From positions 1-57,914 of the forward strand of contig JAKLKA010000031.1 of the NCBI GenBank assembly GCA_023150915.1: a stretch of 57,914 nucleotides of DNA, read 5' to 3'. Position 1 is the stretch's first letter. Every line of letters starts with the position of its first letter. A program made the position numbers and the translations under genes. Below the pieces are notes generated by a model, which was given only the letters and a program-made list of their open reading frames with translations, was not told where the DNA came from and made no database searches. This stretch comes from Polyangiaceae bacterium. Its GTDB lineage: Bacteria > Myxococcota_A > Polyangia > Polyangiales > Polyangiaceae. Of the stretch, positions 1 through 57,914 are shown in pieces.

Positions 1-60
1 GGCACGGGCACCGGCGGCACGGGCACCGGCGGCACGGGCACCGGCGGCGCGGGCACCGGC
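1..60 (+). repeat. 15-base tandem repeat coding Gly-Thr linker
   Basis: Four copies of GGCACGGGCACCGGC (the last has GGCGCG at its start) lie head to tail and code a Gly-Thr-Gly-Thr-Gly linker. The array may continue left of the window. Confidence 0.9.
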
Positions 61-972
61 GGGTCCGGCGCGGGCATCCCGCCCGACAAGCAGAACCTGC
101 GCGTCGCGTTCTTCGGCGACACCAAGAGCGGCACGGATTTCAAGAGCGTGCTGACCCTCGCGGTCAACGAGAAGGCGGACTTCATCCTGGGCGGCGGCGA
201 CTACGACTACAGCCTCAACCCGAGCGCCTGGCTCACCGCCATGAACAGCGTGGTCGGCGCCGACTACCCGATCTTCGGCGCCGTCGGCAATCACGACGTC
301 TTCCCCTCGAACTGGGAGCCCTATGCCACCGAGTTCAAGAAGCGCATGCAGAAGGTAGGGGTCGTCCCCGACAGCCCCGACTTCACCGACGAGAAGTTCT
401 CGATCGTCTATCACGGCATCAAGATCGTGTTCGTGGGGCAGAACGGGAAGAACACCGAGTTTGCCGACTTCATCCAGCAGCAGTTCGCCACCGACGATCA
501 CATCTGGCGCCTGTGCGTGTGGCACAAGAACCAGAACAAGATGCAGGTCGGCGGCAAAGGCGACGAGATGGGCTGGGGGGTCTACGAGAACTGCCGGGCA
601 GCCGGGGCCATCGTCCTGACGGCGCACGAGCACTCGTACCACCGCACCAAGACGCTGACCGACATGACCAACCAGGTGGTGGATGCCACGTGCTCCGATC
701 CGAAGAAGATCTGCGTCGGTCCCGGCCGCACGTTCGCCATGGTTTCTGGCTTGGGCGGCAACGACGTGCGCGTTCAGGCTCGCTGCTTGCCGGCGACCTA
801 CCCGTATGGCTGCAAGCAAGAGTGGGCGCACATCTACACCAGCAACCAGGGCGCCACCTTCGGCGCGATGTTCCTCGACTTCTACGTGAGCGGCGATCCG
901 AAGAAGGCCAAGGCGTACTTCAAGAACGTTCAGAACAAGCTCGTCGACGAGTTCGACATCACCAAGGACTGA
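1..972 (+). CDS. Metallophosphatase (calcineurin-like phosphoesterase), 5' end missing
   Basis: The frame is open from the first base, so the start lies outside the window. The visible part begins with a Gly-Thr-rich linker of about 20 residues made of four near-identical 15-base units, then a calcineurin-like phosphoesterase domain. Metal-binding motifs in order are FFGDT, GGGDYDY, GAVGNHD, a histidine in VWHKNQ and the closing AHEHSYHR, which matches the purple-acid-phosphatase style of the fold. The linker resembles those behind lipoprotein signals elsewhere in the window, so a surface-exposed lipoprotein is likely, though the signal is not visible. The substrate cannot be told. The downstream glycosyltransferase follows after 63 bases in the same frame and may be co-transcribed. 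Confidence 0.85.
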   Translation, partial: GTGTGGTGTGGTGTGGAGTGGSGAGIPPDKQNLRVAFFGDTKSGTDFKSVLTLAVNEKADFILGGGDYDYSLNPSAWLTAMNSVVGADYPIFGAVGNHDVFPSNWEPYATEFKKRMQKVGVVPDSPDFTDEKFSIVYHGIKIVFVGQNGKNTEFADFIQQQFATDDHIWRLCVWHKNQNKMQVGGKGDEMGWGVYENCRAAGAIVLTAHEHSYHRTKTLTDMTNQVVDATCSDPKKICVGPGRTFAMVSGLGGNDVRVQARCLPATYPYGCKQEWAHIYTSNQGATFGAMFLDFYVSGDPKKAKAYFKNVQNKLVDEFDITKD

Positions 973-1035
973 GCCTCGCCGTCCCTGATTTGGGACCGCT
1001 TCGAGCGTGCCGGCCTCGCCGCCCGCCTGACCTGG

Positions 1036-2559
1036 GTGGCGGCGCTGGCCATTGCTGCCCACGCCACCGTGCTTCGCGCGCGGTTCGTCTGGCTCGACCA
1101 CGCCCACCTCACCGCCGGTCTGGCCGTGCGGCAGCCCTCCGAGTGGCTCACGTTGTTCCGCCAGCCGTTCGCGGGCACCGACTACTACCGGCCCCTGGTG
1201 TCGCTCTCGCTCTCGATCGATGCCCTGGTCGGCACGCCGGCCTTCTTTCACGCCGTGAACCTCGGGCTCCACGCTGCGGCCGCGATGCTCTTGCTGGTCT
1301 CGGCCCAAGCGCTGGGCGCATCGCAGCGCTCGGCCACCCTCGGCGCGCTGCTGTTCGCCGCCCATCCGGTCGGGTCGCTGGTGGCGGGGGCCATCGCGTT
1401 TCGGTCCGAGTCGCTGGTCGCCTGTGGCCTGTTCGGACTGGTGGCTGCTCACCTTCACGGGCGAGCCGGCTGGGCGGTGCTGGCCTTGCTGGTGGCCGCG
1501 CTCTCGAAAGAGACCGGATTGGTGCTCGCCCCGCTGGTGGTGCTGGCGCTCGAGGTCGAGCGCCGCGGGTCGCGCCGCTGGCTGCTGCTCGGGGCAGAGA
1601 GCGCGGCCTTGGCCGTGGTGTTGGGGCTGCGCCTGGCCTACGCGCCGCGTCTGCCCGGAGGCTTCCCGGACCTCGGCTTCGGCGAGGCGCTGGGGACGCG
1701 GCTCGCGGCCCTTGCGAAGAGCGCCGCCCTGCTGCTGGTGCCGACGGAACGCACCATCTGCGATGCGTTTCCGGTCACTGCCGCCCACGCGCCGCTGGCG
1801 CTGGTCGGCGGCGTCGTTGCGGCTGGCCTGCTGGCACTGGCGTGGCACGGGCGCGCGCTCGGGCTTCTCACGGCGCTTGCCGTGCTGCCCTCGCTGCAGC
1901 TGGCCCCGACGCTGCGCTGGTGGTCTCCGCATTACCTCTACGTCGCTGCGGGCTGGTTCTTCGTGCTGGTCGCCCGGCGCGTCGAGCGTCGTGGCGCGGG
2001 CGCGCTCTCACTGGCGCTGGCGGTGAGCGCCGTGCTCGCCGCGCTCTCGTGGCACGACGGCCGGCGCTACCTGAACGACGACACCCTCTGGCGGCCGGAG
2101 GTCGCGCGCGAGCCGGCGTGTCGCGAGGGCCACTTCTTTCTGGCAGAGACGGCGCGCCAGCGCGGCGACCGAACGGCGGCGCTGGTGCACTATGAGGCTG
2201 CGCTGAACGCGGACCCCGGCATTCTCGCGTTCGTGGATCGCGACGCGGCCCTCACCAACTACGGACGCGAGTTGTTCGACGCGCGCCGCTACGATGAAGC
2301 CCTGAACGCCTTCGAGGCCGCCCTGGCGCAGACGCCCGACGGGCTCGGCCGGCGCAAATTGAGCCACAACATCGCTGCGGCCCTGCTCGCTCGGGGCGAC
2401 CCGGCGGGTGCGGTGGCGCGACTCGAGGTCGAAGCGCGGCGGCCCGACGCTCTCGACGAGTCGCTCTCGTTGTACGCCCGTGCGCTCGACGGTCTGGGCC
2501 GCGGGCAGGAAGCCGCAGCGGTGCGCCGCCGCCGGGGCGACCCTCACCAGCCCCGGTGA
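1036..2559 (+). CDS. TMTC-like membrane glycosyltransferase with C-terminal TPRs
   Basis: A 507-residue integral membrane protein of the GT-C (mannosyltransferase/TMTC) type. The N-terminal two thirds are hydrophobic and carry features of the family: an FVWLDHAHL segment after the first membrane helix, YYRPLVSLSLSIDAL, an FRSESLVACGLFGL helix and ALSKETGLVLAPLV. The last third (about residue 370 on) is hydrophilic and TPR-like, with ALVHYEAALNADP and ALNAFEAALAQTPD units. Such proteins transfer sugars from a lipid carrier to extracytoplasmic proteins; the acceptor here is unknown. The first Asp of the usual W-D-D-H motif is replaced by Leu. The GTG start is the only standard start near the N-terminus, but 21 open codons precede it, so the true start may be further left. 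The 3' end overlaps the convergent gene by 16 bases. Confidence 0.75.
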   Translation: MAALAIAAHATVLRARFVWLDHAHLTAGLAVRQPSEWLTLFRQPFAGTDYYRPLVSLSLSIDALVGTPAFFHAVNLGLHAAAAMLLLVSAQALGASQRSATLGALLFAAHPVGSLVAGAIAFRSESLVACGLFGLVAAHLHGRAGWAVLALLVAALSKETGLVLAPLVVLALEVERRGSRRWLLLGAESAALAVVLGLRLAYAPRLPGGFPDLGFGEALGTRLAALAKSAALLLVPTERTICDAFPVTAAHAPLALVGGVVAAGLLALAWHGRALGLLTALAVLPSLQLAPTLRWWSPHYLYVAAGWFFVLVARRVERRGAGALSLALAVSAVLAALSWHDGRRYLNDDTLWRPEVAREPACREGHFFLAETARQRGDRTAALVHYEAALNADPGILAFVDRDAALTNYGRELFDARRYDEALNAFEAALAQTPDGLGRRKLSHNIAAALLARGDPAGAVARLEVEARRPDALDESLSLYARALDGLGRGQEAAAVRRRRGDPHQPR

Positions 2560-3248
2560 ACCGAGTACTTCCCCGCGCGGGTGTCGATCGCCAGAAACGA
2601 GATCTCGCCGTGGGAGCACGAGCCGCTGTTCAAGAACAGACGCTCGCCGTGCTCGGCGCGCGTCGCGATGTGCGTGTGACCCGTGACCACCACGTCGGCC
2701 TGTCGCAGGCGCGCCTCGTTCACCGCCCACCGCTGGAAGCTGCACGTTCGTGGATCCAGGCTCGCGCCGCCGCGGGCGCTGTCCAGCCGGCGCAACAGTC
2801 GATAGGCCGCTGCGAAGCCGAAGCGCCGCACCCAGGCGCCGACCCAAACCCCCAGCTCGGACAGCCAGCGCGCGTGGCTCACCACCAGGTCGTTCTGGTG
2901 GCCGTGCGTGAACAGCAGGCGGACACCGTCGGCCGTCACGCTCAGCTCGGCCGGTACACCCAGCGCGGCAGCCGCGATGTCGTGGTTGCCGTGCACGTAT
3001 TGGTAGATGGACTTATCGAAGCGGCGAGCGATCGCTGCGTGCGCGCTGCGCGCGGCAGCGAGCTCGCCCAGGGGGCTGCCCGGCAGCCGACCGGTGAGGG
3101 TTTCCCAGATATCGCCGAGCAGCACGATGCGCTCGAAGCTGCCCTCCAGAAACGAGAGAAAACGCAGGAAATCTCCGTCGTCATGGCCGAAAGCGTCCGC
3201 TCGGCCGCCCGCGCCGAGGTGCAGATCCGACACCACCGCGATCTTCAT
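2544..3248 (-). CDS. Metallophosphoesterase (LpxH/YfcE-like fold)
   Basis: A 234-residue cytosolic phosphoesterase starting at MKIAVVSDLHLGAGG. All five motifs of the calcineurin-like fold are present: SDLHLG, LLGDIWE, VHGNHD, FTHGHQND and VTGHTHIA. The arrangement and length resemble UDP-diacylglucosamine hydrolase relatives, but the LpxH assignment is not secure. A longer frame reaches 3323, yet the SDLHLG strand is always close to the N-terminus in this family, so the ATG at 3248 is preferred. The upstream region is unusually AT-rich and contains a CTAGA-TTTT-TCTAG palindrome. The gene is convergent with the TPR glycosyltransferase and overlaps its end. Confidence 0.82.
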   Translation of the reverse strand: MKIAVVSDLHLGAGGRADAFGHDDGDFLRFLSFLEGSFERIVLLGDIWETLTGRLPGSPLGELAAARSAHAAIARRFDKSIYQYVHGNHDIAAAALGVPAELSVTADGVRLLFTHGHQNDLVVSHARWLSELGVWVGAWVRRFGFAAAYRLLRRLDSARGGASLDPRTCSFQRWAVNEARLRQADVVVTGHTHIATRAEHGERLFLNSGSCSHGEISFLAIDTRAGKYSVHRGW

Positions 3249-3288
3249 CGGGCTGCCGCGCGTGTGATGAAGAGCAGAAACATTTGCA

Positions 3289-3302
3289 CTAGATTTTTCT
3301 AG
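3289..3302. promoter_or_regulatory. AT-rich palindrome upstream of metallophosphoesterase gene
   Basis: The 14 bases CTAGATTTTTCTAG form an inverted repeat, with CTAGA facing TCTAG across four T residues, in an otherwise GC-rich region. It is 41 bases upstream of the minus-strand start at 3248 and could be an operator or part of a promoter. No factor is known. Confidence 0.35.
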
Positions 3303-3439
3303 CTCGAACGCGGCCCTCGGCAAGCTGCTTCGCGGAGTGCGACAACGATGTCAGGGCTCGGGGCGGCATGACATCCGTGTCACGGTGCTCCGCCCGTGAA
3401 AACCGGTGCAAAAAAGCGGCGCACGGTTTTTGCGACTGC

Positions 3440-3445
3440 TATGCT
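3440..3445 (+). promoter_or_regulatory. Candidate -10 element (TATGCT) for the Gly-rich lipoprotein
   Basis: TATGCT lies 85 bases before the start at 3530. The same hexamer occurs upstream of the genes at 36828 (minus) and 50271. No convincing -35 element is visible. Confidence 0.35.
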
Positions 3446-3529
3446 TCGGAGTGCTCGCCACAGTCTTCCCCGTGCCCGGCTAGTCGGGCCACGGGGGCTC
3501 GAAACGGGCGTTTCGGAGGTCAGTTAGAT

Positions 3530-3841
3530 ATGCGTTTTAGGAATCTCGCTTTCGGCTTGGCATGTCTCACCGCCCTGGCCGCCGTGCAGGCGGGCTGCGG
3601 CGATGACGACGACAGCAGCGGCGGCAGCAGCACCGGCGGCACCGCCGGCACGGGCGGCAGCGGCACCGGTGGCAGCAGCACCGGCGGCACTGCAGGCTCC
3701 GGTGGCGGCACCGCAGGCTCCGGCGGCGGCACCGCAGGCTCCGGCGGCGGCACCGCAGGCTCCTGCGGCAGCGGCACGGGCGGCAGCGGCACGGGCGGCA
3801 GCGGCACCGGCGGCTCGCCCAGCGACTCCGGCACCGACTGA
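3530..3841 (+). CDS. Small Gly/Thr/Ser-rich lipoprotein
   Basis: A 103-residue protein. A typical lipoprotein signal (AVQAGC lipobox near residue 24) is followed by an acidic CGDDDDSS stretch and then only low-complexity Gly, Ser, Thr and Ala, made of GTGGS and GGGTAGS repeats. No folded domain is visible, so it may be a surface spacer or a relic. The ATG is chosen because GGAGGT lies nine bases upstream; the open frame extends further left, but that part is out of character. A strong hairpin follows the stop. Linkers of this composition occur in many neighbouring lipoproteins here. Confidence 0.65.
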   Translation: MRFRNLAFGLACLTALAAVQAGCGDDDDSSGGSSTGGTAGTGGSGTGGSSTGGTAGSGGGTAGSGGGTAGSGGGTAGSCGSGTGGSGTGGSGTGGSPSDSGTD

Positions 3842-3891
3842 GCTCGGCCGGAATCGGTCGCGGCGAGCAGGTCTTGCCGTGATGGCAATCT

Positions 3892-3921
3892 CACTGCGGC
3901 GTCCTTCGGGGCGCCGCAGTG
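3892..3921 (+). terminator. Hairpin with UUCG tetraloop
   Basis: CACTGCGGCGTCC and GGGCGCCGCAGTG pair over 13 positions (one G-T wobble) around a TTCG loop, giving the very stable C(UUCG)G tetraloop. It lies 50 bases after the lipoprotein stop and just before the promoter of the exporter operon. A clear T-run is lacking (TCATTT follows), so termination is likely but not certain. Confidence 0.6.
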
Positions 3922-3933
3922 TCATTTGGGGGC

Positions 3934-3939
3934 TAGACT
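3934..3939 (+). promoter_or_regulatory. Leaderless -10 element (TAGACT) of exporter operon
   Basis: TAGACT ends seven bases before the GTG at 3947. Transcription starting at the usual distance would begin at or next to the start codon. This supports GTG 3947 over the TTG 21 bases earlier. Confidence 0.55.
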
Positions 3940-3946
3940 GCGCTCC

Positions 3947-5071
3947 GTGCTCCGCATCGCCCTCCAGTCGCTGGCGCACGATCGCGGGAAGCTGGTCGCT
4001 TCCATCGCCGGGGTCGCGTTCGCGGCGACGCTGGTATTTGCGCAGGTGGGGCTCTACGCCGGGTTCCTCCAGAGCTCGAGCGCGGTGATTCGTCACGTCG
4101 GCGGTGACGTCTGGGTGATGGCCCGGGGCACGGTCGTGGTCGACAACGGCGAGCGCCTGAGCGCAGGCAGCCGCGAGATCGCTGCGGCCCATCCGTGCGT
4201 CGAGCGCGTGCGCGGGCTGGTGCTCTCGTTCCAGGCCTTGCGAAAACCCAACGGCAGCCTCGAGGCCGTGCAGATCGTCGGCTTCGAGCCGAGCCCGAAG
4301 AGGGTGGTGCCCTGGGCCATGGCGCGGGGGTTGCCGCAGGACTTGCACGCGCCGATGCGCGTCGCGGTGGATCGGCTCGACGTCGAGAAGCTCGCCATCG
4401 ACGGCGATCCAATCGGTGCCGAGCTGGGTATCGGGCGTGAGTCGGTGCGCGTCGCTGCGGTCACGGACGGCATTCGCGCCTTCACCCTGGCGCCCTATGT
4501 GTTCGCCGAGCTCGACACAGCCCGGCGCCTCGCGCTGCTGGGTGCCGATCAGGCCTTCTACTGGGTGCTCGACCTGGCCCGCCCCGAGTGCGCGTCCGAC
4601 GTGGTCGCGGCCGTCGACCGTCACCCCGATCTGGTGGCGAGGCGTACCGACGACTTCCGAGAGATGACCGAGACCTACTGGGTCGCGGGGTCGGGAGCGG
4701 GCGCTGCCCTGGGCTTCAGCGCCCTGCTCGGCCTCGTCGTGGGCGTGGTGATCGTGGGCCAGACCCTGTACGCGGTCACCAAAGAGCACATGCGAGAGCT
4801 TGCCACGCTCAAGGCCATCGGCGCCTCGCCTGCCGAGATCGTCAGCTTCGTGGCGTGGCAGGCGGCTTTCTTGGCGCTGGTGGGCGGCGGCCTCGGCTTG
4901 GGCATGGCGTTCGGGGTGCGAAACCTGGCCGTGGACGCCGGGCTGACCATCGTGCTTTCGGGGCCAGTGCTGGGTGTCGGGTGCGGAGCGGTGCTGATGA
5001 TGTGTGCCGTGGCAAGCTTGTGGAGCGTGCGCGCGGTGCTCGCCCTCGAGGCCGCCGAGGTGTTCCGATGA
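3947..5071 (+). CDS. ABC exporter permease, DevC/FtsX-like
   Basis: A 374-residue permease of the MacB/FtsX/DevC type. One membrane helix lies near the N-terminus (LVASIAGVAFAATLVFAQVG), followed by a long extracytoplasmic domain and three C-terminal helices (from about residue 240, including LLGLVVGVVIVGQTLYA). The motif KEHMRELATLKAIGAS is the conserved cytoplasmic loop of FtsX-like permeases. With the ATPase and adaptor that follow, it should form an inner-membrane exporter of lipids, lipoproteins or peptides; in cyanobacteria the DevBCA system exports glycolipids. The start is GTG 3947, supported by a TAGACT element. The stop overlaps the ATPase start in ATGA. Confidence 0.85.
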   Translation: MLRIALQSLAHDRGKLVASIAGVAFAATLVFAQVGLYAGFLQSSSAVIRHVGGDVWVMARGTVVVDNGERLSAGSREIAAAHPCVERVRGLVLSFQALRKPNGSLEAVQIVGFEPSPKRVVPWAMARGLPQDLHAPMRVAVDRLDVEKLAIDGDPIGAELGIGRESVRVAAVTDGIRAFTLAPYVFAELDTARRLALLGADQAFYWVLDLARPECASDVVAAVDRHPDLVARRTDDFREMTETYWVAGSGAGAALGFSALLGLVVGVVIVGQTLYAVTKEHMRELATLKAIGASPAEIVSFVAWQAAFLALVGGGLGLGMAFGVRNLAVDAGLTIVLSGPVLGVGCGAVLMMCAVASLWSVRAVLALEAAEVFR

Positions 5072-5778
5072 AGCGGGTGCTGGTGCGGTCCGAGGCACTC
5101 GAGAAGACCTTCGGCGAGGGCGAGCTCGAGACGCCGGTGCTCAAGGGCGTCTCGGTGGAAGTGGCGGCTGGCGAGCTGGTGCTCCTGATGGGACCATCGG
5201 GCTCGGGCAAGACCACGCTGATCTCGATCCTGGCTGGCTTGCTCCGGCCCACCGCCGGCAACGTCGAGCTGTGCGGCTCGGTCATCTCCGAGTTGCACGA
5301 GGCCGAAGTGACGCGTGTCAGGCGTCGCCACCTGGGCTTCGTGTTTCAGAGCTACAATCTCTTCCCCGCCTTGACCGCGCTCGACAACATTGCCGAGGTC
5401 TTGAAGCTCAAAGGGCTCCCGGCTCGCGAGGCGCGCGAGCGCGCGACGCGGGCTCTGACCGACGTGGGGCTGGGCGAACGTCTGCACCATCGACCCGGCG
5501 AGCTGTCGGGTGGGCAGAAGCAGCGGGTCGCCATCGCCCGGGCGCTGGCGGGCGATCCGGCGCTGATCATGGGTGACGAGGTCACCGCCGCGCTCGACAC
5601 CCACACCGCGCTGCACGTGCTCGAGATCTTGCGCGGTCAGGTCAGCGCCGAGCGAGGGATCTTGCTCGTGACCCACGACAAGCGCCTGGAGCAGTTCGCC
5701 GACCGCGTCATCGAGATCGAAGATGGGCAGATCTCGCGAGTGCTTCCCGGCGGCGCCGGCACCGGAGCCGCCGCATGA
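5068..5778 (+). CDS. ABC exporter ATPase, DevA/LolD-like
   Basis: A 236-residue nucleotide-binding subunit. It has Walker A GPSGSGKTTL, a Q-loop in VFQSYNLFPALT, signature LSGGQKQRVAIARAL, Walker B ALIMGDE and the switch histidine in LLVTHDKR. The motif after Walker B is DEVTAALD where the family usually has DEPTAALD (Pro to Val), which is odd but should not stop catalysis. It belongs to the LolD/MacB/DevA group that serves FtsX-like permeases. The start codon overlaps the permease stop and the stop overlaps the adaptor start (both ATGA), so the three proteins are translationally coupled. Confidence 0.92.
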   Translation: MKRVLVRSEALEKTFGEGELETPVLKGVSVEVAAGELVLLMGPSGSGKTTLISILAGLLRPTAGNVELCGSVISELHEAEVTRVRRRHLGFVFQSYNLFPALTALDNIAEVLKLKGLPAREARERATRALTDVGLGERLHHRPGELSGGQKQRVAIARALAGDPALIMGDEVTAALDTHTALHVLEILRGQVSAERGILLVTHDKRLEQFADRVIEIEDGQISRVLPGGAGTGAAA

Positions 5779-6998
5779 GGAAGCGTCGCCGCTGGGGGCT
5801 CGTTGCCGTGAGCGCGCTGGTCGCCCTCATCGGCGCCCTGTGGCTTCATGGCGGCGCCACGGCAGAGACCACCGCAGTCGATGCGGGTGACGTGGGCGAG
5901 CGCATCGTGGCTCGCGCGGTGGTCGTGCCGAAAGACGGCATCGCCGAGGTGCGGCCGCGGACCGACGGCAAGGTCGTCAAGGTGCTGGTGCGCGAAGGCC
6001 AGAGCGTGAAATCTGGGGACTTGCTCGCCGAGATCGAGCCCGAGACGGTGGAGAGCGAGGTGGCCCGGCGTGAGGCCGAGCTCGACAGCCTGCGCGGCAG
6101 CGCCGCCGCGGTGGCGCAGGGCGCACGCCCCGAAGAGCTCTCGGCCGCCGAGGCCGAGCTGCGCGCCACCCGAGAAGAGCTGGCGCTCGCCGAGTCGCGG
6201 GCGCTTCGCGAGCAGAAGCTGGCCGAGCGGGGCGTGAGCGCGCCAGCCGCGGCGGACGAAGCCAAGCGCGCGCTGGGCGTGGCCCGCGCGCGGGTCGAGG
6301 CCTCTGAGGCCCGTGTGCGGCTTGCCAAGGCCGGCGGGCGCAAGAGCGAGGTCACCTCGGCCAACGCCCGGGTGCGAGCCGCAAGGGCCGCGGTGTCGCA
6401 GGCCAAGCAAGAGCTGGGCAAGACCCGTCTGCTCGCGCCGATCGATGGGGTCGTGCTCTCGCGCCGCATCGACCCCGGCGACGTGATCGCCGGGAGCACC
6501 GCCGGCGTCGGAGCCCCGGTCTTCGAGATCGCCGACGTGTCGAACGTCGAGCTCCAGATGGAGGTCGAAGAGGTCGATTCGTCGCGGCTGGTCCCTGGCC
6601 TGGCCGTGCGGGTGACACCGCCAGGAAGGCCCGAGACGCTCGGCTCGGGGACGGTGTCGCGCGTGGGGGCGCAGCTGCAGCGTCGAAGCATTGGCGCGTT
6701 CGACGCCCGAGAGCGCGGCGAAGGTTGGGTTCGGGTGGGCTGGATCGACGCCCACTGGGAGGCCGGGCAGGCGATGCCTCTGGGGCAACGGGTCGAGGTG
6801 GTCGCCCAGCTGCCGCCGCGCAGGGTCACGGCCCGTGTTCCGCGCAGCGCGGTTCGAGTTCGAAACGGTCGCGCCACGGTAGATGTCGCGACCACCCTCG
6901 GTTTCCGCGAGACGGCCGTCGACCTCGGAGCGGCCGACGACTCGCACGTCGAGGTTCGCGGCCTTCCGGCAGGCGCGCGCGTGCGCACCAAGCGCTAG
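5775..6998 (+). CDS. HlyD/DevB-type periplasmic adaptor
   Basis: A 407-residue membrane-fusion protein: one N-terminal membrane helix (WGLVAVSALVALIGALWL), a first lipoyl half (GKVVKVLVREGQSVKSGD), a long Ala/Glu/Arg-rich coiled-coil hairpin (about residues 95-220), the second lipoyl half (LLAPIDGVVLSRRIDPGD) and a beta-barrel region. It should bridge the DevCA-like inner-membrane exporter to an outer-membrane channel. No TolC-like gene is nearby, so the channel must be coded elsewhere. The last base pairs are shared with the convergent kinase gene: the sequence CTAG holds TAG stops on both strands. Confidence 0.9.
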   Translation: MRKRRRWGLVAVSALVALIGALWLHGGATAETTAVDAGDVGERIVARAVVVPKDGIAEVRPRTDGKVVKVLVREGQSVKSGDLLAEIEPETVESEVARREAELDSLRGSAAAVAQGARPEELSAAEAELRATREELALAESRALREQKLAERGVSAPAAADEAKRALGVARARVEASEARVRLAKAGGRKSEVTSANARVRAARAAVSQAKQELGKTRLLAPIDGVVLSRRIDPGDVIAGSTAGVGAPVFEIADVSNVELQMEVEEVDSSRLVPGLAVRVTPPGRPETLGSGTVSRVGAQLQRRSIGAFDARERGEGWVRVGWIDAHWEAGQAMPLGQRVEVVAQLPPRRVTARVPRSAVRVRNGRATVDVATTLGFRETAVDLGAADDSHVEVRGLPAGARVRTKR

Positions 6999-8923
6999 CC
7001 CGAGAGCTCGGCCAGCGCGCGGGCCAGCTCGGTCACCCGAACCGGCTTCTGGATCACTCGGTCCACCTCGGCAAGCTCTTCTGGCGACACCTCTTGCCCG
7101 GTGAAGTAAGCGATCTTGGCGCTTGGCGCGAGCGCGCGTAGCGACGCGAGCAAGGCTGTGCCGGGCGTCCCCGGCATGGAGCGATCGAGCAAGATGACGT
7201 CGACGCGCTCGCGCTCGAGCAGGGCAAGAGCCGTGGAGTCGTCGCCGGCGGTCTGCACGCGGTATCCAAGGTCCGTCAGCGCCTGCGCCACCAGGCGCAA
7301 GATCAGGGGCTCGTCGTCGATCACCAGCACGCTGGCGTTGGCGGGTGCCGGCGGCGGGAGCGGATCGGAGGGCAGCTGTCGCAGCACGGGACCGCTGGCG
7401 GGGAGCAGCACGGTGACGGTCGTGCCCACGCCGAGAGTCGACTCGAGCTCGATCAGCCCGCCCAGGTCGCGCGCGATGGCGTAGCTGGTTGCCAGGCCGA
7501 GCCCCGTGCCCCGCCCGACGTCTTTGCTGGTGAAGAACGGCTCGAACGCATGGCTCTTCGCCTGCTCGCTCATCCCCGAGCCGTTGTCCTTGACCACGAT
7601 CACGACGATCGGGCCGGCGCCGGGCAGGCGTGGGTCGTCTTCGTGCCGCCTGACCCAAGTTTCAATCCGTGGGTGCTCGCGGTTCGCGTCGAGCACGGCG
7701 TCCCGCGCGTTGAGCAAGAGGTTCATCACGACCTGCTCGAGGTCGCCTTCGTCGGCGCGGACGCGCAGCTCGCTGTCAGCGGTTTCGCAGGTCAGGGCGA
7801 TGTGCCGGTCGAACGTGCGCTCGCACATCGACGTGATGCGCATGGCGAGGTCGCCCGCGTCGCAGATGCCGGGGTCGACCCGGCGGCGCTGGCCCGCAAA
7901 CGTCATCAGCTTGCGCACCATGTCGGCTGCGCGCTCGGAAGCCCCCGCGGCGTGGTCGAGGAGGGCGGCGTGCGACTCGGGGACGACTCTGCGCAAGAGG
8001 TCGAGGCTGGGCATCACGACCATCAGCATGTTGTTGAAGTTGTGCGCGACGCCGGCGGTCAGCCGCCCCACCGCCTCCATCTTGTGGGCGAGCCGCAGCT
8101 GCTCTTCGAGGTCACGCTGCGCCGTGATGTCCAGGTTGCCCCCCATGAAGCGCAGCGGGCGCCCGCTGGGGTCGCACTGGACCTCGCCCATGGCCAGCAC
8201 CCAGCGCACCTCGCCGTCCGGGCGCACGATGCGGTGCGTGACCGGCTCGAAGCGCCCGCTCGCCACGGCGTGCTCGCCCGAGAGCCGGATCGCTTCCCGA
8301 TCGTCGGGGTGCGCGGCATGCTCCAGGTAGGCGGGCAAGTCCAGGGGCTCGGTTCGGCCCATCACTCGCCGCATGCCGTCGTCCCAGAGCACCTCGCCGC
8401 TCGCGATGTCCCAGGTCCACAGGCCCACCCCGGTGGACGACAGGGCGATGCGCAGCTTCTGCTCGACCTCGGCCAGCGCGCGCTCTTGCTCGATCAAGCG
8501 CGAGATGTCCAGCGCCACGAAGCACCCACCGACGCTGCCGTCCGAGCTGGGCGCGGGAGTGACGAACACGCGATAGCGGCGCAGCTGGCCGTGGGGTCCG
8601 GGCCCGGTGGTCTCGTACGACCCGGTCTCGCCCGTGCGCAGTGCCTGCCGCGTGGTGGCCAGGGCGCGCTCCCTGTCTTCGGCGGTGATGAAGTCCAGCG
8701 CCGGCTTTCCCACGACGTCTTCTTCTCGCAGCCCGGGAACCAAGTGGCTGACGAAGCGGATCTTCAACTCGGAGTCGAACCAGACCACGACCGCCGGCAA
8801 CGCCTGCAAGAGCGAGGCGAAGAAGGTCGCCAGGTCGTGGCTCGACCTCTGCTCCAGCTCTGCCACGCGCTGATGCAGCCGCTCGACCTCGGCTCGCAGC
8901 GCTGCGACCTCGGTAGCGTCCAT
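6995..8923 (-). CDS. Hybrid sensor histidine kinase (PAS-PAS-HisKA-HATPase-REC)
   Basis: A 642-residue kinase without membrane segments, so probably cytosolic. A short coiled coil (residues 1-30) precedes two PAS domains (about 35-140 and 155-270). The phosphoacceptor is His294 in VAHNFNN, a form seen in NtrB-like kinases. The ATPase part shows the N box NLLLNARDAV (401-410), DNGSGM and GRGTGLGL. A fused receiver domain (531-642) has acidic pair D536-D537, phosphorylatable D580 and K626. No DNA-binding partner is nearby, so the target is unknown. ATG 8923 is preferred over GTG 8941 because TAGGGT sits eight bases before it. The stop shares CTAG with the adaptor gene. Confidence 0.92.
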   Translation of the reverse strand: MDATEVAALRAEVERLHQRVAELEQRSSHDLATFFASLLQALPAVVVWFDSELKIRFVSHLVPGLREEDVVGKPALDFITAEDRERALATTRQALRTGETGSYETTGPGPHGQLRRYRVFVTPAPSSDGSVGGCFVALDISRLIEQERALAEVEQKLRIALSSTGVGLWTWDIASGEVLWDDGMRRVMGRTEPLDLPAYLEHAAHPDDREAIRLSGEHAVASGRFEPVTHRIVRPDGEVRWVLAMGEVQCDPSGRPLRFMGGNLDITAQRDLEEQLRLAHKMEAVGRLTAGVAHNFNNMLMVVMPSLDLLRRVVPESHAALLDHAAGASERAADMVRKLMTFAGQRRRVDPGICDAGDLAMRITSMCERTFDRHIALTCETADSELRVRADEGDLEQVVMNLLLNARDAVLDANREHPRIETWVRRHEDDPRLPGAGPIVVIVVKDNGSGMSEQAKSHAFEPFFTSKDVGRGTGLGLATSYAIARDLGGLIELESTLGVGTTVTVLLPASGPVLRQLPSDPLPPPAPANASVLVIDDEPLILRLVAQALTDLGYRVQTAGDDSTALALLERERVDVILLDRSMPGTPGTALLASLRALAPSAKIAYFTGQEVSPEELAEVDRVIQKPVRVTELARALAELSG

Positions 8924-8931
8924 GGGACGCG

Positions 8932-8937
8932 ACCCTA
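8932..8937 (-). promoter_or_regulatory. Leaderless -10 candidate (TAGGGT) for the histidine kinase
   Basis: On the minus strand TAGGGT ends eight bases before ATG 8923. It falls between the kinase and the upstream lipoprotein gene, so the kinase may be transcribed on its own. Confidence 0.45.
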
Positions 8938-8951
8938 GCACGGCGGGCGGG

Positions 8952-9923
8952 CTACTTGGCGTTCTTGGCCGCGAGTTGGACCAGCGCCGTGGCGTTGGGG
9001 TCGTAACCTTCGTCTCGTGCCACGACCTTCATCGTTCGCGGGTCGACCACCACGCCGAGCGGCAGGCCGTTCGAGCCGGGCCCTTTGAAGGTGAAGCCGG
9101 GGTCGGCGGCGCAGCTCCACTTCTGTGCCTTGAACGTGTTCTTCCAGGATTCGGCGTGCTTCAGCTGCGCCGGAGCGCCGGTCTTGTCTTGGATGATCAG
9201 CATCAAGACCTCGATGCCTTTCTTCTCCCAGCCGCCCGCCATCTGTGCGTTCAGCTCGGACGCTTCGGTCTGACAGGCCCCACACCAGACGGCCGCTTCC
9301 GAGAAGAAGACGGCGTGGATCCCGCGCTTGCCGTCGCAGTCGAAGTAGTCCTTGACCGAGATGGTCGAGGGCGAGGTGGATCCGTCCACGAACCCCTGCC
9401 AGCTCAGGTTCGGGTCGAGTACCTTCCCCACCGAGGTCCCGTAAGGCCCGCTCGGATAGGGGCAGATGCTGCCGCCGCCGCTCCCGCCGCCGCCGCCCGG
9501 GTTGACTGTGCCTCCGCTGCCGCCCCCACCGCCGGAGTTGCCGGCGCCGCCGCCGCCGCCGGCTGGGCTGCCGCCCCACCCACCGCCGCCGGGGCTGCCG
9601 CCGCCGCTGCTTCCGCCGCCTTGGCCGTCGCTGCCACCGCCACCGGGGGGTGGCGGTGGGTCCGGGGGCGGGGGAGGACCACCGGGCGGGCCGCAGCTCT
9701 CGACGCAGCCGACTTTGTCGCCGGTCGCGCAGATGCACGCGGCGATGCAGCCGGTGCACGACGAGCACCCGCTCTCTGGTCTGCAGCCCGGGCTGGCCAC
9801 CCCGCCGCCCGCCCCGATTGCGCTTTCGTCCTCCTCTCCGACGCCCGTCGCCTGTGCGCATGCGGCGAGCACCAGGCTCGCGAAGACGGCGGCTGCCGGC
9901 GTCCGTGTCTTGATCGCCGCCAT
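8952..9923 (-). CDS. Thioredoxin-fold lipoprotein with long Gly/Pro linker
   Basis: A 323-residue lipoprotein. The lipobox is LVLAAC with Cys22. A Cys-rich stretch (residues 47-77, ten Cys) is followed by a very long Pro then Gly linker (80-150) and a C-terminal redoxin domain with the active site AVWCGACQ (Cys214, Cys217). The CxxC and the following VVVDPRTMKVVARDEG segment match thioredoxin/AhpC-TSA-like folds, so a periplasmic or surface disulfide reductase is likely. The middle residues of the active site (Gly-Ala) differ from the usual Gly-Pro. It lies 28 bases upstream of the histidine kinase and 42 downstream of the choice-of-anchor-like gene, all on the minus strand. Confidence 0.8.
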   Translation of the reverse strand: MAAIKTRTPAAAVFASLVLAACAQATGVGEEDESAIGAGGGVASPGCRPESGCSSCTGCIAACICATGDKVGCVESCGPPGGPPPPPDPPPPPGGGGSDGQGGGSSGGGSPGGGGWGGSPAGGGGGAGNSGGGGGSGGTVNPGGGGGSGGGSICPYPSGPYGTSVGKVLDPNLSWQGFVDGSTSPSTISVKDYFDCDGKRGIHAVFFSEAAVWCGACQTEASELNAQMAGGWEKKGIEVLMLIIQDKTGAPAQLKHAESWKNTFKAQKWSCAADPGFTFKGPGSNGLPLGVVVDPRTMKVVARDEGYDPNATALVQLAAKNAK

Positions 9924-9965
9924 CGAGGGTCTGACCCCGGCGGCGGGCGAGCTTGCAGATAATTT

Positions 9966-11345
9966 CTACGAACGCCGGCGGCGGACGGCCAGCGCCGCCA
10001 GGGCGAAGAACCAGAGCCCGGCGGCCGGCCTCGGGCGGGCGGCCCGACAGCCGCAGCCCCCGTCGTCGCCGGCTTCGCCGTCGGCCGGGACGCCGGCGTC
10101 GGCCGGAGCGTTTCCGAGACCCTGACCCGAGAGCGCCACCTTGATGAAGCGTTCGTCCGGGTCGTTGGTGACCAGGGTCAGCACGGTGGTGACCTTCCCC
10201 CGCTTGTCCGGCGTGAATTTCACCCCGTACGCCTCGGCCCCTTGCGAAGCGACCAGCACCTCGGGCTTCACCGTCGAGAAGGCCTTGGGGGCGGCGGCGT
10301 CGAAGAACCCGGTGGCGCGCGCCTTGGCCTCGCCCACGTTCTTCAGCGTCACGGTCAGCGTCTTCGAGTCGCCGATGGCCACGCCGCCGAAATCCAGCTC
10401 GGTGACCGGGTCGTCCAGATCCGGAAGCGGCACGTGCACCCGGACCGGGTCGAACACGAAATCTTGCTTGCCGATGTCGAACGACACCGGGATGTCGACG
10501 ACTGGGATGTTGAAGTCTTTGCCCAGCACCTCGACGAAGAACGTCGGGATCAGGTGCAAGGTCCCGGCATAGTCGACGCGCCCTTCGGGGAACACGTCGT
10601 ACTCGACGAACGCGCCGCCCGGGAACGCTCGGGTGGTGGTGCCGCCGGCACTGGTGATTGGCGTCTCGGTAACCTTCGCGGGCTCGATGCGAATGCGCTC
10701 GGTCTGATACTTCGCGGTCAGGTCACCGGACACGTCCACCGCGACCCCGCCCTTGCTGAGCTGCTTGGGGATGCCGAGCATGTCGAGCAGGTTGACCTCG
10801 AACAGACGAAGCTTGTCGCTCTTGCCCGTGGCCGAGGCCACGTTCGGCGCGAAGGCCCAGGGGGCGAACGTCGTCTCGGCGGCGAGGTGGAACTTGACCT
10901 TGGGAACGTAAGGGATGTCCCCCTCCCACTTGACCGGCACGCCGACCACCGCCACGTCGAGCTTGGCCTTCGCGCCCAGCTCGAGCCCGTAGTCGAACTT
11001 CAAGAGACCGTGGGTCCCGCCCGGGGTGGCCAGGGTCATCGCCTCGGGCCACGTCGTCTCGAGCGCGCCGTCGAGCTCGACGGTGGTGCTTGCGGGGATC
11101 TTGAGGAAGAAGCGCACCTGCAGGTCGCTGCCCTGGGGCACCCAGCCCGTGTCGAAGTCGAAGGCAACCGGGAGCGAGATGGTCTTGGCGTACGAGAGCT
11201 TGGCTGTCGTGCACTCCAGATCCGTCTCGCTGCAGTAGGCCGCCAGCACGTCCCAGGGGTCGGTGCCCGCGTCGGCGAAAGCCGGCGAGATCCAGGTCGC
11301 TGCCGCGACCGAACCCAGGGTCAGCGCCCGAACGAACCCGCGCAC
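9966..11345 (-). CDS. Exported choice-of-anchor-D-like protein with MYXO-CTERM-like tail
   Basis: A 459-residue exported protein. It has a signal peptide cleaved after about residue 24 (SPAFA-DAG), a large beta-rich middle of unknown fold, then an Ig-like domain of the HYDIN/choice-of-anchor-D type (about 325-415, with LDFGGVAIGDSKTLTVTLKN and FTPDKRGKVTT). The C-terminus has GCGCR, a hydrophobic helix (AAGLWFFALAALAV) and RRRRS, which matches the layout of the MYXO-CTERM sorting tail that marks proteins for surface delivery in myxobacteria. The GTG start is supported by TAGCAT seven bases upstream. The function is unknown. Confidence 0.75.
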   Translation of the reverse strand: MRGFVRALTLGSVAAATWISPAFADAGTDPWDVLAAYCSETDLECTTAKLSYAKTISLPVAFDFDTGWVPQGSDLQVRFFLKIPASTTVELDGALETTWPEAMTLATPGGTHGLLKFDYGLELGAKAKLDVAVVGVPVKWEGDIPYVPKVKFHLAAETTFAPWAFAPNVASATGKSDKLRLFEVNLLDMLGIPKQLSKGGVAVDVSGDLTAKYQTERIRIEPAKVTETPITSAGGTTTRAFPGGAFVEYDVFPEGRVDYAGTLHLIPTFFVEVLGKDFNIPVVDIPVSFDIGKQDFVFDPVRVHVPLPDLDDPVTELDFGGVAIGDSKTLTVTLKNVGEAKARATGFFDAAAPKAFSTVKPEVLVASQGAEAYGVKFTPDKRGKVTTVLTLVTNDPDERFIKVALSGQGLGNAPADAGVPADGEAGDDGGCGCRAARPRPAAGLWFFALAALAVRRRRS

Positions 11346-11352
11346 GCCGTGG

Positions 11353-11358
11353 ATGCTA
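11353..11358 (-). promoter_or_regulatory. Leaderless -10 candidate (TAGCAT)
   Basis: On the minus strand TAGCAT ends seven bases before GTG 11345. Confidence 0.5.
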
Positions 11359-11420
11359 CCACGGATTTCCGTGGCGCGCGTTGAACGAGGGCGCCGCGTG
11401 GGCTATGGGTTCCCCCCTCC

Positions 11421-11843
11421 GTGGCCAGCTCCGAAGCCGAAATCGAGGCCCGTGTCCGCCGCATGGACACGTTGGGCATGATCGTCTCGATCGCCTGCGT
11501 GGCCCACTGTGTCGCGGTCCCGCTCGCGCTCGGCCTGTTGCCTGCGCTTGGGCTCTCGTTCCTGGCGAACGACGCATTGCACCAGGTGCTGGCGGTGGTG
11601 GTGCTGCTGGTGGCGGTGTTGGCCTTCGTTCCGGGCTACCGGGTGCACCATTCGCGGCGCGTGCCGCTCCTCGGGGCCGTGGGTGTGGTCATGCTCGGCG
11701 GCGCAGCCTTCGCGCCGGGGCTGTCGGTGACGCTCGAGTCGGCCGCCACCGCGCTGGGCGGAAGCGTGCTGGTCGCGGCGCACGTGTTGAACCACCGTGC
11801 CATTGCTCGGGCACACGTGCATTCGCCTGCGTGCTCGCACTGA
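11421..11843 (+). CDS. MerC-domain membrane protein
   Basis: A 140-residue protein with four predicted membrane helices. The first carries DTLGMIVSIACVAHCVAVPL, the Cys-containing signature of the MerC mercury-transport family. The C-terminus ends in a His/Cys cluster (HVHSPACSH). No other mer gene is nearby, and stand-alone MerC-domain proteins are common in bacteria, so mercury transport is only one option; general metal handling fits as well. The GTG at 11421 gives a short cytosolic N-tail; the ATG at 11463 directly before the helix is an alternative. The stop lies 12 bases from that of the convergent receiver/J-domain gene. Confidence 0.8.
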   Translation: MASSEAEIEARVRRMDTLGMIVSIACVAHCVAVPLALGLLPALGLSFLANDALHQVLAVVVLLVAVLAFVPGYRVHHSRRVPLLGAVGVVMLGGAAFAPGLSVTLESAATALGGSVLVAAHVLNHRAIARAHVHSPACSH

Positions 11844-11855
11844 GCTGCGAGCACC

Positions 11856-14336
11856 TCAGCTCGGCGTGGCCTCGAGCGCGCGGCGATACCGCTCGCGCCG
11901 CAGCTGGTCGGACAGGATCTCGTAGGCCTCGTCGAGTACTTCGAGGATCAAGTCCACGTCTTCTCGCAGGCCTGCCGTGCTGGCGGTCAGGATGCGACTC
12001 GGCTCGAACTCTCGCCGCAGGTCACCGTACGCGCGCTGCACGTCGTAGCTCGTGGCGCCCTTGGTGACGCCCAGCAGCGCGAAGTAGTCGCCCTCTTCGA
12101 CCAGGGCCTTGCGGGCCTGGATGCGCGCGCGCAGGGCCTGCTCGTCCAGCGCGTCGTACACCCGCGGAGAGTCGGGCTTCTTCTCGGGCGGCGTCTGCGC
12201 GGGCGACAGTGCCTCCAGCACTCCGAGTTGCACCAGCGCATACACCACCGCCAAGAGGTCCCGCGGCGCGCCGGCGCCCGCGACCTCGCCCAGCGTGGCG
12301 GCTTTTGCACGCCCGACCCAGGCGGCTTCTTCCGGCGACAGGGCGCACTCGGTCAAGAGCGCCGGGTTCGGTCCGTCGATCAGGCGCGCGCGGGGGCCGC
12401 CCAGCCGCGACTCCGCTTCTTCGGGTGCGACCACGCGGCGTACGATCTCCACGTAGACCTCTGCCCCCGTGGCTCCGCCGAACACTGCCGGCTCGGCCTG
12501 CAGGCGAGCCGGGATGTCGCGCTCCAGCCCGGCAGAGCCGGCGGTCATCTCCAGCGCGCGCCCGACCAGCCATTCGGCGTGGGCCCTGAGCACGGGCCAG
12601 AGCTCGTCTTGCCGCAGGTGGCCGTGGGCAATCAGCGCCGCGCCCGCGTGACGCCCGAACGGCGGAAGCTTGTGCCCCAGTGCCTTCTGCACGTCCGGCG
12701 CCAGGGTCCCGCGTTCGGTCAGAAACGCGACCAGCGACTCGGTGGCGATGCCCGAGGCGGCCGTGACGAAGTCTCCATCACGCAACACGATGCGCCGGAT
12801 CCCAGCATCGGATTCGAACGCGACGGCGCCGGTGAAGCGCGAGCGAATCGCGCGTGCCAGGCCGACCGCGCTGTCGCCGCGCCCGAGCGCTTGAGGGATC
12901 TCGAGGGGCCCTGGCCTGGGCGGCTCGGGCAAGACCGACTCGCCCGGCGGCGCCTCGACCTGAGTGACACGACCCAGCCGGATCCCGTCGGGGGTGGGTG
13001 CGGGCGGCAACGGAGTCGGCCGAAGCACCGAGGTGTGGGGCTCCACGTCGCGTGAGCCGAGCGATCGCGGTTCGATGCTGGTCATCGCGCTCAGCGCGCT
13101 CACCGATTGGGGTGATTGGCTCGGGGGCTCGGGCGGACGGGAGGGCAGCGCCGGCGGAGTCTTCGGCGGCTCGTCGAACGGAAGCATCGGCGACTCGCGC
13201 TCGCGCGCCGGCGGCGGCGCCGTGGGGCCGGCCCCGCCCTGCGACTCGCCACCCCCCGTCGGGACGGGCCCGAGCGCCCCCACGCCGGTGCGCCCCGCGG
13301 CGGTGCCCGAGGCCGTGAGCAAGCCCGTTCGCGCGCTTCCGCCCGAGCCCGAGCCGCCGCCGGTGCCCGTCCCACCGCCTTCGTCGTCGTCCTCGTCGTC
13401 GATGTCCAGCGGTTCATCCAGCGCGGACAGAACGTCCGCAGGCAACACCGCGTCCACTTCGTCTTCCGGCGTGAGCCGCAGCGACGCCGGGGCGCGTTGC
13501 GAGCCGTCCGCTCCGCCGATGCGCCGCTCGGCGCGAGCCAAGATGCCCTCCAGCTCGGCGCTGATCTCGGACTTCACCACGTGTCGGCCGATGGGCGAGC
13601 CGAGCCCGTCGGGATCGACGCCGAAGCCCAGGGGGATCGGCCGCGGCAGGCTGGGCTCAGGGGCTGGGATCGAGCTGGTGAGCTCGGGTGGCACCGAGGC
13701 GTGAGCTGGAGGCAGCGAGCTCGGCCCCGACTCCGGGATCGGAGACGGCCGCCTCACCTTCGGCGGCGTGGTCGACGCTGCACGGGCGCCCGGGGACGCA
13801 GGTGGCGTCGGAGGCGTCGAAGAGATCGTCTCGGGTCGCGAGGCGGGTCGACCCGAGTCCGCGGATCGCGGCAGCGCAGCCGGCGGCCGACTCGACGGTC
13901 CGGTGCCGGCGCGGCGCGAGGGATCGGGCTCCGACGGCGGGCCGATCAAGGCTTCGACCTTGCGTAGCAGGCCGAAGGTATCGACGGGCCGAACGAAGAA
14001 CCCGCTCGACTCGTGGAAGACGTCGTCGCGCAGCTCGTCCAGAGAGCGGCTGGGCTGGCCGAAGAACACGATGTCGACTTGTCCACCGCCCGGCACCTCA
14101 CGCAGGCGACGCACCTGGTCCAGGGCCGGAGCCGCGTCCACATCGCACAAGATGAGGGCAGGCTTCTGCACCGACACGCGGCCGACGAGCAGGGCGAGGG
14201 GGACCTCGACCACGTTGTACCCGCGGCTGCGAAGCGCGCTCATCAGACGCTCGGCCTCTGCCGAAGCGTCACTCATGAAGATGAGCTGTTCGTCGCGCGG
14301 CGCGCTCGATTCGCCGCCCGAGCCTTCGGAACCCAC
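11856..14336 (-). CDS. Receiver-DUF4388-degenerate J-domain protein
   Basis: An 826-residue cytosolic protein of a type frequent in myxobacteria. Residues 15-130 resemble a response-regulator receiver (ALILCDVD holds the probable phospho-Asp, but the usual Lys region is poorly conserved). A long disordered Pro/Ser/Gly region (130-480) follows, with an acidic DIDDEDDDEG patch. A DUF4388/PATAN-like domain comes next (LARAIRSRFTGAVAFESD and following), and the end is J-domain-like (EEGDYFALLGVTKGATSYDV). The HPD tripeptide needed to stimulate Hsp70 is missing: the loop reads FEPSR. It is therefore probably an adaptor in signalling or polarity, not a co-chaperone. GTG 14336 is preceded by TAGACT. 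Confidence 0.75.
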   Translation of the reverse strand: MGSEGSGGESSAPRDEQLIFMSDASAEAERLMSALRSRGYNVVEVPLALLVGRVSVQKPALILCDVDAAPALDQVRRLREVPGGGQVDIVFFGQPSRSLDELRDDVFHESSGFFVRPVDTFGLLRKVEALIGPPSEPDPSRRAGTGPSSRPPAALPRSADSGRPASRPETISSTPPTPPASPGARAASTTPPKVRRPSPIPESGPSSLPPAHASVPPELTSSIPAPEPSLPRPIPLGFGVDPDGLGSPIGRHVVKSEISAELEGILARAERRIGGADGSQRAPASLRLTPEDEVDAVLPADVLSALDEPLDIDDEDDDEGGGTGTGGGSGSGGSARTGLLTASGTAAGRTGVGALGPVPTGGGESQGGAGPTAPPPARERESPMLPFDEPPKTPPALPSRPPEPPSQSPQSVSALSAMTSIEPRSLGSRDVEPHTSVLRPTPLPPAPTPDGIRLGRVTQVEAPPGESVLPEPPRPGPLEIPQALGRGDSAVGLARAIRSRFTGAVAFESDAGIRRIVLRDGDFVTAASGIATESLVAFLTERGTLAPDVQKALGHKLPPFGRHAGAALIAHGHLRQDELWPVLRAHAEWLVGRALEMTAGSAGLERDIPARLQAEPAVFGGATGAEVYVEIVRRVVAPEEAESRLGGPRARLIDGPNPALLTECALSPEEAAWVGRAKAATLGEVAGAGAPRDLLAVVYALVQLGVLEALSPAQTPPEKKPDSPRVYDALDEQALRARIQARKALVEEGDYFALLGVTKGATSYDVQRAYGDLRREFEPSRILTASTAGLREDVDLILEVLDEAYEILSDQLRRERYRRALEATPS

Positions 14337-14345
14337 GATGGGAGC

Positions 14346-14351
14346 AGTCTA
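14346..14351 (-). promoter_or_regulatory. -10 candidate (TAGACT) nine bases before GTG 14336
   Basis: TAGACT on the minus strand gives a predicted leader of about two bases. The same hexamer precedes the exporter operon at 3947. Confidence 0.45.
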
Positions 14352-14389
14352 CGGCAGATGCGGTCGGCTTCGCGACCTCTTGGCCAATC

Positions 14390-14521
14390 TCAGCGTTCGC
14401 CCCGCTTGCCCGACAGGGCCGCGCCGGCCGCCGCGCCGAGCCGGGGCCACCAGCCGGCGGTGAGCACCGCGACCACCACGAAACCCACGACGAATGCCTC
14501 ACCGGGCGTGAGCCCCAGCAT
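14390..14521 (-). CDS. 43-residue single-helix membrane protein
   Basis: A short reading frame starting with MLGLTPGEAF, a hydrophobic helix of about 16 residues (VVGFVVVAVLTAGWWP) and a basic Gly/Ala tail ending GKRGER. The layout (short periplasmic N-end, one helix, basic amphipathic tail) recalls TatA-like or small stress membrane proteins, but I cannot assign it. Support comes from a TATCGA element six bases before the ATG, a codon pattern rich in G/C at third positions, and a position 53 bases upstream of the receiver/J-domain gene on the same strand. The divergent folK starts 34 bases away. Confidence 0.55.
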   Translation of the reverse strand: MLGLTPGEAFVVGFVVVAVLTAGWWPRLGAAAGAALSGKRGER

Positions 14522-14527
14522 CACCCA

Positions 14528-14533
14528 TCGATA
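14528..14533 (-). promoter_or_regulatory. -10 candidate (TATCGA) for the 43-residue protein
   Basis: Minus-strand TATCGA ends six bases before ATG 14521. The last base differs from the TANNNT pattern. Confidence 0.3.
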
Positions 14534-14539
14534 TCGCGC

Positions 14540-14545
14540 TAGCCT
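14540..14545 (+). promoter_or_regulatory. -10 candidate (TAGCCT) for folK
   Basis: TAGCCT ends ten bases before the folK ATG at 14556, which would give a very short leader. Confidence 0.4.
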
Positions 14546-14555
14546 GGCGCCCGCA

Positions 14556-15059
14556 ATGCCCCTGCCGGCGCGCTACGTCATCGGGCTCGGTTCGAACCTG
14601 GGTGACCGGCTCGTTCACCTGGTGCGGGCCGCCGACCAGATCCGCGGGCTGGGCCGCGTCCTCGCGTTTTCGGCGGTCTACGAGTCGGCGGCGTGGGGTG
14701 GACCCGAGCAGGGGCCCTTCTTGAACGCCGCGCTCGCCCTCGAGGTCGCGCTCGACCCCGCGAGGCTGCTCGCGGCGCTGCTCGAGATCGAGCGTGACCT
14801 GGGCCGGCAGCGCCGGGAGCGCTGGGGGCCCAGGACCATCGACCTGGACCTCTTGTGGGCCGACGGCGTGGTGGTCGACACCCCGGGCCTCCGTATTCCT
14901 CACGAGCGCTTGGCAGAGCGGAGCTTCGCGCTGCGGCCGCTCCTCGACGTGGCCCCCGACGCCCGCCCGCCGGCGGGTGGGCCGCCATACGCCGAAGCCT
15001 TGCAGCGGCTCGCGGCGCCGGTGCTCACGCGGGTTTTCGAGCCCCACCACTGGGGGTGA
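14556..15059 (+). CDS. folK: 2-amino-4-hydroxy-6-hydroxymethyldihydropteridine pyrophosphokinase
   Basis: A 167-residue enzyme that transfers pyrophosphate from ATP to hydroxymethyldihydropterin in folate synthesis. The N-terminus IGLGSNLGDR, the FLNAAL segment and the signature RRERWGPRTIDLDLL (with the two Asp that bind Mg-ATP) are all present, as is the IPHERLAERSFALRPL region. The length fits the family. The ATG is chosen because IGLGSNLG lies close to the N-terminus in all FolK proteins; a longer open frame exists upstream. No other folate gene is in the window. Confidence 0.95.
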   Translation: MPLPARYVIGLGSNLGDRLVHLVRAADQIRGLGRVLAFSAVYESAAWGGPEQGPFLNAALALEVALDPARLLAALLEIERDLGRQRRERWGPRTIDLDLLWADGVVVDTPGLRIPHERLAERSFALRPLLDVAPDARPPAGGPPYAEALQRLAAPVLTRVFEPHHWG

Positions 15060-15231
15060 TCCGGGCCAGAGCGGTCATCACGCACTGCGCTAGACACGCC
15101 GAACGCGAGGTGGTACGTCGCGCGCGCCGTCGGCGAGGAATCGTGTGTGGCGCACAGCCCTCTCGGCCCCTCGTCCGGTCCGGCGCACTCGGACTCCCGA
15201 AAGCTCCCGAGCCCGACTCGGGCCTTGCCAG

Positions 15232-15717
15232 GTGACCACCGTGATCGACCATCCCATGCTCGGTGCCGCGATGAGCGGGGGAATCAGCATCGACTTCGAC
15301 AAGACCTTCGTCTTGCAGATGGGCATCTTTGCGCTGCTCATCGTCGTCCTCAAACCCCTCTTGTTCGACCCCATCTTGCGGGTGTTCGAAGAGCGCGAGA
15401 AGCGCACCGAAGGCGCCCGCGCCGAGGCTCGCTCGATGCAAGAAGAAGCTGGCCAGCTCCTTCGGCGGTACGAGTCCGAGCTGGAGCGGGTGCACCGCGT
15501 CGCCGCCGAAGAGCGCGACCACCTGCGTGCCGAAACCACCAAGCTCGAAGCTCAGATCCTCCGCGACGCGCGGGTGGTCTCGACCCGGATCGTCGACGAG
15601 GGCCGCAAGAAGGTCGAGACCGAGGTCAGCGCGATCCGCTTCGATCTGGGGCGGCAAACCGAGCAGATCTCGCGCGAGGTCGCGGCACGGGTGCTCGGTC
15701 GCGAGGTGAGCCGATGA
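15232..15717 (+). CDS. atpF': ATP synthase F0 subunit b'
   Basis: A 161-residue peripheral-stalk subunit: one membrane helix near the N-terminus (KTFVLQMGIFALLIVVL), then LKPLLFDPILRVFEEREKRT and a long charged coiled coil. It is the first gene of the operon and overlaps the second b-type gene in ATGA, so the complex has a b/b' heterodimer as in cyanobacteria, alphaproteobacteria and other deltaproteobacteria. GTG 15232 is chosen; GTG 15241 and ATG 15256 are alternatives. In the 172 bases upstream I see no clear promoter, only a short GCCCGA-TCGGGC inverted repeat. Confidence 0.9.
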   Translation: MTTVIDHPMLGAAMSGGISIDFDKTFVLQMGIFALLIVVLKPLLFDPILRVFEEREKRTEGARAEARSMQEEAGQLLRRYESELERVHRVAAEERDHLRAETTKLEAQILRDARVVSTRIVDEGRKKVETEVSAIRFDLGRQTEQISREVAARVLGREVSR

Positions 15718-16457
15718 GCCGCACCCACGCCCTGCCAGCGCTGCTGGCTGCCGTCGCCCTGTTCTTGACCGGCACGGCCTGGGCCGAGAAGTCGGCGCCC
15801 CACGCCGCGCCGGGCGCCCACGCACCGGCGGGCGGCGAGACCGACGCGCACGGCGGGGGCCACGGCGCCGATCACGGTCCCGGCCCGATCAACTGGTTTT
15901 ACGGGATGCTGGCCGAGACCGACACCCACGAACCGAATCTGCTGTTTCGCCCCAAGGGCATGCAGCCGCCGCTCGGCGCGATGCTGCTCAACACCGGCAT
16001 CTTGTTCTACGTCATCTATCGCTTCGGCAAGCGGCCCCTGGGCGAGGCGGTGCGGAAGCGCAAGGCCACCATCATGCAGGGCATGGACGACGCTGCCCGG
16101 ATGAAGGAAGAGGCTGCCGATCGTCTGGCCGAGTACGAAGAGAAGCTCGCGCACGTGGACGAAGAGATCGAGCGACTGAAGCGCGAGATGCGCGAGGCCG
16201 GTGAAGCCGAGCGCGCCCGCATCTTGGCCGAGGCGAAAGAACGCAGCCTGCGGATGGAACGGGACTCGCGCTTGCTGATCGAGCAAGAGCTGAAGGCTGC
16301 CCGTCAGGCGCTGGTGCGTGAAGCCGTCGAGGGCGCCGTCAAGAGCGCCGGCTCGATCCTGGCGAAAGAAATCGGCGCGGCCGATCACGCCCGCATGGCC
16401 GACGAGTACCTGGCCGCGCTCGACCAGGCCGTGGTCACCAAGGGAGGCCAAGCGTGA
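15714..16457 (+). CDS. atpF: ATP synthase F0 subunit b with signal peptide and His/Gly-rich N-end
   Basis: A 247-residue stalk subunit, about 80-90 residues longer than the usual b subunit. It starts with what looks like a cleavable signal peptide (LLAAVALFLTGTAWA-EK), then a His/Ala/Gly-rich linker (about residues 25-60, with APHAAPGAH and AHGGGHGADH), then the membrane helix (LGAMLLNTGILFYVIYRFG) and the dimerising coiled coil. The signal would place the linker in the periplasm, which agrees with the known N-out topology of subunit b. ATG 15714 overlaps the b' stop. The GTGA overlap with atpH shows tight coupling. Confidence 0.9.
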   Translation: MSRTHALPALLAAVALFLTGTAWAEKSAPHAAPGAHAPAGGETDAHGGGHGADHGPGPINWFYGMLAETDTHEPNLLFRPKGMQPPLGAMLLNTGILFYVIYRFGKRPLGEAVRKRKATIMQGMDDAARMKEEAADRLAEYEEKLAHVDEEIERLKREMREAGEAERARILAEAKERSLRMERDSRLLIEQELKAARQALVREAVEGAVKSAGSILAKEIGAADHARMADEYLAALDQAVVTKGGQA

Positions 16458-16996
16458 TCAGCTCAGCCATCGTCGACCGCTACGCTCGTGCCATCTTCGA
16501 GCTCGGCGTCGAGACCGGTCAGCTCAGCCAGCTCAGCGAGCAGGTGCGAAGCTTCGCCGCCGTGTTTGCCAGCAGCAAAGAGCTGCGCATGGTCGCCGAA
16601 AACCCCCTTGTTCCCGAAGATCAGCGGGACGGCATCTTGAAAGAGATCGGGTCGCGGCTCGGTCTGGGCGAGCACGCCATCAATTCCGTCCGGGTGCTGG
16701 CCGCTCGCCGTCGCCTGGCGGCGTTGCCCGACGTGGCCAAGCGCCTGGGCAGCCTCGCCGACGAGAAGGCGGGTGTGGTTCGCGCCAAGGTGACGAGCGC
16801 CGCTCCCCTCTCCGAAGACTTTTACGCGAAGCTCGCACAGAAGCTGGAAGCCAAGACCCTCAAGAAGGTGGTCATCGAGCGCGAGCACGACCCGAGCTTG
16901 ATCTCGGGCGTGGTGACCAAGCTCGGCGACAACACGATCGATGGGAGTCTGAAGGGAAGGCTCCAGGCACTGGAGCGGAGTCTGCTTCAGGTTTGA
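16454..16996 (+). CDS. atpH: ATP synthase F1 subunit delta
   Basis: A 180-residue subunit linking the peripheral stalk to the top of F1. The N-terminal helical domain begins IVDRYARAIFELGVE and the C-terminal part has VVIEREHDPSLISGVVTKLG followed by IDGSLKGRLQAL, both hallmarks of the delta/OSCP family. The GTG start overlaps the atpF stop (GTGA). The gap to atpA is 27 bases and contains a short T-run. Confidence 0.95.
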   Translation: MISSAIVDRYARAIFELGVETGQLSQLSEQVRSFAAVFASSKELRMVAENPLVPEDQRDGILKEIGSRLGLGEHAINSVRVLAARRRLAALPDVAKRLGSLADEKAGVVRAKVTSAAPLSEDFYAKLAQKLEAKTLKKVVIEREHDPSLISGVVTKLGDNTIDGSLKGRLQALERSLLQV

Positions 16997-17023
16997 GGAT
17001 TCTTTTTCAGGAAATAGAGAACC

Positions 17024-18706
<1,683 letters not shown>

Positions 18707-18712
18707 GGTCTG

Positions 18713-19618
18713 ATGGCCAACCTCAAAGCGATTCGCAAGCGCATCGTCTCGGTCAAGAGCACTCAGAAGATCACCCGCGCCATGAAGATGGTGGCCGGTG
18801 CTCGGCTGAACCGCGCTCAGCAGCGGATCTTGGCGCTTCGACCCTATGCCGTGAAGGCGGGCCACGTGCTGGCGGAGGTGACGGCCGCCGCCAATCGCCG
18901 CCTGGAAGAGGGCGGCGGTGGCGTGGATGCCGAGCACCCGCTCTTGGCGCGTCGGCCCGAGAACAACGTGCTCTTGCTGGTCATCACCAGCGACCGTGGT
19001 CTGTGTGGCGCATTCAACACCAACATTCTTCGTCTGGCCGAGCGCCAGTGGCGCGAGCGCGAAGCGCAGGGCCAGAAGGTGCAGATCGCGGTCATCGGTC
19101 GCAAGGGGCGTGACTTCTTCAAGCGCCGCAACGCGCCGGTGATGCACGTCTTCTCGGGGATCTGGGACCGCCTCGACCTCGAGCAGGCGCGCGCGGTGGC
19201 CCGCGTGGTGCTGAGGCCGTTCCTGGCCGGCGAGGTCGACGCGATCTTGGTCGTGTACAACGAGTTCAAGAGCGCCATGACCCAGCGGGTGGTGGGCGAG
19301 CCGCTGTTCCCGCTGCCGGTGGCGGCGGTGGAAGAGGCAGCCGAGCCCAGCTACGAGCGCGAGTTCATCTTCGAGCCGAACAAAGAGGCGCTGCTCGAGC
19401 GCTTGGTCCCGATGTACGTCGAGATCAGCGTGCTGCGCGCGCTGCTCGAGAGCATGGCCAGCGAGCTGGGCGCCCGGATGACGGCCATGGACTCGGCCAC
19501 CAAGAACGCGGCCGAAATGATCGACCGTCTGACCTTGAGCTACAACCGCGCTCGACAGGCGGCCATCACCACCGAGCTGATGGAGATCATCGGTGGCGCT
19601 GAAGCTCTGAAGGGCTGA
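18713..19618 (+). CDS. atpG: ATP synthase F1 subunit gamma
   Basis: A 301-residue central-stalk subunit. The N-terminal helix (KRIVSVKSTQKITRAMKMVA) and C-terminal helix (ATKNAAEMIDRLTLSYNRAR) form the rotor shaft, and the middle has ITSDRGLCGAFNTNI. It starts six bases after the atpA stop. In most operons atpD and atpC follow, but here a convergent gene of unknown function lies 18 bases downstream. The beta and epsilon subunits and the F0 a and c subunits must therefore be coded elsewhere. Confidence 0.96.
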   Translation: MANLKAIRKRIVSVKSTQKITRAMKMVAGARLNRAQQRILALRPYAVKAGHVLAEVTAAANRRLEEGGGGVDAEHPLLARRPENNVLLLVITSDRGLCGAFNTNILRLAERQWREREAQGQKVQIAVIGRKGRDFFKRRNAPVMHVFSGIWDRLDLEQARAVARVVLRPFLAGEVDAILVVYNEFKSAMTQRVVGEPLFPLPVAAVEEAAEPSYEREFIFEPNKEALLERLVPMYVEISVLRALLESMASELGARMTAMDSATKNAAEMIDRLTLSYNRARQAAITTELMEIIGGAEALKG

Positions 19619-19636
19619 AGCCGCCGGACGATCAGC

Positions 19637-20182
19637 TCAGGATTCTCGGGCGGTTTCCCTGCTCGAGCCAGCGGCGGCGTCTGCGCGCTCTGCGATCATG
19701 TCGGCGAGCTCGTCGAAGGCGACCGCTCGAGCGTGCAGCAGGGCGTGTCGCGGGCCGAGCACGGCGAAGAACAACAGTGGAGCCACCAGCAGCACGAACG
19801 CAGGGTTGGTCACCACGGCCACCAGCCCCAGAAGCCAGAGTGCCGACGGGAACGGGAAGAGCCGCGTGCGCGCGACGACGACGGGACCTTCGAGCCGGAA
19901 GTGCGTGGTGGCGATGCCCATTCTGTGGCGCGAGAGCTGCCAGCGGCCGGCACTGACGATTTCCCGTGCCGCTGGTCTGAGCCACGTGGTGTAGGCGTCA
20001 GCTCTGATTTCGGCGTCGGGTAACGCCCCGAGCACCTCTTGCTCGCGTGCCGAGAGCTCTAGCCGCTCCTCGTCACCGATCGGGATGAATGCAAGGCGAC
20101 CGAGCACCCTGGGCCCCAGCAGGTACACCAGCCACTCCGCGGCGAATGCGGCCGGGAGACTGAAAGCGAGAAGTTGGTCCAT
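19637..20182 (-). CDS. Unknown membrane protein, second gene of a two-gene unit
   Basis: A 181-residue protein with a hydrophobic N-terminal helix (LPAAFAAEWLVYLLGPRVLG) and a hydrophobic hairpin near residues 112-147 (ALWLLGLVAVVTNPAFVLLV). Between them is a soluble region of about 75 residues. I do not recognise the family. A strong Shine-Dalgarno sequence (AAGGAG) precedes the ATG by seven bases. It starts 15 bases after the stop of the upstream gene, so the two are almost certainly co-transcribed. It converges with atpG. Confidence 0.65.
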   Translation of the reverse strand: MDQLLAFSLPAAFAAEWLVYLLGPRVLGRLAFIPIGDEERLELSAREQEVLGALPDAEIRADAYTTWLRPAAREIVSAGRWQLSRHRMGIATTHFRLEGPVVVARTRLFPFPSALWLLGLVAVVTNPAFVLLVAPLLFFAVLGPRHALLHARAVAFDELADMIAERADAAAGSSRETARES

Positions 20183-20197
20183 GTGATTGCTCCTTGG

Positions 20198-20917
20198 TCA
20201 CCAGCCCGAGGTGCCGCCAGAACCCGTGGAGCTCGCCTTCGAGCCCGTGCCGCGCGATCCGTTTTGCGGTCCATCGTTCTGAGGGGGAGCCGCATCTTCC
20301 GTGCACGCCCCGATCGACAGCGGTCCCAGGCCATCCACGCTCCAGCACGTTTCGGGGACGCCGTTGCCGTTGGCGTCGCGCACGCCCACGCTCGCCCCCA
20401 TGCTCACTCCCACGTCGAGCCCGATCGACATCGAGTCCCCCCCCGACGAATACGACCACTCGACGCTCGCCAACGCGCCCCCACCTCCGGCGTGAAACCC
20501 CGTGCTGCCATCGGGGTTGTCGATGCCGACGGCTCCTTTCCCGCTGACGCCAGAAGCCCTGACTTCGCTGGTGGAAGAGACGCCCACCTTGGCTTCGACC
20601 ACGCTGGCGCGGCCGCCGCGAGCCCGACCATCGGACTGCGTCGCGACCCCCAAGGCGAATTCGGAGTCGCCGCGCTTCTTCTCGAATGCGACCGCGCGGA
20701 ACGGCTTCGGCTTCTTCTGGTAACGCGCAGCGAGCTGCTCGACCGCCGGCGTGAGCGGCTCGGTGGTCGCCGCCGAAGGCGACGCCTTCGACTTATCTGC
20801 GGGCGGGGCGATCTGCGGCCCGGACGCATACTGGATGGTGCCGTCCGGTGCACAGTAGCCGCCGCCGGGTTCCTCGATTTGCCGGCGGCGCGGGTCGGTT
20901 CCAATCGGTTCGGTCAT
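20198..20917 (-). CDS. Unknown Gly/Ser-rich protein, first gene of a two-gene unit
   Basis: A 239-residue protein without a signal peptide. A Lys/Arg-rich part (about 65-110, with ARYQKKPKPFRAVAFEKKRG) leads into a long beta-rich, repetitive Ala/Gly/Ser/Val region (VEAKVGVSSTSEVRASG, GVSMGASVGVRDANGNG) that looks like stacked short strands; DANGNGVPE resembles a calcium loop. The end is low-complexity Gly/Ser. The layout recalls secreted structural or polymorphic-toxin-like proteins in myxobacteria, but I find no catalytic motif. The start MTEPIGTD is chosen; the ATG at 20986 would add 23 residues, and a longer version would overlap glmS. Confidence 0.55.
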   Translation of the reverse strand: MTEPIGTDPRRRQIEEPGGGYCAPDGTIQYASGPQIAPPADKSKASPSAATTEPLTPAVEQLAARYQKKPKPFRAVAFEKKRGDSEFALGVATQSDGRARGGRASVVEAKVGVSSTSEVRASGVSGKGAVGIDNPDGSTGFHAGGGGALASVEWSYSSGGDSMSIGLDVGVSMGASVGVRDANGNGVPETCWSVDGLGPLSIGACTEDAAPPQNDGPQNGSRGTGSKASSTGSGGTSGW

Positions 20918-21065
20918 GCGACCCCCATCGGGCCGGGCGCGGCCCGAGTTGCGTCCTTCTTGCTGACCCCGCGAAAAACTGGCCATCTCGCCGGCCGAGT
21001 GGGAAATACCGGAGGCCCCGGGCTTGAACCGGCGCGGCCCCCGCGGAAACAGAGGAACCACCAGC

Positions 21066-22898
<1,833 letters not shown>

Positions 22899-22907
22899 CG
22901 CGCGGTC

Positions 22908-24536
22908 TCAGTTGAACTCGTGTTCCTTGGCGAGCAGGCCTGCCCCGCCGGCGCCCGCGCCCGTGCTTTGACCGGCGCCGTCGGCTCCGCCCGGGGCTGC
23001 GCTGCTTGCGATCTGGATGCTGCCCCCGGTGACCGTGGGCTTGTCGCCCTTGAACGCCAGGCCAATGCTGGGCCCGCCCGCGCCGCCGCCCCCCTGTCCG
23101 CCGTTGCCGCCCTTCGCGCCGGCACCGCCCGCGCACGCGCCGGTGCCCCCGGCCGCGCCCGGCGCGCCGTTGCCGCCGGGTTGCCCCTTGCCGCCGTTGC
23201 CGCCCTTGCCGCCAGCTTTCGCAAACAGATCGCAGTCGGTGATCGTCACGCCCGACTGGTGCACGGTGATGGCGATGCTCGCGCCGCCGCCCTTGCCACC
23301 TTCGCCGCCGATTCCCCCGCAGCCGCCGCTGCCGCCGCCGCCGCCGGAAGCGCCGATCGGCGGGTTCGGTCCCGTCGGGCCGCAGCTCGACGGCGCCTTC
23401 AACGAGCCGCCCCCGCCGCCGCCCTGCCCGTTGCCGCCGTTCTGTCCATAGCCGCCCGAGCTCGAGCTCCACCCGCCGGACGAGAGCATGCCCGCGCTGG
23501 TGCTGCCTTCGCCGTCGTCACCGTTCGCGCCCGCTGCGCCATTCGCGCCCTTGCCGACCGTCGCGCAGCTCCAGCCGCCGGGGAGGGCGTCGTTCTGGCC
23601 GAGGCCACCCAGGCCGCCCGCCATGCTCGGCGCGCCGTCGGTGCCCGAGCCCGCGCTGCCGACACCGACGCCCGCCACGCCGCCGAAGCCGCCCTTGCTC
23701 TCGGGGAAGCCGCAGCCAGTCACGGTCTCGGCGCCGCCCAGGGCGTCTTTGCTGCATGCGTTCTTCCCGGGGTTGCCGCTCTTGCCCGCATCGGCCACGC
23801 CCGGCGTGCTGTACCCCGCCACGCCGTTCGCGCCGGTTCCAGCAGTCACCTTCAACCGTGCCAGTCGCACGTTCTTCGACCCGCCCACCACCACGCCGAT
23901 GCTGGCGGTCCCCGGCGAGGTGGCAGCGCCTGCGGTGATCTCGAAGTCCTCGATGCGCGTTCCCGTGATCAGATCCGCCAGCTCGATCACGCCGCTCGAC
24001 GGGCCGGTCAGCAGGGTGCGGGTGCCCTTCGCGTAGTCCCAGGTCGCGCAGTCGAAGCCACCATACAGCTCGACGCCGTCCGAGTTCGAGTCGATGGTGA
24101 TCTGCGTGTCGAACGCGCCGGCGGTGGCACAGGCATACACGCGCTTGTCGTCCAGCGCCGCCGTGCTGATGGCTTGATCGAAGGTCTTGTAGGGCTTCGC
24201 TCGCGAGCCGTCGCCGTACAGGTCATCGCCCTTGGGTGACACGAACACCGCGAAGCTCTCGTGGATCACGCAGGCGTCTTCGAACGGCGTCTTCTTGCCG
24301 TCGCACCCCGGCCCGCCGCCGCCGAAATTGCTGAGCCCGCCGGTGCCCGAGCCGTTGCCGCTGCCGCCGTTGCCCGTGCTGCCCGTGCCGCTCTGGCCGC
24401 CCGTGCCGCCGCCGCTGCTGCCCCCCACGCCGGGGTTGTTCGGCGAGTACTCGCCATCGCGTTTGCTGCCACACGCGAGCATCACCACGCTGCCGGTCAG
24501 CAAGACCCCGAGCGCGACCCGAGCTTCGAAGCGCAT
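22908..24536 (-). CDS. Gly-rich PGRS-like lipoprotein with beta-helix segment
   Basis: A 542-residue lipoprotein (lipobox MLAC, Cys22). A Gly/Ser linker (35-75) precedes a segment resembling parallel beta-helix proteins (FVSPKGDDLYGDGSRAKPYK, then FDQAISTAA and VELYGGFD), the type of N-terminal repeat seen in DUF1565 proteins. The rest, from about residue 230, is dominated by GGNGG and GAAGANG repeats, much like mycobacterial PE-PGRS proteins. It is likely a surface protein; the role is unknown. The ATG is six bases from a palindromic AGTATACT that also serves the divergent gene. The convergent glmS stop is nine bases away. Confidence 0.75.
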   Translation of the reverse strand: MRFEARVALGVLLTGSVVMLACGSKRDGEYSPNNPGVGGSSGGGTGGQSGTGSTGNGGSGNGSGTGGLSNFGGGGPGCDGKKTPFEDACVIHESFAVFVSPKGDDLYGDGSRAKPYKTFDQAISTAALDDKRVYACATAGAFDTQITIDSNSDGVELYGGFDCATWDYAKGTRTLLTGPSSGVIELADLITGTRIEDFEITAGAATSPGTASIGVVVGGSKNVRLARLKVTAGTGANGVAGYSTPGVADAGKSGNPGKNACSKDALGGAETVTGCGFPESKGGFGGVAGVGVGSAGSGTDGAPSMAGGLGGLGQNDALPGGWSCATVGKGANGAAGANGDDGEGSTSAGMLSSGGWSSSSGGYGQNGGNGQGGGGGGSLKAPSSCGPTGPNPPIGASGGGGGSGGCGGIGGEGGKGGGASIAITVHQSGVTITDCDLFAKAGGKGGNGGKGQPGGNGAPGAAGGTGACAGGAGAKGGNGGQGGGGAGGPSIGLAFKGDKPTVTGGSIQIASSAAPGGADGAGQSTGAGAGGAGLLAKEHEFN

Positions 24537-24542
24537 GGGGCG

Positions 24543-24550
24543 AGTATACT
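24543..24550. promoter_or_regulatory. Palindromic shared -10 element (AGTATACT) for two divergent leaderless genes
   Basis: AGTATACT is its own reverse complement, so each strand reads TATACT. The plus hexamer ends at 24550, with six bases to GTG 24557. The minus hexamer ends at 24543, with six bases to ATG 24536. The spacing is exactly mirror-symmetric and places both predicted transcription starts at or beside the start codons. Confidence 0.6.
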
Positions 24551-24556
24551 GCCCCG

Positions 24557-25315
24557 GTGCAGCTGTCGCTCGTGGTGTTGCTCGGCGTGGTGGCGCTGGC
24601 GCTGTTTGCCGGCGTGCTGCTGGTGAGCCAGGTCGCCGGTGCTGCGCTGCGGCGGTCGCTCGGCATGGTGCGCCACTCGCTCCGTCCGGGTCGGCCCATC
24701 GGCGAGCTCACCTCGGGCCCGCGGCGCATGCAGGGCTTCGTGGGTCTCGCCGCCTCGCAGAGCGAGCGCGAGGCGTTGCTCACCGGTCCGGTGAGCGGGC
24801 GGCCGTGCCTGGCCTACGAGCTCGAGCTCTCGGCGGATGGCCGGCGTTGCTATTCCGAGCGGCAGGCGCTGCCGTGCGTGGTGCGCGACGGCTCGGGCGA
24901 GCTCGAGCTTCCGATGTCGACGGCCGAGCTCTCGATCGAGCGACGCGAGGCGTGGCGCGGCGTCCTCGAGTCCGCCCCACCTCCGGGTCTCTCGCCAGCG
25001 CTGTGCCAGAAGCTGGTCGCGGCCAAGAACGCCTTCATCGAGCGCGAACGCCTGTCCCCGGCGGTGCCCGTGGAGCTCGCAGTCAAGACGATCGGCACCG
25101 GGGACTTGCTCTACGTGAGCGGCGAGGTGATCCAAGGGGGGCCCCGCGTCAGCCTGATCTCGGGTCGGCCGGTGTGCGTGTCGGACCGACCTTTCGCCGA
25201 GGTCGCCAAGAAGGAAGGCCTGTTCGCCGTTGCTGGCGTGGCCTTCGCGCTGTTCATCGTCAGCGTGGTGGTCGCGGTAGCGACTTCGATCGTCGCTCGC
25301 ACGCGAGCACCTTGA
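24557..25315 (+). CDS. GIDE-type membrane protein without RING finger
   Basis: A 252-residue protein with an N-terminal helix (LVVLLGVVALALFAGVLLV), a cytosolic or periplasmic middle part, and a C-terminal helix (LFAVAGVAFALFIVSVVVAV). The middle shows the GIDE-like pattern: LAASQSEREALLTGPVSGRPC and a following YELEL strand, as found in eukaryotic mitochondrial E3 ligases of the MUL1/MAPL type. The RING finger of those proteins is absent. Bacterial GIDE proteins have been linked to membrane-stress or conflict systems, but no partner is seen here. The GTG start is fixed by the shared TATACT element. Confidence 0.65.
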   Translation: MQLSLVVLLGVVALALFAGVLLVSQVAGAALRRSLGMVRHSLRPGRPIGELTSGPRRMQGFVGLAASQSEREALLTGPVSGRPCLAYELELSADGRRCYSERQALPCVVRDGSGELELPMSTAELSIERREAWRGVLESAPPPGLSPALCQKLVAAKNAFIERERLSPAVPVELAVKTIGTGDLLYVSGEVIQGGPRVSLISGRPVCVSDRPFAEVAKKEGLFAVAGVAFALFIVSVVVAVATSIVARTRAP

Positions 25316-25350
25316 CGCCGTCGGCCACCTTCGGTTTTCTCGGGGGTCCC

Positions 25351-26115
25351 ATGGCCCTGCGTTTCCAACCGGCCCCGCTCGTCCTCGCCCTGATCGTCGC
25401 CTGCGGGGGGCACAAGCGCGAGCCCGCATCGGGGGCAACCCCGGTCGAAGCAAAGTCGTCCGAGCCCGCTTCGGTGCAGCCCAAGCCCGCCGCCACGGAC
25501 AAGGGCGAGAAGGAAGAGGCCGACTCGAAAGAGCTTCCGACCGAGTGCACGAAGAAGGGCGACATGTGTCTGCCGCCGGTGGGCTTCGTGAAGCGGCTGT
25601 GCCAGGGCAACTTTCCCAGCATTGCGCTCTCGATGTTCAAGAAAGAGACGCCGTGGACCCGCGGCTACATGACGCGGAAGACCAAGGCGTGGAACGCCTC
25701 GGGCGGGGCCGCGTCGAGTGACGAGCTGGAGTTCGACGAGGAAGTCCTGGTGCTCCGCCACCGCTCTGACGATCTGGGTGGCATGCAGGTGAGCGGGGCC
25801 GGCGGCGGCTACGACGCCCTGCGCTGGAACGGGTCCTGTGTGACCCTGGCCAAAGAAGAGCTGACCCTCAAGAACCCCCCCAAGGCGAAGAACGCCCGGG
25901 TCGAGTGGCGCCTGATCGACGACCCAATGCGCGAAGCCATGCGCAACGACGCGAAGCTCGACAAGGCCTACAAGGACCGCCAGAAAGAGTGCAAAGGCGC
26001 CACCATGGGCACGGTGAGCGACAAGTGCGTCAAGCTCGACACCGCCCTCTCGGATGCCATAGTTGCGCACGTGCGCAGCGGTGGCGACGTGGGCAAGCCC
26101 GCGCGCATGCCCTGA
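25351..26115 (+). CDS. Lipoprotein of unknown function
   Basis: A 254-residue lipoprotein (ALIVAC lipobox, Cys18). A Pro/Ala/Lys/Glu linker (about 20-60) precedes a soluble domain with four Cys (ECTKKGDMCLPP; RLCQGNFPS; GSCVTL) and a C-terminal charged helix region. I do not recognise the family. The protein lies 35 bases downstream of the GIDE gene and may be co-transcribed with it. The ATG is chosen because it gives a standard lipoprotein signal; GGGGG lies upstream. The IgGFc-type gene follows after 37 bases. Confidence 0.7.
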   Translation: MALRFQPAPLVLALIVACGGHKREPASGATPVEAKSSEPASVQPKPAATDKGEKEEADSKELPTECTKKGDMCLPPVGFVKRLCQGNFPSIALSMFKKETPWTRGYMTRKTKAWNASGGAASSDELEFDEEVLVLRHRSDDLGGMQVSGAGGGYDALRWNGSCVTLAKEELTLKNPPKAKNARVEWRLIDDPMREAMRNDAKLDKAYKDRQKECKGATMGTVSDKCVKLDTALSDAIVAHVRSGGDVGKPARMP

Positions 26116-26141
26116 GGGTTTGCGGCGCAGGGGCTCGGCGC

Positions 26142-26147
26142 TACCAT
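26142..26147 (+). promoter_or_regulatory. Leaderless -10 candidate (TACCAT)
   Basis: TACCAT ends five bases before ATG 26153. Confidence 0.4.
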
Positions 26148-26152
26148 GCGCC

Positions 26153-27997
26153 ATGGCTCGAGTCGGGTTTCGCCTGCTTGCAGGCGCTTGTCTCTCTTGC
26201 GTGACGTCGTTCGCGCTCGTCACCAGTTGCTCGGCCGACGGCGGCAGCGGGGCGCCGGGTGGCGGGGGCACGGGCGCTGCGGGGGGCGGTGACGCCAGCC
26301 TGGGGGGCAGCGGGGGCGGCGGCGGCAGCGGGGCTATCGGGGGCAGCGCCGGCGATGGCGGCATCCTGATCGATTCGCCCACCGGCGACGGCTGCGCAGC
26401 CAAGTGCTCCAGCGATTTCCACAAGGTCCTGAGCTGCTCGGGCGCGGTCGTCGCCACTTGCAGCGGCGAGAGCGGTTGCGACCCGACCACCGGCAAGTGC
26501 GAGAACGCCTGCAGCGTCGCCGACAAGACCAAGCAGAGCGTGGGCTGCGAGTACTACCCCACGTTCATGGAGATGAGCGAGTCCAGCTTCTGGAAGAGCA
26601 ACCAGATCTGCTTCGCGGTGATCGTGGCCAACACCTGGGACACCCCGGCCAAGGTCAGCGTCGAGCTCAGCGGCGCGGCGATCGACATCGACAAGTACGC
26701 GTACGTGCCCCAGGGCTCGGGGCCCAGCCTCAAGCTTCAACCCACCAGCGTGACCCAGGGCATCGCGCCCGGCGGCGTGGCGATCCTGTTCTTGGCTGGG
26801 CTTCAGGGCACCGAGAAGGCGCACTGCCCGGTGCCCTCTGCCATGGTCGCCGGGCCGATGGTCGCCGGCACGGGCAAGGGCCACTCGTTCCACCTGAAGA
26901 CCAACGTTCCCGTCGTGGCCTATCAGGTTGCGCCCTATGGCGGCGGCAACGCGGCGGTCACCGGCTCGTCATTGCTCATCCCGACCAGCGCCTGGGACGT
27001 GAACTACATCGCGGTCAACGCCTACAAGTACGGCATCGCGCCGCCGACCATGAACGTGATTGCGCTCGAGAACGGTACCGACGTGACTCTAGTCCCCGTG
27101 GCCGCGGTCACCGGCGGCGGCGGGCTGCCCAGCGGCCCGGCCAACGCCCCGCTGACCTTCAGCCTGAACGCCGGCGAGATGGCGCAGTTTTCCCAGAATG
27201 CCGAGCTCACCGGTAGCGTGATCTCGTCGAACAAGCCGGTCGGGCTGATGGGCGGGCAGAAGGCGCTCAACGTTCCGGTCGGCGTCTCGTATGCCGACCA
27301 CGCCGAGCAGATGATCCCGCCGGTGCGCGCCATGGGCAGCGAGTACGTGGGCGTGATGCACCGCCCGCGCAAGACCGAGCCGGCGGTGTGGCGCCTGGTG
27401 GGCGCGGTGGACGGCACCGCGCTCAGCTGGACCGGCGGGGTGACTGGGCCGGCAACGCTCAATCGGGGTGAGGTCGCCGAGATTCAGACCGGCACTCCGT
27501 TCGTGGTGAAGAGTCAGGACGACAAGCACCCGTTCATGCTCTTCCAGCTGATGACGGGTTCGACGTTCTTGCCCGCCATGAACGGCTACGGCGACGCGGA
27601 CTTCGTGCTGATGGTGCCGCCCCAGCAATACATGCCGCGCTACGTGTTCTTCGCCGACCCGACCTACCCCGAGACCAACCTGGTCTTGGTGCGCGCCAAG
27701 GTGAACGGCGCCTTCGCCGACGTGAACCTGGACTGCGCTGGCAAGGTCTCGGGTTGGCAGCCCATCGGCGACTACGAGTGGACGCGAGTGGATCTGATGA
27801 CTGGGAACTTCCAGCCCGTCGGCAACTGCTCCACGGGTCGCCACGAGATTTCGAGCGACGGCCCGTTCGGCGTCACGGTGTGGGGCTGGGGCACGCCCGA
27901 GACCACCACCTTCACCAGCAACGTCTCGTACGGCTACCCCGCCGGAATGAACATCGTGCCGATCAACAAGGTCGTCGTTCCGCCGGTGCCGAAGTAG
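26153..27997 (+). CDS. IgGFc-binding-type surface lipoprotein
   Basis: A 614-residue lipoprotein (LVTSC lipobox, Cys26) with a Gly-rich linker (30-70), a small Cys-rich module (CAAKCSSDFHKVLSCSG; residues about 80-125), and a large C-terminal domain that resembles the IgGFc-binding N-terminal domain family. Typical motifs are VGCEYYPTFMEMSE, FAVIVANTWDTPAKVSVELS, SSNKPVGLMGGQ and TFLPAMNGYGDADFVLMVPP. In bacteria these proteins are surface lipoproteins of unknown partner; IgG binding is inherited from the mammalian name and not implied. The start ATG fits a lipoprotein signal and a TACCAT element five bases upstream. Confidence 0.8.
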   Translation: MARVGFRLLAGACLSCVTSFALVTSCSADGGSGAPGGGGTGAAGGGDASLGGSGGGGGSGAIGGSAGDGGILIDSPTGDGCAAKCSSDFHKVLSCSGAVVATCSGESGCDPTTGKCENACSVADKTKQSVGCEYYPTFMEMSESSFWKSNQICFAVIVANTWDTPAKVSVELSGAAIDIDKYAYVPQGSGPSLKLQPTSVTQGIAPGGVAILFLAGLQGTEKAHCPVPSAMVAGPMVAGTGKGHSFHLKTNVPVVAYQVAPYGGGNAAVTGSSLLIPTSAWDVNYIAVNAYKYGIAPPTMNVIALENGTDVTLVPVAAVTGGGGLPSGPANAPLTFSLNAGEMAQFSQNAELTGSVISSNKPVGLMGGQKALNVPVGVSYADHAEQMIPPVRAMGSEYVGVMHRPRKTEPAVWRLVGAVDGTALSWTGGVTGPATLNRGEVAEIQTGTPFVVKSQDDKHPFMLFQLMTGSTFLPAMNGYGDADFVLMVPPQQYMPRYVFFADPTYPETNLVLVRAKVNGAFADVNLDCAGKVSGWQPIGDYEWTRVDLMTGNFQPVGNCSTGRHEISSDGPFGVTVWGWGTPETTTFTSNVSYGYPAGMNIVPINKVVVPPVPK

Positions 27998-28059
27998 CTG
28001 CCACCCCGGGCCCGCGCCATTTCGGGCTCGATGAACGCGCTCGCGCGGCCCGAGTGTGA

Positions 28060-28088
28060 AAACCGGCCGGGACCGGCGGCGGCCGTTT
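28060..28088. terminator. Possible bidirectional hairpin between convergent genes
   Basis: AAACCGGCCG faces CGGCCGTTT across ten bases, with one bulged C. A short A-run on one side and T-run on the other let it serve either strand. It lies between the IgGFc-type gene and the ABC-F gene; the rest of the 155-base gap holds nothing I recognise. Confidence 0.4.
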
Positions 28089-28152
28089 CAACAGCGCGGA
28101 AGCGTCGCAGGGCGTTCGCCGCCGCCAACGGAGTGAGAACTAGGGACACCCC

Positions 28153-29796
28153 CTAGAGCCGCATGCTGCCGGGCTTGGGTGCGCCTTCGCGCTGCTGGTA
28201 GGTGCCGTGCTTCACCAGGAATTGCCCGTCGTGGAAGGCGCTGGGGCTGAGCTCACGGATCCCCTCGACGCTCATCTCCAGAATGCGCGTGGCCACGCGC
28301 TCGACCATGTTGCGGTCGTGCGTCACGAAGATGCACGTGCCCTCGTACACGCTGAGCGCCTCGGTGAGCGCGCGGATCGACTCGAGATCCAGGTGGTTGG
28401 TGGGCTCGTCGAGCAAGAGCACGTTCGGCTCGGCCAGCATCAGCTTGGCCAGGAGCAGGCGCACCGTCTCGCCACCCGACAGCACCTTGGTAGGCTTCAG
28501 CGGCTCTTCTTTCTTGAACAAGAGTCGCCCGAACAGCGCGCGCAGGCTCTCTTCGTCCGCGCGCCCGTTGAAGCTCCAGAGCCAGGCGTGTGCGGTCTGA
28601 TCCGAGCGCTGCAAGACCTCCGAGTGCTCTTGCGGCATGTATTCGACGCGCGCCTCGAAGCCCCAACCGACCTCGCCGTCATCGGGGCGCAGATCGCCCT
28701 TGAACATCCGCAGCATGCTGGTCTTGCCGATGCCGTTGGGTCCCACCAGCGCGATCTTGTCGCCCCGCATCACACTCAGGTTGAAGCCCTTGCAGATGCT
28801 GATGGTCTCGAACCGCTTGCACAAGTTCTGCACGCTGAGGACGCTGCGACCGCTGGGGCGCGCCTGATCGAAGCGGATGAACGGCCGCTGGATGTTGGAG
28901 CGCTTGAGGTCCACCATGGCCTGCTTCTCGCGCTGCGCCTGCTTCTCGCGGGACTTCACCTGCGAGGCACGCGTTCCGGCGCCGAAGCGCCGCACGAACT
29001 CTTGCAGCTGCTCGATCTTCTCTTGGCGAGCCGAGTTGGCCAGCTCGAGCCCGGAGCGGGCTTCGGCCTTGGCCCGGACCATGTCGTCGTAGTCCCCGGA
29101 GTAGATGATGATGCTCTCGTAGTCGACGTCGGCGATCTTGGTGCAGACGGTGTTCAAGAAGTGGCGATCGTGGCTGATCACCACCAGCGCGCCGCTGTAC
29201 TCGATCAGGAAGCTCTCGAGCCAGCGGATGCTCGAGATGTCGAGGCTGTTGGTCGGTTCGTCCAAGAGCAGGCTGTCGGGCTTGCCGAACAGGGCCTTGG
29301 CCAAGAGCACGCGCACGCGGTCGCCGCCCTGAAGCACCTCGAGCTTCTCTTCGTGCAGGTGAGCCGGGATGCCCAGACCCACCAAGAGCGCAGTGGCTTC
29401 GCCTTCGGCGGTGTAGCCGTCCTCTTCGGCGATGGTCATCTCGAGCTCGCCGAGCAGCATGCCGTCCTCGTCATCGAGGTCGGAGCCCTTGGCCAGGAGC
29501 TCGGCTTTCTTCTCGAGAGCGGCCCACAAGGTCTGGTGCCCCGAGAGCACCACGTCCAAGATGCGCTGGTGGGCATAGGTCGAATGGTCCTGTTCCAGGA
29601 CCCCGAGCCTGCCTCGTACAGAAACGCTTCCGTTGGTCGGCTCGACCTCGTGTGACAAGATCTTCATGAACGTCGACTTGCCGGCGCCGTTGGGGCCCGT
29701 GAGGCCGTAACGCTCGCCGTCGTTGAAGGTGACGTTCACGTGATCGAAGAGCACGCGCCCTCCGAAGCTCATCGAGATCTCTTGTGTGGTGATCAT
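28153..29796 (-). CDS. ABC-F ATPase, YbiT-like
   Basis: A 547-residue protein with two ABC domains and no membrane segments, acting on the ribosome like other ABC-F translation factors. Domain 1 has Walker A GPNGAGKST and Walker B LLLDEPTNSLD; domain 2 has GPNGIGKTS, the signature LSGGETVRLLLAKLML and LLLDEPTNHLD. The inter-domain linker (about 240-310) is rich in Arg/Lys/Gln. In domain 1 the signature is LQGGDRVRVLLAKAL where LSGGE is expected, with Ser to Gln and Glu to Asp changes. Overall it is closest to YbiT. The 207 bases upstream (29797-30003) hold no clear promoter. Confidence 0.9.
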   Translation of the reverse strand: MITTQEISMSFGGRVLFDHVNVTFNDGERYGLTGPNGAGKSTFMKILSHEVEPTNGSVSVRGRLGVLEQDHSTYAHQRILDVVLSGHQTLWAALEKKAELLAKGSDLDDEDGMLLGELEMTIAEEDGYTAEGEATALLVGLGIPAHLHEEKLEVLQGGDRVRVLLAKALFGKPDSLLLDEPTNSLDISSIRWLESFLIEYSGALVVISHDRHFLNTVCTKIADVDYESIIIYSGDYDDMVRAKAEARSGLELANSARQEKIEQLQEFVRRFGAGTRASQVKSREKQAQREKQAMVDLKRSNIQRPFIRFDQARPSGRSVLSVQNLCKRFETISICKGFNLSVMRGDKIALVGPNGIGKTSMLRMFKGDLRPDDGEVGWGFEARVEYMPQEHSEVLQRSDQTAHAWLWSFNGRADEESLRALFGRLLFKKEEPLKPTKVLSGGETVRLLLAKLMLAEPNVLLLDEPTNHLDLESIRALTEALSVYEGTCIFVTHDRNMVERVATRILEMSVEGIRELSPSAFHDGQFLVKHGTYQQREGAPKPGSMRL

Positions 29797-30003
29797 GCTC
29801 GTACACCTGGGGTTCCGCGGGCCGCGGCGGGTCGCTGGACCGGCTGGTCAGTGGGCGTGCGACCCGGATCGGAGGCGCTCGAAGTGGCGCCCTCGGAAGA
29901 GCCGGGGGGACGCGAGGGCGCGGAACCTAGCAGAAACCCGGCCTTCGCGCCCGAGATTCCTCGCGCTGACGAAACTCGCCGAAAGCCCGGGGCGCGCCTG
30001 CGC

Positions 30004-31077
30004 TCAGCCCGCGAGGCCGCCGGCGACCGGGAGGCCCAGCTCGTGCCAGCGGATCATGCCACCGGCCAGATTGGCGACCTTCGAGCGCCCGCTGGCCTCG
30101 AGGATGCGGGCCGCCTGGGCGGAGCGCACGCCGGACTGGCAGACGGCGACGACCGGTGGGTCCGCGGCCAGCTCAGCGACGCGATCGCGCAGCGCATCGA
30201 GCGGGATCGAGCGGGCGCCCTCGATGTGGCCCAGCTCGCCCGCGAGCTCGCCCGGCGCGCGAACGTCGAGGATCTGCAACTCGGCCCTGTGTTCTGCCAC
30301 CCAGAGCGCATCGATCTCCCAGATCCCGCCGTGGGTGTAGACCACCGGGCCCCACGTGGGACGAGCCGGCAGGCCCTGGTCGGCCGCCGGCTGTCCGCAG
30401 CGCAGATTGGCAGGCACCGCGACGTCGATCTGTCGCGGGTGGGGTAGCCCCAGGTTGTTCATGAACCCCACGAAGTCCTCTTCACGCGCTTCGCCGCCCA
30501 GTCGGGGGTTGAACGCTTTCTCTTCGCGGACCGTGGTCACCGTCCGACCCGAATAATCGTGCCCCGGATACAGCAGGCACTCTGGGGGCAACGTGAAGAG
30601 CTTGTCGTGCACCGACCGGTACAGCAGGCGCGGATCGCCCTCCTGAAAGTCGGTTCTCCCCGCCCCGCGGACCAAGAGCGCGTCGCCGGTGAAGGCCAGG
30701 GTGTGGTCGGCCGCGACATAGGTCACGCAGCCGTTGGTGTGACCGGGTGTCGCGCGCACCTCGAGGGAGAAGGCCCCGAGCTCGATCCGATCGCCGTCGG
30801 CGACGTATCGATCCGCACCCCGTGCCCCGGTGGCGCTCGAGACGACGATCGCCGACCCCAGCGCCTCGCGCATCAGCCAGGCCCCGGTGACGTGGTCGGC
30901 GTGGGCGTGCGTCTCCAGGGTGTACCGCAGCGTGAGCCCCAGCTCGCGGATCAGCGCGGCGTCGCGCAGATGCTGCTCGAACACCGAGTCGATCAGCACT
31001 GCGTCGCCGCTGGCCGGATCCGCCAGCAAGTAGCTATACGTCCAGGAGCTCGCGTCGAAGAGTTGGCGGAAGAGCAT
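30004..31077 (-). CDS. Persulfide dioxygenase-rhodanese fusion
   Basis: A 357-residue two-domain enzyme. The metallo-beta-lactamase part (1-235) matches ETHE1-type persulfide dioxygenases: THAHADH (metal ligands His57, His59, Asp61, His62), GHTNGCV, and TGDALLVRGAGRTDFQEGDP. The rhodanese part (about 255-357) has the active-site loop CQSGVRS with Cys313. The fusion would oxidise glutathione persulfide to sulfite and pass sulfane sulfur between sites. Start MLFRQLFD is chosen because family members begin there; GAGGTG is just upstream. The divergent GH31 gene starts 65 bases away. Confidence 0.9.
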   Translation of the reverse strand: MLFRQLFDASSWTYSYLLADPASGDAVLIDSVFEQHLRDAALIRELGLTLRYTLETHAHADHVTGAWLMREALGSAIVVSSATGARGADRYVADGDRIELGAFSLEVRATPGHTNGCVTYVAADHTLAFTGDALLVRGAGRTDFQEGDPRLLYRSVHDKLFTLPPECLLYPGHDYSGRTVTTVREEKAFNPRLGGEAREEDFVGFMNNLGLPHPRQIDVAVPANLRCGQPAADQGLPARPTWGPVVYTHGGIWEIDALWVAEHRAELQILDVRAPGELAGELGHIEGARSIPLDALRDRVAELAADPPVVAVCQSGVRSAQAARILEASGRSKVANLAGGMIRWHELGLPVAGGLAG

Positions 31078-31130
31078 GCTCACCTCGCGGTCGGGTCCAC
31101 GATACCTCGGCACACGGCCGGGCGAGCGGG

Positions 31131-31136
31131 TATTCT
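31131..31136 (+). promoter_or_regulatory. Leaderless -10 candidate (TATTCT)
   Basis: TATTCT ends six bases before the GTG at 31143, the same spacing as at 24557 and 38673. Confidence 0.55.
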
Positions 31137-31142
31137 TGGTCG

Positions 31143-32924
31143 GTGTTTCGCCGCCTGACCATGGCTGTCGCCCTTCTGCTCTGCGCCTGCGGCGGGGACG
31201 ACGCGCCGGCCGAAGACGACCCGTGCAAGCCAGCCGTCGAGTCGGTCCCGACGCCGCCGCTTTCGACGCCGCGCTGGGCCTTCGAACCCTGGATCAGCAA
31301 GGACATCTCGACCGCCGACGACACGCGGGCGTTCGTGCAAGGCTTTCGCGAGCGCGACATCCCAGTGGGCGCGGTGGTGCTCGATAGCCCGTGGGAGACG
31401 CACTACAACACCTTCGTTCCGAACCCGAACCGGTACCCGAACTTCGGCGAGCTGGTGCAAGAGCTGCACGACGACCAGATCCGAGTGGTGCTGTGGGTCA
31501 CACAGATGGTCAACGTCGGCAGCTACGACTTCGAGCCCGGGGGCGACGACTACGAAGGGCCGAGCCCGAACTTCGAGCAGGGCGAACGCTGCGGGTTCTA
31601 CGTCAACGAGGCCGAGCGGTTCCAGTGGTGGAAGGGGAGCGGGTCGGCCATCGACTTCTTCAACCCTCGGGCCGTGGCCTGGTGGCACGCCCAGCAAGAT
31701 CCACTCTACGCGCAGGGCATCGACGGCTGGAAGCTCGACTTCGGCGAGGAGTACATCTCGACCGTGCCGATCGTCACCGCCGACGGCGAGAAGACCAAGC
31801 AACAGTACTCGGAAGAGTACTACCGCGACTACTTCGCCTACGGGCGACACCGCCGCGGCGCCGACTTCGTGACCATGGTTCGGCCCTACGACCGCTCGTA
31901 CGGCTTTCCCGGGCGGTTCTACGCTCGGCCAGAGCACGCACCGGTGGCCTGGGTGGGGGACAACCGGCGCGACTGGCAGGGGCTCGGCGACGCCTTCGAT
32001 CACCTGTTCCGTTCGGCTCAGGCTGGGTACTCGACCATCGGCTCGGACATCGGTGGCTACCTCGACACCGACGACGAAGACGTGCTGGGCACCAAGATCC
32101 CCTTCGACACCCTGGTCTTCGCCCGCTGGACCGCGGTGGGTGCGCTGATGCCCTTCATGCAGCTTCACGGGCGCGCGAACATCACGCCCTGGACCGTGCC
32201 GGACCACGTGGACGAGACCGTGGCGATGTACCGTCATTGGGCCACCCTCCATCACGAGCTGGTTCCCTTCTTCTTCTCGCTCTCGGAAGAGGCACTGGCT
32301 GGCGCCCCGGTGCCGATGCGCCCGGTGGGCGACGAGAAGGCCTGGCCGGGCGACTATCGGTACCTCTTGGGTGACGCGCTGCTGGTAGCGCCCATCTTGG
32401 ATGCGAGCGGGGTGCGCGACGTGGCGCTGCCCGCCGGGAGCGAGTGGCTCGACTTCTGGCAGCTCGGCGGCGACTACCAGGCGGGGGGCCAGACGCTGAA
32501 GGCCGTTGCAGTGCCCCAGCGCGATCGGATCCCGCTCTATGTGCGGCGCGGGGCCATCGTCCCCCTCGAGGTCGCCTCTGACGTGACCGGCATCGGCACC
32601 AAGGCCCACGCGGGTCACCTGACCTGGCTGGTGTTCCCGTCGGCGAAGGCCGCCGAGTTCACGCTTCATGACCATGACGGCCAGACCACCACGCTGAGCG
32701 CGGCTCCGGGCTCGATGGCTTGGTCTCGGCGCGCCCAGCCGGTGATTGCTCGGGTTCGGATCGACGCGCCCGCGGCCAAGGTTCAGCTCGACGGGGTGCC
32801 GCTGGCGCAGGTTTCGAGCCGCGCCGAGCTCGAAGCCCAGAAGCGCGCGTGGTTCTTCGACCTTGGGGCGCGCGCCCTGTGGATCAAGCTCGACGCCGGT
32901 GGCCCAGCGCAGGTGACGTGGTGA
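31143..32924 (+). CDS. GH31 glycoside hydrolase lipoprotein
   Basis: A 593-residue member of glycoside hydrolase family 31 (alpha-glucosidase clan). Asp199 in GWKLDFGEEY is the predicted nucleophile and Asp273 in WVGDNRRDW the acid/base; GSDIGGY and ARWTAVGALMPFMQLHGR complete the barrel, and a beta-sandwich follows (about 430-593). The N-terminus has a lipoprotein signal (LLLCAC), so the enzyme should be anchored outside the inner membrane. The substrate may be an alpha-linked glucan or sugar; sulfoquinovose or galactose derivatives are not excluded. The GTG start is supported by TATTCT six bases upstream. No sugar transporter is adjacent. Confidence 0.9.
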   Translation: MFRRLTMAVALLLCACGGDDAPAEDDPCKPAVESVPTPPLSTPRWAFEPWISKDISTADDTRAFVQGFRERDIPVGAVVLDSPWETHYNTFVPNPNRYPNFGELVQELHDDQIRVVLWVTQMVNVGSYDFEPGGDDYEGPSPNFEQGERCGFYVNEAERFQWWKGSGSAIDFFNPRAVAWWHAQQDPLYAQGIDGWKLDFGEEYISTVPIVTADGEKTKQQYSEEYYRDYFAYGRHRRGADFVTMVRPYDRSYGFPGRFYARPEHAPVAWVGDNRRDWQGLGDAFDHLFRSAQAGYSTIGSDIGGYLDTDDEDVLGTKIPFDTLVFARWTAVGALMPFMQLHGRANITPWTVPDHVDETVAMYRHWATLHHELVPFFFSLSEEALAGAPVPMRPVGDEKAWPGDYRYLLGDALLVAPILDASGVRDVALPAGSEWLDFWQLGGDYQAGGQTLKAVAVPQRDRIPLYVRRGAIVPLEVASDVTGIGTKAHAGHLTWLVFPSAKAAEFTLHDHDGQTTTLSAAPGSMAWSRRAQPVIARVRIDAPAAKVQLDGVPLAQVSSRAELEAQKRAWFFDLGARALWIKLDAGGPAQVTW

Positions 32925-32962
32925 GGCCGATCCCGGGGCGGGGCTCTGGCGACTCACCCGTC

Positions 32963-33289
32963 ATGCGAGCGTCGGGGCTGTTCGTCGTTTCGGTGGTCGT
33001 GGCGTGCGGTGGCACGGTCGAGCGCGACCCGGGCACTGGGGGCTCTCCGGCGGTCGCCGGCGGCACGGGCGGTGGCGGGGGGGCGTTTCCGTCGACTCCG
33101 CTCGGGGACTGCAGCCCGGGCTACCCGTACGAGCTGGGCTCCGACGAGCCCTGCCCGTACCTCGCGGAGGGCCTGTGCTACCCAGACAAGCTCGCGGCGT
33201 GTGCGTGCGTCTGCCCCGCCGATCACGACAGCTGGTGCTCCAGCGGGTACCCGACCGGCGGGCAGCCGACCGTCGTCACGTGTGACTAG
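32963..33289 (+). CDS. Small Cys-rich lipoprotein
   Basis: A 108-residue lipoprotein (VVVAC lipobox near residue 15), Gly-rich linker (25-45) and a C-terminal module of about 60 residues with eight Cys (SPGYPYELG, LCYPDKLAACACVCPADHDS, VVTCD). The Cys pattern suggests a small disulfide-stabilised surface domain. It lies 38 bases after the GH31 gene and 67 before the radical SAM gene, all on the plus strand. No strong ribosome-binding site is visible. The function is unknown. Confidence 0.65.
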   Translation: MRASGLFVVSVVVACGGTVERDPGTGGSPAVAGGTGGGGGAFPSTPLGDCSPGYPYELGSDEPCPYLAEGLCYPDKLAACACVCPADHDSWCSSGYPTGGQPTVVTCD

Positions 33290-33356
33290 GACAAAACCCT
33301 GGATGCACGTGCGCGCTTGCTCGTGCGGGTGACGCTGTGTCAGGTTTCGCCCCGCC

Positions 33357-34385
33357 ATGGCGTCGCTCGAGTACCCGCGACTGGTCTCGGTCGAGACCAC
33401 CAATCACTGCAACGCCAAGTGCGTCTTTTGCCCGAACAACGCGCTAGCGCGCGACAAAGGGCCGATGACCCAGGAGCTCTTCGAGAAGATCGTCGAAGAC
33501 TGCCGCGCGTTCCCGCTGCCCGCCATCGAGCCGTTCTTGCAAGGCGACCCCTTCTCGGATCCGAAGATCATCGAGCGGCTCGAGCTGATCCGGCGACGGC
33601 TGCCCAAGACCAAGCTGCGCCTCTACACCAACGGTTACGGCATGGCGCCGAAGAAGATCGACGCCATGCTGGGGCTGGGCATCGACCACCTGTACGTGAG
33701 CGTGAACACGCTCGACGCGGAGAAGTACCGCCAGGTGATGGGCATTCCACTGCAGCGCACCCTCGACAACCTGGCCTATTTGACCGAGCCATCACGCAAG
33801 GGCCGCGTCGCGAACAAGATCACCTTCCGCATGACGCGGCTCGGGGACACCACGCTGCAAGAGCAAGACGACTTCGTTCGCTACTGCAAGGCGCGGGGCG
33901 TCGAGAGCTTCATCGTGGGGCTGTTCAACTACAAGGGCGACATTCACAGCGGGCTACCGGTGCCCGGCTATGGCTGCGAGCATGTCGCGCGGCTCGACAT
34001 CTTGGCCAGCGGGCGGGTGACGCTGTGCTGTATGGACCAAGACGGCCAGTACGGCTGGGCCGACTTGAACGAGCTGAGCGTGATCGAAGCGTTCAACCAC
34101 CCAGCGGCTCGGCGCTACCGGGAGTTTCATCGCACCGGCCAGCGGCGCGCCATCGACCCCTGCGGCAGCTGCAACAACTTCTGGCCCGGCTTCCACGGCC
34201 TGTCGCCCATCGAAGCCGCGAAGACGGGCATCGAATACTGCGCATACATGGCGCGCCACCGTCCCAACGGCCGCAAGCCGCCGCGGGGCGAGGGGGTGAC
34301 GCGCGACGGTCTGGTCCAGCTCCAGACGAAGCACGCTGCCGCCGCCAAGGCGGGCAGCTATCGCGACGCTCAGAGCGGCGACTGA
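33357..34385 (+). CDS. Radical SAM/SPASM protein
   Basis: A 342-residue enzyme. The radical SAM motif is TNHCNAKCVFC (Cys18, Cys22, Cys25), which binds the [4Fe-4S] cluster that cleaves S-adenosylmethionine. The C-terminal SPASM-like part has Cys clusters GCEHVARLDIL, VTLCCMDQDG and PCGSCNNF for additional clusters. SPASM proteins modify peptides, proteins or sugars. The neighbouring Cys-rich lipoprotein is a possible substrate, but nothing proves it. A sugar or lipopolysaccharide role is equally possible. The ATG places the cluster motif near residue 20, as usual. Confidence 0.88.
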   Translation: MASLEYPRLVSVETTNHCNAKCVFCPNNALARDKGPMTQELFEKIVEDCRAFPLPAIEPFLQGDPFSDPKIIERLELIRRRLPKTKLRLYTNGYGMAPKKIDAMLGLGIDHLYVSVNTLDAEKYRQVMGIPLQRTLDNLAYLTEPSRKGRVANKITFRMTRLGDTTLQEQDDFVRYCKARGVESFIVGLFNYKGDIHSGLPVPGYGCEHVARLDILASGRVTLCCMDQDGQYGWADLNELSVIEAFNHPAARRYREFHRTGQRRAIDPCGSCNNFWPGFHGLSPIEAAKTGIEYCAYMARHRPNGRKPPRGEGVTRDGLVQLQTKHAAAAKAGSYRDAQSGD

Positions 34386-34446
34386 CCCCCGGGGCACGGT
34401 GGCGCGTGGGTGTACGCCGGGTGGGGTGCGCGCTTGCCCGGGCTCT

Positions 34447-36828
34447 TCATTGCTTGCCCGTGGCGTGCGCGCGCCGCGCGCGGAAGGACAGGAACGACGA
34501 GTAGGCGTCCATGTTGCCCGACGACTGGGCGCTCGGGACCTTGTTGTACGTGCCGGACACCGAGAGCGGCGTGAGCGAGCCGCCCGGCTTGGGCACGTCG
34601 GGCTGGGTAGAGGTGATCACCGTGACCGCGCACGACACGATGAAGTCGACCTTGCAGCCGCCGACCAGGGCGTCGAGCAGCGAGTTGCAGGTCGCCCCGA
34701 CCGGCTGGCTCGCACCACAGTAGGTGTAGGCCTTCGAGCCGTTGCAGTTCTTGCACGCACCTGCCCCGGTGGTCAGCGCCTCGGGGATCGGGATCTTCGA
34801 CAGCGAGTCGACGGTGATGGCGCCGCACAGACCCTGGCCCGACCCGTTGGCGATCACTTCGGGGAAGACCACCAGGCCAGGGGCCAGCGTGCTGGGCGGC
34901 GGCGCAGGCACGCTGTCGGTCCCAGAGGTGGCTGCGCGGATCTTGGCGTCGCGCATCTGCAAGACCGCCGGGCTCCCCGAGAGCATGAGCGTGAGGTTCA
35001 CGGGGCTGGGCCCGGCCGTGAGCACGGTGCCCGCCAGCACGCCGCCGGTCAGCTTGCCGGTCGGCAGGTTGTTCGCGTCCAGCTGCAATGCATCCAGCCG
35101 GAACCACCAGTCGAGCGAAGCGGCGCCGTTGCCCGGCCAAGCCCCCTTGGCCGGGTCCAGAACGCCGGTGACGATGCCCAGCTCCAAGGCCGGGTCGTTG
35201 TCGCCCTTCAGATCGTCGAGCCCCAGCGCCTGGACCATGATGTTCGTTCCGGCGTCGTCGATGCCGTCTTGAAGCGCGGTGTTCAGCTGGCCCACGGCCG
35301 TGCTCGACAGGGCCTGGCCCAGGCGATTGGCGGTGTAGGCGCAGAAGCTCGGGGCCGTTCCCTTGACGATGTCGGCGTCGTAGAGCCGGGTGAACATCTC
35401 GTACTTGCAGACCGAGTCACAACCGTCGAGGTTCGACTTGTTACCGTCGTCGCAGTGCTCTCCGGTGTCGATCACCGCGTCTCCGCAGAGCGGGGTCTTC
35501 ACGCAGTTGCCCGCGGTGCAGACCGCACCGCCCGTGCAGACCTTGCCACACGAACCGCAGTTGCTGTTGTCGGTCTGGGTGTTCGCGCAGGCGTTGCCGC
35601 ACAGCGTCTGGCCCGAGCCGCACACGCAGGCCCCGGTCTGACAGGTCGACCCCGACGGGCAGACCTTGGCGCACGCGCCGCAGTTGCTGTTGTCGGTCTG
35701 CATGTTCACGCAGGTGGTGCCACACGCGGTCTGGCCCGACGGGCAGCTGCACGTGCCGGCGCTGCACGTCTTGCCACCCGTGCAGGCGTTGCCGCACGCG
35801 CCGCAGTGACTGTTGCTGGTCTGCGTGTTCACGCAGGCGCCGCTGCACAACGCGCCGCCGCCCGGGCAGGCGCAGGTGCCGCTGCCGCAGCTCTGGCCCG
35901 TGGCGCAGGCTTTGGCGCACGCACCGCAGTTGGCGGGGTCGGTCTGAAGGTCGACGCACGAGTTGCCGCACTTGGTGGTGCCGCCGGTGCAGTTCGCCGT
36001 GCACTGACCGGCAGAGCAGACCTGCCCAGTGGTACAGGCCGTGCCACAGGCGCCACAGTTCGTGGCGTCGGTCTGGGTGTTGGTGCACTGGTTGTTGCAG
36101 GTGGTCTGCCCGCTGGGGCAGGCGCACTGCCCCGCGCTGCACGCCTTGCCGCCGCTACAAGCGTTGCCGCAGGCGCCGCAGTTGGCGTTGTCGGTCTGGG
36201 TGGCGACGCACGCGCCGCTGCACAGCGTCTGCCCCGAAGAGCAGCCGCACTTGCCCGCTGCGCACGCGCTGCCGCCGGCGCAGGCGTTGCCACAGGCGCC
36301 GCAGTTGGCGTTGTCGGTCTGGGTGTCCACGCACGCGCCGCTGCAGGCCACCTGGCCGGTGGCGCAGTTGTCCGAGCACTTCCCCGCCGAGCAGACCTGC
36401 GCCGCGGTGCACGCGTTGCCGCAGGCCCCGCAGTTTGCCGCACTGGCCTGGGTGTCCACGCACTGGCCGCCGCACAGCTCTTGCCCCGACGGGCACGCAC
36501 ACTGGCCGCTCTGACACGAGCTGCCGCCGGAGCATGCCTGCCCGCACGCGCCGCAGTGGTTGTTGTTGTTCTGCGGATCGATGCAGGCGCCGTCGCACTC
36601 GAGCTCGGCTCCTGTGCACTGCCCGGCATCGCCCGCCCCCGATCCGCCGGTGCCGCCGGTATTGCCCGACCCGCCGGTGCCGCCGGTCGCTCCCCCGGTG
36701 CCGGTGTCGTTCCCGGCGTCCTGCTTGCCCCCGGCGCCGGCGTCGTCGTCGCCGCCGCAGGCGTTCATTGCCCCCAGCACCAACAGTGCGCCGCTGACCA
36801 GCCCGACCAACGCTCCGATGCGAGACAT
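34447..36828 (-). CDS. Lipoprotein with nine Stig1-like Cys repeats
   Basis: A 793-residue lipoprotein (AMNAC lipobox near residue 24) with a Gly/Thr linker (40-72), nine repeats of about 40 residues (74-437) of the form C.GACV..QTDN.NCGACGNAC (the Stig1-like pattern), then a DUF4215-like module (CGDAVIDTGEHCDDGN) and a C-terminal domain of about 300 residues of unknown fold that has three further Cys pairs. The repeats should be strongly disulfide-bonded and rod-like. It is likely surface-exposed. GGAGGT precedes the ATG by six bases. A TATGCT element upstream gives a plausible promoter. Confidence 0.85.
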   Translation of the reverse strand: MSRIGALVGLVSGALLVLGAMNACGGDDDAGAGGKQDAGNDTGTGGATGGTGGSGNTGGTGGSGAGDAGQCTGAELECDGACIDPQNNNNHCGACGQACSGGSSCQSGQCACPSGQELCGGQCVDTQASAANCGACGNACTAAQVCSAGKCSDNCATGQVACSGACVDTQTDNANCGACGNACAGGSACAAGKCGCSSGQTLCSGACVATQTDNANCGACGNACSGGKACSAGQCACPSGQTTCNNQCTNTQTDATNCGACGTACTTGQVCSAGQCTANCTGGTTKCGNSCVDLQTDPANCGACAKACATGQSCGSGTCACPGGGALCSGACVNTQTSNSHCGACGNACTGGKTCSAGTCSCPSGQTACGTTCVNMQTDNSNCGACAKVCPSGSTCQTGACVCGSGQTLCGNACANTQTDNSNCGSCGKVCTGGAVCTAGNCVKTPLCGDAVIDTGEHCDDGNKSNLDGCDSVCKYEMFTRLYDADIVKGTAPSFCAYTANRLGQALSSTAVGQLNTALQDGIDDAGTNIMVQALGLDDLKGDNDPALELGIVTGVLDPAKGAWPGNGAASLDWWFRLDALQLDANNLPTGKLTGGVLAGTVLTAGPSPVNLTLMLSGSPAVLQMRDAKIRAATSGTDSVPAPPPSTLAPGLVVFPEVIANGSGQGLCGAITVDSLSKIPIPEALTTGAGACKNCNGSKAYTYCGASQPVGATCNSLLDALVGGCKVDFIVSCAVTVITSTQPDVPKPGGSLTPLSVSGTYNKVPSAQSSGNMDAYSSFLSFRARRAHATGKQ
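35517..36609 (-). repeat. Nine tandem Stig1-like coding repeats (about 120 bases each)
   Basis: The repeats correspond to residues 74-437. Units 3 and 4 are almost identical in the Q-T-D-N-A-N-C-G-A-C-G-N-A-C stretch, which suggests recent duplication or gene conversion. The other units have diverged. Confidence 0.85.
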
Positions 36829-36857
36829 GATGGACCTCCGAGGTTCCCCAACTGAGC

Positions 36858-36863
36858 AGCATA
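36858..36863 (-). promoter_or_regulatory. -10 candidate (TATGCT) for the Stig1 lipoprotein
   Basis: Minus-strand TATGCT lies 29 bases upstream of ATG 36828 and gives a leader of about 22 bases that includes GGAGGT. Confidence 0.4.
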
Positions 36864-36937
36864 GAGGATTTTCTCACGCTGCACAGAGTTGCCGCGGGGT
36901 GCGACAGGAACGCACAGCGGAGACTGGCCAGCCCGCA

Positions 36938-38578
36938 TCAAGCGAGCCAGGCGACGATGACCTGCGCAGCGACGATCTTGGCGACGGTGGCCATGGGGTA
37001 GACCGTGGCATAGCCCAAGTTCGACAGCTCGCTCTTGCTCTGCTCGTTGGCGAACGCCAGGACCGCCGGCTGCGTGAACAAGCCCGCCACGATGCCAGTT
37101 GCCAGGCTCATCGGGATCTTCAAGAGCTTGTGGGCGATGAGCAGCGCCGAAAGGCCGAGCGTCACCGTCAGCGCGAGGCCCACACCGAACAGCACGAGGC
37201 CATTGCCATGCAGCAGCGTGTGGGCGAACGAACCGCCCGAGCGCGTACCCACCCCGGCCAAGAACAGGATGAGCCCGAATTGACGCAGTGTGTGATTGGC
37301 GTTGTAGGGCATGTGCCAGACGATGGGCCCACTGCGCCCGAGCGCGCCCAGCACCAGCCCGGCGATCAGCGGGCCGCCGGCGAGCCCCAGCTTGAAGCTC
37401 ATGCCACCGGGCAACGGCAAGGGCACCATCCCCAACAAGAGCCCCAGGGCCATGCCCAGGCCGAACACACCCACGTCGATCTCGGAGAGCGCCTTCATCG
37501 AGTCGCCGAAGAACCCGCTCACCTCTTTGATGCGGTCGGCGGGCGCCACGATGCGCACGCGATCGCCGGGCTCGAGCACCATGTCGGCGCGCGCCAAGAA
37601 GTCCACGTCGCCGCGCCGCACGCGCGTCAGGATGGCGCCGAAGCGCTGCGGCAGCATCAGCTCGCGGATCGCCTTGCCCGCCACCTCGGGGCTCGAGACG
37701 AACACGCGCCGGAAGTCGATCACCCGGCGATCTTGGAACAGCGGTTCGGGGCTGGGTTCGCCGATCACCTCGGTCACCGAGCGGGTGTGCTCGCTGCTGC
37801 CGATCACGGTCAGCAGGTCGCCCTCGGCCAGACGGGTGCCTCGGGTCGCGAGCGCCACCTCGTCACCATGACGATGCCGGCCGAACACCACCGGCCAGCC
37901 GTAGTCCGCTTGCAGGTCGCCCAGCGTTCGGCCCACGAAGTCGGTGCGGGTCACCCGCAGGGTGACGTCGACGATCTCGTCCGGCACGAGACCCGACTTC
38001 CGAGCTTCTCGTGCTTCAGCCGGGTAGTCGGTCCTGAGGACGCGCTGCAGGACGAAGATCGCCAGGAGCACGCCGAGCACGCCCATGGGGTACGCCACCG
38101 AGTAGGCGATCACCGGCTCGGTGAGCAGGCGCTCGCGCAGCTCGGGGGCGGCGTGTTCCCGCTCGTAGTCCAAGATCGCGGCCAGGGCTGGGGTGTTGGT
38201 CAGCGCGCCGGTGAAGATGCCGGCTGCGTGGGTGCCGCCCAGCCCCAAGAAGCGACCGGCAGCCGTCACCAGGGTCGCGCCCCCCGCGATCAGCGCGACC
38301 ACCAGCAGGTTGTCGCGAAGGCCGCGCGCCCGGAGCGCGCCGAAGAACCCGGGCCCGCTGGAGAGGCCCACCGTGTACACGAACAAGATCAGACCGAGCT
38401 GAAACAAGAGCTCGGGCAGCTTCAGGCGCTCGTCGACGGCGCCGACGCCCAAACCGACGAAGAGCACCGCCGCGACGCCCAGGCCGAACCCGCCGAGCTG
38501 GAGCTTGCCGAGCAGAAAGCCCAGCCCCGCTACCACCATCAGCAGCAAGAACGGGCTGGATGCGAGCAGGTCGACCAC
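36938..38578 (-). CDS. AspT/YidE/YbjL-type transporter with two RCK_C domains
   Basis: A 546-residue membrane protein. It has an N-terminal set of helices (from LLASSPFLLLMVVAG), a soluble middle with two TrkA-C-like domains (about 195-370; motifs LAEGDLLTVIGSSE and LEPGDRVRIVAPAD), and a C-terminal set of helices repeating the first (GLILFLAGVGTRSG matches GLILFVYTVGLSSG). This internal duplication defines the AspT/YidE/YbjL antiporter group. The substrate may be an amino or organic acid. The preferred GTG gives a 7-base distance to a TAGCTT element; a longer open frame to 38908 is ignored because it lacks hydrophobic sequence. Confidence 0.85.
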   Translation of the reverse strand: MVDLLASSPFLLLMVVAGLGFLLGKLQLGGFGLGVAAVLFVGLGVGAVDERLKLPELLFQLGLILFVYTVGLSSGPGFFGALRARGLRDNLLVVALIAGGATLVTAAGRFLGLGGTHAAGIFTGALTNTPALAAILDYEREHAAPELRERLLTEPVIAYSVAYPMGVLGVLLAIFVLQRVLRTDYPAEAREARKSGLVPDEIVDVTLRVTRTDFVGRTLGDLQADYGWPVVFGRHRHGDEVALATRGTRLAEGDLLTVIGSSEHTRSVTEVIGEPSPEPLFQDRRVIDFRRVFVSSPEVAGKAIRELMLPQRFGAILTRVRRGDVDFLARADMVLEPGDRVRIVAPADRIKEVSGFFGDSMKALSEIDVGVFGLGMALGLLLGMVPLPLPGGMSFKLGLAGGPLIAGLVLGALGRSGPIVWHMPYNANHTLRQFGLILFLAGVGTRSGGSFAHTLLHGNGLVLFGVGLALTVTLGLSALLIAHKLLKIPMSLATGIVAGLFTQPAVLAFANEQSKSELSNLGYATVYPMATVAKIVAAQVIVAWLA

Positions 38579-38585
38579 GAGGCCG

Positions 38586-38591
38586 AAGCTA
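38586..38591 (-). promoter_or_regulatory. Leaderless -10 candidate (TAGCTT)
   Basis: Minus-strand TAGCTT ends seven bases before GTG 38578. Confidence 0.5.
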
Positions 38592-38660
38592 GCGCATCCC
38601 AGCGCTTCCGCCGATCTGGGACGTACAACGAGGGTGGTCGCAGAATTCGCGCGAAACCTG

Positions 38661-38666
38661 GATAAT
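38661..38666 (+). promoter_or_regulatory. Leaderless -10 candidate (GATAAT)
   Basis: GATAAT ends six bases before ATG 38673. It is close to the TATAAT consensus. Confidence 0.5.
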
Positions 38667-38672
38667 CGAGCC

Positions 38673-39614
38673 ATGCGGAGTCGACTCCCAATCCTTCTGG
38701 CGTTCGCCCTGAACGCCTGCCCCAAGCCGTCGCCATCCGAGAGCAGCCCCAGCGCTCCGGCCGTCAGCACACTGCCGCCGGCGCCAGCGGCCTCGGCGCC
38801 TCTGCAAACCGGCGAGTGCCCGCTCGCGATCGTGCCGGGGGTTTCGCTGGGGCCCGTCCGCATCGGCGAGACGCCGTCGGACCTGGAAAAGCACGGCCTG
38901 CTCGCCAAGTCGACCTCGAAGTATCAGGCCACCGAGTTCTTCGAGGTCGGGCCGTATCACGCCAAGCTCTGCGGCGGGCGCGTGGTCGAGGTCTGGATCG
39001 ACGACCTCCGGAAGGCCCCGGACTGCGTCAGCGTCGGCGGCAAGAAGGTCGAGCGGACCATCGACCGCCAGCAGTTGATCGCCATGTTTGCCGGCTGCCA
39101 GGACGCGCCACCGCGGACCGGCGGTGAGTTCAAAGAGTGCGAGTCGGGTGCGCTGCGTATCGGTTGGGGCATGGGTGAGTTCATCCAGATCCGGGTCGGC
39201 AAGAAGGGCACGCGGCTCGACGACAGCTGCGAAATGCTGCTCGACGACGGCACACCGGTGGCGCTGCCCGCCGCCGAGCGGACCAAGATGTTGCAGAAGG
39301 TCCTCGACCTCGACCTGCTCGCGCCCTTCTGGCACCGCGGAGAGCCTGGCCGTGACCCGCTGAAGGTCATCGAGAACGACGCGACGGCGGACCGCCCGGA
39401 GTTGACGATCTTCGGCTCGAAGGTGGTCTGGGTGAAGAAGGCCGACGCCGAGAAGCAGAAGCTGCCCTACTTCGAGATCGAGAAGCTCACCGCCAGTGCG
39501 ACCAAGACCCGACTCGATTTCCGCTTTCCCGTCGAGGGCGTGGTCGGGCACGCCGAGTTCGAGAAGCGCGGCGACAGCTGGTACCTCAGCGGCAAGCAGG
39601 TGGCCGAGCGGTGA
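38673..39614 (+). CDS. Lipoprotein of unknown function, first of a coupled pair
   Basis: A 313-residue lipoprotein (ALNAC lipobox, Cys16), Pro/Ser/Ala linker (17-45), then a soluble domain starting with a motif seen in many small lipoproteins (PGVSLGPVRIGETPSDLEKH). The C-terminal part has no recognised signature. The ATG is supported by GATAAT six bases upstream. The stop overlaps the next start in GTGA, so the two are made together. Confidence 0.72.
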   Translation: MRSRLPILLAFALNACPKPSPSESSPSAPAVSTLPPAPAASAPLQTGECPLAIVPGVSLGPVRIGETPSDLEKHGLLAKSTSKYQATEFFEVGPYHAKLCGGRVVEVWIDDLRKAPDCVSVGGKKVERTIDRQQLIAMFAGCQDAPPRTGGEFKECESGALRIGWGMGEFIQIRVGKKGTRLDDSCEMLLDDGTPVALPAAERTKMLQKVLDLDLLAPFWHRGEPGRDPLKVIENDATADRPELTIFGSKVVWVKKADAEKQKLPYFEIEKLTASATKTRLDFRFPVEGVVGHAEFEKRGDSWYLSGKQVAER

Positions 39615-41215
39615 AGCGCCTGGTCTTCATCGGCCTGGCGTTCGCCGGCTGCGGTGAGCCGCCGCCAGCGCGACCCCCGCACGCGCTCACCGCGGACGCG
39701 AGCGCGCTCGAGGACAGGACCGCGGTGGCCAGCAGCTGCGAGACCGCTTTCACCCTCGCCGAGCTTCCAACGGCCGCACCGGCCAGCCGTTGCCTGCCGC
39801 CGGCAGACCCTGCCGCGCGGGCCAGCGACGCCCGCGCCCTCGAGCTGGCGGAGCTCGCGAATGCCCCCGCCGAGAGGTTCCTCGAGAAGCGCGATCAGCT
39901 GGTGTCCCGGGGCCGAGGCGCGCTGAGCCGCCTGCGGGAGCTCGCTCTGTCGGCCCCCACCGCGCGTGAGCGAGGTCTGGCCGCCGCGATCGTCACGCGT
40001 ATCGAGAAACCCACCGAAGCCAAGCGGGTCGACGGCTGGGCCCCGTCCAAAGGCGCGCTGATGCTGCGCAACCCCAGCTTCAAGGTCGCCGCCGAGCTCG
40101 AGGCCGCCTTCGCGCCCTATCCCGAGTTGGCATTCGAAGCTCTGGTCCGGGCACGTGACGCCAGCGACGCCACACCCCCGCATGGCGGGTTCGTTCCGGT
40201 GCTGCGTTCACCGCTCTTCGAGGTGGTGGGCCGGGGGCCCGACGGCTACTTGCGGCTCGAAGAGCTGGTGCGGCGCTTCCCCGAGGCGTTCGCGCTGTTG
40301 GTGAAGCACGACCCGGAGCGTGGCACATGCGCGGCGCTGTCGTGGCTGGGCGGCAAGCTTCCACCCGCCGACGACGATCGCGGTCGCGCGGTGCTGGCGG
40401 CACTGGGTAGCGACGACCCGCTGGCGATGCACTTGCTTCGCCGCGCCCTGCGCGACGGTCCGGTCAAGACCAAGAGCGTGGCCGCGGACGCGCTGGCGCG
40501 ACAGAAAGACGCCAGCGCCGTCCCCGACCTGCTCGCGCTGCTTGCCGAGCGAACGATGGCGGGGCCCGTGCGCGCTCACCTGGTGGCTGTCATCGGGCCC
40601 GAAGAGACCGAAAAGCAGCTGGTCCGGCTCGCTCGGGACTGCCGCGCCGAGTACCGATCGGCTGCGGCGCGCGCGCTGCGGTGGAGCCCGGTGGTCAGCG
40701 GCGCCCCGGTCCTGGCGGCGCTGGCGGGGGACACCGAGAGCGGTGTGCGCGCCGAGGCGCTCGATGCTCTGGCGTGGATGGCACTGTCACACCGCGAGGC
40801 GAACGTGCCGTTCGGCGACGAGGTGGAGAGTGCGGTGATTGCGGCGGCCGGCGACGGCTCACCGAACGTGCGCCGCTTGGCGTTGAACGCCCTGTGGAGG
40901 CTGGTGGTCGAGAAGCGCCGCCCGCTCGGCGCTGCGATGCGCGCCACCTGGGCGCGGGCGCTCTCGGATCGCGACCGCCAGGTGCAGAACCTGGTCCTGG
41001 CCGAGCTCGACGACTTCTTTCCCGGCGACGCGGAGCTGATCGTCGTGCTGCTCGGCGACCTCGGACGGGTGCCCGACGAGTGGCCGCACCGCGACGCCCT
41101 GGCGCGCGCGCGTGCGGCGCATCCGGCCCCCACGCGCGACCAAGTCGCGACCCTGGCGCGAAGCGCCGTCCCCGGGCTTCGCGCGATTGCCGAGGCGTGG
41201 CTCGCGCGGAAGTGA
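39611..41215 (+). CDS. HEAT-repeat lipoprotein
   Basis: A 534-residue lipoprotein (LAFAGC lipobox, Cys14). The second half (from about 270) is composed of HEAT/PBS-like helical repeats, each with Ala/Leu-rich pairs such as VAADALARQKDASAVPDLLA and VRAEALDALAWMAL. Such superhelices bind proteins, probably partners in the periplasm or at the cell surface. It is translated by coupling with the preceding lipoprotein and likely works with it. Eight codons after the stop, the PCL-motif protein begins. Confidence 0.75.
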   Translation: MKRLVFIGLAFAGCGEPPPARPPHALTADASALEDRTAVASSCETAFTLAELPTAAPASRCLPPADPAARASDARALELAELANAPAERFLEKRDQLVSRGRGALSRLRELALSAPTARERGLAAAIVTRIEKPTEAKRVDGWAPSKGALMLRNPSFKVAAELEAAFAPYPELAFEALVRARDASDATPPHGGFVPVLRSPLFEVVGRGPDGYLRLEELVRRFPEAFALLVKHDPERGTCAALSWLGGKLPPADDDRGRAVLAALGSDDPLAMHLLRRALRDGPVKTKSVAADALARQKDASAVPDLLALLAERTMAGPVRAHLVAVIGPEETEKQLVRLARDCRAEYRSAAARALRWSPVVSGAPVLAALAGDTESGVRAEALDALAWMALSHREANVPFGDEVESAVIAAAGDGSPNVRRLALNALWRLVVEKRRPLGAAMRATWARALSDRDRQVQNLVLAELDDFFPGDAELIVVLLGDLGRVPDEWPHRDALARARAAHPAPTRDQVATLARSAVPGLRAIAEAWLARK

Positions 41216-41220
41216 CGTGA

Positions 41221-41226
41221 TACGCT
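41221..41226 (+). promoter_or_regulatory. -10 candidate (TACGCT) before the PCL-motif protein
   Basis: TACGCT ends ten bases before ATG 41237. The same hexamer is the -10 candidate at 44734. Confidence 0.35.
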
Positions 41227-41236
41227 GCCGGCTGGG

Positions 41237-41602
41237 ATGAGCGACGACGAGGCGAGGCAGGCCATCTTGTCGCGTCGCGCGCGGTTCGTCGCGGCGACGC
41301 TGGCCAGCGCCGGGCTCTTGGTCGGCACCGCGGACTGCGGGGGGCAGACCCAGTCGGACGACAGCCAGGCCAGCGGCGGCACGGGCGGCGTCCCGAAGCC
41401 CTGCCTGAGCGGTGGTGCTGCGCCGTGTCTTGGCGCGCCGGCGGGTGGTGGCGGCTATCCGTCCCCCTGCCTGGCAGGCGCCGGCGGCGGCGGTGCCTAT
41501 CCGTGCCTCTCGGGCGCCGGCGGCATGCTCGAAGACGGAAACGCTCCGGACGCAGCCGACGCCGACGACGCAGACGGTGCGAGCACCGACGGTTCCGACT
41601 GA
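41237..41602 (+). CDS. Small exported protein with PCL motifs
   Basis: A 121-residue protein. The N-terminus has SRRARFVAATLASAGLLVG, a possible twin-arginine signal, ending in TADC, a possible lipobox. The rest contains four Pro-Cys-Leu motifs (KPCLSGG, APCLGAP, SPCLAGA, YPCLSGA) separated by Gly-rich spacers, and an acidic Asp/Ala tail. I do not recognise the family, though similar PCL-rich exported proteins seem to recur in Polyangia. The regularly spaced Cys could bind metal or be modified. The gene is three bases from the end of the convergent TPR-like gene. Confidence 0.6.
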   Translation: MSDDEARQAILSRRARFVAATLASAGLLVGTADCGGQTQSDDSQASGGTGGVPKPCLSGGAAPCLGAPAGGGGYPSPCLAGAGGGGAYPCLSGAGGMLEDGNAPDAADADDADGASTDGSD

Positions 41603-41604
41603 GG

Positions 41605-43761
41605 TCAGCGCAGGCCTTCGCCGCCGACGTACTCGTCTTCCCAGTCCTCGCCGTCGAAGGGCCAGTATTCCTCGTCGGCCTTCAGCCAGCGCTCGGCCTT
41701 GAGCGAGTCGGCGATGGTCTGCGGCAAGAGCCCCTGCGACAGCGCTTCGATCTCGACCTCGAGCGAACGCTTCTCGCCCAGCACGGTCTCGATGCGACCC
41801 AGTCGCGCGCGCCGCAGCAGGCGCGAGAGCCGCCGGTCCAGCCGCACCAGCGCGTCCTTCGCCAGGGCTATCTGCTGGCCCTCGACCTTCTCACGGGTCT
41901 TGGCGGCTTCCTGGTGCATCGCCACGGCACGCTCGCGGTCTTTCTGGATCACGCCCATCAGATCCACGTCGGTCGTGGCCTTCATGGCGGCCGCGGCGGC
42001 GGGCGTCAGTGCCGTCTTGCCCGCGCGGGCGCGGATCTCGAGGGCTTCCAGCTGCTTCTTCAGATCGTCGATCTGGCCCTTGTTGGCATTGCTGGTGCGC
42101 TCGGCGTCGCGCATCAGGCGCCGCACCTCGGCAACCTGAGCTTCGATGCGCTCGATCTTGTCGGCGACGGTGTCGCCGATGGGGCCCGCAGCCTGCGGGC
42201 GCACCTCTTTCGGAGTCGCCAGCTTGCGCGCCGCCTCGTCCAGGTCGTTCATTGCGCCCCGCAAGCCCGACAGCTGCACGTCCAACTGGCCCAGGCGGCG
42301 CGAAGCGGTGCCGTAACCAGAGTCGATTCGCATCAACGCGCCCAGGGTCCGGGCCACGGTCGCGTCGACGCCCAGGTTGGCGGCCGCCGGATCCGAGCCC
42401 TCGCGCACTGTCTCGACCAGGCGCTTGACCGCGGTGTCGTCCTTCGAGATGCGTCGCGCGGCGTCGCGCACCGGGTCGTAGCGCTTCAAGAACTCGCGCA
42501 GCTTGGCGTCGGCGCGGAAGAACTTGCACGTGGCCATGTCGATGTAAGCATCCAGGATCCACGCTTCGTCTTCGTACGGGTGATTGACCTTCATCACCCG
42601 AAGCTCGTTCATCAGCTCGCGCGCGCCCTCGTAGTCCTTCGCCTCGTAGCGCGTGGTCGACGCTTCGTAGAGCGACTCGGGCAATCGGTCGGAGTCCCGC
42701 GGAACCAGGTAGTAGTAGTAGCGGGCGTCGTCGAAGCGGTACTGCTCGTGGGCCACGCGACCCAGGCCCAGGCGCGCCAGATCACGCACGCGGAAGAAGT
42801 CGCTTCCCCCGAACAGCGGGGCCTTCTTCGGGGTGCGCTTGGGATCGGCGACCTTGCAGAACAAGTTCTCGCCCTTCTTCAGCTGGCCGCGCTCGACCTC
42901 GATCAAACCCGACAGGTAGGTCGCTTGCGCCCAGAATCGCGACTTGGGCGACACGGCCGCGTAGGCCACCAGGGCCCCCGCCTTGTCCTTCTTGCGCTCG
43001 AGCGAGCGACCTTTGAGGTAGGCGATGTCCCCACGCAGCTCTTCCGGGGCGCTCCCGGGGACCTTCTTCAGATCTTCGAGGAAGACCTCGAGCTGGTCGC
43101 TCTCGAGCGCCAGCTCGACCAGCGTCCGCGCCGCGCGGCGATAGTTGGTGTCTTTGGCGTCGCCGCTGAGCACGCGGAGCAGGTAGCCGCGCGCCGGCTC
43201 GTAGGCACCGGCGCGGCCGAGGGCGTCGCCCAGCAGGAACAGCATGGTGCGGCCCTCTGCACCGGTGGCGAATGGTTCGAAGCGCGGTTGCTCCACGAAG
43301 TACACCAGGTCGCCGATCGCCTCGTCGCGGCGGCCATTGGCGATCTTCTCTTCGATGGGCGGAAGCTCTTCGCGCAAGCGCTGAGCGCTGAGCGGAGCCG
43401 TCGCCGACAGCTTTCGCTTCTCGAGGGCCTTCTGGTACGCCTTCATCCCCTCGGACCGGGTGTCGGGCTTGCCGCTGCTCGGCGGTGGTGCGTCGGTCGC
43501 AGTGTCCGCGTTTGCGGCGCTGGCGCCGGTGTCCCCCTCGGGCTTCTTGTCGCCTTCGGGCTTCTTGTCGCCTTCGGACTTCTTGTCGCCCTCGGGCTTC
43601 TTGTCGCCCTCGGGCTTCTTGTCGCCTTCGGGCTTCTTGTCGTCCGCCTTGGGGGGGCTGTCGGCGGCGGGCTTGGCCTTCCCTTTGGGCTGGGCGCCCG
43701 CAGAAGAGGCCAGCGCAGCGCCCAGCGCCACGCACGAAACGAACCGCGAAATGCGCCGCAT
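41605..43761 (-). CDS. Exported TPR-like protein with KKPEGD repeats
   Basis: A 718-residue protein with a signal peptide (SSAGAQ), a low-complexity region with six copies of a KKPEGD hexapeptide (residues about 40-78), TPR-like helical repeats (130-470) and a coiled coil with predicted long helices (470-690) before an acidic end (WPFDGEDWEDEYVGGE). Similar large periplasmic TPR proteins belong to envelope-spanning motility complexes in myxobacteria, but homology to a Glt protein cannot be shown here. The ATG overlaps the previous stop by one base (TGATG), so the two proteins are coupled. Confidence 0.7.
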   Translation of the reverse strand: MRRISRFVSCVALGAALASSAGAQPKGKAKPAADSPPKADDKKPEGDKKPEGDKKPEGDKKSEGDKKPEGDKKPEGDTGASAANADTATDAPPPSSGKPDTRSEGMKAYQKALEKRKLSATAPLSAQRLREELPPIEEKIANGRRDEAIGDLVYFVEQPRFEPFATGAEGRTMLFLLGDALGRAGAYEPARGYLLRVLSGDAKDTNYRRAARTLVELALESDQLEVFLEDLKKVPGSAPEELRGDIAYLKGRSLERKKDKAGALVAYAAVSPKSRFWAQATYLSGLIEVERGQLKKGENLFCKVADPKRTPKKAPLFGGSDFFRVRDLARLGLGRVAHEQYRFDDARYYYYLVPRDSDRLPESLYEASTTRYEAKDYEGARELMNELRVMKVNHPYEDEAWILDAYIDMATCKFFRADAKLREFLKRYDPVRDAARRISKDDTAVKRLVETVREGSDPAAANLGVDATVARTLGALMRIDSGYGTASRRLGQLDVQLSGLRGAMNDLDEAARKLATPKEVRPQAAGPIGDTVADKIERIEAQVAEVRRLMRDAERTSNANKGQIDDLKKQLEALEIRARAGKTALTPAAAAAMKATTDVDLMGVIQKDRERAVAMHQEAAKTREKVEGQQIALAKDALVRLDRRLSRLLRRARLGRIETVLGEKRSLEVEIEALSQGLLPQTIADSLKAERWLKADEEYWPFDGEDWEDEYVGGEGLR
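43531..43642 (-). repeat. 18-base tandem repeat coding KKPEGD
   Basis: Six near-identical 18-base units encode KKPEGD or KKSEGD. They differ mostly in third positions and one Pro to Ser change, so the repeat is old enough for silent drift yet in frame. Confidence 0.85.
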
Positions 43762-44549
43762 CAGTCGGCCACCTGCGCGCGAAGCTTCACGTTGAGCTCG
43801 TACTCGCCGTCCTGATCGTCGGGGAAATCGACGGCCATGTCCGAGTCGTCTTCGAGCTCGACGCGGGCTTCGACGGTCTTGCTCTCGGGGACCACGATGC
43901 TCATCTTCGTGCTCTGCCAGGTCTTGTACTCGCGACCACGGGCATCCACGCGCTCGATCTCGACACCCAACACGTGATGACCTGGCGCGACCGCGTGCTC
44001 GTAGATCGCCTTTTCGTCATCGGCCGAGAAGCGATCGCCGGCGACGTAGACCACGCCGTCGTCGAGCGTCACGACGAACTTGCTGATGCGGGCGTTGTCG
44101 CCGTCGGTCTCGACGAAGACCTTGAGCTTGCTCTTGAACATCGTCGTGGTCAGTGCGGCCACGCGGGCGCGCAGGGCGGCGATGTCTCCCAGCAGGCGGT
44201 CGTACTCTGCGGGCGCGGGTGCCGCGCCGCCGTCCGGGAACTCGTTCGGGCGGGGAGTGAGCGGCGACGGTTTGGTCTTCTCGTCGGGGCGGTCGCTCTG
44301 CTTGGGCGGCGGCTCACCCAGATCCGCCGCGGCTGCCCCGGGCGGCGTGGATCCGCCGTCCGACTTGTCGTCTTTGGCGTCCTTCTTGTCGTCCTTGGCC
44401 TTGTCGTCCTTCTTGCCCTTGTCGTCCTTGTCCGCGGCCTTCTTCTCCGCTTCCTTCGGTGCGGCGCCCTTCTTGGGCTGGGCGAAGGCCACCAGAGCAG
44501 AGAGAACGACGAGCAGTACCACCCAGAGATGACGGGATTTCGGGCGCAT
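43761..44549 (-). CDS. Exported Lys/Asp-rich protein coupled to the TPR-like gene
   Basis: A 262-residue protein with an N-terminal hydrophobic signal (LWVVLLVVLSALVAFAQ), a Lys/Asp low-complexity region (28-65, DDKGKKDDKAKDDKKD) and a C-terminal beta-rich domain (130-262) that I do not recognise. Proteins of this kind in myxobacteria are often mis-annotated as dihydrolipoamide acyltransferases because of the linker. A TACCCT element lies 12 bases before the ATG. The stop shares a base with the TPR-like gene start. Confidence 0.68.
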   Translation of the reverse strand: MRPKSRHLWVVLLVVLSALVAFAQPKKGAAPKEAEKKAADKDDKGKKDDKAKDDKKDAKDDKSDGGSTPPGAAAADLGEPPPKQSDRPDEKTKPSPLTPRPNEFPDGGAAPAPAEYDRLLGDIAALRARVAALTTTMFKSKLKVFVETDGDNARISKFVVTLDDGVVYVAGDRFSADDEKAIYEHAVAPGHHVLGVEIERVDARGREYKTWQSTKMSIVVPESKTVEARVELEDDSDMAVDFPDDQDGEYELNVKLRAQVAD

Positions 44550-44711
44550 GGCTGGGCACCGAGGGTATCACGCCGCCCCAGGCCCGTGGGCGGCGGGAAA
44601 TTGGCTGGAAACCCACGGCTTTCGCCGGCGTGAGGGGAGCGCGGGTCGGCGCGCGCACGGCGCCCGCGCGGCGCCCGCCGGGGCTGGAGGAAGTGTTCCG
44701 TCTCGGCACGG

Positions 44712-44739
44712 TTGTCGCCGAGACTTCGGGTGTTACGCT
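44712..44739 (+). promoter_or_regulatory. Candidate sigma70-type promoter (TTGTCG-16-TACGCT)
   Basis: TTGTCG at 44712 and TACGCT at 44734 are 16 bases apart. Transcription from here gives a leader of about 23 bases that includes the GGGAGG ribosome-binding site. The rest of the 219-base gap is GC-rich and shows nothing else. Confidence 0.5.
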
Positions 44740-44768
44740 CCGTGTTCGTGACGGTGGGAGGCTCTGCT

Positions 44769-45746
44769 GTGCGTATTCAATACATTTGGGTGATCGGCGC
44801 GCTGGCGCTTTGCGGCTGTGGGAACGACGACGAGACGCCGGGGCCCGCGGCGGACGTGACGCTGCCCGATCCCGGCCCGAACGGCTGGCAATGGACCACC
44901 GGCACCTTCGAGGTGCCCCAAGGGGAAGAGATCCAGGACTGCTATTTCTTCGAGGTTCCGGGGGACAAGCCGGTCTTCGTCAACCGAATCACGCTGGCGC
45001 AGAACGAGGGCACGCATCACATGAACGTGTTCCGTGTCAAAACCGTGAAGGGCCTTTCCGGCAAGCACGGCGAGGTGGTCAAGGGTGGCGAGTGTTGGAA
45101 GAGCGTGAACTGGTCGGACTGGCCCCTGGTGACCAACAGCCAGTCGGGAGGCGCGACCGAGGATTGGAACCTGCCCGACCGGGTCGGGTTGAAGATCGAG
45201 CCAGGCGAGATGCTCATGCTTCAGACCCACTACGTGAACGGGAGCACGCAGGCGACACCGACTCGCGGCAAGGTCGTGGTGAACTTCTACGGTGCCGAGC
45301 CGAGCGAAATCGACCACGAGATGGGCACGCTGTTCGCGACCAACCAGAACATTCGCATCTGCCCCGGCGACACCAAGAAGACCTTCGAGGCGACCTGCAA
45401 AGTCGGGCAAGACGGGCCGGTGACGGTGGCCGCGGCGAACGGCCACTTCCACAGCCGGGGCGACCGCTTCACCATGAAGACGTGGGAGCCCATGGGCGGG
45501 GCGGGTGCGCCGTTCTACGAGAGCTTGACCTGGGACGAACCTCCCTTCACGAAGGACCTTTCCGTGCCCATCGCGGACAAAGGTGGCATCACTTGGACGT
45601 GCGAGTTCTCGGCCCTGGCCAGCGAGTGCGGCGATCCGAAGGACGAGTGCTGCTTCACCTTCGGCGGGAAGGTCGAATTTCAAGAGCACTGCAACGCGTT
45701 CGCGTACTACTGGCCCAAGGGCGCCAGCGACAAGAACTGCTTCTAG
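44769..45746 (+). CDS. Copper type II monooxygenase-like lipoprotein
   Basis: A 325-residue lipoprotein (LCGC lipobox, Cys17) with the two-domain layout of peptidyl-glycine and dopamine monooxygenases. CuH-site ligands appear as GTHHMNVF (His83, His84) and LQTHYVN (His154). The CuM site has GHFHSRGD (His226, His228), but its Met ligand, normally in DEMC, is replaced: the sequence reads DECC (Cys294). The enzyme may still bind copper, with altered chemistry. The GTG at 44769 is chosen for GGGAGG seven bases upstream and the lipoprotein signal. A lipoprotein gene overlaps the 3' end. Confidence 0.8.
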   Translation: MRIQYIWVIGALALCGCGNDDETPGPAADVTLPDPGPNGWQWTTGTFEVPQGEEIQDCYFFEVPGDKPVFVNRITLAQNEGTHHMNVFRVKTVKGLSGKHGEVVKGGECWKSVNWSDWPLVTNSQSGGATEDWNLPDRVGLKIEPGEMLMLQTHYVNGSTQATPTRGKVVVNFYGAEPSEIDHEMGTLFATNQNIRICPGDTKKTFEATCKVGQDGPVTVAAANGHFHSRGDRFTMKTWEPMGGAGAPFYESLTWDEPPFTKDLSVPIADKGGITWTCEFSALASECGDPKDECCFTFGGKVEFQEHCNAFAYYWPKGASDKNCF

Positions 45747-46330
45747 TCACTCTGCTGCTCGCGCTCGGCTGCGACACGACGCCCGACCCAGCCGGCACCG
45801 GCGGCGCGAGCGGCACCTCGCTGGGGGTGCAGGTGGCGCTCTACACCGCCGAGGGTGACGGCTACGACGTGCTCGAGTCGGGCGCCGATCTCGAGCTTTG
45901 GGCGGCACCTCAGGGGGGGCACTGGTCCCGCATCGGCGCGCGGGTCGGGGGCTTGGGCTCGGACACGGCCGAGCTGGTGGCGCGGCTGATCGACCCGGCC
46001 ACGGGCGCTGTGCTCGCCCAGGCGAGCCGCACGGCGCCGATGATCCCCACGCCCGGCGATCCCGCCTTCAAACACCCCGATCCCAGCGACATGATGCACG
46101 TCGTCCATTTGCCGATGTGCCCCGCAGACGACGCGCGCGGGGTCGACGGGGTGAGCTATCGCCTGGAGCTGGAGGTGACCGAGCTGTATGGCGCCTTCTC
46201 CACCGGCTCGGTGGCAATCCCGGTCGTGCCGCGCTGCGGTCAGCCCCCCGGCGCCGGCCTCTCGCACTGCCAGTGCGAGTGCGGGCCAAGCTACGTCCCA
46301 GGCAAGTGCGCCCTGCCCGAGACGGGCTAG
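45710..46330 (+). CDS. Lipoprotein with unclear start, downstream of the copper enzyme
   Basis: About 200 residues. A lipoprotein signal is evident (LLVTLLLALGC) and a soluble domain follows with a Cys-rich end (CQCECGPSYVPGKC). The frame has no ATG, GTG or TTG before the signal within reach. CTG at 45710 (20-residue signal with two Arg) is the best choice, CTG at 45737 the next. It overlaps the copper-enzyme gene by up to 37 bases, so translation may depend on it, or the two may be joined by frameshifting. The function is unknown but a partner role for the copper protein is plausible. Confidence 0.5.
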   Translation: MAQGRQRQELLLVTLLLALGCDTTPDPAGTGGASGTSLGVQVALYTAEGDGYDVLESGADLELWAAPQGGHWSRIGARVGGLGSDTAELVARLIDPATGAVLAQASRTAPMIPTPGDPAFKHPDPSDMMHVVHLPMCPADDARGVDGVSYRLELEVTELYGAFSTGSVAIPVVPRCGQPPGAGLSHCQCECGPSYVPGKCALPETG

Positions 46331-46416
46331 TGTGTCAGCGTGTGCCACCCGCGGGGCGAAGAACCCCGGGAAAGAGGCAGCGTGAGGCTGGCACCCGGTT
46401 TGCAAACGGGGGCCCC

Positions 46417-48168
46417 ATGCGAAAGCGCCACTACCTGCTCGCGGGTCTCGCCTTGTCGATGTTGGTCTCTGCCGGGGCCCAGGACGCTCGCGCCTGCGGC
46501 GGCACCTTCTGTGACTCCGGGCCGCAGGCCATGCCCGTCGACCAGTCGGGTGAGAACGTGTTGTTCGTGATGGACGGCAAGACCGTGGAAGCCCACGTGC
46601 AGATCCAGTACCAGGGCGCGGCCGAGCGCTTCGCGTGGATCGTGCCGATGCCGAAGGTGCCCGACGTGCAGGTCGGGTCGGCGCTCTTGTTCAACGCCTT
46701 GCTCCAGGGCACGGTGCCCCAGTTCGGCTTCACACAGCAGACCGACGTCTGCGACCGCGGGAACGGCGACTCGGCCAGCGGGGCCGGCGGCTCGGGGGGC
46801 GGCAGCCTGGGCATGGGCGGCGCTGGGGGCGGCGCCGGCAGCGGCCCCCAGGTCGTCTACGAGAAGACGGTCGGCGCCTTCGAGGTCGTCGTGCTCCAGG
46901 GCGGCACGGCCGAAGAGGTCGGCAAGTGGCTGGTGGACAACAACTACCAGAACATCCCCACCGCACCCGAGATCCTCAAGGACTACGTGGCCCAGAAGTA
47001 CGTGTTCGTGGCCATCAAGCTCACGGCGGGCGCGAACAGCAACGAGATCCACCCGCTGGTCTTCCGCTACGAGGGCGACGAGCCGTGCGTGCCGCTCAAG
47101 CTGACTCGTGTGGCAGCCACCGAAGACATGGCGGTGCGCACGTTCTTCTTGGGCGACGACCGCGTGGTGCCGACGAACTTCAAGCACGTCACACTCAATC
47201 CTGCGCGCATCGACTGGTCGACGATGGGGCAGAACTACAAGCAGGTCGTGTCGCGCGCCGTCGACAGCCCAGTGGCCAACGGGAAGGCTTTCGTCACCGA
47301 GTATGCCGGGGCGAGCAGCGTCGTCGGTCAGTTCACCTTCTACAGCCCGAGCTGGAATTCACAAGAGCTCGAGGGCATCGACCCGAAAGAGCTCGTCAGC
47401 AAGCTCGAGCAGATGGGCCTCCTGCTCTGCAGCCCATACCGGTACTACTCGAGCGACGGCGATTGTCAGTACAACCACCCGCTGGTGAAGGCCCTGTTGA
47501 CCCAGTATTTGCCAGTTCCTGCCGGGCTGTCCCCCGCCGAGTTCTACGGGGCGCTTGCACAGCATGCCGACGAGATCGACATGACCCAGTGGAACGCAGC
47601 CGAGCTGGCTGCCGACTTCAAGCTGCGCATCCAGGATCCGGCCAAGCACGCCTCGGAGATCGTGAGCAAGTGGCCCTACCTGACGCGCCTATTCACCACC
47701 ATCTCGCCCTCCGAGATGACCGAAGACCCGATGTTCCACGCGCACCCGGGGCTGGACCCCGTGCAGCCGCTGAACATGGCGGTGCGGCGCACCAACTGCT
47801 GCGGGGCGTCGACCATGGACCTGGGCGACACCGAGATCGCCTACGACAAGACCACGGGCTCGTGGCCGGTGTGGGACAGTGCCATGCCCTTTGCGCAACA
47901 GATCGACGAGTTCTCGCTCGCCGGCGATCGCATCACGCTGGTCGACAACGGCTCGAAGATCTCTGGCCAGATCGCCGCGTGGAACACCGAGAACCAGCAG
48001 ACGTGTTTCCCACCCGGCGCCAAGAAAGCAGCGTCCGACGACACGGAAGACATGCTCGAGCTGGCGGGCGGGACTGCGTGTGGCGTATCCGGTCGCGGGT
48101 CGGCCCCTGCGGCGGCGTTCGCCCTCACCCTGCTCGGCCTCGCCGCGCTGGTGCGCCGACGGCGCTAG
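46417..48168 (+). CDS. DUF2330 exported protein with MYXO-CTERM-like tail
   Basis: A 583-residue exported protein. It has a signal peptide (LVSAGAQDARA), the start CGGTFC typical of the DUF2330 family, FAWIVPMPKVPDV, and a Gly-rich loop (about 125-145). The last 30 residues have CGVSG, a hydrophobic helix (PAAAFALTLLGLAALV) and RRRR, again the layout of MYXO-CTERM. Surface delivery is likely; the activity of DUF2330 is unknown. No clear Shine-Dalgarno is visible before the ATG; an 86-base gap precedes it. Confidence 0.82.
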   Translation: MRKRHYLLAGLALSMLVSAGAQDARACGGTFCDSGPQAMPVDQSGENVLFVMDGKTVEAHVQIQYQGAAERFAWIVPMPKVPDVQVGSALLFNALLQGTVPQFGFTQQTDVCDRGNGDSASGAGGSGGGSLGMGGAGGGAGSGPQVVYEKTVGAFEVVVLQGGTAEEVGKWLVDNNYQNIPTAPEILKDYVAQKYVFVAIKLTAGANSNEIHPLVFRYEGDEPCVPLKLTRVAATEDMAVRTFFLGDDRVVPTNFKHVTLNPARIDWSTMGQNYKQVVSRAVDSPVANGKAFVTEYAGASSVVGQFTFYSPSWNSQELEGIDPKELVSKLEQMGLLLCSPYRYYSSDGDCQYNHPLVKALLTQYLPVPAGLSPAEFYGALAQHADEIDMTQWNAAELAADFKLRIQDPAKHASEIVSKWPYLTRLFTTISPSEMTEDPMFHAHPGLDPVQPLNMAVRRTNCCGASTMDLGDTEIAYDKTTGSWPVWDSAMPFAQQIDEFSLAGDRITLVDNGSKISGQIAAWNTENQQTCFPPGAKKAASDDTEDMLELAGGTACGVSGRGSAPAAAFALTLLGLAALVRRRR

Positions 48169-48178
48169 CTCACCGGGA

Positions 48179-48697
48179 TCAGAGGCGGTCGGTGGTCGCG
48201 AACTGCTCGCCCAGGATCCGGCAGACCTCTTCCAGGTGCTCTCGATCGACCTCGCCGAAGGCAGCCAGGGCGTTCGAGTCCACGTCGAGCACCCCCAAGA
48301 TGCGACCTGCCGGCGTGACGATCGGGACGACGATCTCGGAGCGGGTGAGGGTCGAGCAGGCGATGTGATCGGCGAACAGCGCCACGTCGGGTACGAGCTG
48401 CGTGGCGCGTGCCCGCACCGCCGCGCCGCACACGCCGCGCGAGACCTCGATGCGCAGGCAGCCGTGGCCCCCCTGATAGGGACCGATCACCAGCAAGTCA
48501 GGCTTCACCAGCCGATAGCACCCGGTCCAGTCGAAGTAGGCGAAGGCGCCGTGGAGCTCGGCCACCACCGTGGCCAGCCCCGCGATCCAGTCGTCTTCAC
48601 CCCCGAGCAGCGAGCGGACCGCCGCCACCACCTCGCGGTAGCGCGCGGCGCGGGCCTCGGCCGAGGCCTCGAGCCCGAGTCCAGCTTCCGAGCTCAT
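48179..48697 (-). CDS. msrC: Free methionine-(R)-sulfoxide reductase (GAF fold)
   Basis: A 172-residue cytosolic enzyme that reduces free Met-R-sulfoxide. The three catalytic Cys are all present at the right spacing: Cys80 (GHGCLRI), Cys90 (GVCG) and Cys114 (HIACS), with intervals 10 and 24 as in the E. coli enzyme. The conserved SEIVVPI (here RSEIVVPIV) is also there. The ATG overlaps the gpmA stop (ATGA), so it is coupled to gpmA. Its link to glycolysis is probably only by operon. Confidence 0.92.
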
Positions 48698-49437
48698 GCC
48701 TTCAGCTGCGCCGCGACCGCTGCGGCGGCTCGGGCGGCGGCTTCCGGATCGCCGAGGTAGCGGCTCTTGATCGGGCGCAAGTCGTCGGTCAGCTCGTACA
48801 CCAGCGGGATCCCGGTCGGGATGTTCAGCTCGACGATGTCTTGCTCGCTCACGCCGTCGAGGTGTTTCACCAGCGCGCGCAGGCTGTTCCCGTGGGCCGC
48901 GATGATCACGCGCTCGCCGCGACGAAGGGCTGGGGCGATCTCCGTCTCCCAGTACGGCAGGAAGCGGGCCACCGTGTCCTTCAAGCACTCGGTAGCGGGC
49001 ACGTCGCCGGGGGCCAGATCGCGATAGCGGGGATCACGGCCGGGCCAACCCGCGTCCGCGGCATCCATCGCCGGCGGCGGAACGTCATAGCTGCGCCGCC
49101 AGATCTTGACCTGCGCCTCACCGTGCTTCTGCACCGTTTCGACCTTGTTCAGCCCCTGCAGCGCCCCGTACATGCGCTCGTTCAGACGCCAGGTCTTGTG
49201 AACCGGGATCCACATCTGATCCAGGCCCTCGAGCGTGAGCCACAGGGTCTTGATGGCGCGCTTCAGATACGAGGTAAACGCCCGGTCGAACACCAGGCCC
49301 TCGGCTGCCAGCAGCCGACCGGCGTTCTCGGCCTCGGCCACGCCCTCGGCGCTGAGCGGAACGTCGACCCAACCGGTGAAACGGTTCTCTTTGTTCCACT
49401 GGCTCTGACCATGCCGAAGAAGGACGAGAGTTCTCAT
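48694..49437 (-). CDS. gpmA: 2,3-bisphosphoglycerate-dependent phosphoglycerate mutase
   Basis: A 247-residue glycolytic enzyme interconverting 3- and 2-phosphoglycerate. The catalytic [10 protein letters not shown] (His9), the [13 protein letters not shown] substrate loop, [13 protein letters not shown] and [10 protein letters not shown] with the second His are all present. The length and PPPAMD segment fit the dPGM family. AGGTG lies upstream of the ATG. It is the middle gene of a minus-strand unit: outer-membrane barrel, gpmA, msrC. Confidence 0.96.
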
Positions 49438-49476
49438 CGTTGTTCACCTGGTGCGTTGGCGCGCAAGCGCCGGCCT

Positions 49477-50166
49477 TCAGCTCGAGAACGGGAGGAACAC
49501 GCTGAGCCCACCCATCGCCGAGACGTCGTTCACGATCTTCTCGACGCCGAACGGCGCGCGGTGATTGCGCACGTGATCGCGGACGTCGAGCCTCAGCGCC
49601 AGCCACTGCGCCAAATAGAACTTGAGGCCGAAGCCGCCCGATCCGGTGAGCCCCAGGCCGCCGGAAGCGCTGGTGTCGGTCGCACCGCCACCGAGCGCCA
49701 GGTAGAAGTCGAAGCGATGAATCGGGCCGCCGAACCAGCGGACCTTACCGTACGACATGCTCCAGATCAGGTGCCCCAGGAAGAGTTGCACGTCCTCCTC
49801 GGGCGATTCGGTGAACTGCACGAGCCCCTGCTGGCGATCGATGATCGACTGCAAGAGCCCGTAGCTCTGCCGGGTCCGGAAGTACGAAGCCTCCAGCCCC
49901 AGATCCTCACTGAAGTGGAAGGTGTAGGCCCCGCCGTAGACCGGCGCGCCGTCGGCGATGTCCGCTGCGTACCACCCGCCCATGGCCGAGAGCTCGTGCC
50001 GCAACGCCTTCTTGAACAGACGGGGCACGACCCCGCGGTACGCGCGCTTGCCGATCAGCTGCTCCTTGAGCGCCTCGTCCACGCACTGCGCCGCGGCCCT
50101 CGACGGGGACAGAAACGCGACGAGGCAGGCCAGAGTGGCAATGACGAGCAGAAATCGGGGGGCCAA
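49477..50166 (-). CDS. Outer-membrane beta-barrel protein, myxobacterial type
   Basis: A 229-residue protein with a signal peptide (LSPSRAAAQ) and a C-terminal series of amphipathic strands (GAYTFHFSEDLGLEASYF, FDFYLALGGGATD, FGLKFYLAQWLALRLDVRDHV) ending in hydrophobic LSVFLPF. It resembles the small outer-membrane barrel family found mainly in myxobacteria. The start is TTG at 50166, since no ATG or GTG is in frame before the signal. A TATGAT element lies upstream. The gap to gpmA is 39 bases. Confidence 0.75.
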   Translation of the reverse strand: MAPRFLLVIATLACLVAFLSPSRAAAQCVDEALKEQLIGKRAYRGVVPRLFKKALRHELSAMGGWYAADIADGAPVYGGAYTFHFSEDLGLEASYFRTRQSYGLLQSIIDRQQGLVQFTESPEEDVQLFLGHLIWSMSYGKVRWFGGPIHRFDFYLALGGGATDTSASGGLGLTGSGGFGLKFYLAQWLALRLDVRDHVRNHRAPFGVEKIVNDVSAMGGLSVFLPFSS

Positions 50167-50209
50167 GCCGACACACCGATATCATAGGATGGCGCCGGCG
50201 CGGCTCGAT

Positions 50210-50215
50210 TATGCT
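50210..50215 (+). promoter_or_regulatory. -10 candidate (TATGCT) for the FG-GAP gene
   Basis: TATGCT lies 55 bases before ATG 50271. The same hexamer occurs at 3440 and 36858. The 104-base divergent gap also holds the barrel gene's TATGAT on the other strand. Confidence 0.38.
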
Positions 50216-50270
50216 CAGCGGCGCCCCGTTTTTGGGGCCGGCTGCCCCCGCCAGGGCCCCAGGACGCGAG

Positions 50271-51635
50271 ATGGCGACCAAGACCCCGGTAAAGTCGGCC
50301 GTGCTGGCCCTGCTGGTGTCGTGGGCTGGGCTCGCCCCCGCCCAACCCGACAAGGCGGCTCTGCCCGCTCCCGAGGGCGCGAAGGCGTGCACGACCGGCC
50401 GGGTCAGCGCGCTCAGCGAGCTCGGCTGCGAGCTCGGCCACGCCTTGGGCAAGATACCCGGCGGCGCATTGGTGGTGGCAGCGCCGCTCACCGGCGACGC
50501 GCGGCCGGCCGACGCGGCCGCGCTCACGGGGCGAATCGTTTCCATCACCGCCGGCGCCCTCGGCCTGCAGAGCTCGGCGGAGGCGGCCACGCTGGCTCGG
50601 GCCAGGACCCTGGCGGCGCGCGCCGGGACCTTGGTCCACGTCATCCCCGAGATCCAGCGCGGCGAGCTCCGACTCACCGTGGACGTCTATCCGGTTCCCA
50701 AGAGCTTCTGGGATCGCGTGCGCGACCCGCTGCCGAATCCCCGAGCGCACGCGTTCGCCAGCCGGCGGCTGGACGCCGAGCTACGCACGTTCTTTCCGCC
50801 CGTGCCGCTGCTGGCCAAGCGCACCGACAAGGCCACGACCGGCGAGCAGAGCCCGGTCGCGGTCGCGTGCGGGGACTTGAACGGCGACGGGTCGCTCGAG
50901 GCCGTGCTGGTGAGCCGCTCGCGCGCGCAGGTCGGCCGCCTTCGGTCTGGGCGCTTCGTCGCCTCGGCCACCGCGGCGTGGACACAGCTCGCGCCGCTGT
51001 CGCGGGCGCCGTTGCGCGAGCCCATTGCCAGCGCCAGCATCGAACCGGGTCGGTTCGTCGACATCGGGCTCTCGGACCGGCTGGATGCCGTGCGCTTGGA
51101 CGCGAGCTTCGCCCACGTGGAGAAGCTGGGTCGCAAGCTGCCCTGGCCCGGCGGCGGCTGCTCCAAGCTGGTCGGGACCAGCTTTCGCCCGGAAATCGAG
51201 GGCTGTGGGGCCGGTGACGCCGTCTCGAAGTCGCCCCAGCTCGATCGACCGGGCGACGCGCTGGCCGGTGCGGTGCTGGTGGGCAAAGACGGCAAGCCCC
51301 GGCACGTGCGGGCGCTCCGCGTGTTCAACGAGAGCACGCTTCTGGTTCGCGACGACGCTGGACGCAGTGCCCGCCTCGAGGGGGCCGGCGCGCAGCTGGC
51401 GATCGGCGATCTCGACGGCGACGGTCAACCCGAGATCGTGAGCAGCAGCGACACCCTCGACGAGAAGGGCGACGCCCTGGTGGTCCATACGCTTCAGGAC
51501 GATTCGAAGCTGGTCGAGCGCTTCCGCATGGCCGTGCCCACGGGGGTGCGCGCGCTCGCGACCTGCCCCGCCGAGGGCATCGGCGTGGCGGCCATCGTGC
51601 TGGCGACCCCGGGCGAGCTCTGGGTGATCCGATGA
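50271..51635 (+). CDS. Exported FG-GAP/VCBS repeat protein
   Basis: A 454-residue exported protein. It has a signal peptide (ALLVSWAGLAPAQ), a first half of unknown fold (40-200) and two FG-GAP-like calcium loops: GDLNGDGSLEAVLVS and GDLDGDGQPEIVSSSD. Such repeats form beta-propeller blades. Its stop overlaps the start of the solute-binding protein in ATGA. The start MATKTPVK is chosen as it begins the signal peptide; an earlier start at 50211 gives a non-signal sequence. The pairing with a binding protein is unusual. Confidence 0.7.
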   Translation: MATKTPVKSAVLALLVSWAGLAPAQPDKAALPAPEGAKACTTGRVSALSELGCELGHALGKIPGGALVVAAPLTGDARPADAAALTGRIVSITAGALGLQSSAEAATLARARTLAARAGTLVHVIPEIQRGELRLTVDVYPVPKSFWDRVRDPLPNPRAHAFASRRLDAELRTFFPPVPLLAKRTDKATTGEQSPVAVACGDLNGDGSLEAVLVSRSRAQVGRLRSGRFVASATAAWTQLAPLSRAPLREPIASASIEPGRFVDIGLSDRLDAVRLDASFAHVEKLGRKLPWPGGGCSKLVGTSFRPEIEGCGAGDAVSKSPQLDRPGDALAGAVLVGKDGKPRHVRALRVFNESTLLVRDDAGRSARLEGAGAQLAIGDLDGDGQPEIVSSSDTLDEKGDALVVHTLQDDSKLVERFRMAVPTGVRALATCPAEGIGVAAIVLATPGELWVIR

Positions 51636-52945
51636 CCCCGCTCACGCGCCGCGCGTTCACCGGCGCGCTGGCGGCGCTGGCGCTCGCACCCCGCAAAGGG
51701 ATCGCTCTCGGCCGCAAGCCCTACGGTGGCGTGCTGAAGCTGAAGCTGCCGTGGCCGCTCGACGGCATCGATCCACACGCCATCGACGACGCCGTGGCTG
51801 CGCTGTTCGGCCCGGCCATTGCCGACCCGCTGTATGCGCTCGACCCCGCCGGGCGGCCCTATCCCGCGCTGGCTGCCGCGCTGCCCGAGCCGGTGAAGGG
51901 TGGCACGCGGGTGGCGGTGCGGCCGAACCTGCTCTCGGGCCGCGGCGTTGCCCTGGATGCGCGCGACGTGCTGGCCTCGCTCGCGCGGTCCGAGCGGGCC
52001 GGCGGCGCGGGCCTGATCGCGCCCCTGGGCAAGCCCGCACCCGATCCCAAAGACGCGCTCGCCATCACCTTCACCCACCCCGATCCGAGCTTCGTGGCCG
52101 AGCGTCTGGCAAGCCCGCTCACCGCGGTGGTCCCCCGGGGGTTTTCCCGGGGCAAGCCCGACGGCACCGGCGCGTTCGTCGCGGAGGTGGGGCGCGACCA
52201 GCTGGTGCTTCGGCGCAACCTGAACGCCGCCCGCGGCGCGGCCCTGCTCGAACGCATCGAGATCCGCGCCGCCTTGGACCTCAAAGACGCGTTGCGCGCC
52301 TTCGAGGCCGGCGAGATCGACGTGAGCTGGCTGGGCGAGTTCTTGCACAAGCCCCGGCCGGGCGCGGTGAAGTTCGACGGCGGCAGCCTGGGCTGGGTGC
52401 TGCTGCGCACCGGTAAGGACGCCGGGCCCTGGGGAGCACCCGGGGTGGCTCAGAAGTTGGTCGACGCGCTCCCTGCGGGGCGGCTCTCGCACCTGGGGCT
52501 CTCGAACGCCGGCGGCGTGGGGCAGGGGGATCCGGCCTGGGGCGGGGAAGCCGCCGAGCTGCTGGTGGTGGAAGGGGCGGTGCACCTCGAGCAGATCGCG
52601 CGCGAGCTGAGCGCCATCTTCTCGCGTCCGGGCCACGAGCTGCGGGTGGCCTCGCGCCCCTTGGCGGAGCTCGCCTACCGTCGCGAGCGCGGGCGCTTCG
52701 CCCTGATGCTCGACGTGGCGCGCCCCGCGGGAACTGGGCCGGGTGCCGCGCAGCTCGGCGTGCTCACGGCCGAGAACCCTGCCCTGGCCCGGAAGCCGAC
52801 GCTCACCGCGTCGGGAACCCCGCGCGACGTTGCCGCCACCCTCTCGCTCGGGGTCGTCGGGCAGCTGCGCGCGTCGGGCGCACACGTCGGGTCCCTGCGG
52901 GATCTGGGGGCGCTCGATTGGGGCGCCACCTGGCGCAAGCCTTGA
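51632..52945 (+). CDS. Tat-exported solute-binding protein, family 5-like
   Basis: A 437-residue protein with a twin-arginine signal (LTRRAFTGALAALALAP) and a peptide/nickel-type binding-protein fold (DGIDPHAIDDAVAALFGPAI, then YALDPAGRPYPALAAALPEP and FTHPDPSFVAERLAS). It is shorter than the 500-550 residues usual for family 5. No permease or ATPase of the peptide-transport type is nearby, so it may act as a sensor or use components coded elsewhere. It is translationally coupled to the FG-GAP protein. Confidence 0.75.
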   Translation: MTPLTRRAFTGALAALALAPRKGIALGRKPYGGVLKLKLPWPLDGIDPHAIDDAVAALFGPAIADPLYALDPAGRPYPALAAALPEPVKGGTRVAVRPNLLSGRGVALDARDVLASLARSERAGGAGLIAPLGKPAPDPKDALAITFTHPDPSFVAERLASPLTAVVPRGFSRGKPDGTGAFVAEVGRDQLVLRRNLNAARGAALLERIEIRAALDLKDALRAFEAGEIDVSWLGEFLHKPRPGAVKFDGGSLGWVLLRTGKDAGPWGAPGVAQKLVDALPAGRLSHLGLSNAGGVGQGDPAWGGEAAELLVVEGAVHLEQIARELSAIFSRPGHELRVASRPLAELAYRRERGRFALMLDVARPAGTGPGAAQLGVLTAENPALARKPTLTASGTPRDVAATLSLGVVGQLRASGAHVGSLRDLGALDWGATWRKP

Positions 52946-52977
52946 GTCTGCGGGGGCATCCGCGCTAGAGAACCCGC

Positions 52978-53745
52978 GTGGAAGCCAAAGGCAAAGTTGC
53001 CATCGTGACAGGTGGGGCCTCGGGCCTCGGAGCTGCGACGGTTCGCGCGCTGGTGGCCGCCGGCGCCAAGGCGGTGATCGCCGACAAGAACCTCGAAGCG
53101 GGCGTGGCCCTGGCGAAAGAGCTGGGGCCGGCGGTGCGCTTCGCGGAGTGCGACGTCACCAGCGAAGAGCAGCTGACGGCGGCGATTGCCACGGCCAAGG
53201 CCGAGCTCGGCGGGCTGCACGTGGCGGTGGGGTGCGCGGGCATCGGCACGTTCGGGCGTCTGGTGAGCAAGGGCGGCCCGCTGCCCCTCGACCTGTTCGC
53301 GCTCACCGTGAACGTGAACCTGGTGGGCATGTTCAACCTGCTGCGGCTCGCCGCGCACGCGATGCAAGACAACACACCGAGCGACGAGGGCGAGCGCGGC
53401 GTGCTGATCACCACCGCGAGCATCGCGGCGTTCGACGGCCAGATCGGCCAGGTGGCCTACAGCGCATCGAAGGCCGGCGTGTCCGGTATGACCTTGCCGG
53501 TCGCGCGCGAGCTGGCGCGGAGCGGCATCCGCGTGGTGTGCATCGCGCCGGGACTGTTCGACACCCCGATGATGGCCGGCCTACCGGAAGAAGCCCGCAA
53601 GAGCCTCGAAGCCACGGTGCCGTTCCCGCCGCGCCTCGGGCGCCCCGCAGAGTATGCGCGGCTGGTGCTGTCGATCGTCGACAACCCCATGCTCAATGGC
53701 GAGACGATCCGTCTCGACGGGTCCCTGCGCATGGCGCCGAAGTGA
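52978..53745 (+). CDS. Short-chain dehydrogenase, 3-hydroxyacyl-CoA dehydrogenase type-2-like
   Basis: A 255-residue classical SDR. Cofactor motif TGGASGLG, NADH-preferring Asp (AVIADKN), and catalytic Ser148, Tyr161 and Lys165 (YSASK) are all present. The overall sequence resembles HSD17B10-type 3-hydroxyacyl-CoA dehydrogenases of fatty-acid oxidation (CAGIGTFGR, LFDTPMMAGLPEE). The GTG start is used; a TAGAGA element lies six bases upstream. The next gene starts six bases after the stop. Confidence 0.88.
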   Translation: MEAKGKVAIVTGGASGLGAATVRALVAAGAKAVIADKNLEAGVALAKELGPAVRFAECDVTSEEQLTAAIATAKAELGGLHVAVGCAGIGTFGRLVSKGGPLPLDLFALTVNVNLVGMFNLLRLAAHAMQDNTPSDEGERGVLITTASIAAFDGQIGQVAYSASKAGVSGMTLPVARELARSGIRVVCIAPGLFDTPMMAGLPEEARKSLEATVPFPPRLGRPAEYARLVLSIVDNPMLNGETIRLDGSLRMAPK

Positions 53746-53751
53746 GCCCGC

Positions 53752-54201
53752 GTGCGGTGGCTGCTCTTCGTGATGGCTGCCGCCGCGTGCGCTGCCCGCG
53801 GACCCGAACCTGACGCGCCCGAGCCCGCGGACGACACCGCGCTGGACGACACCCTCAGGTCGGTCGCGTCGAGCGGCGCGGCCGCGCCGGCAGCGCGCCG
53901 CCTGCACCCGGTCGACCGCCGCTGGCAGCCCAAGACCATCGGCGCCGCCGAGCCGCAGCTCTCGCCGCTCGGGCGACGGCAGCGCGTCACGGTGCGCTTT
54001 GCCGACGCCGAGATGGGCGAGGCGCTGCGCCTGCTGGCCGAGGCCGGCGGGTTCGCGCTCGTCGTCGACGGGCCGCTGCCGGGCCGGGTGAACGCCGACC
54101 TAAGAAGCGTCCGGCCCTATGAAGCCCTGGTCGCGCTGGCGCAGGCGCGCGGCGCGCGGGTCGAGCGGCGCGGCGTGATCGTGGTCGTCACGCCGCGCTG
54201 A
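53752..54201 (+). CDS. STN-domain small lipoprotein
   Basis: A 149-residue lipoprotein (AAAC lipobox near residue 13), a variable linker (14-75) and a C-terminal STN-like domain of about 70 residues (VTVRFADAEMGEALRLLAEA, VVDGPLPGRVNADLRSV). STN domains normally open secretins or TonB receptors, but here nothing follows; the protein ends after the domain. It may be an assembly or decoy partner for a secretin. The GTG start is six bases after the SDR stop, so the two are probably co-transcribed. Confidence 0.68.
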   Translation: MRWLLFVMAAAACAARGPEPDAPEPADDTALDDTLRSVASSGAAAPAARRLHPVDRRWQPKTIGAAEPQLSPLGRRQRVTVRFADAEMGEALRLLAEAGGFALVVDGPLPGRVNADLRSVRPYEALVALAQARGARVERRGVIVVVTPR

Positions 54202-54210
54202 GCCCGAGGG

Positions 54211-55761
54211 TCACTTGCCTTCGAGCGGGGTGCCCTTGAACGCGGCATCCATCTCGTCGTTCTCGCAGTCGATGACCGGCGTGAGCTTCGGGTTGACCGC
54301 CAGGAGCTTGCTCTCGACGTCGGCGAGCTTCTGCTTGCCCTTCGACACGTCGGCAGCGGTCACGGTCACGTCGATTGCCCGCTGCACGCCGCAGGCGTCG
54401 ATCAGCTCGTAGTCGCCCTGCTTGCCCAGCGCGTCCAGGTACTTGGGGTCGCCGAACAGGGCGTCGCCCGAGATGGTCACCAGCTTCACGTTCTTGGGTT
54501 TGGCATCGATCAACACGCGCTCGGGCGTGACCGAGCTCGACGACGGCGCATCGATCACCAAGAAGTCGGCGTACTTGCCGACCTCGATGGTGCCGATGAA
54601 CTCGTCGAGGGCCCACACCTTGGCCGCGTTGATGGTGACGAAGTTCACCAGGTCCTTGTCGGTCAGGCTGCTGTTCCACAGGTACTTGTTGACCTTGTCG
54701 GCGACCTTCAGCTCCCACAGCAGGTTGGCCGACCCGCTCGGCGCCCAGTCCGAGCCGAGCGAGACCGTGAGCCCTGCCGCCATGGCGGTGGGAACGTCCG
54801 CGGTCTTGCCGTAGAGCAGCAGGTTCGAGAGCGGCGACCACACCATCTTGGCGCCCACGTCGGCCGAAGCCTCGAACTCGGCAGGGGTGAAGCCGGCGGC
54901 GTGGATCATCACCAGCTCGGGCAGATCCAGCCCGTACTTCTCGACGTAGTCCCACTCGCTGCGGGCGTGCTCGTCGATGCCTTCGGCGCAGTGCACCGCC
55001 ACCGCGTCGAGCTTGCCGTCCGCGACGTCTTTCTTGACGCTGTCGGCGAACGACGGCTTGCCCGAAATACTGCGGTTGAAGTCGGGGATGCCCATCACGT
55101 TCTGCCGGACCTTGTCTTGGCAGAAGTTGGGCTGCTCGAGGTTGCGCACCAAGTGGCGCACGCACGAGGTCTGGGGCGTGCCTTGAATGGCGGTGGTGCC
55201 GCCCACCAGGGCGCGAAGCTCACCGTGCTTCAGCGCCTCGCACTTCAGCCCGGCGGCGGTCACCGCATTCTTCGGGTCTTTCACCAGCGTCTTGTAGAGC
55301 GCGGCGTTGGGCCACTGATCGCGGTTTTCGTAGCGGCGACCGAGATCGGCCAGCGGAATGTGGTTGTACTCGACGTGACCGTGGCCGTCGATCAGGCCCG
55401 GGAAGATGTAACCCGCGGTGTCGACGATGGTCATGCCCGTCGGCGCGGTGTTCCGGACTTCGGCGATCTTCTCGCCGTCGACCACGACCCAGCCGGTCAC
55501 CAGCCCGGTGGGCGTGTAGATCTTTCCTTTGAGTGCGAACTTGCCGGAGCGGATCGGCTCGCACACGCGGTACTTGCCGTTGCCGTCCGCCTTGCCGCCG
55601 ATGCCGTCCCCGACGAGGTCGTCGTTCTCGTCGTCGTCGAACGCGTTCAGGCTGCCGTCGTCCGAACCGTCGTCGGGGCTGCTGCCACATGCCCCGAGCG
55701 AAAGCGCGACGGTCGTCGCCAAGCCTGCACCCATCACCCGAATCGCCCTAAGACGCGCCAC
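54211..55761 (-). CDS. Amidohydrolase lipoprotein
   Basis: A 516-residue lipoprotein (LSLGAC lipobox, Cys25). An acidic linker (29-62) contains GKADG at residues 56-60. The amidohydrolase barrel follows with the metal motif DGHGH (His127, His129), a third His in MIHAAGF and Asp in GSDWAPSG. This matches cytosine deaminase or chlorohydrolase-like enzymes. The substrate is unknown. GTG 55761 is preferred, with AGAGGT six bases upstream. The neighbour at 55994 is divergent and shares the GKADG linker. Confidence 0.82.
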   Translation of the reverse strand: MARLRAIRVMGAGLATTVALSLGACGSSPDDGSDDGSLNAFDDDENDDLVGDGIGGKADGNGKYRVCEPIRSGKFALKGKIYTPTGLVTGWVVVDGEKIAEVRNTAPTGMTIVDTAGYIFPGLIDGHGHVEYNHIPLADLGRRYENRDQWPNAALYKTLVKDPKNAVTAAGLKCEALKHGELRALVGGTTAIQGTPQTSCVRHLVRNLEQPNFCQDKVRQNVMGIPDFNRSISGKPSFADSVKKDVADGKLDAVAVHCAEGIDEHARSEWDYVEKYGLDLPELVMIHAAGFTPAEFEASADVGAKMVWSPLSNLLLYGKTADVPTAMAAGLTVSLGSDWAPSGSANLLWELKVADKVNKYLWNSSLTDKDLVNFVTINAAKVWALDEFIGTIEVGKYADFLVIDAPSSSSVTPERVLIDAKPKNVKLVTISGDALFGDPKYLDALGKQGDYELIDACGVQRAIDVTVTAADVSKGKQKLADVESKLLAVNPKLTPVIDCENDEMDAAFKGTPLEGK

Positions 55762-55993
55762 GGCTACCTCTTCTCGATGTTGCGGGCCTCGCGCACCATC
55801 AGCGGGCCACGAGGTCACAATTTGTCTCAATGTGCCCGCCTTACGCAAGCCCGAACGCGATCCTTCCCGAAGAAAAATCGTATGAATCCCCGAGCAAAGC
55901 GGCCGCGCATGGATCCACGTGCGCCCCGGGGACCGAAAAAAGCGAACAAGATTTGCGCTTGCTCGTGCGTAGGAGGCATGGAAAGAAAGGGCC

Positions 55994-57670
55994 GTGGCGA
56001 AAATGAGATCAATTCTTCTGGGCACTCGGGCACTGGTACTTGCTTCTGCGTTCTTGCTCGCCGGTTGCGGCTCGTCCGACGACGGCTCGAGCGAAGGCGG
56101 CGACGACACGCCGCTGTTCGACGCCGAAGACGACATTGGCGCCGACGGCAAGGCCGATGGGTGGAGCTCGACCATCAATGCCGACAACCTGAACGGTCTG
56201 TGGACCACCACCATCGACGGTGAGCAGTCGGCCGAGGTCACGATGATCGAGTCGTGGCCGGCCATCGACGTGCGCATCCACATGGGTGGCACGACCTATC
56301 AGGCCGATTTCAACGCCGGTAACTTCGAGATCAACGGGCAAGACGTGCGCTTGGTCGGCAAGGCCAACAAGAAGGGCGTGAGCGACGACACGATCGAAGG
56401 CGTGGTCGCTGGCAAGAACGTCAAGATGAAGCGTGACACCAGCAGCAAAGCGCCGGTCACGCTCACCTTCCCGGGCGATCGCCCCTACCGTCACTTCCTG
56501 CGCGACGAGATCATGCCCAAGGCGTCGTACGACCGCGAAGCGTACAAGACGGTCAACTCGTACCAGCTGAAGAAGTGGCTCGAGGCGTGCCAGCTCTACA
56601 AGTCGGGCTCGTGGGCCAAGTGGATGAAGGGTGAGACCTCGTCCGAGCGCTACAAGAACCTGAACAATCTGATCTTCGCCGTCGACAAGCAGCGGATCAC
56701 CCCGCACGCGGTCACTCGCAACTACAAGTTCTACGGCGCCATGCAGACCTACGCGAAGCCCGAGACCATCGGGCTCGCCACCTCGAGCCTGGGGATGTAC
56801 TTCTCCACCGGGGCCGGGGGTGCGGTGCGGATGAAGCTCACCGACGACACCATGGCCTACTTCATCACCGACAAGGTGACGCGCGAGGCCAAGATCGGGC
56901 TGGTGGTCATGGCCACCCCGACGCACGCGCCGCTGGCCAGCACGTTCGGTCGCCAGCTGCTCGATCTGGGCGCCGGGCCCAAGCCCGACACCTTGGCGTT
57001 CACCCGCGCCATGATGGACTTGATGGTCAAGAGCGACACCAAGAACGTCGGCAAGCTCTCGCCCGCCGGGCGTTCGTCGCTGGTCGACTGGTACTCGGTG
57101 ATGGCCATCGAAGACTACCGCGGCATCGCGTTCAACAACGGCCTCGACTGGGGCTACAACATGACCAACATGCAGTTCTTCGGCCTGGTGGCTCGCGCGC
57201 TGGCCCGGCCGACCGAGAAGGACAGCAAGGGCAAGCCGGTCATCGGGCAAGTGATCGTCGGCAATCAGCTGAGGCCGGGTGAGGCGTCCTACGGCGACGT
57301 TCTGAACAACGGCAACGACATGCAAGAGTACCCCGACCTCGCGAAGCTGAAGCAGCTCGCGACCAAGTACCTGACCGCCAAGCACCCAACCGTGGTGGCG
57401 GCGGTCAAGGCGGCGTACAAGAACGTCGTTCCCGAGAGCCAGCTCAACTACAACGCCAAGAACGACGTCTTCCACTGGATCACGTCTCAGCTGTACGGCA
57501 CCAACGAGCAGCTCGACGCGCTCAAGGGCGCGGCCGCCGACCCGGCCATCGAGTCCGTGGTCAAGCTGATCCAGACGCTGGAAGACAACTCCGCCGACTT
57601 CGAGGCGTACATCCTGACCCAGGGCATCACGAAGAGTAACGAGCCGGCACCGATTTCCACCGGCTTCTGA
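55994..57670 (+). CDS. Large lipoprotein of unknown function with GKADG linker
   Basis: A 558-residue lipoprotein (LLAGC lipobox, Cys25), acidic linker (26-50), GKADG at residues 52-56, a beta-rich region (60-155, NLNGLWTTTIDGEQSAEVTM) and a mostly helical C-terminal part (175-558) that I do not recognise. The start GTG 55994 has GAAAGG just upstream; ATG 56003 is an alternative. The 232-base gap upstream (55762-55993) contains AT-rich stretches but no clear promoter. The linker motif is shared with the divergent amidohydrolase. Confidence 0.7.
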   Translation: MAKMRSILLGTRALVLASAFLLAGCGSSDDGSSEGGDDTPLFDAEDDIGADGKADGWSSTINADNLNGLWTTTIDGEQSAEVTMIESWPAIDVRIHMGGTTYQADFNAGNFEINGQDVRLVGKANKKGVSDDTIEGVVAGKNVKMKRDTSSKAPVTLTFPGDRPYRHFLRDEIMPKASYDREAYKTVNSYQLKKWLEACQLYKSGSWAKWMKGETSSERYKNLNNLIFAVDKQRITPHAVTRNYKFYGAMQTYAKPETIGLATSSLGMYFSTGAGGAVRMKLTDDTMAYFITDKVTREAKIGLVVMATPTHAPLASTFGRQLLDLGAGPKPDTLAFTRAMMDLMVKSDTKNVGKLSPAGRSSLVDWYSVMAIEDYRGIAFNNGLDWGYNMTNMQFFGLVARALARPTEKDSKGKPVIGQVIVGNQLRPGEASYGDVLNNGNDMQEYPDLAKLKQLATKYLTAKHPTVVAAVKAAYKNVVPESQLNYNAKNDVFHWITSQLYGTNEQLDALKGAAADPAIESVVKLIQTLEDNSADFEAYILTQGITKSNEPAPISTGF

Positions 57671-57676
57671 GCCACT

Positions 57677-57693
57677 GCCGCACGGGGTGCGGC
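57677..57693. terminator. Small hairpin after the GKADG lipoprotein
   Basis: GCCGCAC and GTGCGGC pair over seven bases around GGG, seven bases after the stop. There is no T-run. Confidence 0.35.
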
Positions 57694-57707
57694 GGCCAAA
57701 CGACGAG

Positions 57708-57742
57708 CGGCCCGGAGCGATCACCAGGATCGTTCTGGGCCG
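57708..57742 (+). terminator. Long hairpin in the gap after 57670
   Basis: CGGCCCGGAGCGATC pairs with GATCGTTCTGGGCCG over 15 bases, with two G-T wobbles, around ACCAG. No T-run follows, so rho-dependent termination or another RNA role is possible. Confidence 0.45.
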
Positions 57743-57802
57743 AACGTTTCTGAAAAAACGAGCGGCGCCCGGTCGCCGCTCGAGCTGACGAGGAGCTCGA
57801 AC

Positions 57803-57914
57803 ATGCGCGCGTTCAACGAACCCACCACGCTGCCGCTTCGGCGGTTCTTCCAGGGGCTGGCGATTGCCGGGTCGCTCTTCGGTGCCGCCTGCGGTTCGGA
57901 CTCGGGTGGCGGCG
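57803..57914 (+). CDS. Lipoprotein, 3' end missing
   Basis: The visible 37 residues start MRAFNEPTTLPLRRFFQGL and continue to a lipobox GAAC followed by GSDSGGG. Arg-Arg before the hydrophobic part suggests a possible twin-arginine lipoprotein signal. AGGAG lies eight bases upstream of the ATG. The gene runs off the window. Confidence 0.7.
   Translation, partial: MRAFNEPTTLPLRRFFQGLAIAGSLFGAACGSDSGGG

Follow-up and report, generated by a model that had tools for sequence, protein, structure and literature searches.

The window analyzed here, a 57,914-nucleotide stretch of DNA from a Polyangiaceae bacterium (GenBank assembly GCA_023150915.1, contig JAKLKA010000031.1), contains two divergent genes whose initiation codons are separated by 20 bases. 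The gene on the forward strand (positions 24557–25315) was called as encoding a 252-aa protein with a hydrophobic stretch at both ends, membrane-like by eye. The gene on the reverse strand (22908–24536) was called as encoding a 542-aa glycine-rich protein; its lipoprotein-type signal, MRFEARVALGVLLTGSVVMLAC, was likewise recognized by eye. By the same visual inspection, a lipoprotein-type signal lies at the N-terminal start of the latter protein in all three genomes of the genus (G000, G001 and G002), with similar signals in G001 and G002. The entire intergenic gap (24537–24556), which has the same length in the three genomes, reads GGGGCG-AGTATACT-GCCCCG and is bordered by CAT (ATG on the reverse strand) at 24534–24536 and by GTG at 24557–24559. 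Its central AGTATACT (24543–24550) is a palindrome in which both strands read TATACT, at 24545–24550 on the forward strand, six bases ahead of GTG 24557, and at 24543–24548 on the reverse strand, six bases ahead of ATG 24536. The two hexamers reciprocally overlap over TATA, and this overlap is kept in all three genomes. The initial annotation had described this gap, its palindrome and the six-base distance to both starts, and the description proved exact. Neither strand of the gap contains the ribosome-binding-like words GGAG, GAGG or AGGA in G000 and G001; in G002, a single GGAG is present on the reverse strand, 15 bases ahead of the ATG, which is far for a ribosome-binding site. Over the 200 bp upstream of each start, no further TANNNT was found in G000, G001 or G002.

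Both genes were called with exactly these starts (22908–24536 on the reverse strand and 24557–25315 on the forward strand) by a self-trained gene finder, a 3-periodic Markov model trained on the sister genome and using no promoter information. A gene finder based on codon usage only had missed the forward gene and placed a wrong-strand gene over part of it, and was replaced. For both genes, the start is the first possible one after the upstream stop, and GTG 24557 and ATG 24536 are retained in all three genomes. The nearest alternative starts of the forward gene (codons 6, 7 and 8) are not retained in all three genomes; those at codons 20 and 23 are retained, but the alignment indicates that they would cut into the first hydrophobic stretch. 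We also computed RNA folding for the initial 60 bases of each predicted message, and found no more structure than in shuffled sequences (z values of –0.21 and 0.73).

The forward protein of the window matched no Pfam family at E ≤ 10, and the sole Pfam match among the three orthologues of the genus was to an unrelated DUF at E 2, a range in which HMMER filters drop most matches (above approximately 0.1). An AlphaFold2 model of this protein had a mean pLDDT of 44.7 and was too poor for use. Without a Pfam GIDE match or a usable model, the GIDE-type label that the initial annotation had given to the forward gene was not upheld, although a remote relation may remain. The labels given to the two proteins are thus weaker than the description of the gap; for the lipoprotein, no Pfam family was found at E ≤ 1. 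In the surroundings, the lipoprotein gene ends 10 bases from the end of a glmS-like gene, which has SIS and glutamine amidotransferase domains (window positions 22898–22908); in the sister genome, approximately 1.6 kb separates the two ends. A 598-aa protein (26201–27997), encoded two genes downstream of the forward gene, has a strong Pfam IgGFc_binding match (E 1.7e-91). Compared with the left part of the window, most genes between 31143 and 54201 have their sister-genome matches in the opposite order and orientation, which corresponds to an inversion of approximately 28 kb.

We examined how the gap is conserved. Its 20-base length, AGTATACT and both start codons are unchanged in the three genomes of the genus, in which the orthologues of the forward protein have 87% and 75% identity to that of the window. 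None of the 8 core columns is variable, compared with 7 of the 12 columns that flank the core within the gap (one-sided Fisher test, P = 0.010, a mere guide because the three sequences are related). Orthologues were available from this one genus, three in all: a search of 59 genomes with the forward protein matched five, of which three were the genus itself and the other two matched over part of the protein (E 3.5e-4 with 34% identity, and E 4.4e-4 with 31%). The outer GGGGC/GCCCC arms had been considered as a longer inverted repeat and were rejected, since the arms vary in the genus. In the window, AGTATACT occurs once, against a mean of 0.01 in 100 shuffles. This count, together with the identity in three of three genomes despite the variation in the flanking columns, argues that the site is not due to chance. 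A lack of conservation of AGTATACT among relatives was one of the two results that the initial annotation had named as refuting its reading, and the element was retained in all three genomes.

The hexamer and its palindromic form are both infrequent. TATACT is rare in this lineage of approximately 70% G+C; 400 kb of the sister genome contain two per strand, and one of each belongs to the AGTATACT element. The palindrome itself is present at two places across the 8.0-Mb own genome and, counting exact matches only, at seven sites in the genus (2, 3 and 2 per genome), compared with three for a reversed-pattern control. Three of the seven sites are the present locus. Among the other four, three precede an open frame, at distances of 7 bases (73 aa), 9 bases (467 aa) and 6 bases (292 aa); the remaining one has no start codon within 3–13 bases on either strand. 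The other copy in the own genome (L001:1501–1518) is followed after 7 bases by the GTG of a ribbon-helix-helix, antitoxin-like gene of 73 aa (Pfam matches below the cut-off), and by eye another open frame starts immediately behind this gene.

We counted TANNNT motifs ahead of called starts in the lineage. The sister genome was examined over 1.2 Mb with 982 called starts, and TANNNT ended 6, 7, 8, 9 and 10 bases before the start 33, 32, 20, 22 and 14 times, respectively, compared with 0 to 7 times at every spacing between 16 and 59. The corresponding counts for the 332 starts in 455 kb of the own genome, including the window, were 10, 6, 7, 9 and 4. When 518 first genes of divergent pairs were considered, 85 had TANNNT at 6–10 bases, compared with 7 to 14 in six control bins; a ribosome-binding-like word was found in 97 of the same genes, and both the word and TANNNT in 5. 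When 138 sites (spacing 6–9) were aligned on the hexamer, G was enriched at –14 and –16 and C at –8, and a weak TTG was present at the –35 distance, for which the spacer is 17 bp. The G at –14/–16 before TANNNT forms an extended –10 pattern of leaderless-type sites in the genus (L008–L067, from contig 3 of the sister genome G001, as well as stretches of the own genome). TANNNT approximately 10–12 bp before the start is described as a leaderless signature in other bacteria in the cited part of Zheng et al. 2011 (PMC3160421), and TANNNT promoters with many leaderless mRNAs are described for Mycobacterium tuberculosis in that of PMC3898074. These counts suggest that leaderless promoters are in wide use in the lineage. 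At the present locus, TANNNT ends within the range of approximately 6–10 bases on both sides, at spacing 6.

We then compared this element with a promoter matrix built from 134 leaderless-type sites of the lineage, from which the four sites of the locus itself had been left out. The forward and reverse –10 regions fell at the 31st and 25th percentiles of these sites, and each score was reached by 3 of 20 000 random positions in the sister genome. The –35 regions fell at the 19th (forward) and 31st (reverse) percentiles, so that there is no good –35 in either direction. The G at –14, carried by 63% of the lineage sites, is ruled out here by the palindrome. With these –10 and –35 percentiles, the element looks like a genuine but not strong promoter each way.

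Taken together, it is probable that the gap constitutes a single compact bidirectional promoter, in which one sigma-70-type –10 element is common to two leaderless transcripts. In the proposed mechanism, AGTATACT would supply a sigma-70-type –10, TATACT, to each strand, with the overlap over TATA. RNA polymerase could bind in either orientation and would initiate seven bases past the last T of TATACT; the predicted +1 positions are therefore the G of GTG at 24557 on the forward strand and the A of ATG at 24536 on the reverse strand, 21 bp apart. Because initiation would take place on the first base of each initiation codon, both mRNAs would be leaderless. The initial annotation had proposed such a shared –10 with leaderless starts on both sides, and the proposal is supported by the TANNNT peak at 6–10 bases, the conservation in three of three genomes and the lack of any other TANNNT within 200 bp.

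We further analyzed the possibility that the same geometry is found elsewhere. Among 259 divergent pairs in 1.65 Mb, 9 had TANNNT at 6–10 bases on both sides, near the expectation of 7.0. Seven of the nine had separate –10 elements in gaps of 47–142 bases, and the other two were the present locus in two species. The pattern CAY-N6-AGTATACT-N6-RTG was found in 5 of 183 genomes of the order (reversed control, 1), and CAY-N6-ANTATANT-N6-RTG in 15 of 183, at 13 distinct loci (reversed control, 4). A spacing control with N13 was found in 1 of 183 genomes (reversed, 2). An N10 control was found in 6 of 108 genomes of the family (reversed, 3), compared with 12 family genomes and 10 loci for N6, and the enrichment at N6 is therefore only moderate. 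Open frames of at least 90 aa lay on both sides of 6 of the 13 N6 loci, compared with none of 7 control loci; because 7 of the 13 lack such frames, some of the mirror matches are due to chance. Both sides scored as coding at the present locus, in G036 (330 and 315 aa, no Pfam family) and in G104 (137 and 99 aa). In G111, both frames flanking the mirror element stay open over 500 aa or more and have weak Pfam matches that fall below the cut-off; a model trained on another genus gave them coding scores of 2.3 and –46.2. In the genus of G111, one other genome was examined, and the forward protein was absent there. One flanking side scored as non-coding at the loci L098 and L100. The gene pairs of G111 and G036 (L088:1501–1526 and L097:1501–1526), which are unrelated, have equal mirror geometry and long frames on both sides. 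A search of the three genus genomes for CAY-N5-TANNNTA-N5-RTG, which corresponds to an 18-bp-type shared –10 with leaderless starts, yielded one match, with frames of 15 and 102 aa (reversed control, 1). The mirror geometry thus recurs in the order, though rarely, at a small number of unrelated gene pairs. A stronger form of the hypothesis holds that the gap is an either/or switch, whose two orientations exclude each other and thereby set the ratio of two envelope proteins without a regulator, and that this device is recurrent in the order; we consider this form improbable.

One alternative is that a single direction is a real promoter and the mirror hexamer arises as a side effect of the nearly palindromic TATA core. 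In its favor, the symmetry of –10 elements often yields divergent, even non-coding, transcripts (cited part of PMC10268837), and one direction may dominate. However, in all three genomes the second start has the exact six-base spacing too, and the 200 bp upstream offer no other TANNNT; the two genes are long and are retained in the genus; and the outer AG would not need to stay unchanged if TATACT served one side only. We therefore regard a one-sided promoter as improbable.

It is also conceivable that the palindrome serves mainly as the operator of a dimeric regulator and that the promoters lie inside the neighboring coding sequence. The perfect 8-bp palindrome would suit a dimer, and in G001 the symmetry widens to GCCAGTATACTGGC; beyond 8 bp, however, it is lost in G000 and G002. 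The other copy in the own genome precedes the gene of the ribbon-helix-helix, antitoxin-like class (Pfam below the cut-off), a class that often autoregulates. Against an operator, the 2, 3 and 2 exact sites per genome form no regulon-like set, no alternative TANNNT is present within 200 bp upstream of either start, and the conserved core coincides exactly with two overlapping –10 hexamers at the leaderless spacing of the lineage, which makes this explanation very unlikely. Finally, a chance AT-rich short palindrome in a short gap could be argued from the 7 of 13 distinct N6 loci without long frames on both sides; it is hardly credible in view of the 0.01 copies expected in the window, the conservation in the genus, and the spacing and reversed-pattern controls.

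If the start sites of the proposed bidirectional promoter are confirmed, the gap would be close to the shortest region able to express two divergent genes, with 20 bases, no 5΄ UTRs and no good –35. It would combine leaderless translation with a shared –10 element, both of them known phenomena, and would offer a natural test of the choice of orientation by RNA polymerase at a perfectly symmetrical –10. A genome-wide map of start sites by Cappable-seq has been published for the related Myxococcus xanthus (PMC8844925; data deposited as E-MTAB-11042), in the main text of which the word "leaderless" is absent. This map could contain such cases and could allow the leaderless signature to be checked in a relative.

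Bidirectional promoters have been described by Warman, Grainger and colleagues, with start sites 7–25 bp apart and most often 18 bp (PMC10268837); spacings of 10 and 23 bp are likewise common (PMC12825309). According to the cited passages of the latter, polymerases cannot bind in both orientations simultaneously, and at five bidirectional promoters of E. coli there was little competition at basal activity, competition appearing once one direction was activated. The coupling of the two genes by polymerase competition, as suggested by the initial annotation, is accordingly possible at the present locus, should one direction become strong. The gap resembles these promoters in that the –10 elements of opposite strands overlap between divergent protein genes and that the predicted distance of 21 bp falls within 7–25 bp. 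In contrast to the usual cases, the predicted spacing is 21 bp rather than 18, 10 or 23 bp, and the overlap is over TATA. The commonest form, with 18 bp, reciprocally paired positions –7 and –11 and T at –18, differs from the gap in its spacing and in the G found here at –18 on both strands; in the cited passages (PMC10268837, PMC12825309), the 18-bp form with T at –18 is the commonest and no requirement. Moreover, unlike the promoters described in these passages, both transcripts are predicted to be leaderless, and the gap consists entirely of the two –10 elements and their six-base spacers.

The locus shares with leaderless genes (PMC3160421, PMC3898074) a TANNNT at leaderless distance and, in the window, a gap lacking a ribosome-binding motif, whereas the signal is described for single genes in the cited parts of these reports and one element would serve two here. 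In M. tuberculosis, PrpD (Rv1130) and Rv1129c are divergent neighbors of which both mRNAs are leaderless, as predicted here; the cited passages of PMC3898074 do not state a common –10. In the EcoRV restriction-modification system, divergent core promoters overlap and polymerase cannot occupy both at once, but a C regulator is involved and the C transcript is reported as not leaderless (cited part of PMC5333194). No doubly leaderless shared –10 was found in the titles and abstract openings among the matches listed for leaderless with bidirectional, divergent or shared promoters and for the myxobacterial and deltaproteobacterial literature. The locus had been put forward as an unusually compact divergent promoter. 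The compact form, predicted to be doubly leaderless, is indeed unusual, and the locus is less singular than claimed because promoters with a shared –10 have already been described. Two-way promoters are thus known, and the doubly leaderless, fully compressed form predicted for this gap is an unusual, conserved variant of them.
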